Shown here: positions 1 through 64,000 of the stretch, in pieces | Layout: every line of letters begins with the position of its first letter | How positions within the stretch are numbered: the first letter of the stretch is position 1 | Made by a program: the position numbers and the translations under genes | From: Primula veris | Taxonomy: Eukaryota; Streptophyta; Magnoliopsida; Ericales; Primulaceae | Assembly (NCBI GenBank): GCA_963682055.1 | Contig: OY821748.1 | Span: 6,796,843 to 6,860,842 of the forward strand | Direction: 5' to 3' | Length of the DNA stretch: 64,000 bases | Notes under the pieces: model-generated | Seen by the model: the letters and a program-made list of their open reading frames with translations, nothing else | Databases searched by the model: none | What the model was told of the DNA's origin: nothing

Positions 1-730
1 TGGTTAAAACCCTCAACCACTACCAACGGTCAGAAAAACACAAAACAGACTTTTGGTCTATATAAACCAGCCCAATCTCTCTCCCAAACCACCAATCAAC
101 ATACCAATCTATCATCCTTCGACCTCTCTCAATCAAAACCCTAAAAATCACCATTTTGGTGAAAATATTCGAGAAAGAGGGAAATCAAGGAGAAAACGAT
201 TCAAGCTCAATCATCATCAAAAACTCACCAATTAGCTTATTTAGAAGCAATCAAAATAGTGAGTGTAGTTACATTGTTGTAACAATTTTGTAAAGAGTAA
301 ATTTATAAACTCATTTGTGAGCGAGTGATCGGGTAAAGGCTTTGTAAGGGAGTGTTGCTTAAAAGCTCTAGGTCTTTTCATTTGGGATACTCATAGAGTG
401 AGGGGGAGCTTAATCAGTTGATTAGGTCGATTGGATTGTAATATCCGAAAGAAGATTTTTAGTGAAATACTCGGTAGTACCGAGGAGAGGACGTATGCCG
501 TTTTGCCGAACCTCTATAAAATCACGGTGTTATTTTCTTCCTTAACTTTTACTTTCCGCAACTTATATTTTGTTTATTTTCTTGCTTGCGTTTGGATTGT
601 TTAACGATTATTAACGCTTAAGCTTAGAATTGCGAAAGTTGGGTTGTTAGTTGCACTTAGATTTTAATTAGACGAAAAACGCCAAAAAGCTTATTCAACC
701 CCCTCCCTCCCTCTAAGGTTTAGCCGCACG
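1..730 (+). mobile_element. Partial Copia-type LTR retrotransposon end
   Basis: The stretch resembles the promoter, R/U5 and leader part of a plant Copia LTR. A TATA box (TATATAAA) lies near 58-66. A long non-coding leader follows, containing the recurring Copia LTR theme of a CCGAACC motif, then a CTTTACTTTCCGC-like block near 545-560, and a pyrimidine-rich ATTCAACCCCCTCC block near 691-705. No gag or pol reading frame follows, so only an LTR or a truncated copy is present. The left boundary lies outside the window and the right boundary is a guess. The 60-residue ORF inside it (53-235) is proline/asparagine-rich with no recognisable domain and is not called. The family assignment rests on my recall of such LTR ends. 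Confidence 0.5.
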
Positions 731-2379
731 GGGCCAACATCTACATTTTCTGCCGCTGCAGTAGTAGTTGTGTGACCCACGGTGAATTCTCCGGTATCAA
801 AGCCTACCAATGATGAAACACCAGTAAGATCGACACAAGCATGTTTCCTGCCGCTACAATTATAGACAAGAACGTCTATTAGGCTAATGGTAGATCTCTC
901 CTCCGATAGATCTGTAAGAAAATTAACACGTGTCTCTTTTTATATTACATTTGATTTAACTTTAAGGACTTGTTTGGTTTTGGTTGTATGTTTGAGGAGG
1001 TAATAAATGTTCTAATATAAGTAAATTAAGTAATAAGTGGTTGTGTGTGGATTTGTAAGGGTTGGAAACGGTAATCATTGCTAATGAATCGAAACAAGCT
1101 TGTGTTCGACTTCTTAAAAACTCGACTCGTGTTCGTCATTTACTAATGAACCGATGTTGAACAAAATAATAACACTCATTTAGTCTCGGACTCGTTTAAT
1201 TATTTTAATGTATATTTTTCATATATCTATATGCAATGCTTATATGTGTAAACATTATAAATTATAATATTGATGATCGAGAAAAAGTCATCGTTTTAAT
1301 AAATCTGCCTTTTTCTAAACTTGATTAGTTTTTATTCAAACTCACAAATGACAAAATGATTGTTTGTATTGTAATAAATTTAGCTAAGTAAAAGACATTT
1401 TTCTAAGTGAAGGATGTTAAGCGAAGCATGCAACGAAACGTGAAAAAACAAAAATAAAAATCTAAAATTTACACGAGAAATAATATGAAGCGGAAAACGA
1501 TAAGTGTGAAACGGACAACGTGATTTTTGATATAAGAAACAGAGGTTTCCCGATAACTATCTAAAACGTATCCTATAGTTTTTCAAGATCGTCTATTAAC
1601 GAAAATATGTATATTTTGGAGTAATTGTGTTAATTGCAGGAAATTAGGTACTCAATTGAAATTACAACATACTTGTTTCTTCAATATTTTTAGTACTTTT
1701 GGTCAAAAATATGTTTTAAAAATGTAGATTTTAAAATTCCTGATTTTTTAGCTTAAAAATCTGATTTTTAGAAGCTAAATAATATGAATGTACAAACATC
1801 CAAAAAAATTTAAAATAAAAAATCAACTAAAAATCGAAACGGACCCTATATTCTGTCACTATTTGTAATAAGAGGACTAATTTGTGTATAAACTGAACCT
1901 ATATAGAAGGATTGTGAATTACCCGTTTGTAATAAACCAAAATCTATTTTAATAAAATCAGAGTGAGTATCAACAAAAAGATTTTACGAGCGGTAGACAT
2001 ATAATTTAAGTTAAATGATGCCCTTCAATTTAGTTATTTTTTTTTTAAAATACTCCAAAAATTTTATATTAATTACAATAATATCATATTCATATAAAAA
2101 TATAAAAACTAAAAACTAATAAAATTATTTATCACTTCTTAACAAATTTTAAAATTTAAATTATATTTTTGTTTTGTATTATACAAGTATTTAATTATAT
2201 CAAAATTATATATATTTTTTATATTTTTATTGCTTAAACCCGCAATTATATATATTAAAACGCTATGGAGCAGTGAAAATGATTATTATATGACGAGAAA
2301 GAGAAAAGGAAGTAGCAAATAAAACCCATTTGTTGAAGAGAAATCTCATTCTTCTCAATATTTTTATTTTTTTTTAATA
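731..2379. other. Intergenic stretch, AT-rich, with a foldback remnant
   Basis: No gene is seen. Around 1085-1200 there are repeated CTCGACTCGTGTTCG / GTCTCGGACTCG motifs typical of the TTCG/CTCG-rich foldback elements also present at 54716-55410; this copy is short and decayed. The rest is AT-rich with poly-A/T runs. Confidence 0.4.
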
Positions 2380-2649
2380 CTCGCTCCGTAATAAGTGTCA
2401 TGATTTACATGTGCTGTAACAAAATAATTGTCCACCTTATTTTTATTTAGTAAATTTTTCATTTTGTTTTTTTTAAACATCCCTTTTTTTTGTGGTTAAA
2501 TCGTATAAGTTTACATTTATAGCCTCGAATATTAACTCATAAATTCCATTTTTTTATAATTTTTTATTGAATTTTAAGCTAAATTGTTTGAATTTTTTTT
2601 AAATATCACTCGAAGAAAGAACATTTATTTTCGGTAGGTAGGGAGGGAG
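2380..2649. mobile_element. Stowaway-like MITE beside the ASCH gene start
   Basis: About 270 bp bounded by CTCGCTCCGTAATAAG on the left and, read on the opposite strand, CTCCCTCCCTACC on the right. These resemble the CTCCCTCCGT ends of Stowaway (Tc1/mariner) MITEs. It is flanked by TA on both sides (2378-2379 and 2650-2651), the expected target duplication. It ends 18 bp before the ATG of the ASCH gene. The terminal match is imperfect, so this is probable rather than certain. Confidence 0.5.
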
Positions 2650-2667
2650 TAAGCAGTAGTAATAAAA

Positions 2668-5600
2668 ATGGGAAGTAGAAGAGAAAGCAGGGGAGGAGAT
2701 GGAGATGGAAACAAGTATAAAAATCCATGTTTGACAATGCACCAGCCATGGGCTTCTCTTTTAATTCATGGTATTAAACGCGTCGAAGGTCGATCATGGC
2801 CTTCCCCTATCTCAGGTACTTTCATTTATTACTCTACAACACTTTCTATTTTTATATATATGTACCAGGGATTTTAGAGGGGTTTGGCTGAAATGCTAAT
2901 TTTGGGTTGATGGGGGTTGAAATTTTGAAGATTTTAATCAAAATACATCATTTACTTTGATATATTGTATGATTTGATAAAAAAAAAAACTATATTTACA
3001 TGAGCTTAAAAGCTCGGAGTGTCACGCGACACCTTATTTTGGGGGTGTTAGCCCCCCTTCTTCCTATGAAGTTATATTTACAAGCTTGTACCTATTTTTG
3101 CGGTAGAAGGAATTAGTTAGTTTACTTCTCTTGGTTCAAAAGTGAAATCAGTGGCAGAACCAGAATTCATGTATGCAAGGGTTGCTGAATTTGATGTGGA
3201 ATATTTCTTGTTATTGTGCGGGAGTTGAAAGTCTAAAATCGGATATTGTTTGTTAACTTACATGGTACAAGATTGATTTTCTAATATAATGGATGTTGTA
3301 GCTCCTCGAGCCTACTACTAGTTCCGGCCCTGAGTGATATGATAATATTTGTCTTTTTCTTTGGTACTGGAGTTTTTGATAAGGGTAACAGAGAGTAGTC
3401 TAATTTGAGAATATGACTGGTAAAAAGTAAGCTTTACGTCTAATCAAAATCACCATAATTATAGAAAAATCGTATCTTTCTAGGTTGATAAGGGCATATT
3501 TTAGTACAAGCTGCCTTTTTTAATTGCTCATTACAGTCTGCTTGCTTGAGATGAAGAATGTTTGAAGCTTAAGAATGGGGGTGGGAATTGATTCTATAGA
3601 TATGTTCAGTTTATTGCGGTAAAATTTTGCTGTGTGTCACTTGATGTATTGGTAGTCTTAGACCTCCAATTAGATTATGCTTGTGAAGGGACTAGTTATA
3701 GGTTTGAGACAGGTTCTTTTGCTCTCATTTAGTTGTGTCCCCGAACATTTTGGTGTGTAATTGTATTATTTCAGGGGTTTAATTGATGGGTCTGAAGTTT
3801 ATGGCTTTCCCTTTTCGAGATCTTATAGTGCACGAAACAAAGTTCAAAAGGCCAGATTTCTTAAGCATTATGATTCATGAACCTCATAGAAAAAAAAAAT
3901 AGTTTTTCTGTGGCAGACGAAGTTTTCATTTCGGCGTGTAAATTGCCTACTTTTTAATAACATTTCTTAAAGCAACCATTAGTCTTTATTCACAAGTCCT
4001 TTTTAAAAAAAACTTTATACTATGTTATACAAGTTAGATTTCACGTATCTGGCTTTAAAGGTGTATAGTAATTTAGTGTATCATGCGGGTATTTATGGTG
4101 TTATAATTTCCATGAATAATCTCTTTGGAGGATAACCATTTTTGTTATTTGTATTCAACATTACATGAGGCTGGTGTGAATTATAATGGAGCAAAATGTT
4201 GCTTGTTAGGAAGTCTATTTTTACAACCTCAAATTTCAAGATGTTTTTCGAAAGAATTGTTGAAGTTGTGCATTGAATATTTTTTAGGGTGAAGTGAACC
4301 TCTTCAGGATCTACTCATTTGTGCGACTTGGACTCTTGAGTACTTCTACTTCATAAAATGCATTCAACCTCTAGTTTTTATTATCTTAATCTCAAAGAGT
4401 AAAATATAATTTTTTCAAGAATTTATACTTTTACAGTTAGATTCTCTGTAAAGAAGCCAATAAAGAACCGCAAGAGCTACATATGAAATTGGTGGAAACT
4501 AGTAAGTGTTACAAGTTATGTTCGTTTCAGCTATCCTCAGGCATAGAGAAACATAAGAGAACAAGGATCTATAGGATTTGTTTTGTACAAAAAAGGTTGT
4601 GTTTTCCCTGACCTTCTAGTTATGGCCAAGACGACACTATTTGTTACTGTTATATATCTCACCCTTCTCATGTTATTCTAATTTCTAAAGACACCCAAAT
4701 ATGAAGAAATTTATAGTTTTAAGGGAAGTTTAAGGTATCAAATATATCTTGATCACTTTGCTTATAAATATTATGTAGAAGAGCATTTCATGAGAGGGCT
4801 GATCCTGGATCCATAAGTTTGTCCTTATTTGGGTTCTCTTTTGGCCTCTTTTGCTTTTTAAGGTGCCTTTGAGATCTATATTATACTTTCCTAGTACCTA
4901 AGGCAATAGAACCTCGATAACTTGTACGTGTTAGAGGATTGTTATATGTGTGATACCATAGGTAGTTATGGAGCAACTGCTGTTATTTGCCACAAATAAA
5001 TTTTTGCTTCAACTTGAACCTTTGAGACTAATTTCACTAGATAAGTAGTCCAGGTGCTTTCAAGAGTAAGGGGATTCTTCTTGGTTTTTGTGAAAAAAAA
5101 TTATTTACCAGGATTTCGGGGGCACAAAGAGCAGATAATGATCTACTCATTTGTGAGAATTTGGTTCCTCACAAATTGTATGTGACGTCTAACTTATTCT
5201 CTTGAACCTTTAACTAAAATCTACACTATTTAAAGAAATAATCTGTTTATCTTACTGTGCCTGTGAGCCAAACATTTATAACTAAGCCAAGAAAGGAACA
5301 AGTATAAATTTTTAAGCATGTGTGACAAAATTCATACAGTTTTAACCGCGAGAAGAAAATATAAATTTATTCAAAATATTCATTGGCAACCAAGTCACGT
5401 AACATTTTCTTGGATATAAGGGAGAAGCAATTATGTATTGGACTGCATTGTTGCATACAACGTTTGAGATTTTCTAGCAAGTAGTCAAAAGTTGTATCAG
5501 CCAATAAAATTAAGGCGAAAAATCTACAATTTCTAATCGTTCACGAGCTATTTTTGAAGCTTGATTGCAATCTTGTAAATTCGGCCCTCCCTGTTTTTTA

Positions 5601-8164
5601 GCTTGTTTACGAGTTCCAAAGTCATGTCATTCTTGTACAATCATGTGATGAGTCGGTTTGGAATTTTACAAATGGGAAGTATTCTGTGAAGATCTCATCA
5701 CCTCATCGGAAGGGAAAAAGTGCTTAGGTCTTTTGTTTGTTTTGTTCCTTTTTGTAGATATGGGGTTTGGCCCCTCGCCACTTTGGAATTTTAATCACTT
5801 ACCTTAAAAGAATTAATTGGCATTAGTTTTTTATTAATCTGCTAATTTATTTGATTATATGTCCATTACATGAAGGTCGACTATGGATTCATGCTGCTGG
5901 TAAACTCCCGGAACCAGCCACTATCAAAGCAATGGAAGACTTTTACAGAGAAATTTATGCAGTGAATGGGATAAATGATCTCAAGTTTCCCGAACATTAC
6001 CCAATCTCAAGATTGTTAGGTGTTCATCTCTTGTCCTTTTTCTACATGCATATCTTTTATATAGTTTTATTTTTTGTTGAGAAAAACTTGGGAAAAGGAA
6101 TCTTTTACAGTCTAATAGAAACAGTCTGGAATATTGGAGTTAAACATGAAATAAAAAGAAGGTAGCATTTCATGGTGGCTGGAATCTAGGTCCTGGTGTC
6201 AACTTTTGTTTCTATGTTTCTTTTTTCCTTTTCTTTTATGTTTTGATGTGTCGATCAAGTCAATTTCATGTCATTCTTTATTTACTCGCTAGAGCTTGAA
6301 AAGTTCGATCAATGACAGTCTTGAATCTGAAAATAGAAAAACAACAAAAAGATGGCCAAGTAAGATCTTCCTTTTGCAACTTGTGAACCATTATTTGATG
6401 CTATCAATGACTCATAGTCATTGCTCTTTATTACTATTAAAAAGTACGCTTTTTGTTTTGTATTCCTTTTATCGTTTAGTTATTTATTAAAAATTCGGGT
6501 GTCCAAAAATCCGTAGCGTGTTTTCATGTTTATGTCCAATTCTTATCCATTTAAATCTATTAGTTACTGCAACCCCATGCTAAAACAGCAATGCTTCTTT
6601 TAGGTTGTGTTGAAGTGGTTGGTTGTGTTAAACAAGAAGAGTTAGTTAGCTGGGAAGAGCTCCCTGAAGGGGTATAAAAATATCCTTTCTGCTGCAAACT
6701 TGCAATGCATATATATATTCACGATAAGTATAAGGCATTTACGGATTTGAACATTTTACCGAACAGGTTAGGCTAGAAGGCCAAACTGATTATTGCTGGC
6801 TTTGTGAACAACCACAGGTTCAAGTCTAATTTACGCTAATTTGGTTTTTGCTTTTGCTATTTTTATTTTGTTGTTGTCACTATATTGAAGTAAAGGTGGC
6901 CGGTATTGCAGAAATTGGTCGTACCCTTTGAAATGCGTGGTCATCAAGGGGTTTATAACTTGGAGAAAAAGGTAAATTCTAAGACCAACTCCAATTTAAT
7001 TTGGCTTCCTTCCCTAGCATCGTCAATCAAGCATTTGTTTATCTCCTTGAACCAGAAACAGTTGTTTGGTTGGGCTCTTATTTTTTTTTAAACTAGTTTG
7101 GCAGGTTCTGAAAACATGGTCTGTTCTGTTATCATAGCCTTGAATCCTACCAAAATCCAATATAAAATCATGTGCCCTATATATTACGGTTAGCCCTTTA
7201 TAAATTAATAAAACATACCAAATCATCGTAAATAGCGTGCATGGTTTTTTTTGGCCTTGTCACTGCCAACAATGATAGTTATTTGAAGCGTGTGTGATAG
7301 TGCATTTTCAGTAATGATTAAATGTGTTGGGGACTAAGTTTGGTAAAATGTAATAGAATAATGTACCAAATATAGAATCTTGATAGAATAATGTATAAAA
7401 TACTTCAACGTTTAAACTGATTAGTACCCTAATTTATGATGCTTTTTTCAATTTGGGACACTAAGTTGACTAAATCGATGAGAAGTATAAGGTTTTTATA
7501 ATAATCGATAACTTTGGTAAAACGGTGTACAGAATCAAAATAGAATAAATGTAATGAATCTATTTTCAATCTGAGTTCGTTACAATTTTATGTCAATATG
7601 CGAAACTGTAATCAACCTTCAAAAGCATGATAGTACTATTTCAAGATACTTATATTTATTCAGAGTACCATGCTATTCATCTAGTGAGAGCCACGAGTGT
7701 AATCACGTTTTCCTGAACGTCTTTATATTTTATAGGCACCTATGTCAGTTGTGGTATATAACTATATATAATTACAATGTATTGGATACTGGCATACTGA
7801 TTACAAAATCGGCAACGTTAGTAATTCTTCCACCTCTGTACTGATGCAGATATACGAAGCAGCTGTAAGAGGTCTTTTGCCAGTTAAACCTCCGTTCCCC
7901 ATAAAGTTCCCACTTCCTGACCCACAAGATCCGCTCTCCTTCAAACCAGGCTCGGTTGAATCAAATCCAATTAACAGCCGCCAAGCAGCTCAGCTTGCAA
8001 AGCAACCAAGTCTCAGCAAAGCCATTGCCGGGGCCAAAGATGCTGCCACTCAATTCTCTAAAAAAAACAATTCCGAATATTTTACTCAAGATGTTGATAT
8101 GGCTGTTTCGACAAGAACTAGGGGTAAATCGAAGGAACAAGTGCATGACAGTGAAGGGAGTTAA
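2668..8164 (+). CDS. ASCH-domain protein (plant ASC-1/TRIP4 C-terminal homologue), 6 exons
   Basis: Exons: 2668-2815, 5876-6019, 6604-6671, 6767-6817, 6912-6971 and 7850-8164 (stop TAA). Joined they give 261 codons, and every junction has GT-AG and matching phase. The protein starts with a short polar, Gly-rich segment. An ASCH domain follows at about residues 21-157, including LTMHQPWASLLIHGIKRVEG, the RLWIHAAGK segment, SRLLGCVEVVGCVKQEE, and the C-terminal TDYCWLCEQPQ piece. A Pro-rich then Ser/Lys-rich tail (about 158-261) completes it. ASCH domains belong to the PUA-like fold and are thought to bind RNA or nucleic acid. In animals the domain is the C-terminal half of the transcription coactivator TRIP4/ASC-1. 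The zinc-ribbon half of TRIP4 is absent here, as I believe is usual in ASCH-only plant proteins. Intron 1 is about 3 kb and holds transposon debris. The biochemical role is inferred from family membership only. Confidence 0.87.
3150..3335. mobile_element. Probable short MITE in ASCH intron 1
   Basis: The segment begins CAGTGGCAGAACCAGAA and ends AGTTCCGGCCCTGA. Read on the other strand the end is TCAGGGCCGGAACT, so the ends are roughly inverted copies. This resembles the widespread plant repeats bounded by CAGTGGCGGA-type ends. Boundaries and family are tentative. Confidence 0.3.
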
Positions 8165-9290
8165 CTGGATTCCAGGTTTTTCTCAAGGGGATTTGTGTTT
8201 TTCTTGTACAATATAAAGTTAAGATTATTTTTTTAAAAATAAGTTAAGATGTATTTTATTATTGTGGTTTTTCACAATGGGGAATAAGTAGTAACACATT
8301 TTCTCCCCCGTCTTGTAAACTCAGGGATTGTTTATTACTGCTTTTAATCTCGGATAATCAGTTTTTTTCCCCTTAGAAGCTGCAACAGATTTGGTTAAGC
8401 AGCTTATGAGCTGCGTTTTTTTCATTTATTGTCTCAAGAATCCAGAAGTTTGAAGCTGATTACTGAATTTTTATTTTAGACCGCAAATTAGCACCTTGAA
8501 TGCTTAGTAGTTGCAGTCAAACAAGGCCTTAATTTCACTCCAGTTATTTGTTCTTAAATTTAATTACATTTATACATACAATTAAATTTTGATCTTTTTT
8601 TTTGTTATCATCCATGGATTGACTTGTAAACTCTGTCCAATCTCAAGTAACCATTCTTATAGATAGTGAAAAAGGGTTAGTAGACAATAATTTTCAATTC
8701 TCTTTTTTTTTTATCCACAGTTATTAAGTTGGTTAGCTTTTAACACTTTAAGAATTAAACTAGGAATTCTAATAGTTATTGGATTGACAAAATTATACTC
8801 CATTCGAGTATGGATGATAAAAGTTCGATCACTTTATTTTTTTGATTCGGGCAACTTGGACGGAAATAACCAAACTGGACTATTTTTATTTTATGTATTG
8901 TTTAAATTGGGAATTTTAAAAGTAGAAAATCTATAGTTAAATTTAAAGAGTGGGCAGGGGGAAGCCATGCGTAAATGGGGGTGCCAAAATATATGTACAA
9001 GTAACATATTTTTATGGGGGTGCCAAATCTACACCTAAAAAGAAATTGTGTTAAAAAAAAATTACATCACTTGAGATTTCTAAAATTATGGGGGGTGCCG
9101 TGGCACCCGATCGTCTCCACTTAGCTTCCCCCGAGGGCGGGTACAATCCCTTATACTTTAGTCATTAGACAGCCATTAACCAAGCTATTTAGAACACTCA
9201 TGTATGAATGTCAGAATGTGTATATGAATTCTAAAAGCTATTTTAAAGGATGATAGCCATACAACACTGTATATATGTTGTCATCTACTT
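8165..9290. other. 3' flank of ASCH gene and intergenic repeat debris
   Basis: The first 100 bases or so probably hold the 3' UTR (AATATAAAG near 8210). Between about 8950 and 9130 the phrase GGGGGTGCC occurs three times, ending in GGTGCCGTGGCACCC, a small palindrome typical of transposon remnants. No gene is seen. Confidence 0.4.
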
Positions 9291-9291
9291 T

Positions 9292-9458
9292 CACTATAAA
9301 AAAAAATGTGATGAATTTTATGGAAATTGTGATGAATTTTTTTATAACAAATTTATTAGCTACGATTTTTGTGATGAGTTTGTGACATGTTAATTAATTG
9401 TGATAGACAGTTTTGTAACAGAATTTTATTCTCGCAAAATCAATATTATTTTGTAATT
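9292..9458 (+). mobile_element. CACTA-type MITE, decayed copy
   Basis: It starts CACTATAAAAAAAAATG and ends with AAAATCAATATTATTTTGTA. The interior (repeated TGTGATGA / TGTGACA phrases, TTATTAGCTACGA, TTCTCGCAAAATC) matches the better-preserved copy at 31094-31275. Part of it is repeated at about 9540-9585. The right TIR is mutated and I see no clear target duplication. Confidence 0.5.
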
Positions 9459-9587
9459 TATCCATTCATCTAAAAGATTCCTACTTTACTACAGTGAAAA
9501 TGTGTGTGTACAATATTACTGTACAAATATGAATGATACATTGTGACATGTTAATCAATTGTGACAGACAGTTTTGTGGCAGTGATA

Positions 9588-9896
9588 CCTCCTCGTTTTC
9601 ATTATTCCTCTGTTACATTTTTTAAAATCAATATTTTTTTATATTTCTAAAATGGTTTTTTTTTAGAATTTAAATTTTGACTCTTTTTATATTTTTTTAT
9701 TTACTTGGTATTGCTACCATATAAAATGGTTTTTTTTAATCACCATATAAAATGGTTAATAAACAATTAAACAACAAAAAATATATAAAAGTTCAAAATT
9801 TACAGAGTTTTAGGACAGAGTTTAGAAATTAAATAAAATGATTATTTTAAAAATGGTAACCGAAAATAATAATCAAATAATGAAAACGGAGGGAGT
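9588..9896. mobile_element. Stowaway-like MITE
   Basis: The left end is CCTCCTCGTTTTCATTATT. The right end on the opposite strand is CTCCCTCCGTTTTCATTATT, giving long matching inverted ends. A TA precedes the left end (9586-9587). The interior is AT-rich with repeated AAAATGGTTTTTTTT phrases. The approximately 310-bp size and the CTCCCTCCGT terminus fit Stowaway. Confidence 0.6.
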
Positions 9897-9984
9897 GTCA
9901 CGGTGACTCATCTGAGTCTGATCCCCCTCCTCCTACCCAACCTTTTTACAGTCATAAAAAAATCCGGTCCTAACTCGGACTAGT

Positions 9985-9992
9985 TATAAATA
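9985..9992 (+). promoter_or_regulatory. TATA box of the repeat-protein pseudogene
   Basis: TATAAATA lies about 90 bp upstream of the position where the 10075 reading frame should have its start codon, a typical plant spacing allowing for a short 5' UTR. It suggests that the downstream pseudogene once had its own promoter. Confidence 0.4.
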
Positions 9993-10074
9993 AGAACAAA
10001 TTCTCTATTGTCATGTTTCGTATTTTTATGGAGTTCCATTATAAATTCACTTCCAACTTTTTCATTCACGTCGC

Positions 10075-10590
10075 ATTTCAAAAATAAAAACATCATCACA
10101 TCTTCTTATACTTTGCTTATGGCTTGTTGCCTTCACGACTCTTTGTTTAATCGAGAGTAGAGATATCGTATTTAGACCATTTCCGAAGGCCCATCCACCT
10201 TTTCAATTTGAACCGGTGACTCCATTATTGCAGCCTACTTTATTCGATAACAAACATGTGATATTTACTCGAAAAGATTCTTGACCATTTAGATTTATTC
10301 TAGTGACGGCTCCATTTAAGCCATATCTGAAGGCTCATACACCTTTTCAATTTGAACCGATGACTCCATCATCGCAGCCTAGTCTATCCGATAACAAACA
10401 TGTGATATTTACTCCAAAAACTTCTCGACCATTTAAAATTATTCCAGTGACGGCACCATTTAAACCATCTCCGAAGGCTTATCCACCTTTTCAATTTGAA
10501 CCAGTGATTCCATCACCACAGCCTATTTATCCGAAATTTGATAAGAAAATTTGCTTCAGTCGCTCGTTTGTACTTGTATTGAAAAACTAA
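10075..10590 (+). pseudogene. Broken gene for a secreted protein made of 48-residue tandem repeats
   Basis: One frame running from 10075 to the TAA at 10588-10590 reads a signal-peptide-like start (SKIKTSSHLLILCLWLVAF followed by TTLCLIESR). It is followed by about three tandem units of exactly 144 bp (48 codons). The anchor PPFQFEP recurs at about 10196, 10340 and 10484, and each unit carries PF-P-KA, PPFQFEP, a Pro/Ser/Gln segment and, in the first two, DNKHVIFT. Two lesions are seen. The expected start codon reads ATT (10075-10077). A CGA present in unit 2 is TGA at about 10282 in unit 1. The third unit diverges at its end. I do not recognise the family. The layout (signal peptide plus Pro-rich repeats) is that of a cell-wall protein or peptide-hormone precursor, but that is inference. 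Another start further upstream cannot be excluded. Confidence 0.5.
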
Positions 10591-13373
10591 AATAATTATA
10601 TATCCTTCATAAAATGTTCCAGATTTCTTGCTCAATTTAGTATTTACATTTCGATGCTCCGTTATACCTAAAATGCATTTATTTATGCTTCCTGGCCGGA
10701 ATCTATAAGTGCAATTTATGTTGCTTTCGTAAATCGAGTACTGGTTCTTACCCCAGATTAGTTATCTGATTTTTGAAATTGGTAAACACCAAAGTGCTAT
10801 AGTCTAGTTAATATTTGGTGACCGTCGATGGTGGGACAGTGGGAGAGTCTGGGACTATACAAGATCAAATTAATTTTGCATGTTTATCTACTAATGTTTT
10901 CATCTTGTTATATATATATATATATACTAGTAAAAGTTATCCACGCGTTGCGTGTGAAGCATAATGACGTAAATCTCATAATATATTTTATTTTGAACAT
11001 AATATTTAGATTTGGTATCATTTATTATAGTTATGCAGATTAAAACGAATTGTTACTTAATTTAGCCTATATCCGTAATTATGAAAATATGGTGAAGATA
11101 AATTGTTAATTAATTAGATTAGCTACATTGGTAATTATTAAAATAGAGTGGGAGTATTTTTAAAAAAATTGGATAAAATTGGATAGTCTCAACTTTTATT
11201 GAGTTTGATTATATTAATAACATATTACACATTTATCTTTGAGGAGTGAAATGACGATCGACTTTACTACTATTTGACAACATACACAATGCACACCTTA
11301 CTGACACTACTACAATTTAGCTAGCTAGGTGCATCAATTACTCAAATATAACAATGTATTTGTATTATGTATATATATGTAAATTAACTTGAAAATTGTA
11401 TTGACATTATAACAATCGGGCGGTCTACCTCTAAATACAGAAAAATATGTTATGATTACAATGTTTAGCAAACAATAACGAATAATAACAAATTAAGCAC
11501 ACACTAGATCTCCCTCGTCCATAATGTTTACTTCATAACTATTTTCTTATTCGTCATCACAATTAATGCAAACTCAATATTTACTGAGAATAAATTTTCA
11601 TTTCTATGAAATTGCATACTTCCTTTTATTCCGGAAATTACAAATATTTTATGTAGCAAAAAGAAATCTTATTTAAAGGGGAAAAATTGTTGCGTCGAAC
11701 AAATATATATAGAAAGGTGAGAATGACGGATGCTAACATGCATGTTTTTAACGAAGAGAGTAATGGAGCCCGAGAGACTCGCCTATTTGGGGCGAGTCCC
11801 ATGCATACGTCCTATACTTTGGACCGTTGGGTATTAAAGTTGGTATATGACAATTTTTGGGTAAATGTTAGTATATGACAATTGTGAAAGAAAGATAACT
11901 TAAATTAAAGAAAAAAAAATAAACAAATAAAGATCTCTCGATGATGCATGTCGACTGTCGAGGGTGATAACAGCAGCGTCGACTCTCAAAGTTTTGTTAA
12001 GAGTAAAGGCACATCTACACTAATAGTTACGGGGAAAAACATTAAAGGAAAAATTCACATCTTTAAGTGCCAAGATTTCCTTAAAATTCAATTTTTCTCC
12101 ATTTTTAATTGGAACCATAAAAAATAGCTAGCACATATAAAGATTGATTTTTAAAGCTTTACCAAAATTGGATGTCATTCCAATACCTCAAATCAGGTGT
12201 CGTTCTAACACTAGGAGCTTTTAAGCCCAACAAAATATTGTGTTTTTAGGTTTACTTTAGTAAACCAGACAACACAAGGAGGCTTATTTAATTTCCTAAA
12301 AAAAATCGACAATGATGCAACCTATTTTTTTTTCTTCAATTTTTATTAAAATGAGTTTGCGACCCCTATTTACACCCTCGAAAATGGTCCCAAAATACCA
12401 TTATAAAGTGGGGTGGATCTCCTTATTGCACAACTTTTTAGCATAACTTGATTAAAATAAAATAAAATAAAATTTGATAAGATGCATGTGGAAGACCTTT
12501 CTATTTGTAGGACTATTTATCATGTATATGCAAATGTATAAAAATAGAGAAACTGTGGCTTATATATCCATCAAGACTTCAAAAGTAATGGAACCCGAGC
12601 ACATAACTCTAGATGTAAATCTCATCCGATGGGTGTGAACGAAACAAAAATCGTAAAAATATTTTAAAAAATTAATATAACTTATTGTAAATCCAAAATA
12701 AAATAAACAGGTGATGGGATTGGGAGAGCGAGGAATCGGTGGCACTTTAGGAGAAAGGGATAAATTAATAACATTTTTCGTGTATATAGATGGTTTTGTA
12801 GGAAAGTTTTTTTGACAGTTATTTGTATTTTAAATTTATATAATAACATTTCTTATAATTATTTAAATAAATAAGGATATTTTCTGAACAAAATGTTACA
12901 AGGACTCGTAAGGAGTCTTCACTTAAATAATAATAAGATAAGCTGCATGTATTTTTTTGTCTCACATGTTTTCGCATTTGGTGGTTAGAGCACATTATTT
13001 GTTTATTATCAACAAAAAAAACACATTAAGAAATAAAACCAAAACATTAAAGAATAGAAAATAGGTATAAAAAAATATTTTTATCTTATATGTTTTCACA
13101 TTTTTGTCATGATAGTTCTAACACATTTTTAAAAACAGTTCTACATTGAATATTGATATAGCGAGTACCGTTACTAAATTTTAGTTTAGTTGATACTTTT
13201 ACACCTTTCGTTTTTCGTTTTAGTTACGGTTTCAAGTTCTACAATAGCAATCCTAAATTGCTCCCTAATTGTGTTGGTTTAAATAAAATAAAAACAATTT
13301 CCTCCACTTATATATATATTTAAATTTTTTAATAAGGAAATGGAAGCTTTTGGGTAAAGTAAGACAATTACAT

Positions 13374-13404
<31 letters not shown>

Positions 13405-13430
13405 CTGTTAAAATAAATAAACACAACCAA
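10591..13430. other. Intergenic, AT-rich, no intact gene
   Basis: No coding potential is seen. It holds a possible Helitron terminus at 10927-10965. A transposon-like segment lies near 11760-11885, with a GTATATGACAATT phrase occurring twice and a GGGCGAGTCCC motif. The rest is scattered AT-rich sequence. A (TA)n tract lies at about 13373-13401. Confidence 0.4.
10927..10965 (-). mobile_element. Possible Helitron 3' terminus
   Basis: On the minus strand the sequence reads CACGCAACGCGTG (a short stem-loop), then GATAACTTTTA, then CTAG followed by T. This is the canonical Helitron 3' end: a GC-rich hairpin about 10 bases before CTRR, inserted before T. The element would extend rightwards from 10927. 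I could not find its 5' TC end. Confidence 0.4.
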
Positions 13431-13520
13431 AATATGTCTTCTCCAACTGTCCACTTGGTACTCCCTCTCTCTCTCTCTCTATATATATATATATCTATAT
13501 CTATATATTTATATTTATAT
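13373..13520. repeat. (TA)n and (CT)n microsatellites upstream of the NDR gene
   Basis: A (TA)n tract at about 13373-13401 is followed, near 13463-13515, by (CT)n running into (AT)n and (ATCT)n. The CT-rich tract and TATATATA lie where the promoter and 5' UTR of the NDR kinase gene should be. A large 5'-UTR intron would then end at the acceptor before 15256. Confidence 0.6.
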
Positions 13521-14424
13521 TATATTTATATACATGTAACTCAATTCTGGGTTTTTGTCTTTATCTGGGAATCTGATCATAAATTAATTTGATCTTTATT
13601 TTCCTTGTTTTTTATCATTAGTTTAAGTGGGTTTATGTTAGAATTGGTAATTTATGGATAAAGATAGGATTTTGGGTATATATATTTATTTAGATAGAAA
13701 TAGAAAGTGAGAGTCTTGATTTTACAAATTTGGGTTTGACTAGATTGCCAAAAATAGCAAGTTGTTCGTTTTTTGGTTTAGTCATCTATGTACTTGACTG
13801 ATAGAAATGACTGAGAGGATTTATAGTCACTTTTGTTTTCTGAAAAGAACATTCTGCTTATATTAGCAATGAGAAATAAAATAAACTTTTTTTTTATAAT
13901 TATGTTTCAATTTGTATTTTTCGTGTCCATGTAATCGATGAACTAGGTGGAGACGTCGAGCCCTCCATTTTGATAAAAATTGATGACAAATTTTAAATTT
14001 TCTATGTATTTTGATCAATTTTTTTTTAAAAAATAGTGTTCGGCCCTCCATATTACGAATAAAAAACTCATATCGGGTATGAAAAAAAATTATACGGAGT
14101 ATAGAATATCGGCCTTTCCCATTTACAATTTCTGGTTCCTCCCCTGTGCATAAGGGACTTTTTGCCTGACAAGTTGTAGTAAAGAAGCTGGCTTATCAGA
14201 TGCTAAGAAAATTTTTGGTTCATTAAGCTTGAATATTTTAGTCTTTTCGGGACATAGATACCTATGAGGTAAGGATTTAACTGACCCGCCAAATGCACTT
14301 CAACTTATAGAAAAACAGTACGAAATAGAAAGGTTTATGAGCTTCAACATAAAGGCTCTTAATTTTTGTGATTATTTGCTTTTGGTTATAAAAATAAAAA
14401 ATGAGGATATTTGTTTGCGCATTT

Positions 14425-15010
14425 TTCTATTTGCGAGGTTACTAAGAATAGTAAGTTGTATACTTGTATTTTGCATTTATGTTTATTGATTGATGCTTTT
14501 CAGCATTATAGTATATTAGTATATGTAGTTTTTTTTCCTGAGATTCCGGCTAGTTTTTGAGTGTTTGGCTATATGCATTACTGCTAATAAATAAGGATAA
14601 CAAAGACAAAAGGAAATAAATTTTCATTTTGTATTGATCTGGCATCTAGAAATCTAAATTTTTATGCCTCTCATATATTTTGTTCTTATAAAAGTAGAAA
14701 CGAGTAAAAAAAAATTGGTGGGTGCGCATTTGGTTTTTTGCAAGGTTACTCAGAAAGGCAAGTTGTATTTTGTGGAATTAAATGACGCTCTTGATTTTCT
14801 ATTATGTATGAAGTTACATTTCTTTTATAGATTTTTCACGAGCTCATGCTTCTGAAAGTATTTGACATTGAAATATTGCTTATCAGAGAAAGAAAAGGAA
14901 AGAGAATACTTAAACTTTGTTTCACGTAAGTCCAGAAACCTAAATGTCTAGAAGTACATACTTTGGTTTTGTGATGTTACCCAGAATAGCACGTTGTATT
15001 TTGTATATCA
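14425..15010. repeat. Diverged repeats in the presumed 5'-UTR intron of the NDR gene
   Basis: A block of the type GGTTACTxAGAATxGxAAGTTGTAT..TTTG occurs three times, at about 14437, 14742 and 14977, with related flanks (for example the CTAGAAATCTAAAT / CCAGAAACCTAAAT phrases). The copies are diverged and about 240-300 bp apart. Their origin (old internal duplication or transposon) is unknown. Confidence 0.4.
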
Positions 15011-15417
15011 ATGCTCTTTAATCTTTATTACGCATGTAATAAGGTTTCTCGAGGTAAATTGATTTTAAACTTTTAAATGCTGGTCAACTCATATACCGGT
15101 GGGCTGCAATACTGCTTACGGAAACAGAAAGTAGTAAATATTATAACCAATACTTGTATTGTCGAAGACTAATTTACATGTTGCTCTTATTGTGAAGATG
15201 CTTATTTTGTGTAACTAACAATGATTATGATATTTTTCTTATTCCATTTAACAGCTTGAACAAAGTTGTCTCCGAGCTAGGGATGGTGCGATCCTTCAAG
15301 AATTTAATTGATGAAAGAATGGAGTTAGAAATTAAACTGCCGAGCAAAAGTTGGGTGTAAATAGTTGAGGAAAGAGTTCATTGCGTGTGTTTAGAGAGTG
15401 AGTGACAAGGAAAGAGG

Positions 15418-21689
<6,272 letters not shown>

Positions 21690-23573
21690 CAAACTGACCA
21701 ACTTATATATAGTAGATAATTATTGGAAATGGATTTCATGAGGTGGGGAGTTATTGACATTGTAGGCTCTTTTGCAGGCTCTCTTCCTTAATAGGTTGTT
21801 AGATTTTTCTTTCAGATTATTTTTTTACCTGGGTTTGATCAATGTACATTTCACATCTGTATCAAGTTATGTATATTATTACACTTACCAACGGTTTTTT
21901 TTTCTTTTTGTATTATTCTTTCCGTCTTACGGGAAATGTGTATAATAGCACCTTGTTTCTGTCATGTGATCCTGTTTTCAGATTTTGTGACATTTTAGAG
22001 ATGAAAATTATTTAAATTCAACTTGGTGTATGTTTTTTACCATCCCATCTCGCAGACTCTCGTTGTTCATGGTCATCTTTAATTATGGTGGTGGTTCATT
22101 TACTTAATTTATTGAAAAATTTCCTGACTTGATGGGTACCTCATTCTTAGGGATGAGAAGAATAAAATTATATTATACGTTCGTGTCAGGTTCTCAACAT
22201 TTATGGGTGGGAAATTGTTCTCCAGTATTTGTGTCTTACATCGAATCAGTAAACCAGCAATTTGTGAGACAAATTTCTTAGAGTTAGTGCATTATTCTTA
22301 CCAAATAACATTATGTTTTTAAATGAAGATTAAAAAAAAAAACTGTCTTCATCTCATTAAAAAACTGTCATCTCATCTCATTGTGTGTATCCTCACAGGC
22401 ATCTCATTAAAAATAGAGAAAGTCATCTTCTCTCCATATAAAAACAGAGTATCATAACCTTTGTATATGAAAAGTAAGTACTATTTTACTAAAAAAAAAA
22501 ATGATTATGACGCCCATAAAAGTACTTTCTCCCGCCAAAAGCTCCCAAAAAATACTTTTATCCTGCCAAATTATTTTCATCCCTCATAATAAAACACAGC
22601 CCACATGTGTATCTATTTCTTATCTCTCTATATATACAAATATTATATTTATGAGACATCATTTAGTAAGTTTTCATCTAATCTGCTAAACTCTCATGTT
22701 ATTTTTTCTTTCAATTCAAAATATCCAAGATTATTGTTTATTGTTGCTTTAATTCCAATAGTAGGATTAATTGGGATCAGATTTTTCATACAATCAACTA
22801 TTTTTGGTATTTTAGGTTACCTTTCTACTAATTTTGTAGTTTACTTTAAAACACTTACACATTTGATCAATTTTAAGCTCTATCTTATAATATTGGGATT
22901 AATCTGGATTTGAGTTTCATGTTTACTGGCTTTCACAAATTGACTGAATATTGGAATTAATTCAGATTAGATTTTTCCATACAATCGATAGCTTATATTT
23001 TATTTTATTTTGTTTCGGCTTTCAACTGTTTTTTTTTTTTTTGATAAAGTAAGTAAATTCAACAATTGTTAGTTAAAGGTTGCAAAGTGGCAGTACATGG
23101 TCGTTTTAATATCGGTTTTATCAGTTGAGTAACCGGTACAATGTTTTTAGTTTTATCAGTTAAGTAACTGGTGACACAATATTTTAATATCGGTTTTATC
23201 AATGATAAACATGTCCCAGCTTAGAGAATCGGTTTTAATATCGGTTTTATCAACCAAATATCATTAATATTTGAATGTGTAAAATAAGAAAATGTACAGA
23301 ACATGTCCCAACTTGTGCCGTGTATGTGTCAGTTTCTAGATAGTACCTGCTGGAAATATGAGCTGGATCGAGAATATATAGTCATTTTGGTTCTCGATTT
23401 TGAGTTGATCTTTCATTCATAGTGTATGTGTTCCTTTTCAGATTAGAAAATAAGGGTTATTTAGAAAAAAAGGTTTATTAGAAACATGTGTTTTAACTAA
23501 TTAAGATTAACAAAATGTTATTTACTTGTTTTGGATTATTAGTTTTTGGGATCCTTTATCTTGTTTTAGTATT
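21690..23573. other. 3' UTR of NDR gene, then intergenic DNA
   Basis: 21690-22000 probably includes the NDR 3' UTR. The remainder is AT-rich, with no domain in any frame. At about 23100-23250 a TTTTAATATCGGTTTTATCA phrase recurs three times or more, interleaved with CAGTTGAGTAAC/CAGTTAAGTAAC, marking a small diverged tandem repeat. Confidence 0.45.
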
Positions 23574-24066
23574 ATGGATCCTCCAAGGCGTAATGATTTT
23601 TTTTTTTCCAAATTTCTACAAAATCAAAGTGTAGAAAATTATTTTGTGATGGCTAGCCCTACTTTCAATCAAGGCGAGAATGATCCGCAACCTCAAACTA
23701 GTCCCAAACTAACTACTAGAAAACCTCGAGCTAAAAATTGTTCGCAAACTCAAACTAGCACAAGAGTTTCTATTGTAAAATCTAGAAGAAACAATTACGT
23801 CAAAAAGGAAGACCTTATATTAGTTAATGGGTGGCTTAGTACGAGTATAGATGAAGTTACTAGCAATGAAACACTCATGGAACACTTTTTGGGATAGAAT
23901 TCATTTATACTACCATGAGTGTAAGAAGCCGGATCGTCCACAAAGAACTAGGCATTCCTTAGAGAATCGTTGGTCAACAATTCAGCAATCCGTTAACAAG
24001 TTTTGCGGGTGCTTGACTCAAATTGAAAACTTGCATCTAAGTGGTCATACCGAAGCTGATAAGGTA
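23574..24066 (+). pseudogene. Frameshifted, truncated Myb/SANT-like protein of the PIF/Harbinger-associated type
   Basis: The start MDPPRRNDFF and a Ser/Thr/Gln/Asn-rich leader are followed by KKEDLILVNGWLSTSIDEV in one frame. Near 23870 the frame shifts, and the protein continues as FWDRIHLYYHECKKPDRPQR, then LENRWSTIQQSVNKFCGC and QIENLHLSGHTEADK. The order WL-S-D, FW-RI--Y, L-NRW--IQ--VNKFCG, QI matches the plant family of trihelix/Myb-like DNA-binding proteins found alone or as ORF1 of PIF/Harbinger elements (often misnamed glutathione S-transferase T3-like or NAM-associated). After AAG at 24066 a GT follows and the C-terminal half is missing. So there is at least one frameshift and a truncation. 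No transposase is nearby. Confidence 0.6.
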
Positions 24067-24720
24067 TAACTATTTCTCAGTTTTGAAATCGTTAGTGAAA
24101 CTTTATGCTGAACTTTCACTTTTTAGAATTTTATTTTGGTTCAAAACCAACCTTGGGAGATCTGTTTCTTTGTTTGAGATCAAGGTTCTAACTAAATATT
24201 ATTATAGTTAATGGTTCTAACCGAATATTAGACGTTACTGTAACTTTCTCCAAATACACTTAAAGGAAACACATTTATACGCAATGCGCAAACATAGGTT
24301 CACACTTGATACATATGATTAACTCAAAGTTGGTATATACAAATAACTAAATAGTCTAAATTAAATGGAAATTTGGAAGATATGTAGCAGTAGACGATAT
24401 GGCACTGGATTTTTTTTTTCCTGCGTGTCATACTGTCATTAGCCATCCTAAAATTTGGTTCAATATCTGATTAATTTGTACTACAACTTATTTTGTACAC
24501 TAATTGCCAACTATGTGGTTATGGCTAAAAGCTAAAACATGAATATAAACTACTGTAGTACATGTACAACTATAAAACATTCGGTGCCGACGTCAACATT
24601 TAAAGTGAAGGCACATTCACTCCATGATTGTTTTTGGCTACCTTGGAAAATTCAGAACAGTCTGTCTTGATTTTTCAATACAGCAAAAACCAATCCCGTT
24701 TAGATCCATTTAATATATTT
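24067..24720. other. Intergenic, nothing recognised
   Basis: AT-rich sequence with no domain in any frame and no clear repeat boundary. Confidence 0.4.
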
Positions 24721-24723
24721 TTC

Positions 24724-25095
24724 AGTTCATTAATAGGTATTAGATTTTTATTATGTGACACACCCAAAATAATATTGTACTAGATTCACTATAGTGTTAA
24801 TCTCGTTCGGTATTCATTCAAAAATGCACTATTTATTTAGGTGTGTCAACCAATAGTATTTTTTAGTTTTAATTTTAATTTAAATTTAATTTTAGGCTAG
24901 ATATTTTTGGGTTCATTAACATATGCTAGCTTTTTAGTATTTTTTAGTTTTAATTTTGAATTAATTTTAGGGTATATATTTTTTGTTTTATTAATATGTG
25001 TTAAGTTTTTAGTATGTGACACACCCTAAAAAATAATAGACTAGATTTACGATAGTATTAATCGTTCGATATTGATTACAAAATATTAAAACAAA
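24724..25095. repeat. Diverged direct repeat, two to three copies
   Basis: The block at about 24724-24830 (TATGTGACACACCC, ACTAGATTCACTATAGT, GTTCGGTATTCATT) recurs at about 24986-25090 (TATGTGACACACCC, ACTAGATTTACGATAGT, GTTCGATATTGATT). A partial copy of the intervening TTTTTAGTTTTAATTTT segment also repeats. The spacing is about 260 bp. It is probably an old tandem transposon fragment. Confidence 0.5.
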
Positions 25096-28000
25096 AATAT
25101 AACATATAAAATTACACATATCTTGAATTTTTTAAGGCAACAAAAATGTATTCCCTCCCCATCTGCTTGTGTTGTATTGTAACACAACATAACCAATTGA
25201 AACTGTAATCAACAACTAGGTTTTAAAAATGAAACCAGACACTTAGCATGCTATACGGATTAATTTCAAAATGAAGGTAAACAATTCTATTTTAAGTTCA
25301 TGTACACGGTCTACCCAACCACCAATTCGTTCTTTATGATCACCAAAGGGTCATCACTGGTCATCTTTGAAAACGATAATTTTTTGAAGTTTTAGAGAGT
25401 TTATCTGCAGTGGTGACATATTTAGTATTTAGAGAGAGTGATAGTGAGTCTCATGCGGTTGGTCTTACATTTGTTTCAGTTCAGTGAACGGCAATTTTAG
25501 TTAATAATTACTTTGGAAAAGGAAATGATTTTTTTTTTCTTTAGAAATCCGGGGTTATTTGTTTACAATATCTAAATAATGCAGAAGATTCAGACGTACA
25601 GATTCATTGCTGGATGTGGTGATTCCTTCACTCTATAGTATAGTCTATAGAGTGGTAGTTTTTAAAGGGAAATAGATTAACGGGATTGCATTTTATCATG
25701 GAATTGACAATCATGTGTACAAAATGAGCATATTCTTAACCGTATGTTTATGAATTTGTTACAGTGGTGGTAGATTCATTTTGGGAACTGAACTTTTACC
25801 TCTGCAAGATGATACAAGAAATTCTATTATTACGAAAACATATTATTAATTTTTATTTTATTTTGAAACATATTATGATGCAAGAAGTTACATTATTTGT
25901 TGAAGGCTTGATATTTATTTGACCCATGTTGTGGGACAATGTTTTATTGGTACTTGTTCATTCTCAAACGTTCTTGAGCTGGTGCTCAACCGACGTTATC
26001 AGGGGAAAACATTATTTGTTCATATCTAGCTCACCTGTGGAAATGCACACAACATATATACTGAAACATTAGGCAGTCAAGATATATGTTGATATCATGA
26101 AACGGCATGACTTGGTGACATATATCTGTAACTTTACTAATCTGATTGGAACTCGGAAAATGATACGAAGAAAATAATTGAAAAGAAGACAAATGAAATC
26201 ATATTCCTATCATGCATTTGAGAGGTTTAGAAAACATCTAAAAAAAATGAAAAATAAAATCAACATAAAATTTCAAAACAAGTGCCTTAATTTTAAATAT
26301 GTCACCTCTTTTTGGAGTACCTGATTTCCAAAAAAAAAAAGTACATATTTTCCAAAGAAGTGGCATGTTTCTTAAAAAAGTACTGCTCTGTAACGCATAT
26401 ATAAAAGTAGGCTTATGATTTATCCAGACCAGTACAAATCACGTCACGTACTAAAAACTAAATATACTAAAAATTCAAATGAATATATTGGAATCCTAGT
26501 TAACTCTACCATAAATTTAAATATTAATTAAAAATATTTTTTTTTTTTATTTTTTTTTATTTCGGTCTGCTGCACGTCACACCACATAATTTGGAAACAT
26601 TTTGATAATTGATTTGATTTGACATATCATAGAAAAAAGAGACACATGCATGATAGAGGGCAGGGGCGGCCGCAATTATATGCATCATTAATTTGGAAAC
26701 ATCTCATTTTTGGTAATTGATTTGATTTGAGATGTGATAGAAAAAATATACACCAAATACAAATTTTATATCATCTAGTTACGTCCCTTTCCTATCCTAT
26801 TAATTTAATTTGTCCATATTATTATTATTAAATGCTTACAATATATCATATTGCAATTACAATATCTAAGTGTTATTAATAGAACTAAATGAAAAATGAA
26901 GTACGTTATATCCTCTTAATATACAATCTTACTAAACATTTGATATTCCCATATTTATGGTAATAAATATACAGCATGGGAAAACATAAAATAATTAGCT
27001 AAATAGCAAAAGTAAATGCGAAGTTATATAAGTATTTAAGACAAATAAAAATAAAGTTTCCTTAAAGAGAACCAAATGAAAATGGAAGTAGCAAGCAAGT
27101 CTTTTAAAAAAAAAAATTAAAAACAAACTATGTTTGATATAGATTATAAATAGAAAAACACAGAAAAATCTTTAAGGACTCCGGCCAAGAATCGTTGTAT
27201 TACTAAGTCCACCTACTTGCATTTTTTTTTTTATATATTGCTCTATCCATCTTGAAAAATGCAAACTAGATAGTTATGATCAAGTTTCGAAAATAAGCTA
27301 TAAAATACATCAAAATTTTGAAATATTAATTAATTACCAGTGACTCATGAGTAAAACATTTGATTAGGCATTCTTGTCATGAGTTTGTTACTTAATTACC
27401 AGTGACTCATGGAGACCGAAATCGACAAATGTTTCGGCAAATTGATTAGCGAATCATGCTAAAATATCTTCTCATAATTTCTGTTATTTTTGGTATACCT
27501 GACTATTTTTTGTTCTTATTGTATAATGACTTAATTTAATGAAACTATCACTTTTATTTTCAAAAAAAAAAAAAAAAGTACCAAATCTGACTTGGCTTCC
27601 ATTGACTATAACATTATCATTGAAATGGAAAAAGATGAAAATCATTGTTTTCTGCAAAGAGGGTTTTCATTGATATGATTTAAGTTTAAAATTTGGCAAA
27701 AATCAATTAAATAAATGTCTTTAATAAAACCATCGTATTAAATGAAATCAAAGAAAAAATAACATATTACTTTACATCTCGCAACCCATGAGAAAAGGTA
27801 AAATCTGTAATGTGCAAATATTTAAAAGCAAATTAAAAAAATCCCCAATTTATAAACTATATTTTATCTTCTCAAAAAAAAATTTTTGAAACAAATACGG
27901 GGTTCGGTTTTTTTTTGAAAGCAGGATAACAACTGTGGCAATTATTGTTAGGATGACCATTGCTGCAAATAATTGCCACAAGGCATTGCTCCCCCTCCCC

Positions 28001-28130
28001 TCCCCTCCCTCCATGGTAGGGTCTTTTTTCAATGTGTATATTGCGTACAAGCTACATATATACCTCCCTGTCATGTTAATTATTGTTCATACAGCACACT
28101 TAACAAATGTTTATATTGTGATTGAAAAGG
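25096..28130. other. Intergenic, AT-rich; a short direct repeat only
   Basis: No gene is supported. A direct repeat of about 60 bp starts at 26589 and 26690 (AATTTGGAAACAT, then AATTGATTTGATTTGA, then ATAGAAAAAA), a period of about 100 bp. A pyrimidine tract (CCCCCTCCCCTCCCCTCCCT) sits near 27990-28010. The ORFs here are low-complexity. Confidence 0.4.
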
Positions 28131-28213
28131 GAGCGTCTTTTTCGAGGATTAGATGTGTACTTTTTGTATCGATTTGTAATAATCGATCGGATCGATTTTT
28201 AAAACGAATCAAA

Positions 28214-28765
28214 CAAGTTGGTACCGAAAGTTCGTTATACCGACTTTTTGGTACGGTACAACCGAACAAAACTTTAAAAGTTGATTCGGTTTCGGTATCT
28301 ATTTCGTATGTTTGGTATAATACCGAACCGAAACAAACATTAAAATTATAAAATATATAGAAATTTACACATAGTCATAACTTACAAATAAATTGTCTTT
28401 ATAGTTTAGTTTAATTTTTCATACGACTTAATTTCATATTTACGACGTCAAATACAATAATTTCGTGTTTCTACATTTTCTTATCTCATGTTTAAAAATA
28501 ATTCTTATTTTATTAGTGTTTACTATTTTAATCAAGTTCACGATAAAATGTAGCAAATATAAGAATAGTTGTATATATTTTATTTTTTATAAACTTTTTT
28601 ACTATTATGTTATTACAACAATTGTCTTTTAATAATAGTAATGTTTCGGTATAAAACGGAAAACCGAACCGTACCAACCGAAAAAGTCGGTATACCGAAC
28701 TTTCGTATACCGATTTTTTTGGTTCGCTTATGATATAATTTTTTTCAAACAAAACAAGTTCAGTT
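28214..28765. mobile_element. Foldback element rich in CGGTACCGAA motifs
   Basis: The left arm (about 28214-28265: TTGGTACCGAAAGTTCG, ATACCGACTTTTTGGT, ACGGTAC) is the inverted copy of the right arm (about 28668-28715: CGTACCAACCGAAAAAGTCG, GTATACCGAACTTTCG). Further ACCGAACCGAAAC / GTTTCGGTAT motifs lie inside. The interior (about 28350-28620) is AT-rich and non-coding. No target duplication was identified. Confidence 0.5.
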
Positions 28766-29097
28766 CGGTATTGTTATATGGTAAAAAAAATCGGTAACGT
28801 ATCCAACCCGGCTCTACCCACCCATATGACCAAAAAATGGCTCTATACCGGACTTCTGCCACGTGTCACAATAGTCTCTTATTAAACCCCATTTAATAAC
28901 ACTAACAAAGAGAACGGCCGGTGATAAAAATAAATTCCATTATGACATTTTGATTTCTAAAAATTGTAAATTATTAGCAGTACTTTTGACAAATATTAAA
29001 ACAGTTTTTTTTATATGTTGTTATTTGTTTTAAATCTATTTAAATACAATTTATAAAATATGTATTAAAATAATATCTATATGTATATTAGAAATTA
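28766..29097. other. Intergenic, nothing recognised
   Basis: AT-rich. It includes a CCGGACTTCTGCCACGTGTC stretch (with an ACGTG G-box core) near 28850, but no gene to attach it to. Confidence 0.35.
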
Positions 29098-29500
29098 CTC
29101 GTCTCCTTTTATTTGGGCAGTAATTCGTTTCAGTGTCTCACAATTTATCTTTGAAATTGTCAAATATAGTAAATAATTTTATTACATTTACAGAGGTGGG
29201 CACGGTTAATTCGGTTTGATAATTAGCTGAAACTGAAACCGTAACTAAAATTTTAATCGATTCGTTTTTTTATCGGTTTTCATGTTTTTGAAATTTTCAA
29301 CTATTCAAATAAACCATCCAAAAACATGAAAATGGAACCGATTAAAATCTTGGTTTTGGTTTAAGTTTCATTAAAAACAGAACTAAATTGAATCGTGTCA
29401 ATTCTTAATAAGTGTAATAAAATTAATTAATATATTTGCTAATTGTCCAAATAAATGCGACATCCCAAAACAAAATAATCCATAAATAAAATGAGACGGA
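29098..29500. mobile_element. Stowaway-like MITE, interrupted by another MITE
   Basis: The left end is ACTCGTCTCCTTTTATTTGG. The right end, read on the other strand, is ACTCCGTCTCATTTTATTTA. The inner arms also match inversely (CACAATTTATCTTTGAAATTG against the complement of the 29425-29460 region). The arms are split by the 29192-29405 element. Confidence 0.5.
29192..29405. mobile_element. Foldback MITE nested in the Stowaway-like element
   Basis: The left arm (GTGGGCACGGTTAATTCGG, GAAACTGAAACCG, AATTTTAATCG, CGGTTTTCATGTTTTTG) mirrors the right arm (CAAAAACATGAAAATGG, CCGATTAAAATC, GTTTAAGTTTC, TGAATCGTGTCAATTC). About 90-bp arms with a short loop give a near-complete hairpin. Confidence 0.55.
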
Positions 29501-31093
29501 GTAAGTATATTTTTACAAGATTCTTTTTATTATACCCTCCCAAAAAGGTTATTTTCTTGTTTTTTTTTAACTAATTTTATAAATTGTATCTCAGTACATT
29601 TTAAATAAATAATAATATTTCAAAAATAACTAATAATATTTATTTAATGTTATGATTTTATTTTTTAATATTTATAAAAAATCCTAATAGTTTAAAAATG
29701 TTGAAAGTAAATTGTCATTTTGGAATTTATGTTTTTAAAAACAAAATTAATATTTAGCATAGGATGGGCTATTGTTGATGTTACAAGGGGACCACTTGGA
29801 AAGTTGGATATATATTTATTGTGCATTTTTTTGTGTCCTCAAAAAATACCTTCCCTACAAATTAGCCCACTTTTGTCCCTTTCTTCCTAAATGCTCGTTT
29901 CCCTTCATTTTTCTTTTCTTTTCAAGTCAGATGTATTAATCCAAAAGATCCCATCATTTGAAGTATTATCATTTTTGTTTATTAGAAAAGCGTAATAGAC
30001 CGGAAGTTTTATGATTTGTTCCAATACCATTATTTAGAATAAATTTGAAATGCTATCATTTGTTTATAAGAATCAATGTTTTAAAACGCTAAATCATCAC
30101 TGAAACGTTTTCAGAATAGCTTTACCGAAGCGTAAGTTTCGACGCTAAAAACGTAAGCTTTACTAATAAAAACATAAATATATTTATATATATATATATG
30201 TTTGATAACTATGAAATACATGAAAATAATTGATCCAAAACATTATAAATACATATCAAGTTGCTCTTACTTTTATATCAATTTATGAGACTTTATATAT
30301 ATATATATATATTTTTTTTTTTATAGAATATATGTAATTTTCTTAGATAAAGCTTATGCTTTTTGAATTTTAAAGTGTGTTTTTTAAGTATTGATGCGTT
30401 AAAACACTGCTTTTTAAGCTTTAGGGTTTAGGCTAAAGTTGAACAATTTATTTGTTAGATTTTGAGTTTTTCGAGTATCATCGCTTTTGATACGAGATTT
30501 TTTAATGCATATAAGAAACCTAATAGTTTAGAAGCTTTATGATTTGTTCCAATTGATCTTATACCACTTCAAAATACTGGGAGTTCACCTTTTAATAATA
30601 TTTTTGTTCACATGTCATTATTTTCATAAAAATTTTAAGTGTAGCCCACCTTATAAGTGATAAAAAAAGATACTATTTTAATAATTTTTTGGTATTTTTT
30701 TTAACTTAATAATTCAAACAAACACTAAAAAAAACAGCTTTTAAGTTATTTTTTTACACTTATATCCTTCTCGTATATATTATAATATCTTTTTTTAAGT
30801 TTAAAAACAAATTTAACCTCTTTTTTACCATTTAATATATTTTCCGTATAGATTATAAGTTATTTTTTAATCTTAAAAGACATATTTTAAGCTCTTTTTT
30901 ATTAGGACAGACTGAAACTTAAAAAAGTTTCGGCTCATGACCTCCATTTAAAAAATACCGTAAAATGTGACTTATGACTAATATTATCAATAATATTTAA
31001 TTGTAATTTGGTATCAGCTTGATAAATATATAACTTCTCCGATTCTATTTTGGTCCATATCACTCTAGAATTACACACATTACCATCACTACC
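29501..31093. other. Intergenic; contains a dispersed repeat at about 30066-30470
   Basis: No gene is seen. The 30066-30470 segment (AAACGCTAAATCATC, CGAAGCGTAAGTTTCGACGC, TAAAAACGTAAGCTTTACTA, later TATTGATGCGTTAAAAC) is related to 39008-39535 (AAATCGCCAAATCG, CGAAGTGCAAGTACCGACAC, AAAAACATAATCTTTACTAA, TATTGACGTGCAAAAAG). They are therefore two diverged copies of one repeat family. Confidence 0.45.
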
Positions 31094-31275
31094 TACTACA
31101 AAAAAAATGCACAAATATATATGGGAATTGTGACGGGTTTTTTTATGACGAACCTATTAGCTACGAGTTTTATGACGGGTTTGTGACAGAAAAGTGAATT
31201 TGTGACAGATTTGCGACATAAAAATTATTTTGTGACAGGATTTGACTCTCACAAAATCAATATTATTTTGTAGTG
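31094..31275 (+). mobile_element. CACTA-type MITE with 3-bp target duplication
   Basis: The left end is TACTACAAAAAAAATGC. The right end on the opposite strand is CACTACAAAATAATATTG. The flanks are ACC at 31091-31093 and ACC at 31276-31278, the 3-bp duplication expected for CACTA. The interior has repeated GTGACAGATTTG / ATGACGGGTTTG phrases. Length is 182 bp, with no coding capacity. Confidence 0.7.
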
Positions 31276-31737
31276 ACCGGAGCTCCACCACCACCTGTCA
31301 CCTGTCTCTATCTATATATATATACACATATGTATACGAGTATGTATATATATATATATATATATATATAAACACCTCTTTTCTGTCTCTCTCTTTAGGG
31401 CTAGAGTCTGGTTTTGTGAATTGAGAAACTTGTATTTTCAAAACAGTCCCTGGTTATTTTCAATACAGTCCATGTTTCTTTTCTCAAAACAGTCCTAAAA
31501 GTGCAGATTGAGATTGAAAGTCATATTATTCTACCTCTCCTTTTTTAAAATGTTACTTTGACTACCTGACTAATGTAAAACACATGCACAATTTATATAA
31601 CTTTTATGCACATGGCTTGCTCAACTTATTTATTCTGTACATTCCATTCCCTTTCTGTAAATACAAAAACTAACTAACCAGAAAATATTTGCCTGCGAAT
31701 TACAGTAATAGCTCTCATCTGAAGTCAATTTTTTTTT
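31276..31737. other. Intergenic with (TA)n tract
   Basis: A (TA)n run lies at about 31345-31370 inside a TCTATCTATATATATA region. It is followed by CAATACAGTCC / CAAAACAGTCC phrases. No gene is seen. Confidence 0.4.
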
Positions 31738-32015
31738 ATTAAATTATTAAAAATGTTGTATTAGATTGTCAAAAATGTTGTATTAGATTGTCAAAAAAAT
31801 TGAATTAGATTGTCAAGAAAATTGTAATAAATTTTCAAAAAAATTATATTAGATTTTCAAAAAAACGTATTAGATTGTCAAAAATGTTGTATTAGATTGT
31901 CAAAAATTTGTATTAAATTGTCAAATTTTTTGTATTAGATTGTCAAGTTTTTGACATTAGATTGTCAAAATTGTTGTATTAGATTGTTAAAAAAATGCAT
32001 TAGATTGTCAAAAAA
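31738..32015. repeat. Minisatellite, unit about 22 bp
   Basis: About 12 units of TATTAGATTGTCAAAAATGT type (variants GAATTAGATTGTCAAGAAAA and CATTAGATTGTCAAAAAAA) run head to tail. They are followed by long T-runs and a GCCGG-rich patch (32140-32200, TCAACGCCGGTAAACGCCGG). Confidence 0.8.
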
Positions 32016-32739
32016 AACTGTTTTGATATTTTTTGGATTTTTTTTTTTTAAATTTTGTAATTTTTTTTTTAATTTTCTGATTTTTTATTTTTTTTGGGTT
32101 TTTCAAAAAAAAATTCTTTTATTTTTATTTTTGGTCAACGCCGGTAAACGCCGGCCACAGTCAACACCAGCATCCTACGATCAACGCCGGAGTCCGGTCA
32201 ATGGTTTTAGTCTTAGTCAAACTTTTGTTAGCCTAAATATGTTGGAGTTATATGTATTAGCAAGTGATACTAATTTGTAATAATTAGTTTGAAAGTAATA
32301 ATAACCGTTAAATAAATAGTCTCAAAAGATACGGATCTTAAATTCACTCTTATTGTAAAGTTATTATTATAAAGTGTACGAGTGAATGATATTGTATTAA
32401 ACTCTAACAATGACTACTTTTGAAATTTTGATAAGTTTGGTTTAATTATAAAAGTTGCCCTGCTACTTTAAAAGTTAAAATATTTAATCCATATTACTTG
32501 AATTAATTGTTTAAGTATGTTAGAAAAAATAATAGACAATAAAGTATAACTTTAATACTAGATTGATTAAAATACATACAATTTGATGCATACAACCTTA
32601 GAAAGTTAAAATTATTGGTAAACTTTTGTATACACTTACTTAAAGTGAAATACACATAAATTGTCTGGGACTTTTTACTTTGGGTCGTTGTCTAGTGTTT
32701 TTTTGGACTATAATCTGTTTTCTAAATGACAATAAATTA
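32016..32739. other. Intergenic, nothing recognised
   Basis: Poly-T tracts and AT-rich sequence between the two minisatellites. The GCCGG patch near 32140-32200 has unusually high GC for the region. Confidence 0.35.
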
Positions 32740-33036
32740 TTTTGAACTATACAAACTATTCACAAACGATCATAGACGGTTTCAAATAACCATAGACTGT
32801 CTTTAAATGACCATAGTTTTTTTTAATGAAAATATACTGTTTACAAATGACCATAGACTTTTCTTAAATGCCCATGAACAATTTTCAAATAACCAAATAC
32901 TGTTTTCAATTGACTATAGACTGTTTTAAAATGATGATAGTATATTTTCAAATGATCAAAGACGTCTTAAAAATGATCATATGATGTTTTTAAACGACAG
33001 TTGAATGTTTTCGAATGACCATATACTGTTTTCGAA
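32740..33036. repeat. Minisatellite (left part), unit about 22 bp
   Basis: Roughly a dozen degenerate units of AAATGACCATAGACTGTTTTC type occur. The array is interrupted by the element at 33037-34112 and resumes at 34113-34190. Confidence 0.75.
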
Positions 33037-34112
33037 GGGGTAATATCACTTTACTGTTCTGAGTTTTGAGTCATATTTACTTCAGTGACCTGACTTTCAA
33101 AAATGCTAAATTGGTGACTCAGGTTTCACATATACTTTGATTTAATGACCTCATTAACTTCACAAGTTTTAAACAATTGCAATACAGCCCACTTAGTTTA
33201 AAAATTAATAAAATAGACACCGATTTGTTGAAAATGATAAAATTAACTCTTTAATTTTACAATTTTTGTAAACACACAAGTTTTCCAATAAGCAAACTTT
33301 TCTTTATAATAAATACAATTTTAGACATAATTTTTGAAAAAAAAAACGACTTTGAATACAATTTTTCCAACAAAATAAACACTACATTTAAATTTTTTTC
33401 TTTTCAGAAAGTTTTTAATCCCTAAAAAAATTGTTTTCATCCGTAAAAATTACACTACATCCGTAAATAATTTTTGGTAATTAAATTTTTTTTTACTGAT
33501 TAATATTAAAGAAAATTACACTGCGCGTATCTTGATTACTTGATAGTCTCGTAAAAGTGTCAATTTATTTTTTTGTGAACCTTTTTGTTACAAAAAAATA
33601 GTATAAGTCTATGCTGAAGTCATGGGAACGTAAAATTTTATTTGCTATAACTTCGTGCAATTTTCTTTAATAATTTTATGTAATTTACCAGACAATTTTT
33701 AATATTAATCCGTACACTTTTATTTAATTATCAAAAAATATTTACGGATGTAGTGTAATTTTTACTGGTTAAAATAATTTTTTTTATAGATTAAAACCTT
33801 TCTGAAAAGAACAAAAAATATGTCTAAAATTGTATTTATTATAAAAAAAAGTTTGCTTATTGGAAAATGTGTGTTTTTACAAAAATTGTAAAATTAAAGA
33901 GTTAATTTTGTCATTTTCAACAAATTGGTGTCTATTTTATTAATTTTTAAACTAAGTGGCCTGTATTGTAATTATTTAAAACTTATGAAGTTAAGGAGGT
34001 CACTAAATCAAAGTATATGTGAAACCTGGGTCACCAATTCTACATTTTTTGAAAGTCAGGATACTGAAATAAATATGACTCAAAACTCATGGCAATAAAG
34101 TGATATTACCCC
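33037..34112. mobile_element. 1,076-bp foldback element with long TIRs and 9-bp target duplication (Mutator-like)
   Basis: It starts GGGGTAATATCACTTTACTG and ends, on the opposite strand, GGGGTAATATCACTTTATTG. GTTTTCGAA occurs directly before (33028-33036) and directly after (34113-34121), a perfect 9-bp target duplication. The inverted arms can be followed for about 450-480 bp. Matching pairs include GCAAACTTTTCTTTATAATA with the complement of TATTATAAAAAAAAGTTTGC, and TTACACTACATCCGTAAATA with the complement of TATTTACGGATGTAGTGTAA. Only about 200 bp of loop is left. It has no coding capacity, so it is a non-autonomous element. The 9-bp duplication and long TIRs point to the Mutator superfamily. 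Confidence 0.8.
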
Positions 34113-34190
34113 GTTTTCGAATGGTCATAATTAGCTTTGTTTAGATAACCATAAACTGTTTCTAGAAATCGTTTAACTGACTGTGACTCC
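34113..34190. repeat. Minisatellite (right part)
   Basis: The approximately 22-bp units seen before 33037 continue here (GTTTTCGAATGGTCATAATT, AGATAACCATAAACTGTTTC), showing that one array was split by the foldback insertion. Confidence 0.6.
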
Positions 34191-36541
34191 TTACTGTAGG
34201 GTCATTGTTTGGTATATTTATATCATTTGACTATTTTAGAATATTTTTAATAAACTTTTAGCATTTTTGGAATTTTGTGATAATTAAGTTTTTGTGGCTT
34301 TTATTTATTAAGGTTTTTTTTAGTTATTGGATTATTATTGGGATTTTTTTTTTTTTTTTTTTTTTGTATTTTTAAACTTTTTACCCATTCTTTGGGGGGG
34401 TTTCTGAAATTTTGGCCCTTTCATCTATTTCAGCTTTTAAATTTGTTCTGATTTCTTAAATATTTATAGTTTATTCATAATTTTTTATTTTTTCTTTCTA
34501 TTGATTTGATTTTTCAAAGTTAATTAGGTTTAATCGATCTAAAACTTATATATGCAGTAAGTTTTAGAGATCAGCCAAAGGGTTAATATAATTGGTACTG
34601 GATCAAAATTCACTTTAAACTCAAATGCACCTTCCTGATAGTACGATACCTATCAAATGGCGCCGTTCTATCATTGGGTCACAAATCATAATGAAATGAC
34701 CAATTTAGTCAAACAATTTGGTCTGTTTCAAAAAAATCAAACAATTTGGCCAGCATGGCCTAACTCTTAAATAAAAGTTATTAATTTTCGGCCACCATTT
34801 GACCCGTATTAATTGTTACAACTTTTTTCTTATATGTTTGCAAAAATATCTTGTAATATGCTCAGCATGATTTGGTTTTTTATATAAAAAAAATATTATT
34901 GGTTAAAGTTTATCCTATGAAGATTCCGTGACATTAAATTGCAAGCTGTATAAAATAAACTAAACAGTAAAGTTATTGTTTAAACTTTAATACATACTTT
35001 CCGACTTGGTTATGAAATACCCGAAATTGTTGTTTAAGATTTGTTATCTCACTGAACATCGAAGTTAAAAACAATAAGTAGCTTCATTGAACATATGTAC
35101 CTGATTTTAAAATAGATTTTAATCATGAATTATTGATAATTTAATATCAAAATATGAACTAAAGGTTTCCAATAAAATACTTAAAATATCTAGAATGCCA
35201 CTCATTTTCATCTTACACCTTTGCCTCTAAGTATGGAACCAAGTGGCAAGCCCCCAGTCAGTTTTTCATAACTATGGCTAGAATATAATGGAGACCTCAC
35301 CCAGCAACGGAACTAACATTTAAAAATGTATATTTTTTTAGCAAAATACATAGAATTTTTTTGAGTTTTCTTAAAATAGGATGTTTTAGCCAATTTTAAC
35401 TCGTAGGTAGTTCCTTCCTTGACTTCACCTGTAAAATTCACTGTGTATCCTGACCCTGCTATATTTGGGAGTGGAAAAAAAAATCGGATCACTACATAAA
35501 TTTTCATTTTTCAAATGTTTATTTTTGATTGAAAAAACAAAATTGAAAGAAGTAAAGAGTTTATTTATTCATGGTTAGTTTTACAGTTAGACTAACATAA
35601 CTAGCTACAACGACAAAAACAAAAAAAAATCCATTAGTAAAAATAAATGAAAAATAATAATAAATAATAGAGTCCAAACAATGATAAATTTGGAAAGGCT
35701 TTTTGATTATATTATTTTAGTATTTATTTTATTCACACATTCAGCAAATAAAAGTAGTATAATAAAATAAATAATACATTATAATTATAACTATTTCTCC
35801 GGTGATGATGCCTATTTATCGTTCTTAACATTTTCTTATAATAACAAAGTTATAATTTAAGTATATTGTTCATTTTACTTTTCTCTTATTTCTAAAACTA
35901 CAAATGTATGATGTATGAGACTCAACATATATGATCCCGATATAGTAAGTAATCTTATAAAGAGTAAAAGATTGATTATAATGTATTATATTCATCTATT
36001 GAAATTACAATATTAATATATTAACTGTTGCATAATTTTTTATTATAAAAATAAGATTTTAAATTAAAAAAAATAACAATTAATAGAACTGTTGGAATCA
36101 CTAATTCATGTAACTCATAAAGAACTTCCTAACATTTTGTTGTTGAGAAATCGGGGGATGATTCGGATCATGAGTTTTGAACCCTATCCCAAAAAAGCTT
36201 CGTTCGCAATGAAACCATTTTTTTTTGGGACAGGACAACTTCGGGAGAAATCTTTCTCGGGTCCGGAGTGCTATCGGGTCGGGATTTTCAACGGTTTTTT
36301 GCGGCATTTCTTCAAACACTTGTACAAATGAGGGCCATCAAACTTTTATTAGGCTCATGGACTAAATAAATATAGGCATCTATATAGTAGAATTTATATC
36401 TACAAAAATGTGTAATTCATGCCAAAAGATTACAATGGCGTGGGTCACCCATTCAAGTGGTAAACTTGGAAACAAACAAGCACATATAGGTTTACCAAAA
36501 TAAAGAAATAAAGAGCCCTTAATCATTGATTAATGAATGCA

Positions 36542-36544
<3 letters not shown>
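34191..36544. other. Intergenic, AT-rich; one GC-richer patch
   Basis: No gene is supported. A T-run of about 22 lies near 34345. The 36130-36335 stretch is GC-richer than its surroundings and open in both strands, but gives no recognisable protein. Confidence 0.4.

Positions 36545-36603
<59 letters not shown>
36545..36603. repeat. (TA)n microsatellite
   Basis: About 29 uninterrupted TA units, roughly 390 bp upstream of the CCD4 start codon. Confidence 0.9.
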
Positions 36604-36605
<2 letters not shown>

Positions 36606-36994
36606 TATTATTAATATAACTCAATACAAGCAATTTGTGGCTGCCCAATTTTGCTCAAATTTTTCAAAAATATATTCACTCTAATATTGTAATTACTATT
36701 AAATGATATCACTCAATTTAAATACATAAATAACTTAAAAAATGTTATTTTCCACGCATTTACATTTCAAACAAAATCGTTGTGTATTTTTTATAAGAGT
36801 AAAACATTATGTTACTCTTTATATACGATTATTAATTAATTATATTTAATCATTCGATATTTAAATTTTAAAAAAAATATTAATTTTATTTGTCGGGATC
36901 ATATCTATGTCACTGTGTATCGCATAGGCAACGCGTGCAATGATTAATAATGTAAATTATAAGCAGGGTTCTCTCTCACGCACACACACAAACC

Positions 36995-38728
36995 ATGTCT
37001 ATCTGTTCTTCTTCCAATATCCACGTGATTCATGTCACCAAAAGACACAAACTGATATCAAGTGAGTTAGATGATCAGTCATCGAAACATGATAAAATAC
37101 CATGGCCTAAAACAATACCATCTTCTAAAACGATTGTAAATAATATTAAGGGTGTAATTCCACTACTTTCCTCTCATTTCCCTCCCATCACAAGTGTCGT
37201 GTCATCGTTTTTGGACTCTTTTAGTTCTAAGTTCATGATCAACCCGCGATATCCTCCCTTTGTTGACCCCAAAATCGTGCTACAAGGGAATTTTTCCCCG
37301 GTAGAGGAGACACCTCCAACTGAATGCTTTGTCGTGGAGGGAAAACTTCCGCTCTCTCTAAACGGAGTATATATACGAAATGGGCCTAACCCTCAATATT
37401 ATCCTCGTGGACCTCACCACCTATTTGAAGGTGATGGGATGCTACATTCGGTCAAATTATGTAATGGTCGTGCTATTTTTTGTAATCGGTATGTCAAGAC
37501 ATATAAATACAAGCTTGAGTATGAAGCTGGTGCTCCCATGATAGTGAGTATCATGTCTGGCTTTCACGGTCTGGCTGATCTTGGCCGCTTTATAGGGTGT
37601 ATTAGGGACAACATAATAGGGAAAATGCGCGTCGATGGAGGATTTGGTACATCTAATACTAGCGTAGCCTCATTTTATGGTAGGGTTTTCACGATGATGG
37701 AGTCTGACCTTCCTTATGAAATAGAATTAACTGAAAATGGTGATATTGTCACGAAGGGAAGATATGACTTCAATAAAAGTGCACCTTTTAATATGTGCGC
37801 ACATCCAAAAATAGACGTTGAAAGTGGTGAGTTATTTTCTTTTCAATGTTTCCCTATATTTCCTTATTTGAGTTTATTTTGCTTCGATGATTCGGGTTCC
37901 ATGCAAAAGCACATACCGATGTTGTGTTTGAAGCATCCGATTTATGTCCACGACTTCGCTATCACCAAAAAATACCTTGTATTTCAAGATATCCAGATTG
38001 AGATGGATTCACTTAATTTGCTGTGTTGTAAGGGTATGCCTGTAACGTATAGACCAACAAAAGTACCTCGTCTTGGTGTGATCTCACGACACGCAACAAC
38101 CGATTCAGATATGAGATGGTTCAAAACACCCGGATTTAATGCTTTCCATATCCTTAATGCATGGGAAGATGATGATGATGACACTATCACTATCATTGCA
38201 CCAAATTTGCTATTACCTGATAAATTATTTGAAAAATTGGATGAGTGCCATTTCTCTTTAGAAAAACTGAAAGTTAACTTAAAAACCGGAATGGTTTCTA
38301 GAATTTTGCTTTCAGACAAGAGTCTGGAATTGGGATCCATTAACCCTGCATACCAAGGAAAAAAGAACAGATTCGTTTATATGGGTATTAGTGAAGGTAT
38401 ACCTAAAATGTCGGGGGTAGTAAAGATTGATTTGGAATTAGGTCGTGAAGTGGCTAGTCGAAGCTATGGACCAGATATATTTGGTGGAGAAGTGTTATTT
38501 GTTGCTAGGAGAGACGACAAATGTGTAAAGTGTTGCGATGAAGATGACGGCTATTTATTAACCTACATTCATGATGAGAAAAATATTGAGTCGAATTTTG
38601 TGCTGATGGATGCGAAATCGGAAAATTTAGACATTTTGGTCACTATAAGGTTGCCATCAAGAGTACCTTACGGCTTTCATGGACTCTTTGTTCGTGATTG
38701 TAAAGGGAATGGAGTTGTTACGATATAG
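36995..38728 (+). CDS. CCD4: Carotenoid cleavage dioxygenase 4 (CCD4), intronless
   Basis: A single 577-aa open frame from ATG at 36995 to TAG. It aligns along its length with plant CCD4, a plastid non-heme iron enzyme that cleaves carotenoids to apocarotenoids and lowers carotenoid content in petals, fruits and seeds. The start is preceded by a CT/CA-rich leader. Residues 1-80 are Ser/Lys-rich and fit a plastid transit peptide. The body begins at NPRYPPFVDP. YIRNGPNPQYYPRGPHHLFE (127-145, plus GDGMLH) is the family signature. The four iron-binding histidines are in place: H270 (CAHPKID), H319 (VHDFAITKKY), H385 (GFNAFHILNAWE) and H562 (YGFHGLFV). YGPDIFGGEVLFVARR corresponds to the conserved late block. 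Conserved second-shell glutamates appear present near E236 and E499. An acidic run (EDDDDD, 391-396) extends a normally acidic loop. Length and ends are full for the family. Nothing suggests inactivation. Confidence 0.94.
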   Translation: MSICSSSNIHVIHVTKRHKLISSELDDQSSKHDKIPWPKTIPSSKTIVNNIKGVIPLLSSHFPPITSVVSSFLDSFSSKFMINPRYPPFVDPKIVLQGNFSPVEETPPTECFVVEGKLPLSLNGVYIRNGPNPQYYPRGPHHLFEGDGMLHSVKLCNGRAIFCNRYVKTYKYKLEYEAGAPMIVSIMSGFHGLADLGRFIGCIRDNIIGKMRVDGGFGTSNTSVASFYGRVFTMMESDLPYEIELTENGDIVTKGRYDFNKSAPFNMCAHPKIDVESGELFSFQCFPIFPYLSLFCFDDSGSMQKHIPMLCLKHPIYVHDFAITKKYLVFQDIQIEMDSLNLLCCKGMPVTYRPTKVPRLGVISRHATTDSDMRWFKTPGFNAFHILNAWEDDDDDTITIIAPNLLLPDKLFEKLDECHFSLEKLKVNLKTGMVSRILLSDKSLELGSINPAYQGKKNRFVYMGISEGIPKMSGVVKIDLELGREVASRSYGPDIFGGEVLFVARRDDKCVKCCDEDDGYLLTYIHDEKNIESNFVLMDAKSENLDILVTIRLPSRVPYGFHGLFVRDCKGNGVVTI

Positions 38729-41529
38729 ACCGTGGCTCTAATGAATACATATTAAAAAAACCGTAAAAGATCTTGATCGTTGGATGGAAACCCTACAGAC
38801 CAATGCAACGTTACCCGATAATAGCAATTGGAGAGATCGATCAAAAGCAATAATACTCTTGAAGATATAGAATAATAAATTACTCCTTGTTAGCTGTTTG
38901 TTTCATATGCATTATTAATGCAGACAACTACAAAAGGCTCACATCGTTATGTATTCGGTTTGTGTTCTCACATGGTCATGTTTCTATAAAATAATGGCAA
39001 TTTAGTGTTAAGACACTTAGGCAAACTAAGTTTTGGTTTAAATCGCCAAATCGTAGCTTAATTGTTTTATAATGAGTTTTAGCGAAGTGCAAGTACCGAC
39101 ACCAAAAACATAATCTTTACTAATGTTTTTTTTATATCTATTTCAATTATATATCTTTATATATGTATATTGAATATAAATGAAAATTATACTATTTCAT
39201 TGTCCTACCTGAGTATCATTCAAATAGACCTACTTTATTTTACTATTTAATAACTTATAGGAACATACTCATTTCAATTAAAAGAAATATAAACAATATC
39301 ATATTGAAAAATGGGTAATTCATTTGTTTTGAGTCGTAATTTGTAAGCATATGCATGTTGGCCCAATATTATGAGTTTTAAGCACTTTTGCGAGCTATTT
39401 AAGTACCAATGCGTGATTTTAAAGTATTGACGTGCAAAAAGCGAGTTTTTTGGGTTTTTTCATGAAACTCAACAAATTTTCTCTTGAGTTAAAGCGAGCT
39501 TTAAGGCGTCTCAACACAGATTTTTTAACAGAGGCGATACTACCCCGTGACAACGGGTTGTTACGGTAATCCCATAATTTTCAAAATTAGTTTTTTTTAA
39601 TACTATTTTTCAAAATAATTTATATATAAATTATTTTTGCTAACCACATGTGTATTTTTTTGTCAACCACTTTCAAAAGTATATATTATTACTGCAATAA
39701 TGGAATATGATTTTTTATATGATCATAATAATAATATTTAAAAAAATATTGCAAGTTAACTTTAACATACCATGTTGACACATAGACATCTTTTGAATAT
39801 CAAACTAAAAAATTAATTATAATAACAAATAGACTATAGTTTCTTAATTTTAGCTTTTTGTGCTCACCATCTTTTTTCCTTTTTACCATAGTTTCTTAAT
39901 TTTAACTTGGGGTTTGTACCTTCGTTTCTTCATATTTTTCATTTTTTTTTTATCTTTGTTCATTAATTTTTCTTTTTATACCTTGGTTTTTTTTATTTCC
40001 GATCAATTTTTAATGCTGACAGGTGACTGCACGTGGATTTTTTGTTGTGGGTTTTTATAGTTTGAAAAAGTAAGTCAAAATTCACAAAAAATAAACCAGG
40101 GTAAAAAAAAGTTGAAATCGAGAGACAAAAAAAAGGTAAACAAATGAAGAAATGGAGGTACAAAAATGTATAGAATCTGGTTTTTTCGTTCTTTATATTT
40201 AAAAAATATTATGTGCCTTTATTTTGGAAACCATAAACATTAGGTTCGGCTTCCGTACCTGTTTTTTAAAACACTGGTTTGAAATAATATTCAAATCGAA
40301 TTTGTCACACCCGAAGTGGAAACCCAAGATATATGAGATATTGTAAACATTAAATAAAACTAGTAGATTTCTCATTTAAAAGGAATTCATTTCCGAAAAT
40401 AACCTATAAAAACAAGTAAGATTGTAAGAACGTATATCTCAAGGGTTATTGTATCTTTTTTTTTTTTTAAAGAACGACGATAAATTACACAAAAAAGGTG
40501 ATACATTAAGATCACTTTCAAATAACATCATGTGTAGAACTAAAATATGTGGGAATACCGCATGGTATTTCCGTATTTGTTCCTTTACGAAGTGTTGGGT
40601 CGTCTTTGCATAATCTATGTAAATCATACCTGTGTAATTCAAACTTCTAAACTCAAAATTCAAAATTCAAAAACAACATCTGGTTACATTCTTAAAACTA
40701 CCATTTGAGCATTTCTAGTACTGTGTTAAAGTGACTTGTTTCACTATCCACGGTTACGCGATAAGGTTAAACCTCATTCTATGATCCATGTCATTACAAA
40801 ATAATGTTTGATTTAGTGAGTTTTTTTTTTTTTTTTTCAAAACAAAAGCTTATATAAATAGAGTCTCTATGGGATAAACCTCCATAGTGGTCATTATATC
40901 ATCAAAACCATATTGAAATTTGACTAAAAAAACAGTCATACAAAAGATTATTGCTAGGAGGGTGAAAAACGATATTAAAAGCTCCCCAGAAACCTCATGT
41001 TTCACTAGAACAAAGATCACCCAAGAAAACAAAAAACCTCTCCTTATACCCCCTCTACCTTGTATCTCCTAGATCAGTGTGATCTAAGGTTTTGATTCTT
41101 GAGTTTTCAGTATTCCAATTTGCAAAAAGCCCTGGTTCTTTGATGCATTCTACAACCCCCAGCAATATACACTTGAAAACTGCCTAAAGCTGCAGAAAAG
41201 GCCTAAAATTGCAGTAACAGAGAAAGTTAAAAACCTCTAAATCACCTGCATCTAATGTAAAAAGCTAATTAGTATATAAAGAGCACAAAACTTTTTTCAG
41301 ACTTTAATTTTCATCAAAAAGTTGCCTTTGATGTCCAGAAACAAAATAAAACGCAAAAGCTTCAGAAAAATATCCTCATGAGCTTTAGGTATCTGTTCTT
41401 ATCCATTATAACTTACACTTCCAAACACAACATATCTCAGGCTGATAGCCTTCCTTGAAACGTTGCTTTGGTAAAAGCTGTCAAAAGCATGTCAAAAGCA
41501 TAATTTAAATAATACACTTGAAACGTTAA
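38729..41529. other. 3' flank of CCD4 and repeat-rich intergenic DNA
   Basis: No gene is supported. 39008-39535 is the second copy of the repeat family seen at 30066-30470. T-rich low-complexity sequence lies at 39890-40000. The minus strand between 40850 and about 41400 is less AT-rich and could be a fragment of a transcript leader, but no protein is recognised. Confidence 0.35.
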
Positions 41530-41685
41530 TTTAGTGAGAGTTAAAAGCTGTCAAAAGCATGTCGCTAATTTAAAAAACTGTCACAAATCTGTCGCAAATT
41601 GACTAAGATATCACAAAACCGTCGCTAATAAACTCATAACAAAAAATATCGTTACTAATCCCGTCGCTATTTGGGTATTTTTTTT
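41530..41685 (-). mobile_element. CACTA-type MITE fragment, inverted orientation
   Basis: Read on the minus strand, it contains TAGCGACGGGATTAGTAACG, TTTATTAGCGACGG and TTTGCGACAGATTTGTGACA. This is the same phrase order as the element at 31094-31275. Its outer end runs into the palindrome at 41686 instead of a clean TIR. Confidence 0.45.
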
Positions 41686-41694
41686 GTAACGTGT

Positions 41695-41742
<48 letters not shown>

Positions 41743-41878
41743 ACACGTTACAAATATGCGTCTTGTTTTTTTTTTTTCGAGATGTATAATGACATGTTTT
41801 CGAAATTATGGTAAAATTTAAAAATTCAAAACATGTCATTATACATCTCAGAAAAAAAAAAACAAGACGCATATTTGT
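41686..41878. repeat. Two abutting palindromes
   Basis: Hairpin 1 (41686-41751) is GTAACGTGTACAAT, then a (TA)n tract, then ATTGTACACGTTAC. Hairpin 2 (41751-41878) has arms CAAATATGCGTCTTG + T-run + GAGATGTATAATGACATG, matched by their inverse ending at 41878 (CATGTCATTATACATCTC + A-run + CAAGACGCATATTTG), with a loop of about 30 bases. Together they form a cruciform-prone block. Confidence 0.75.
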
Positions 41879-41986
41879 GTTCCCGTCGTGAAACTATTGA
41901 GATTTGCATTAACCAAATCTTGATTTGGAGCGTTTTTATGAAAAAATGTCTAGTTAGATGTTTTTTATGATGTTCATATAACATTT

Positions 41987-41987
<1 letters not shown>

Positions 41988-42048
<61 letters not shown>
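41988..42048. repeat. (TA)n(TG)n compound microsatellite
   Basis: About 10 TA units run directly into about 19 TG units. Confidence 0.9.
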
Positions 42049-42050
<2 letters not shown>

Positions 42051-43320
42051 AACACACTTATGCATCAAACGCAATTTGTCTTTGCATTAATTAACTTCTG
42101 TTGTTCACATACATTGCCCACTCTGGGATGTATCAAATTCCCCGAAAACGAGGTTATTGCCATCAAACGGAGCCAGAGAACAAGGGAATATTACATCCAA
42201 CTAAGCGGAAGTAGACCTATTCAATCCAGGATTTTAAGTAAGGGGGACAAGTTGTATGTAATTTTTTTATCAAAACATATCAATGTACGTATATGTATAA
42301 ATATGTGAGTATTATTTTTAAAATTTTATATCAAAACTCATGAGAAAAACCACCAATAAACAATAAAAATATATTAGTTTATAAAATTCTAAATGTTTGT
42401 GCCTTAATTTTTCAAATAAAGTAAATGTCTGAACCATGAGAAAACTTATTAAGCAATTATATATATTAGATCAATGTTAATAATGATATTGTTGTAATAA
42501 ATAATATTGTAATGTAGCGACTTTTATTTTGTAAAACAAAATAATCAATGCTTAATATTTTATATTAAAAACACATTATGTTAGAACTTTTTTAAGAGAA
42601 AAAAAAACTAAAGTAAAAAGAAATTTTAAAAATGTTGTAATGAAATCTAACAAGTTAAAAGTAACGAGTATTTTCATTTTTTGTAATTAAAAAAATGTAT
42701 AAATTATAACATTGAATAGAAACTAATAATAATAAAAAAAATTATTTAATTGGGTGTGGGCAAGGATTTGAACTTGAGACCACTTGATAATTAAGGAGAA
42801 AATTTTCCATCAGACAGAGTAAATGAGTTCTTTATAATTTGCATTTAGTTTTATCTATTGACCAAATTTGTTTACAAATAAATGTTTTAAATTAATAAAA
42901 AAAATTATTTTTTAATATATTTTTCTACCGAATCAATGGTGGGTGTTTGCATCCCTTGCCACCTCATGTATTCGTCCTTGGACTTATTACTACAATATAT
43001 ATGTTACAGATATTCAATCACATTTTATTTTTTAACATTGCCATAAGTAGTTGATACTCAATACTCCCCCGAAAATTGAACTCGTAAATAGATTTATAAG
43101 AAAATGTTATTCTTTTTGAGACGCCCAACAGATGAGTTACGAGTTGGCTGACTTGCATCCCATACTAATAGAAAAAAAATACAGATTGCTTTAGGTATTC
43201 TAACAAAAAAAATGTAGATTTTAGTCTTTCAGCATCTTATATTCAATTAAAGAAAAAACAAATGGAATTCCGTCCCTGCCACACCGGAATACTATATCCG
43301 ACGTTGCACTTCGCACCAAC
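42049..43320. other. Intergenic, AT-rich
   Basis: No gene is supported. Near 42755-42785 the minus strand contains GTTCAAATCC, resembling a tRNA-type B box, possibly from a SINE fragment. No complete tRNA fold is visible. Confidence 0.35.
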
Positions 43321-44622
43321 TCCCACTACAAGAAAAAGACAATTTACTTACATAAAACAGCAACAAACATATTTATATTCCTAAGTTGCAACAATATAGC
43401 AACATAACAACAGCATAATTAGTAATTGAAAATTAGCAACAAAATTGTAACATTTCAACAACATTTATTTAGCAACAAAAACAATATGTTGCTAAAGGAG
43501 TTACGAGTGTTTTCAACCTAACATTAGCAACACAACACCAACAAAATTAGCAACATAACTAATAAAAAAAATAGCAACACGAAAATTTGTTACTGAAAAA
43601 CTAGCCAAGCAAAATAAGAACACTTGACCATCACAATTGTTTTTCGTGAATGGTCACTTTTGTAAATCAAAATATTTCATATTAAATACTAACAACAAGG
43701 AAATTAAACAAGTTTTTGTACAACACTATAAAATTATAAGGTTTAGGGGTTAGAATTTATGGTTATTTAAGTGTTAGTGGTTTGACCTGACCGAGTTCAA
43801 AAGGCAAGAACAAGAAGTACAATTTTGTTCGAATTAACATAAAGTCAATACCCAAAGTCTAATAATTTATAATAGTCATGCAAACAATTCAGGTGTATTA
43901 TGTATTTATGCGTTGTACCGAGAAAAAATAAATTAAACACTTAATCGACAAGGAAGAGAATGGAGTTATAGCAAGGACAATAAGAACTGGTGTGCACGAT
44001 GCAAATTTAAAATAAGATTAGTTGTTATTTAACTTCCGAATAGTGTAGCAAAAAAAAAAACAATATTTAAAAACGATGAAACAATTGGACATATTATTAG
44101 CACGCAGGTTGATACTGAATTACTAAATGGGTCATACATGAATATGATTGGCAAATTCATGTGAATGAAGGCAAATAAGAATAAATGCATAATCATTTAT
44201 CATATTCTACTAATATTGAGTTGGATAAATACAGATGGGATGATAACGATAACGAATACGGAATGTGTGAAGAAGCACCCATTACCAGAGATTGAGGTCT
44301 CGAGTTTGAGTAAAATACGAGGTGTGAAAACTTAGGATTCCAAGTTTTATTTATTAAAAAATTAAATTATATAGAATATATTATTTATGATGAAGTATTT
44401 TTTGGAGACAAGCATGTTGAACTTTATTTGTTGTAATTTCCAATATTTCATTTTCCGCCATTATTTCCCTCCCTTTTTGGCCTCATAATGTCCATGGTAA
44501 TTTCTATTTTCAAACTGACTTTTGTGTATTATTATTTTTTTGAAGTTATTTTGTAACTGTGACCAGAAAAATATTTATGGCCAATATATTGAATTAGCAC
44601 TCATTAAATTAATAAATTGTAG

Positions 44623-45495
44623 GGGTATGCATTTGGGAGTTGGGAAAGTTTCTGTAGGAATGAGCCAAGCTAGGAAGGTGTTGGGTACGATTGATCAAAA
44701 CATCGTTTGAGATAATAAAAGAGCCTTTTCTGAGTAATAATCTTCGTTGTTATTTATTTTTCTTTCTGATCTTTACTAAGGTTAGTGTTCTTTTATATGG
44801 CATATATATTGACTTGGATAGTAATTCTTTTAGAAATAATAGAGTTGCCAGTAACCTACCACCAATCATGTCTCATTGACCAATTACCAGGTCAATCCTT
44901 ATTCTTCTTTCAATGAATTTTCCCGTTTCTTAATATTTAAGATCAATGTGTTTTTCTATCACTGTCTTTGATTTCGTGATGGTTTTAATTTTAGAAAATT
45001 TTCTCAACAATTGGCTAGCAGCAAAAAGAAACAACCATTATTATCTAAGGTACTTATTGATGAAATCGAGTAAAATGCTATAATGTTGTTGATTTGGAAA
45101 TTCATAACATGGCTACGTATTGGGAGTGTATTCATTTTTTTATAATATGTAATGAATAGGAAATAAAGAAACCAGAAGATGTGATCATTGTTGATGTGGA
45201 TGAGTATGCTGGTGTTGGCGACTCACCTGTGCCTATGTTTATGCAGCACACCGAGGCTATGTTGGATGAGATTGATCGAATGGTAATAAGATTCTTAAAC
45301 ATGACCATGGGTTTTCTGATAATTATTTAGGGATCATTCTCATTGTTTCTAGTTCTGTTTTGATAGGAAGTTAAAATGGAAGATGCAATTGCTAGTGCTT
45401 AAAAGGTGATGGGTATCGACAGTGCTGATCAGAATAATCATCTTGCTGTAGTCGAGTATTTCAGCGATTTATATACCTATTACAAGAAAGTAGAG
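44623..45495 (+). pseudogene. Captured cyclin B2 fragment inside the CACTA element
   Basis: Five exon-like pieces are in order. About 44623-44734 (GMSQARKVLGTIDQNIV ... NKRAFSE). 44834-44890 (NNRVASNLPPIMSH, then PITR). 44995-about 45070 (KFSQQLASSKKKQPLLSKVL). 45160-45282 (KKPEDVIIVDVDEYAGVGDS and MFMQHTEAMLDEIDRM). 45367-45495 (IDSADQNNHLAVVEYFSDLY, then TYYKKVE). This is the N-terminus of plant B-type (B2) cyclins up to the first residues of the cyclin box; the box itself is absent. Splice acceptors and most donors survive, showing capture at the DNA level with introns. Three stop codons lie in frame (after QNIV; CAT-TGA where RPITR is expected; TAA after AIASA), so it cannot make a cyclin. 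The reading frame is conserved enough that capture was fairly recent. Confidence 0.8.
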
Positions 45496-46316
45496 GTAAT
45501 TGATTTGTATAGCTAATACTCTGTTATCCCTTTTTAACTAAAGAGTAGTATGTAAAAAAAATTGGTATTTATAGACTTTCCTAACTGCATATTTGTAACC
45601 CGTACAGCGTTAAGGATGTGACCTTTTCCCCCACGTTTGTGTTCTTCACCGTATGGTCCGTCATTTGTAGTATCAAAGTTAAGATCTCAAAAGGACACAT
45701 AATTCTTAAAAAAATGTTGTTTTCGACTTTTTAAAAAAGAAACAAAACTTCTGCTGCTATTAAGGTTCTATCTGTGTGATATTTTCTTCATGCTTTGTAT
45801 TTAGCGTTGTCCTTCAGTTAGAGTAGCAAAGTAAAGGTTTCTAAAGGGGGTAACATGTTTTTAATTTTCATGCGGTTTTGTTGTGCTACTGATACTAGAC
45901 TTCATATATGTTTCTTTACAATTTTTTGTTGTTGATAATTATGTTTCTTCACACTTATGTTTACCATTGTCCTTCATTTAGATTTTAGACTAGCAAAATG
46001 AAGTTATCAAAACAGAACATGGTTTTTGGAAGAAAATTTCGGTTTAATTCTAGTTCGAAACATTTGTTGTGCTGCTTAGACCATAACTTTATCTTTGTTT
46101 TACTTTGTATCCTTTTTCTTATTTCCAAATGTTTGCAACCAGACATTTATGTTTATTATTGGTGCTGTCGTTGCTGTTATTTTGGGGCTCACGGGATTGA
46201 ATACGTAATTTAGTAGAGTTTCAATAATAATTGAGCTAAGGATTTATATTCAGTGGAAAATTTTGGTTTCATTTAGTTAGTCATTTTAGAAGGTACACTT
46301 TGTTTGTTAATTGCAG

Positions 46317-46762
46317 ACGGCTTTTAAGGCACGAGAGATCAAGCTCTCGTGGCAGTCTAACGAGTTCTCAATACCGAACAATAATGAAATATACTTGGAG
46401 ATTGTTGGCGGTTAAAACAAGGAAGGTATTGTGTATGGTATAGTCTCACGAAGTTCGTCTTGTCAACTCGTGTTCGTGTTCGTCAGCTAGCTTATGAAGA
46501 AGACCTGAAAATAGTTACTTCAAGTTCTGTACAAAATCTCGCCAAACTGTTTTTTACTTACTATGAAGAGCGAAAGGATGAACGTGTCGGCCAATGCATA
46601 GGAAAAGAGGTCAAGGCTCGAATGACTCCTCTGCAGGCTATGATTCTCCAGCTGCAAGACTTGCTTGCGCGCTTTCCGACAGAACCCAAGATTGCATATT
46701 TTGATCAAAATCCGAAGGATGCAACTAGTGATGGCGAAGAAGAGAGTGACGAGAATGTTTAG
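46317..46762 (+). pseudogene. Decayed CACTA transposase-associated (TNP1/Transposase_24-like) exon
   Basis: After an AG acceptor at 46316 the frame reads TAFKAREIKLSWQSNEFSIP, then NNNEIYLEIVGG, stop, NKEGIVYG. The E-I-Y-L-x-x-x-GG-x-NK-x-G-x-x-YG pattern resembles the conserved C-terminal segment of plant CACTA accessory proteins. A shift near 46455 leads to a 100-residue open frame. It has RVRVRQLAYEEDLKI, a mixed-charge segment and an acidic end (DGEEESDENV). It has at least one stop and one frameshift. The family call is from pattern memory and moderately sure. Confidence 0.5.
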
Positions 46763-47438
46763 GAGATATCTTGGGTATTATGTTGTTTGTGAACAATGTC
46801 GGGTATGTATTAGTCAGTGATGATTAACCGACTATTTGAACTAAATTGTGCAAGTTTAGTTAAAATGTGTATCCATAAATTTATATTTCTTTTCTTTGAA
46901 ATACTGTTTTTTAATACAATTTTGATTTTAACAAATGTATTATTTATTAAAAGATTGTTTTATCTTCAATTTAAGTGACAACTTAGCAACACAACTGCAA
47001 CACGATTGCAAACTATTAAATTAGTTAAAACTTAATACAGCGACATAACAATTACCGGATAGCAACATGATAATTAAATTCATTTATAATAAAATCAAAT
47101 ATAAGATCATATTTAGCAACATACTAGCATCACAAAAAAGAAAATAGAAAATAGAACCGAAAACATATATAAAATTTATAGCAACATCATAGCAACACTA
47201 AACTTTATGTTGCCAATGTGTCATTTTAAATGCTAAAACTTGAGAATTCACCGACATCAATTTATGTTGCTATTTTTTTTTATTTTGTAAGTATTTATGT
47301 TGCTAAATTTAGTCACATCCACTTTACCAAGATAAATTATTATGTTGCTATTTTGTCACTAAATTCATTTTAGCAACATAAATCCTTATTTAGCATCATA
47401 ATTTTTTGTTAGCAATCAAACTTTTTATTGTAGTGTCC

Positions 47439-47818
47439 TAAGTAGGCCTAATAGTATTTTAAAGGACTCCGAATTTAGTTTATGTTAAGTCACCCATTTC
47501 ATTTTTCTCAACCTCTTACTCCAGTTCTTAATCAATATAATACTCCGTAAGTTTTGAGGGACGCCATTTAGGGCATAGTTTAATGACAACTTTCGCGTTT
47601 ACATTATTCTTGAAAACTTTGGTAAACTTTACAAGCAAAATACAAGAATAGTTGTTTAATCTCTCTATTGGTAGGTTAGTATCCATGGGCCCACTAAGAC
47701 TTTCAATGAAGTTTCTGGTCCTTTACCAAGTAAACTACTAAATACAAGTACACAATAACAATAAGTACTAGCAAAGGACAAAGCCTAACATTTGAAAGTC
47801 AGTTGTTTGAATTTTGCA
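47439..47818. promoter_or_regulatory. Short spacer between the CACTA element and the CK1-UIM-RING gene
   Basis: Only 380 bp separate the transposon from the kinase start codon, so the gene's promoter must lie here or in the transposon. No convincing TATA box is seen. A TACTCCGTA motif (MITE-end-like) sits near 47540. Confidence 0.3.
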
Positions 47819-50800
47819 ATGGATGATAAAGGGGTAGCAATATGTACTATAGCACAAGGCAAGTTCAGGCTTGGGATGAAGATAGGCAAAGGAACTTTTA
47901 GCGAACTCTTTTTAGGTGCATCTTTTTTCTAAGTCATATCAACCCCATATAGTCTCTTATTTCTATAGTTTTTATTGTTTTAGCTCTTAGTTTGAATATT
48001 TTTTTCTGTAATATTTTAAGGTATAAATGTAGAAACAGGAGAAGAAGTTGCTGTAAAGCTGGTAAGTTGATTAACATGGGTATTTCTTCATTATTGTTTT
48101 TGAACCTAAGTAGCTTTAGCCACGTAATAGAAATATAGAATTAGTGTAATCATATCTCAATAAAAGAAAATTAGTGTAATTTTATCTGCTTAATTACTTC
48201 CTTTGCCTGCTCCTTTTTATTCTCTTTAAAGCCCTTAATGTAATTTTATCTCAATAAAAGAAATTTTGATTTTTTTTTGTAGCTTGATTCAAGTTCAGTC
48301 TTCCTTTACATGAAGTTTGGTCCTTTCTAGGGAGTACTATGCAAAAGTATCTGGCGTTTTCTAATCATTATTTTAACTTAGGGCTTGTCCTTTAGTTATT
48401 TTCTTATATATTTTTTTTTGCTTTTGCAATATATATATGAGTTGTTTTTTTCTATCATAATATTTCGTTATTTTAACCTTTGGCTTTTCCTTTAGCTTCA
48501 GTTAGAACTTTAATATTTTTCCTTCGTTTGCCTTCTTTCGCAGTTTGCTTCAAGTCTGCAAAGATATAAGTCGTTTCATCTGTCATGTCATTTTGTCAAT
48601 ATATAAACCTACATTATCTATTGATTCGTGTTTTTTGCATCTACGGAAATTGGGTTCTTATTTCTTAATACTGCCATATTGGAAGTGAACATGTATTAAA
48701 AGAGTATCAATTTGCATTATATCAATCCTTTTCGCTAGTTGATTATATTCCTAATTGATTAAATTTTACATGCGTTACAGAACTGAGGAGAAAGATAGAG
48801 ACCGTCAGTTAGAGATACAGATTACAGACTTATCTAGCTTGTGGTGTGATAGTATTTGTTGAGTTGCGTACATTGATATTTTGATGGTTTAATGGATTTT
48901 AACCTGCATGATATGCTTGCAAGAGTAGATACTCTTGTATATGATTAGATATCCTGTGTACCAAAAAGGAAAAAAGATTAATCATTTCCCTTTGGCTTGC
49001 TCTTTTGTTTGAGTCAAGGAACCGGTAACGGCCAAGAATCAGCAACTTCACTTTGAATCCAAATTGTATACGCTTCTTTGTGGAGGAAGTAAGTCCTCTC
49101 TGCTAAGTAAAAAATAATCATTTCATAATTTCCAAAAATTTCTGATAATATGACAATAATAGACTAATAGTATTATTTTGTTTTTTGAGTGAAGATGGTA
49201 TACCACTTCTCAAATGGTATGGAGTAGAAGGTGGATACAATGTAATGGTCATTGATCTACTTGGGCCAAGCCTAGAAGACTTGTTTGATTTCTGTAAAAG
49301 AAAATTTACATTAAAAACGGTTCTAATGCTGGCGGATCAACTAGTAAGTTCACTGCATCTTCAATTGATTTTTTCCGAAAACTGTAAGAATTATGCTTTA
49401 TCCTGATTGTTTACAGATAAATAGAGTTGAATATATACACTCAAGAGGTATTCTTCACCGTGACGTAAAGCCCGAAAACTTTCTAATGGGTGTAACACGC
49501 AAAGCAAATCAGGTATAACCTTTGTTTTGGTAGTTTATCAGGGTGTATTTTTCAGTAGTATGATTATATATGACTACTCAAGTCTATGATGTAGTACTTT
49601 ATAAGTTTAGGACGATATTGTGTTGTATCTATATGATGCATTGAGATTTACTCTTTGGACATTTTTGCAATGACAATAAGAGTTCAAACTTAATATTGTT
49701 TGACCAGTTTGTCTTGCAGCCTCCTTTTAGATAAGAGAAATTTCAGATTTGAGTTTAACTAAAAAACGAAAAAAGACGGAATTGATAAACATTATTCCAC
49801 TTTGAATTCTACATTTGTTTGTGTACATTTACTCCCAACATGGCATGGATCAATCACTTTATTTTGTAGAAAAACATATAACATATTGGTATATTAGTTT
49901 TAATCGATGAAAAGGGCCTTGAACGTGGAAAGATTAGCTAACACTTTCGGTAGAAAATTGAATTTGCTCAGATTTACTCGTACTAGTAAATGCTTTCATA
50001 ACTTTTGCTTTTTTTGAACTCCAATTTTTTCAGATATATGTTATTGATTTTGGGCTTTCGAAGAAGTATAGAGATCTTGAAACACACAAACATATTCCCT
50101 ACAGGTATTAAAGAAATTTCGTAAAAAGCTTAAGATTTATAACATTTTCAACCCTTAACTTTAAAAAAATGTTATTGTTTTGTTACTAGCAAGGAGATTC
50201 CAGATTCTTATGCACTCGTGTCCGAAGTTTGTAACATTGCAATCTTCATCGAAAAAACTTTTCCTTAGGTGCTTCAGCTTGTGATTTTGTGAACTTATCT
50301 GAGCACTTTTTATGCTTTGCCAGGGATAATAAAAATATGACAGGGACTCCACGTTATGCGAGTGTTAACGCCCATCTTGGAATTGGTAAGTATGTCAAAC
50401 TCTTTTCAACCATATGCTAACATATTTGTGATTTGTTTTTTTGTTTTCCAAATTATCAAGCATAATATTATTTACAGAGCAAAGCAGAAGGGATGACTTG
50501 GTATCGCTTGGTTACATGCTAATGTATTTTCTACGGGGAAGGTAATACTAAAAAAATTCTCACAGAGAGAAACTGTCATTATTACAACTTAATTGGACGA
50601 CACCCTTATAATACGAGGTGGGCCCAAATTTTTTATGTTTTTGCTGTTTTTAGCTTGCCTTGGCAGGGGATAAAAGGTGGCACAAGGAAGGAAAAAATTG
50701 AGAAAATTAACGAAAAAAAGATGCATACTTCGGTAGAGGTACGATTATGTGATTTTGAAACCTGTGCTTCTAAAACATCAATTTTAGTATAACTAAGTTG

Positions 50801-51979
50801 AAAGAGTGCTGGCGTGTTTGATGTTTTGTGTACGACATTTGAAAAATTGCGTATCTTTTTTACCCATGTTTTTACTGATGTTCTTTTAATCAGGTGCTGT
50901 GCAATAACTTCCCTTTAGAGTTCATTACATACTTCCACTATTGCCGATCATTGGGATTTGAGGATAATCCAGACTATTCGTTCCTCAAGAGGCTTTTCCG
51001 GGATTTATTTATAAAAAATGGTATATCATCATTTGCTTAGCTCGATTGTTCTTGTTTAGTTGTGATTAACATCTCATTACGGTTTTCTTTTTATTCCAAG
51101 TTGCTGCCTTCATTGCTACAAGTATCTGATGGAACCCGGATAGGATCCACCTATGATTGCATAGAAATAAACTAGAAAATAGAAGAACAAGATAACAAAA
51201 TTCTTTTACTGGTAACTAAAATCATACTTAACCTTTTTCTTTGATCTTTGATAATTAGGCATTACATAGATATAAATAGGCAAACGTAGAAAGCCCTAAT
51301 TCTTAATGTGCTCGGTCAGGGATCGGCACCCTTTGAGAAGCCTAAGAGATTTAATTTATTTAAATACAAAATAAGGACTAATATACTGAATAAATCTTAA
51401 TTTACTAATTTTAAACAAACCTTTCTCATCAACATACTTCTCTTTATGCTCTATTTTCCTTTTACAGGCTATGAATTCGATTACGTCTTTGACTGGACTG
51501 TTCTGAAGTATTCACAGCTTGCTTCAAGCTCTAGAACACGGGTCAGTACTCTTCACTATCTTCATACTATTCTTATGTATTTTTAATATTTTATTTGGTA
51601 AAATTAATGTTTTTTTTTTCCCAATAATCATTGCAGTTTATCTTCTTGTCAATTACAGGAACCATCTACGGAACCATCATCAATAGAAGATATTGAATTA
51701 GCTATGGCTATCAACCTCTCTATTCAATCTCTCCCAGGATCAAGCCACCCTTCCACCACAAAAGATGAAATTAAAAATAACCATAATGATGAAAATAGAG
51801 AAGGTTTTTCTACCTCCTCGTGTGCGATATGTTTAGACGGTCCAGTTGAAGGGGCTTGTATCCCATGTGGACATATGGCTGGCTGTATGTCTTGTTTGAA
51901 CGTGATCAAAACCAAGAACTTGGGTTGTCCTATTTGTAGAGCCAAGATCGACCAGGTTGTTCGCATTTATACTGTTTAG
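47819..51979 (+). CDS. Casein kinase 1 fused to a UIM and a C-terminal RING finger, 12 exons
   Basis: Exons: 47819-47915, 48021-48061, 49019-49088, 49195-49343, 49417-49512, 50034-50104, 50324-50385, 50478-50541, 50654-50738, 50894-51020, 51468-51541 and 51659-51979. All junctions are GT-AG and phases agree, giving 418 aa. Residues 14-302 are a full CK1 domain: [20 protein letters not shown], Lys45 (VAVK), [10 protein letters not shown] with Asp135, DFG Asp156, [20 protein letters not shown], the CK1-specific [19 protein letters not shown], and [15 protein letters not shown]. No catalytic residue is missing. Instead of the usual CK1 tail, the last exon encodes [16 protein letters not shown] (321-336, UIM-like) and a RING finger with ligands C367, C370, C382, H384, C388, C391, C402, C405, ending [12 protein letters not shown] as in XBAT35/XBOS34-type E3 ligases. 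The last junction is phase 0 and in frame. Predicted role (inference): a kinase that also binds ubiquitin and recruits an E2. I know of no described plant CK1 with this tail. Expression is unproven. Confidence 0.82.
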
Positions 51980-54715
51980 TTATCAGGTAAGAGATGGTGA
52001 AGCTATTTGCACAAGGTGATAAATCTGCAAAAGGAACAATTCTTTTTTATTTTCTTTGATCAGTGTGTCGAAAACAATTATATGCTCCATTTAGTGCAAG
52101 GATTATGAAATAACATGTGATGAGAAAGAGAATGATGATCTTTGCATTTATGTTTCTTGCGAAGATATTTTTCCCTTTGTGTTGCGAAAATTGCACCAAA
52201 TCTCTTTTTACTTGATTTTTTAAAGACCTGCAGTCAAGAAATGGACCAGTTTGGTTTTGGTTCTCATGTATAGCTCGATTCGAAGGTTTTGGGATGGGAG
52301 CTAAGTGCATCCCATTGGGGGGGGGGTGTTGTTAAAATAATTTTAAAAACGATGATCTTGCACACCTTATTGTTTTATTTTCCTTAATTTAATAGTTTAT
52401 GTAAATTTGACAGTTCCCATGAACCATTCCTAGCTTTGCCCCAAGATCGGAAAACCAGTTACGTACATGGTTTTAGATTAGTCAATAATAAAAGAAAACA
52501 TAATATCTTCAGCACCAAACACCATTTAATTATGTTTTACTAGTTTAAAGAGTCATCTTTAACAATACGTATCCAAAAGTTTATTGTTAAAGACTCAGTC
52601 GAAAGCCAACCGTATGGATTTACATTAAATCAAAATTAAAGGCTCAACCTTATCAAATGCTCAGTCTTTCAAGAGTTTACTCATTTATACAAATTTCATA
52701 GCACAAACAACCCTGATTATTTATATCTCCCCTATTGTCTTAGGACCAGTACTACATTAACTCAAATTTCCGCAGCCAAAACATTTGTCGATTGCAATCG
52801 ATGTATAAAAATAATAATTATTAATTTTTTGTTACAAAAATGCGTCCTTTAAGATCCCTGTTGCTAAGTGAAATCATTGATGAAAAGTTTAGGACTAAAA
52901 CTTTGTTCGGGAAAAGAATTTTGATGTCGCTAGGGAGTAGGGATTATGATGCTTATGTTGCTTAACTTTCTCATTACAATTTTAGGGTTTCCTGAAATCC
53001 TTTTGGATATTACTATAAATAGAAGTATTTACTGAAAAAAATATTGAGTAAACCAAAGATGGTTTTAATAAATTTTTGAAGGTAAAAGTTAAGGGTCAAT
53101 CTTTTTTCGGGTTCCAAAAAAATATACTCTTTCTTTGACTTTTTTTTTTAAAACAAATAAAAAAATCTATAAAAAACTGGAATTTTAAAGGTTATAAATG
53201 GAGTTTCAAAAATTATAACTCGTTTTTTTTAATCGTATTATGTATTTTTTGAGTTTTTTTAAAGTTTTTTAGAAAAAATAAATTAAAATTAAAAACTTGG
53301 TTATAAAAGTTATAAACTACGTTAATATTTTGAAACTCAATTTTAAATATTTTTTTCCTATATTTTCATAAAAAAGTCTTTGATAAGGTTAGAAAATCCC
53401 AAATAAATAAATAGAAATAAATCTATATTTGAGTTTTAATATCTCAATTTAATTTATTTTTTATTTTATTTTTTCCTTTAAAACATTTAAATAAAATAAA
53501 ATAAAATAAAAAATTGAATTTGTAATCTTTAAAATTCAGATTCTAATTTTGAAATCAAGTTTAAAAAATTCACAGATTGTTTCGTATTTTTTTTTTTTAA
53601 AAGTCCTCAAAACCGCAGCGATTTTGCACTGGATTGATATATTTTTCATCAGAAAAAGATGGACCGAAATGTTAAAAGCTACTAGCTAGCAATAACTACC
53701 GAGGTACATTGATTTGTCTATAGATAAATTGCTGTCGTATTAATAAAGCTAAGAAAATTGGGATGAGTAGTCTTTTTTTTGTTTGCTGATTGTAGGTAGA
53801 CATCTCACTTATCTTAATTGGTGACTCTGAATAGTTTGAATGTTTAATATTCCCTTACTTGTATGCATTATGTTTTATTGAACAGTAAAAAAATCCAATT
53901 ATTGAAAGCAACAATTTATAAAACATACATCTTCGAACTTTGCTATCAACCATCTTTGGTCTTTGCCCACCTTTCTAAACTTATGCTATATCTTTAGATA
54001 TGAACTGGAAACCAAAATCTTAATCATATTGGTAAAAGAAAAAGTTATATGTATTGTATAATAGCTTGTTCTTTTATAAAAACTCGCTATTATTGAACAC
54101 TATTATATTTATCTCATTCGAATGTTTAGGTGTCTGCAAGGGAGTCCGAGATTGGTACGAGACATTCTCCTCATTGGATAAATTTTTCTATAAGTTCCTG
54201 GAATCATCATGGCATAATCAATAAAGAGCTGTCACAGATTGAAGTTTGTTGTGCAAGAAGTAAAAGTTTGTTATATACCACCATTTTGTATAAGTCACTT
54301 TGCCTAGTATGATAGTATTACTCAGGTTATATTCGGATTTCTTTGTAAAGCTGGTGTTGAGGTTTTATTGCTAGCATGAGAAGTGTGTAGCTTGGTTTTT
54401 TAGATTTTGGGTTTCAAAAACCAGTCACCTTATATCACGTCTGATATTTTATGAAAGATACAAATTTTATGAAAGATACAAGGTTAAGGGATATAAGGAG
54501 AATGAATAGTTTTTATACCATTTTTCTTTGATTAGTAGACTTCATGATTGAGGTCTATCCCATAAAAGACAATGCTTTTGTTTCAATAATAATATAGTTC
54601 TTCCTTTAAAAAAAACTGGTTGTTAACTTTTAAATTATGTTGAATTTGAGTTATTAAATTATGTTGGATTTGAGTTACAATTATTAGGTCTTCCGTAGAA
54701 AAACTAACCTAAAGT
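51980..54715. other. 3' flank of CK1-UIM-RING gene; left copy of a segmental duplication
   Basis: The bases after the stop (TTAGTTATCAGGTAAGAGATGG) match those after the second RING gene at 59413 (TTTAGTTATCAGCTAAAG). 52998-53075 (GGATATTACTATAAATAGAA, TTGAGTAAACCAAAGATGG) matches 60930-61000. 53680-53880 matches 61015-61190. AT-rich filler at 53100-53640 is absent from the right copy. A G-run lies at 52318-52327. No gene is seen. Confidence 0.6.
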
Positions 54716-55410
54716 TAGGGCCGTAAATGATAGGAATTGTTCGTGAAATCGTTCGGGCTCAGCTCAGCTAATATTCGGTTCATATTCGTTCATTTATAAT
54801 TGAACACGATAATGAACAAGAATATAGTGTTCGTCTATTAAGTGAACTGAACATGAACATGTCTATGTTCGGTTCGTCTAAACTCGTGTTCGTGTAACTA
54901 TATATAAAGTTTGATAAAATAAAAAACTAAATTTATTAATGATGTAACAAAAACTAATATCACTATACGATTAATAAACTTATTTATGTTATAATAATAT
55001 AAATGATATGCTTGTATTATTTTAAACTTATTATGGTAATTTATATCATTATATTATAAATACAGTTACCGATTTTATCATTAAATATTCAACTCGTTAA
55101 AGTAATCATACGTATGTAAAAAAAATTTTATACAATATATAAACTTAAAGTTATATGTGAATTATTTTATCCTAATTAACAATATAGTAATATATGATAA
55201 AATTAAAATATATTTTAAAAAGAAAGAAAAATATATTTTTTCAATTATCGAATGTTTTGAAAGAAATTAAATGTTCACGAACAACTCGTGTTCGACTCGT
55301 CAAATGCTCGGTTCATATTCGTTCGTATTTAAATGAACTGAATATAAGCAATAGGTTTAGTTTATGAACTAAACATGAACATAAACTTGTTTGTTTCGTT
55401 TCTCACCTTA
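54716..55410. mobile_element. Foldback element rich in TTCGTTCG/GTGTTCG motifs
   Basis: The left region (54716-54900: TTCGGTTCATATTCGTTCAT, GTTCGGTTCGTCTAAACTCG) and the right region (55270-55410: GTTCACGAACAACTCGTGTT, GGTTCATATTCGTTCGTA, GAACTAAACATGAACATAAA) carry inverted and direct copies of the same motifs around an AT-rich centre. The family is common in plant genomes; exact ends are uncertain. It lies in a part absent from the right-hand copy of the segmental duplication. Confidence 0.5.
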
Positions 55411-56403
55411 CTAAGTAAGGAGTGGTTGGGCACAACCCCACGATATTTTCAATATGGAACGACTAAGTCAAAAAGTCACCTGGTTGAGGTGCCTACATCC
55501 TTTTTTAAATTAATATTAAAAGAAAGGATAAATAAATGGTTATTTTAAAATACTTCATTCGTCAGTGGAAGTCTTTTTTTTTTTATTATAACACGACTTT
55601 AATTTGGAAGTCTTTTTGGACATTGTAACATTTTGAGCTTTCGTTATTTATGATTTCTACTATTTGAAGTTTTTTTTATTTCGTTAGTCTCTTGACTTTT
55701 AGCTCCTTGAATAAACAAGTCTTTACCCTTTTCCCTTTCCCTTTCCCTTTCCATTTCCATTTCCAATACACAAACCAATTAATAGACTTAAAATTGTTTT
55801 TTTCTCACTTGCTAAGTACCTCTTTCTCTGACTCCCATCATTTACCATGAAGAATAATTGCATCTCAAAAGAAGAAGAAAGTAGAATATTTACATCTCAT
55901 TCGGGTATGTAGTCTAGGTGAGTTATCTGGCTCTATAACTTTATTGAATTTATTGAATAACATATGCAACATAAACTTTGTGTAAACAAAAAAATTGGGG
56001 TACAAATATTTGTGTAAATCATGAATTTATAATTTGGTATTTTCGTAGGCAAAACGTGCAACTTCTACACCAATATTCACTCCGAGTTACCTTCTTTATA
56101 ATTATTCTGTGAAAGTAGCAATTTTCTTTTGTGCTACGAATAATCTTTTTGTTTACCAATATCATTACGATTCTGGTTGTCTCTTCATATCTAAAGCTAG
56201 AATAATAGCATAAGTTTAGAGGGGTGGGCAAAGATGATTTGATAGCAAATTTCGTAGCCATTTTTTATGATTGCCTCTTTCAATAATTCAGATTTTTTTT
56301 TCTGTTTTCAGCGGAAAAAATAAAGATTCTTCAAAATAAAATAATAGTTTGAACTTGAATCAAGGTTGGTCTATGTTTAGCTGAAGATTGGTTTCTTCTA
56401 GTT
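55411..56403. other. 5' flank of the UIM-RING gene, duplicated further right
   Basis: Matches to the DNA upstream of the third unit are visible. 56030-56110 resembles 62095-62180. 56165-56230 (ACGATTCTGGTTGTCTCTTC, ATAAGTTTAGAGGGGTGGG) resembles 63715-63780 (AAGATTCTGGTTGCCTCTCA, ATAAGTTTAGAGGGGTTGG). 56345-56403 resembles 63900-63955. CCCTTT repeats lie near 55730-55760. A CAG acceptor-like site occurs at 56309-56311, so a 5'-UTR exon is possible. Confidence 0.5.
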
Positions 56404-59400
56404 ATGAATCAAAATCCTAACAATAGTAATCAAGTCGACACTCTTTCAACCATGGTTCCCGACGAATTTTCGGAAGATGATATTGCATTAGCAATGGCTC
56501 TCAGTCTCAGTGCGTCTATCCAATCTGCTGCAGAAACAATGCCACCTTATGCCACTGCTAACCGTGTCAACGAAACAGGTACTGAAGTACTGTAGGTTGT
56601 GACAATAAGAGACAACATCGCAATGAAAATAAAATGCTCCTAGTTAACTTTATTGTTATGAACTATCAACATACTTGTTTAAATTATTTACCACCCCAGT
56701 TCCGACATCCGTTTTCTTTTGCAATTATTCTTTATTTTAGTTTCTGTATCCCTCATAAATAATTCTTGTTCCGCCTTTGCATATAATCCTTGATTAACCC
56801 CGGTTCTACAGAAGCAAGCAATTATGTTTCCCAAGCCAGTAAATCCGTTTACCTAGGAATCAAAACTGTGATAATTATGACCAAGTTAAGTTGACATTCC
56901 TTCGGCTACGGCTATCAATACGACAGGATATATTGAATCAAGTGTGAGATCGTGGCTATCAACACATCTATCCAATATGCTGCAGAAGAAATTAATCATT
57001 CTTCCTGCACTAATCTTACCTTCCCGGCACAAATTACTAGATAACGTAATTAGGATGCCACAACATACTGTAACTTTAGGCTGACAAAACTTTTTTCTTC
57101 ATACATTTGAGCATTATTTGATTGAAATATTGATTTGGCACACCCCCAACCGTTTGTCTTACTCAGCTTTTAGTTTCTGGCACCGCAGGCACATCCTCAA
57201 ATGATCCGGGTCATACGCAAGCAAGCACTGATGACTCCCAAACTTATGCAATCTGGTTACTTATTGCAGTTGCACAACTTAATGAGTTAGCTATGGCTCT
57301 TAGTGCCTCCATCCAATCCGTTGAAGAATCAGTACCTTCTTATGACCCTGCTAATCTTATCAACGAAGCAGGTATACATAACTAGGTAGTAAACTGTAAA
57401 AGTAGGTGCCGAGACAGCCTCATAATAATAAAAATGACCTTATCATTATGTACTTTCAGCACTCCAATATTTGTGTTCACTCCCAATATTTGTTTTACTC
57501 AGCATTAAATCACTACATGAATTTATGCATCCTCCATAAACATTTTTTTGTTCTGAGGGACCAAGTTAAATTGACATTCCTTCGGCTCTGGCTATCAACA
57601 CATTTTCGACAGATTAAACTTAATAAAGTGCATGCGGAGATTGTGGCTATTGACGCCTCTATTCAATACGCTGCAAAAGAAATTACTCATTCGTCCAGCA
57701 CTATTATTACCCTTGCGCACAAAAAACTAGATAGAGACATTAGGATCTACAAGACAATGTAACTTTAGGTAGACAAAAAAAAATCTTCATGCATTTGAGC
57801 ATAATTTTGATTGAAATATTGATTTGGCACACACCCAACCATTTATCTTACTCAGCTTTTAGTTTTTGACACCGCAGGCACATCCTCAAATAACCCTAGT
57901 AATACGCAAGTAAGCACTGATGGTTCCCAAACTAATGAAATCCGTTTACCTATTGATCAAAATTCTGATAATAATAACCAAGTTGACCCTGCTTCAACCG
58001 CGGGTAGCGACACATTTTCGGAAGAAGATATTGCATTAGCTATGGCTCTCAGCGCCTCCATCCAACCCGTTGAAGAAACAGTACCTTTTTCTGCCCCGGC
58101 TAATCTTATCGATGAAGCAGGTATACATAACTAAGTAGTAACAGTAAGGTGCCATGCCAGACCCAAAATAATAAACGACTTTATCACTATATACTTTCAA
58201 CATATTTGTTTAAAGTGTTTATTACCACACTCACAATATTTGTTTGCTTAGCATTAATTTTCTATCTGAATTTATGTATCCTTCATAAACAATTCCTTGT
58301 CCTGCTACTGCCTGTACATTCTTGATTAATTTCGATCCTACAGAAACAAGATACAATGTTTCCAATGAAATCCGTTCACCTAGTAATCAAAATCATGACA
58401 ATAGTGACCAAGTTGATACTACGACTGTGTCTATCAATACATATTCGGCTGAAGATATTGAATTAGCTGCGGAGGTAGCCAGCGCCTCTATCCAATATGC
58501 TGTAGAATCCGATAACCCTTCTGCCACTGCTAGTCTTACTGCTCAAACAGGTAAACAAAACCAAATACTGATAGTAGGGTGCCATAGCATACAATTAATT
58601 GAGAAGAAAATGAATGTTTGCCTTTGTGTATTTTGAGTATAATTCGACTGCAATATGCCAGTATTGACTTGGCACCTCCAAACTCTTTGTTTTGATTAGT
58701 TGCTAGTTTTTTTCCTTATAAATATTTCTAGTCTTTGGTCCATTATATTTTGTTATCATAAAAAAAGGAGTAATTATGACTGAACCTTGACTCAACAAAC
58801 GCACACACCCGCTCAACTGTTTTATTTTCAAGCTGTTATTTTAGTTCGAATTTTGGCACCATTCATTAATAGTGACCAAATTTTTATTTCTGTAGCTGCA
58901 AGCACATCTTCAGTTAGCCCTGATCCTACACAATCAAGAACCAGTGACAACAATAACCAAGTCGACATTCCTTCGACCGAGGCTATTGACACAGATTTGC
59001 TAGAAGAAATTGAATTAGCAATGGCTATCAGATTCTCTATCGAATCTGCTGATGAATTAATGTCCTCTAATGCCATCGCTAATCTTATCATTGAAGAAGG
59101 TACACGTAGCTAGATAGTGACCATAGGGTCCCACCACTGTCGACTCCCCCATAATCATGTAAAATACATTTACCAATATCTGCTTTCCGGTATACAAAGT
59201 TTAAAATATGATTCTTATTTTCTACAGCTAAGAAAAACGAAGGTCATTCTTCTCCGTTATGTGTGATATGCTTAGACGCTTCGGTTGAAGGGGCTTGCGT
59301 CCCATGTGGACACATGAATGGTTGTATGCATTGTCTGAATGAGATCAAAGCCAAGAACTTGGGATGCCCTTTGTGCCGGGCCAAAATCGACCAAGTCATT

Positions 59401-59415
59401 CGCATTTACTTTTAG
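56404..59415 (+). CDS. Multi-UIM RING-finger protein, 6 exons (predicted E3 ubiquitin ligase)
   Basis: Exons: 56404-56578, 57189-57371, 57878-58120, 58344-58550, 58896-59099 and 59228-59415. They join to exactly 400 codons including the stop (399 aa). Every intron is phase 1, so the four internal exons are symmetric and multiples of 3. Each of the first five exons ends in a UIM-like helix: SEDDIALAMALSLSASIQSA, LNELAMALSASIQSVEES, SEEDIALAMALSASIQPVEE, SAEDIELAAEVASASIQYAV, LEEIELAMAIRFSIESADEL. Between them lie Asn/Ser/Thr-rich linkers (DNNNQVD and similar). The last exon is a RING (C349, C352, C364, H366, C370, C373, C384, C387) ending AKIDQVIRIYF, close to that of the upstream CK1 fusion and of XBAT35. 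There are no ankyrin repeats, unlike XBAT35. The third UIM-like motif has the best consensus; the fourth lacks the central Ala-Leu pattern. Inference: binds polyubiquitin and acts as an E3. It could also be a decaying duplicate if not expressed; the start is the first ATG in the exon, with a stop 48 bp upstream in frame. Confidence 0.7.
56809..57046 (+). pseudogene. Decayed UIM exon in intron 1 of the UIM-RING gene
   Basis: A TTCTACAG acceptor is followed by AAGCAAGCAATTATGTTTCC, matching the start of the intact exon at 58344 (AAACAAGATACAATGTTTCC). A GACCAAGTTAAGTTGACATT block follows, then ACATCTATCCAATATGCTGC (the ASIQYA part of a UIM). A TGA at 56892-56894 and a 1-base shift break it, so splicing must skip it. 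Confidence 0.6.
57545..57747 (+). pseudogene. Second decayed UIM exon, in intron 2 of the UIM-RING gene
   Basis: It contains GGACCAAGTTAAATTGACAT, CCTTCGGCTCTGGCTATCAA and GCCTCTATTCAATACGCTGC. It matches the decayed exon at 56878-57046 at a spacing of about 680 bp, the same spacing as between the intact exons at 57189 and 57878. Thus a block of one dead plus one live UIM exon was tandemly duplicated inside the gene. Confidence 0.6.
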
Positions 59416-62400
59416 TTATCAGCTAAAGAAAAACGGTGAAGCTCTTTGTAAGGTTTACTTTCTGCTACACAAAATAAGCAAAAGATGAACTTTCTCTTAT
59501 TTTTCCGATCTGTAACTATTATATGATATATCAGAAGCAGAAACCAAATGTGTTTAATCAGTTAAAAGTTTCATATTCAACAAAGTATGTCCGGATGCTT
59601 TATATAAAGAGCTTATTCTAAAGCCAATCATAGGGATTTGCATTAAGCCACGGTCGGTGTGAACTTTTGGCAAATAATGGAACTTAACTATAGAGCAAAT
59701 GTGTTATTGCAGGTGGAGCTTAGCCTAGGCAGAAATTGCCTGCGGCCTTACTTGATTGTTTTCCACGGGATCCATTTTTGAATAGTCGGTGATAAATCTT
59801 TTTCTTCAACATAATGTGGATATTGGCGGCGAATCGATTTGGGAATCTTTCTGGAAATAGTCAAGACTCTCATAAGCTTAATTTCAGTTAAGAATCCTCT
59901 GTTAATAATTTATGCCTTATGTAATTTAGAAATGGGGTTGCTGAAATAAGGAATTTGGTAAAAAAAATCGTTGTGTGCCATCATAATGTTGTTAATTTTC
60001 GTAAATAATGTGAATTTGCAAATATCTACGCTTGGAGGCCATGGACTATTTGACGAGTTTTTTTTATTATGTTTTTTTATTAATGTAGACTCTCCATAAT
60101 TGTGTACATGCTTTGCTGGTACAATTTTTACGAAAACATTTTGTATCAGATTCGGCCAATTTTTACGAATCTCAATTCATTTAGCTTGCTTTTCTTATTT
60201 CCATCAATCAATTGGTAGAATTTAAGAAAACATTCAACGCCTGTGAAAACGTGTCGAGTATTTTAAAGTAATTATTATTGCTTTGTAGTTTTGTACAAAA
60301 TGATCGATTCTTTGTAACAGTCACCGACTCATCTTAACTACCGTTAAATTAAAAAATATATGGTTAGATAATGTTTTTTAGTAATTAATTTATTTTTTCT
60401 ATTTTTAATAAATTATAATTTGATAAATTAAAAACAAATTGTACAACACACTAAAAACTAAAAAAAAAATATAGAACCCTAGTGAGGCATAAGTTAAACT
60501 TAAATATTAATCAAAATTTATTTATTTTTATCCATTTCATACATTTTTATACAAACGGGTTGTGAACCAGTCTTATATGAGGATTGTTCCGTAGTAATTC
60601 CGGTACAAAATTGGTTTAAAATCTATGAGAGCATAATTATTTGGATTAGACTAATAAATTGACTAAAGTTGGCAACTTTTAAGTTAACAATAATTTTTAA
60701 GTTGATAATAACTTTAGTCCCATTTATAAATTTATTGTTTGATGTCTCTTACTCTTAACACTTGATAGACAAAGATTGAATTTTGTTAGTCAACCTTTCG
60801 TTTTGTTACCAACTTCTTGCCTTTTTCCACCAAGTTACAGATTTTCCTATTTCCGAGGACAAAATTTTATACAAGTTGGGGATTGCATTTTTCTTCGATA
60901 TTTTTGTGATGTTTCTCTTTATTTGGATATTACTATAATAGAAGTATATACTGAAATAAATATTGAGTAAGCCAAAGATGGTTTTAATAAAGTTTTTAAG
61001 GGACAAAAAAAAAAGCTGCTAGCAATAACCACGAATAATCAACTATGTAATACTCCTATTAATAAAGCTAAATAATTGGGGTGAGTTGTTTTGCTTCTTT
61101 TTTTTTGCAGATTATTGGTCAACGTACGTTGCACTTCTGAACGGTTTGAATGTTTAATAATTTTGCCTAGTTGTGTGCATTATGTGTCACTAGACCAAGC
61201 ACGTAGTATTTTTTTAATTTGCAACATTTTAGAACATCCGTTGAGACCTCTCTATAATGCTTTCCTTATTAATTTTTAAATTTCGCCACCCTCTTGACTT
61301 AGTTCCTTCAATATTTGTCTTTCCCTTATGATTTCTTTGGTGTCCATGTGTTTATTTTCACTAAGATTTTAAATTTTCATAACTTATACCGCAACTTTAT
61401 AAACTTTATATTATATTATATTCAAATTTTAAAACATTTGAACATAATATTGTTTTATACAATTTTTTTAATATTCAATGTTTAATTTACACTAATTTAT
61501 ATATTTATTTCAACATAAATTTTGTGTGGATTTTCTTTTAAAAATAATTATTGGAATGTATTGATACATGCATTATAGTAATTATACAATTTTTTTCAAG
61601 TTTTTTAGAATTTTTTTTAAATAAAATAAGTAAGGAGGTACGAAATGGTACATAAATGGGGTATAATATTTATACACGTAAAAATTATTTTCCGTGGCTA
61701 TGTACCTCCCTTTGACTCCCATATTTTACCATATATAGATTTCCCTTTTTGTACATTATCAGGAAGAATATTTGCATCAAAAAGAAGAAGAAGAACTGAA
61801 ACAGTAGATTTCCTTTTTGCAATACAATGAACAATATTTGCATCTCAAAAAAATAAGAAAAATTGAAACAACAAATAAACCTATGTAATTGCTAGGAACA
61901 ATGATATGCACAGAAGAAAAATGAAACTCATTTAACTGTTTTTACAAGTCTCTTGCAACTATATACACACATATTAACACAACTGGTCCTACCATCATGT
62001 AAACTATTCATATAAGTACACAAAGTATAAGACGTCCCAACAATATACACAGGAAAAAAAAATACCCAATAAGTAACTCGAAATGAATATTTGTATAATT
62101 CAAAAATCGCATTTTGATATTTTCTTAGCAAAAAGTAAAATTTGTACACCAATTTTCTTTCCGGGTTACTTTCTTTGATAATAATTAATTATTAGGAGTA
62201 TGTGCAAGTAGCAACTTTATTTTGCTAATATCCATCTGTCACTTATCCTGACTTATATTTACAGTTAACAAATGTAATAAATAATTGGGACGACTAAGTT
62301 TATAGTTACAAAAATATATACTAATTTGCTAGCTCAATATGGTCCCAGTAGGAATTTTCTATAGAAAAAAAGTGTACAAATAGTTGAGAAATATAAAATT

Positions 62401-63067
62401 GCCACCATAGCCTAAGGAGATAGCTGTTGGTGTGGTGAAATGGAGGATAAATAAGAACCAATTGTTGGAAGAGAAAAACTTGGACAGGAACTAGTGACCT
62501 CTATTTAGGTACATTATTATGATTCACATAGTGTATGAATATTATCCTAGATCAGTTTCATCTTTTATGTTTTTGTTATATCTATTGGCTTCTATTTGCT
62601 CCTAGTTTTTAACATTTCTAAATGTGGAAAGTGGAAAGGAAGTTTGTGTGTAGTTTGAAAGTATATTGATCACATGGACATAGCTTCATTCTTATTTTGA
62701 TGCTTTTGTTACTTTAGTCATGCAATTTATTTTAGTGTTAAATAAATATAACCTCATCTTCATAGATAGTTATGGATTCATCTCATATACTTTGGTTTTT
62801 GGGAATTGGTCATCAAGTGTTAAGCGGCTATTGCAATCGGCTAAACTAATATTGAAGTTGATAATAGCACGACTTACTCTCGTAATCGGTCTTGTAAGTA
62901 GATGTTTTCTGCTGCAATAGGATCTTTGTTGTGGAAGAATGGTTTTTTATTTCATGAAAGGATACTTATAGAACTGGAATAGATTTTATAAGCGGGGAGT
63001 TAACCCATTGAAAACAATAGTCAATAACAAAAGTGAAGTAGTACATGATGATTGATCACAGGAAACC
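59416..63067. other. 3' flank of UIM-RING gene; right copy of the segmental duplication
   Basis: 60930-61000, 61015-61190 and 61220-61330 run parallel to 52998-53075, 53680-53880 and 55610-55735. Two GCATC-AAAAAGAAGAAG / GCATCTCAAAAAAATAAG phrases (61770, 61840) match 55860. No gene is recognised. ORFs at 60776 and 62720 are AT-rich noise. Confidence 0.55.
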
Positions 63068-63350
63068 AAAAATACTTATAGGCTTGACTCCAACTTTTCC
63101 GACACCTAAACCGAGCCGGGGTTTAAACAGTTTAGTACCCTTTACTATACTCTTTTTCCAATTTAGTATCATTAAGATACAATAATATCATGGGCGACTG
63201 TTTAGAAAATATCCGAGACATGAAACTAAAAATACTTATAGGGCTGACTCCAACTTTTCCGATACCCAAACCGAGCCGGGGTTTAAACAGTTTAGAACCC
63301 TTTACTATACACTTTTTTTCAATTTAGTATCATTAAGATACAATAATTTC
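63068..63350. repeat. Direct repeat, about 128 bp copies, 160-bp period
   Basis: AATACTTATAGGCTTGACTC ... ACCGAGCCGGGGTTTAAACA ... ATCATTAAGATACAATAAT recurs 160 bp later with few changes. GGGCGACTGTTT follows both copies (63193 and 63410). Confidence 0.8.
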
Positions 63351-63838
63351 AGATTTCTTTTCCCGGTCTTTTAAATTTAATTTAGAAAAGGATATAGGCA
63401 CCTTAACTGGGCGACTGTTTTGACTAGCCATATGACCCGCATTGAGAATATCGTGGGTTGGTTTCCAGAACACTTAACTATCCAAGTAAGGTGTTGTTTA
63501 TGTTTTAGGTTAGTTGTGTTTTTTGTACACGACATAAATTTAACAAGAATTATAGAGCTCCTTATATAGTCAACAAGAAACAAATCTTTACATTATAGAA
63601 ACAGATCATTTATCAAATCTGAATTAATCAAATCAAATCTAAATTAATCAAATCAAATCTCAATTATGTATTTACATTCTAATATAAATAACCTTTCTGT
63701 TTACCATTACCATTACCATTAAGATTCTGGTTGCCTCTCATATCTTAAGATACAATAATAGAATAAGTTTAGAGGGGTTGGTTATATCAAAATTCGAAGA
63801 TGTATGTTTTATGGATTGTAGGTTTCAATAATTCAGAT
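63351..63838. other. 5' flank of the third UIM unit
   Basis: It contains short tandem AAATTAATCAAATC units (63610-63660), a (CATTAC)n-like run near 63700-63720, and the block homologous to 56165-56230. Confidence 0.45.
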
Positions 63839-63955
63839 TCTTTGCTGTTTACAGGAAAAATTAATACTGTAATTTTAGATTCTTCAAATGAAATTCTAGT
63901 GTGAACTTGAATCGAAGTTGTTTTATGTTTTGCTGAAGATCGGTCTTATCTAGTT

Positions 63956-64000
63956 AAGAATCAAAATCCTAACAATAATAACCAAGTCGATATTGCTTCA
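63956..64000 (+). pseudogene. Start of a third UIM unit, ATG replaced by AAG (cut by window end)
   Basis: AATCAAAATCCTAACAATAA, then TAACCAAGTCGATATTGCTTCA, matches the first exon at 56407 (AATCAAAATCCTAACAATAG). The preceding codon is AAG (63956-63958) where unit 2 has ATG. The rest lies beyond the window. It may be a pseudogene or use another start. Confidence 0.6.

Follow-up and report, generated by a model that had tools for sequence, protein, structure and literature searches.

Plant casein kinase 1 (CK1) proteins of the CKL type carry a Ser/Arg-rich C-terminal tail, and the AELs and EL1 belong to a CK1 branch other than the CKLs. Kinases and E3 modules are combined in one protein in the plant U-box kinases (PUB class), which pair a U-box with a receptor-like cytoplasmic kinase whereas the locus described here pairs a RING with a CK1, and in KEEP ON GOING (KEG), whose kinase is not known to be a CK1. 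KEG is the nearest known architecture that we found: it shares with our locus a RING and a kinase on one chain, but the available text describes a plant polypeptide with the order RING-kinase-ankyrin-HERC2 (PMC11020294), which differs in both domain order and content from that of the gene presented below. In the Triticeae, the kinase fusion proteins Sr43, Pm4, Lr9 and Snn3, of which Sr43 arose by gene fusion, likewise combine a kinase with some unrelated domain. Neither RING nor UIM is among the partners named in the accessible part of the source (PMC10260397), and no resistance role is known for the fusion described here. CK1-type kinases promote degradation in plants, with PYR/PYL targeted by AELs, CRY2 by CK1.3/1.4 and SLR1 by EL1, as given in the portion of the source at hand (PMC7084540). 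Finally, XBAT35.2 contains PSAP motifs that bind VPS23A, which it ubiquitinates, according to the available text (PMC13043654).

The window analysed here is a stretch of 64,000 nucleotides of Primula veris (C9:6796843-6860842), whose best protein matches are mostly plant among the matches listed. It contains gene A, for which the preliminary description had proposed twelve exons with GT-AG junctions and consistent phases, joining a complete CK1 catalytic domain to a UIM and a RING with all eight ligands. The gene model bears this exon structure out: the 12 exons form a frame of 1257 nt encoding 418 aa, stop-free until position 51979, and all 11 introns are GT-AG and phase-consistent (Table 1). 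A spliced alignment reproduces the same exons, with the gene A protein itself as the query and hence not independently.

The catalytic domain is complete, with K45, D135 and D156 all found in the translation. Pfam places the protein kinase domain at residues 18-235, and the best PDB relative is the 'Casein kinase I-like' chain 3sv0 (residues 14-308, E=3.4e-152), which we take to be a rice protein. Many of the best 120 of 7,989 matches to the kinase query are named casein kinase 1-like, so that by both PDB and protein matches the domain is most similar to CK1; the NCBIfam matches, to generic kinase models and weakly to one RING model, all fell far short of their cut-offs. The lengths of exons 2-11 (41, 70, 149, 96, 71, 62, 64, 85, 127 and 74 nt) are identical to those in F and G, two canonical CK1 genes of the same genome. 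Gene A thus shares with the plant CKL kinases, of which F and G are fully canonical examples, the kinase domain, ten exon lengths and the catalytic residues. It differs from them at the C-terminus, where it lacks counterparts of exons 12-14, which encode the tail in F and G, and where the UIM-RING replaces the Ser/Arg-rich tail.

Table 1. Features of gene A, of the tandem array and of the related genes on contig C9. Positions are those of the window, and kb coordinates past its end continue its numbering; C9 coordinates refer to the contig.
Feature	Position	Strand	Basis or remark
A, CK1-UIM-RING	47.8-52.0 kb (47819-51979)	+	
Gene A, CK1 kinase domain, exons 1-11	47819..51541	+	gene model, 3sv0 alignment, exon lengths of F/G
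Gene A, exons 1-4	47819-47915, 48021-48061, 49019-49088, 49195-49343	+	gene model
Gene A, exons 5-8	49417-49512, 50034-50104, 50324-50385, 50478-50541	+	gene model
Gene A, exons 9-11	50654-50738, 50894-51020, 51468-51541	+	gene model
Gene A, intron 11 (117 nt), separating kinase exons from UIM-RING	51542..51658	+	gene model
Gene A, exon 12: UIM-like segment, linker, RING, stop codon	51659..51979	+	like the last exon of XBAT35-type ligases
Gene A, UIM-like motif, residues 321-336 (16 residues)	51683..51730	+	sequence, conserved positions, low-confidence helix
Gene A, C3HC4 RING finger, residues 365-412	51815..51958	+	Pfam PF13920 (zf-C3HC4_3), E=1e-11; also profile search of genome
B, multi-UIM-RING without kinase	56404..59415	+	six exons placed by eye, 399 aa in frame
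C, second multi-UIM-RING	64.0-66.1 kb; in window 63959..64000	+	spliced match running 2.15 kb past the window; true start not fixed
D, CK1-UIM-RING, 485 aa, 13 exons	70.96-75.79 kb	+	spliced model, open
E, UIM-RING	91.2-92.2 kb	+	start outside model
F, canonical CK1, 14 exons, full tail	95.2-101.8 kb	+	spliced model
G, canonical CK1 nearest outside the array in the DNA tree	C9:2183253-2189568	-	
XBAT35-like gene	C9:2222786-2226582	-	33 kb from G

The RING of gene A, recognised by Pfam, retains the C3HC4 pattern, and its eight ligands are invariant across an alignment of 40 rows (exon 12 of gene A and 39 matches hand-picked from 288 listed). The claim of a UIM stood only in part. In the same alignment, D, A and S of the segment are invariant and E and L nearly so, and we take the segment between kinase and RING to agree with the UIM pattern. 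However, the Pfam UIM family gave no match at E up to 10 in the proteins of A, B and D or in P0005 and P0002, in a search whose HMMER filters remove most matches above about 0.1, so that weak ones may be lost; P0005 and P0002 are themselves XBAT35-type proteins. From motif and homology, we therefore regard the segment as UIM-like rather than as a proven UIM. The predicted structure of the UIM-RING exon contains a low-confidence helix at exon-12 residues 10-21, with a mean pLDDT of 56, too low for a fold search. A tryptophan near-invariant in the 40-row alignment is missing from all five RINGs of the array, and likewise from an XBAT35-like gene on C5.

This C-terminal pairing of UIM-like helix with C3HC4 RING is that of XBAT35, XBAT34 and XBOS34 (XB3-like), encoded in a single last exon in the XBAT35-like gene on C9 as well, and the 105-residue tail of A is 49-83% identical to XBAT35-type proteins over 50-100% of its length (best 120 of 397 matches). 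The fusion differs from these ligases in having a kinase in front, no ankyrin domain detected by Pfam in the gene A protein, and no P[S/T]AP motif in A or D. A set of XBAT35 ankyrin exons hidden upstream of gene A was considered and rejected, as none matched: of the XBAT35 protein P0005, the 123,958-base array stretch has counterparts to residues 266-300 and 406-473 only.

A protein with both kinase and RING was absent from the precomputed Pfam annotation of three sets of matches (the best 120 of 397, of 7,989 and of 397), in searches covering annotated genomes and proteins of 0.55-1.75 times the query length. Nor was a CK1-RING or CK1-UIM fusion described in the literature searched, among the best matches. 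The preliminary description had called the architecture new; within the searches made, the fusion is new in its combination of CK1 with UIM-RING, but proteins joining a kinase to an E3, such as KEG, are already known.

The fusion in the window proved real, but a second CK1-UIM-RING gene was found as well. A RING profile matched 69 places in the 436.5 Mb of genome searched, five of them consecutive on C9 from the window onwards. Together, the window and its downstream flank contain six genes on one strand (A-F): two CK1-UIM-RING genes (A and D), three UIM-RING genes (B, C and E) and one canonical CK1 (F). The second open fusion gene, D, lies 19 kb downstream of A. Breaks in D hinted at by tblastn were rejected as reading across introns, the spliced model being open, and since D has a junction of its own, neither a chimeric assembly nor a one-off chance junction is likely. 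Genome-wide, the UIM-RING exon of D gave 13 matches, of which seven lie in array genes A-E, two in XBAT35-like genes and four, all weak, elsewhere. Neither of the two XBAT35-like genes shows a stop or frameshift when aligned to an ankyrin-bearing XBAT35 protein, which is covered over residues 73-473 by the gene on C9 (within the fetched stretch) and over residues 6-473 by the gene on C5. The kinase query gave 99 matches; the ten loci modelled have no frameshifts, with a stop in the intron-poor L040 and an alignment over six exons only in L037.

The junctions of A and D are built differently. In D, a 61-bp exon 12, as long as that of canonical F and G, comes after kinase exons 1-11. It encodes a short piece resembling a CK1 tail, ends in phase 1 and joins the phase-1 UIM-RING exon in frame to the stop; it is the only one of the CK1 tail exons 12-14 that D keeps. 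In A, the UIM-RING exon comes directly after exon 11. The last 25 nt of intron 11 of A agree with the exon-12 acceptor of D at 22 of 25 positions, the next best of 6,003 AGs reaching 17. Against the canonical CK1 acceptors, A agrees at 13/25 (F) and 15/25 (G), and F agrees with G at 13/25. The acceptor signal thus ties A to D, and D is in turn tied to CK1 exon 12 by length, phase and coding; because A matches the acceptors of F and G weakly, it connects to CK1 exon 12 by way of D. In the simplest reading, exon 12 of A would start at the old CK1 exon-12 acceptor, an internal deletion having merged exon 12 with the UIM-RING exon.

The same region bears on whether kinase and RING end up in one product. 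Transcripts might end in intron 11 and give a tail-less CK1, the UIM-RING exon being unused or part of another transcript. Retention of intron 11 would indeed add 14 residues before a stop at 51584-51586, and a CK1 without its tail can still be an active kinase. Such a split is nevertheless improbable: the two parts lie just 117 nt apart, a second in-phase junction, running through a CK1 tail exon, is present in D, and the UIM+RING of A has an omega of 0.28. Moreover, no in-frame ATG was found 5' of the UIM in the open frame of exon 12 of gene A; a separate UIM-RING gene beginning in intron 11 was rejected for the same reason. Transcription of gene A as one mRNA is, by contrast, very probable.

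We then compared the ancestry of the two halves. A DNA tree built from seven CK1 sequences of this genome, with four of the ten modelled loci used, makes the kinases of A and D sisters (99/99), joined next by F (91/93) and then by G. A protein tree of the in-genome CK1s also joins A and D (90/93) and leaves the positions of F and G open. In a wider protein tree (28 of 109 CK1 matches), A and D lie outside on long branches (0.45 and 0.51; median 0.017) and F among the canonical CK1s; no bootstrap tree (0%) grouped A, D and F together. At 213 near-invariant CK1 positions, defined from 109 matches (P0132-P0240, nearly all plant), A and D each deviate at 36 and F at 4. Eighteen of the deviating positions are common to A and D (P=2e-7), four with the identical change. 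The sister kinases and these common positions favour a single fusion followed by duplication. Since the changes in A include G28S, at the third glycine of the glycine loop, the 36 deviations suggest that the activity of its kinase may be altered.

The RING half does not follow the kinases. The RING tree joins A and D in 6% of bootstrap trees, and in pairwise comparison the UIM-RING of A is nearer to E (dS 0.45) than to D (dS 0.90). It is therefore possible that copies have exchanged sequence, or that a UIM-RING was captured a second time or in two events.

In a codon model of six CK1 genes, which leaves out J, omega was 0.366 on the fusion branches vs 0.043 elsewhere, about eight times the canonical value, and two omegas gave lnL -3515.85 vs -3572.04 with one. 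Both kinases are under purifying selection: fixing omega at 1 cost 15.0 (A) and 14.5 (D) in 2dlnL. In three-way comparisons, kinase omega was 0.28 (0.17-0.48) for A, 0.19 for F and 0.43 (0.26-0.77) for D, where 1 was reached in 0.6% of replicates. For the UIM+RING, the values were 0.28 (0.08-0.87) for A, with an upper limit near 1 and 1.6% of replicates reaching 1, 0.14 (0.01-0.61) for D and 0.75 (0.16-8.0) for E. The dS of the A branch is similar in both halves (kinase 0.29, UIM+RING 0.32). Copies A and D thus look maintained, with a kinase that is changed or relaxed. The second open copy with its in-phase junction, the acceptor common to A and D and an omega below 1 in both the kinase and the UIM+RING support the kinase, UIM and RING architecture first proposed, and the hybrid may well be a working protein, to judge from the intact second copy and the traces of selection.

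The relaxed constraint relative to canonical CK1 would also fit a fused gene that is losing function and whose frame is open by chance. At 0.3 substitutions per site, however, an unconstrained frame is expected to collect 12.9 stops on average for A, where 0 of 2000 simulations (substitutions only, no indels) were stop-free, and 15.5 for D; neither A nor D has a stop or frameshift. Omega is below 1 for A and D individually and catalytic residues and RING ligands are retained, so that we consider such a relic very improbable.

The tandem array and the long kinase branches are also what might be expected of an immune decoy or sensor, in which the fast-evolving kinase would serve as effector bait and the UIM-RING as output, as the available text proposes for wheat kinase fusions, with Sr43, Pm4 and Lr9 as precedent (PMC10260397). 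Omega stays below 1, which counts against this rather unlikely role; the five open frames of the window that were scanned for a resistance-gene context say little either way.

A further alternative is a RING that mainly ubiquitinates its own kinase, yielding a short-lived CK1 that controls its own level through its tail. Many RING E3s autoubiquitinate, the first target of a RING in cis could be the chain that carries it, and the long C-terminal tail of canonical F and G is lost in the fusion. The fast change of the kinase after fusion (0.37 vs 0.043) is more in keeping with a new substrate than with a simple shift in stability, and we regard this self-limiting kinase as unlikely, less so than the decoy.

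The predicted function that we consider most likely is instead an enzyme that would phosphorylate and then ubiquitinate. We see about an even chance that A and D are open copies of a real CK1-UIM-RING fusion in which the kinase acts as the substrate-binding part and the RING ubiquitinates the target or the enzyme itself. Retention of both the kinase and the RING activity is somewhat probable, and coupled phosphorylation and ubiquitination of one substrate falls slightly short of an even chance. For such an enzyme to arise, a CK1 gene would have shed its Ser/Arg tail and gained an XBAT35-type UIM-RING last exon through phase-compatible splicing, the kinase domain replacing the ankyrin repeats in binding substrates. 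The kinase would dock on and phosphorylate CK1-type, often pre-phosphorylated, targets, and the RING would recruit an E2 and ubiquitinate the same target or the enzyme. The UIM-like helix could hold ubiquitin and so favour chain growth or self-control. More tentatively, we propose a newly evolved 'write and tag' polypeptide in which the CK1 provides substrate recognition and a phosphodegron and the captured UIM-RING ubiquitinates the freshly phosphorylated substrate, born of gene neighbours and then duplicated with diversified kinase specificity in the tandem array. In the available text, plant CK1 kinases mark proteins for separate degradation machinery (PMC7084540); the fusion would unite both steps on one chain, and as a natural fusion it could serve as a model and template for phosphorylation-directed degradation.

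The source of the fusion is likely local, with a canonical CK1 (G) and an XBAT35-like gene 33 kb apart on the same contig. The ligase-then-kinase order of this pair is that of E and then F in the array. Duplication of a ligase-kinase block would leave a UIM-RING downstream of a CK1, opening the way to fusion. Neighbouring genes, tandem duplication and capture of an exon through a phase-matched intron would make a plausible evolutionary route, for which selection data are available on both halves. Among the matches listed, XBAT35-type and CK1 proteins of Vitis rotundifolia bear the tags PVL29_006162 and PVL29_006169 and lie on equal-sized contigs; this suggests that the CK1/XBAT35-type neighbourhood may be old. 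Two such proteins of Protea, also among the matches listed, lie on equal-sized contigs with tags almost a thousand apart.

A canonical casein kinase 1 (CK1) gene and an XBAT35-like gene lie in the same orientation, with 33 kb between them, at C9:2183253-2226582, on the contig that carries the array, and the Vitis rotundifolia locus tags among the matches listed suggest that this linkage is old.

The UIM exons of D, the second CK1-UIM-RING gene (exon 13, 75325), and of the UIM-RING gene E (91683) open with an NPGPT-like segment, both positions being in window numbering continued downstream. In D, this initial segment reads GTSSVNPGPTQ and is similar to the NPGPT segment in CK1 tail exon 12, a likeness that may reflect either a common origin of the UIM exons and the tail exon or chance.

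A Pfam scan of gene B reported the RING as its sole domain, leaving the UIM-like repeats unrecognised. A 134-nt tandem duplication with 92% identical copies (window 63058-63351) was found 5' of gene C.

Features of the array and of the rest of the window
Feature	Position (window coordinates)	Content
Gene B, no kinase	56404-59415	repeated UIM-like exons, RING at end
Gene C, no kinase	63959 to 2.15 kb beyond window end	repeated UIM-like exons, RING at end
Exon 12 of F (canonical CK1)	99637-99697 (continued)	CK1 tail exon carrying NPGPT segment
Open frame, 590 residues	36956-38728	RPE65-type domain, E=8e-102
Further protein kinase, exons	17184-18986	Pfam: Pkinase

The RPE65-type domain is that of the carotenoid cleavage dioxygenase family, and the further kinase was judged by eye to be AGC-like. 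On contig C5, the gene model of a CK1 copy (C5:20434000-20443999) has few introns and one stop; this locus is perhaps a processed pseudogene.
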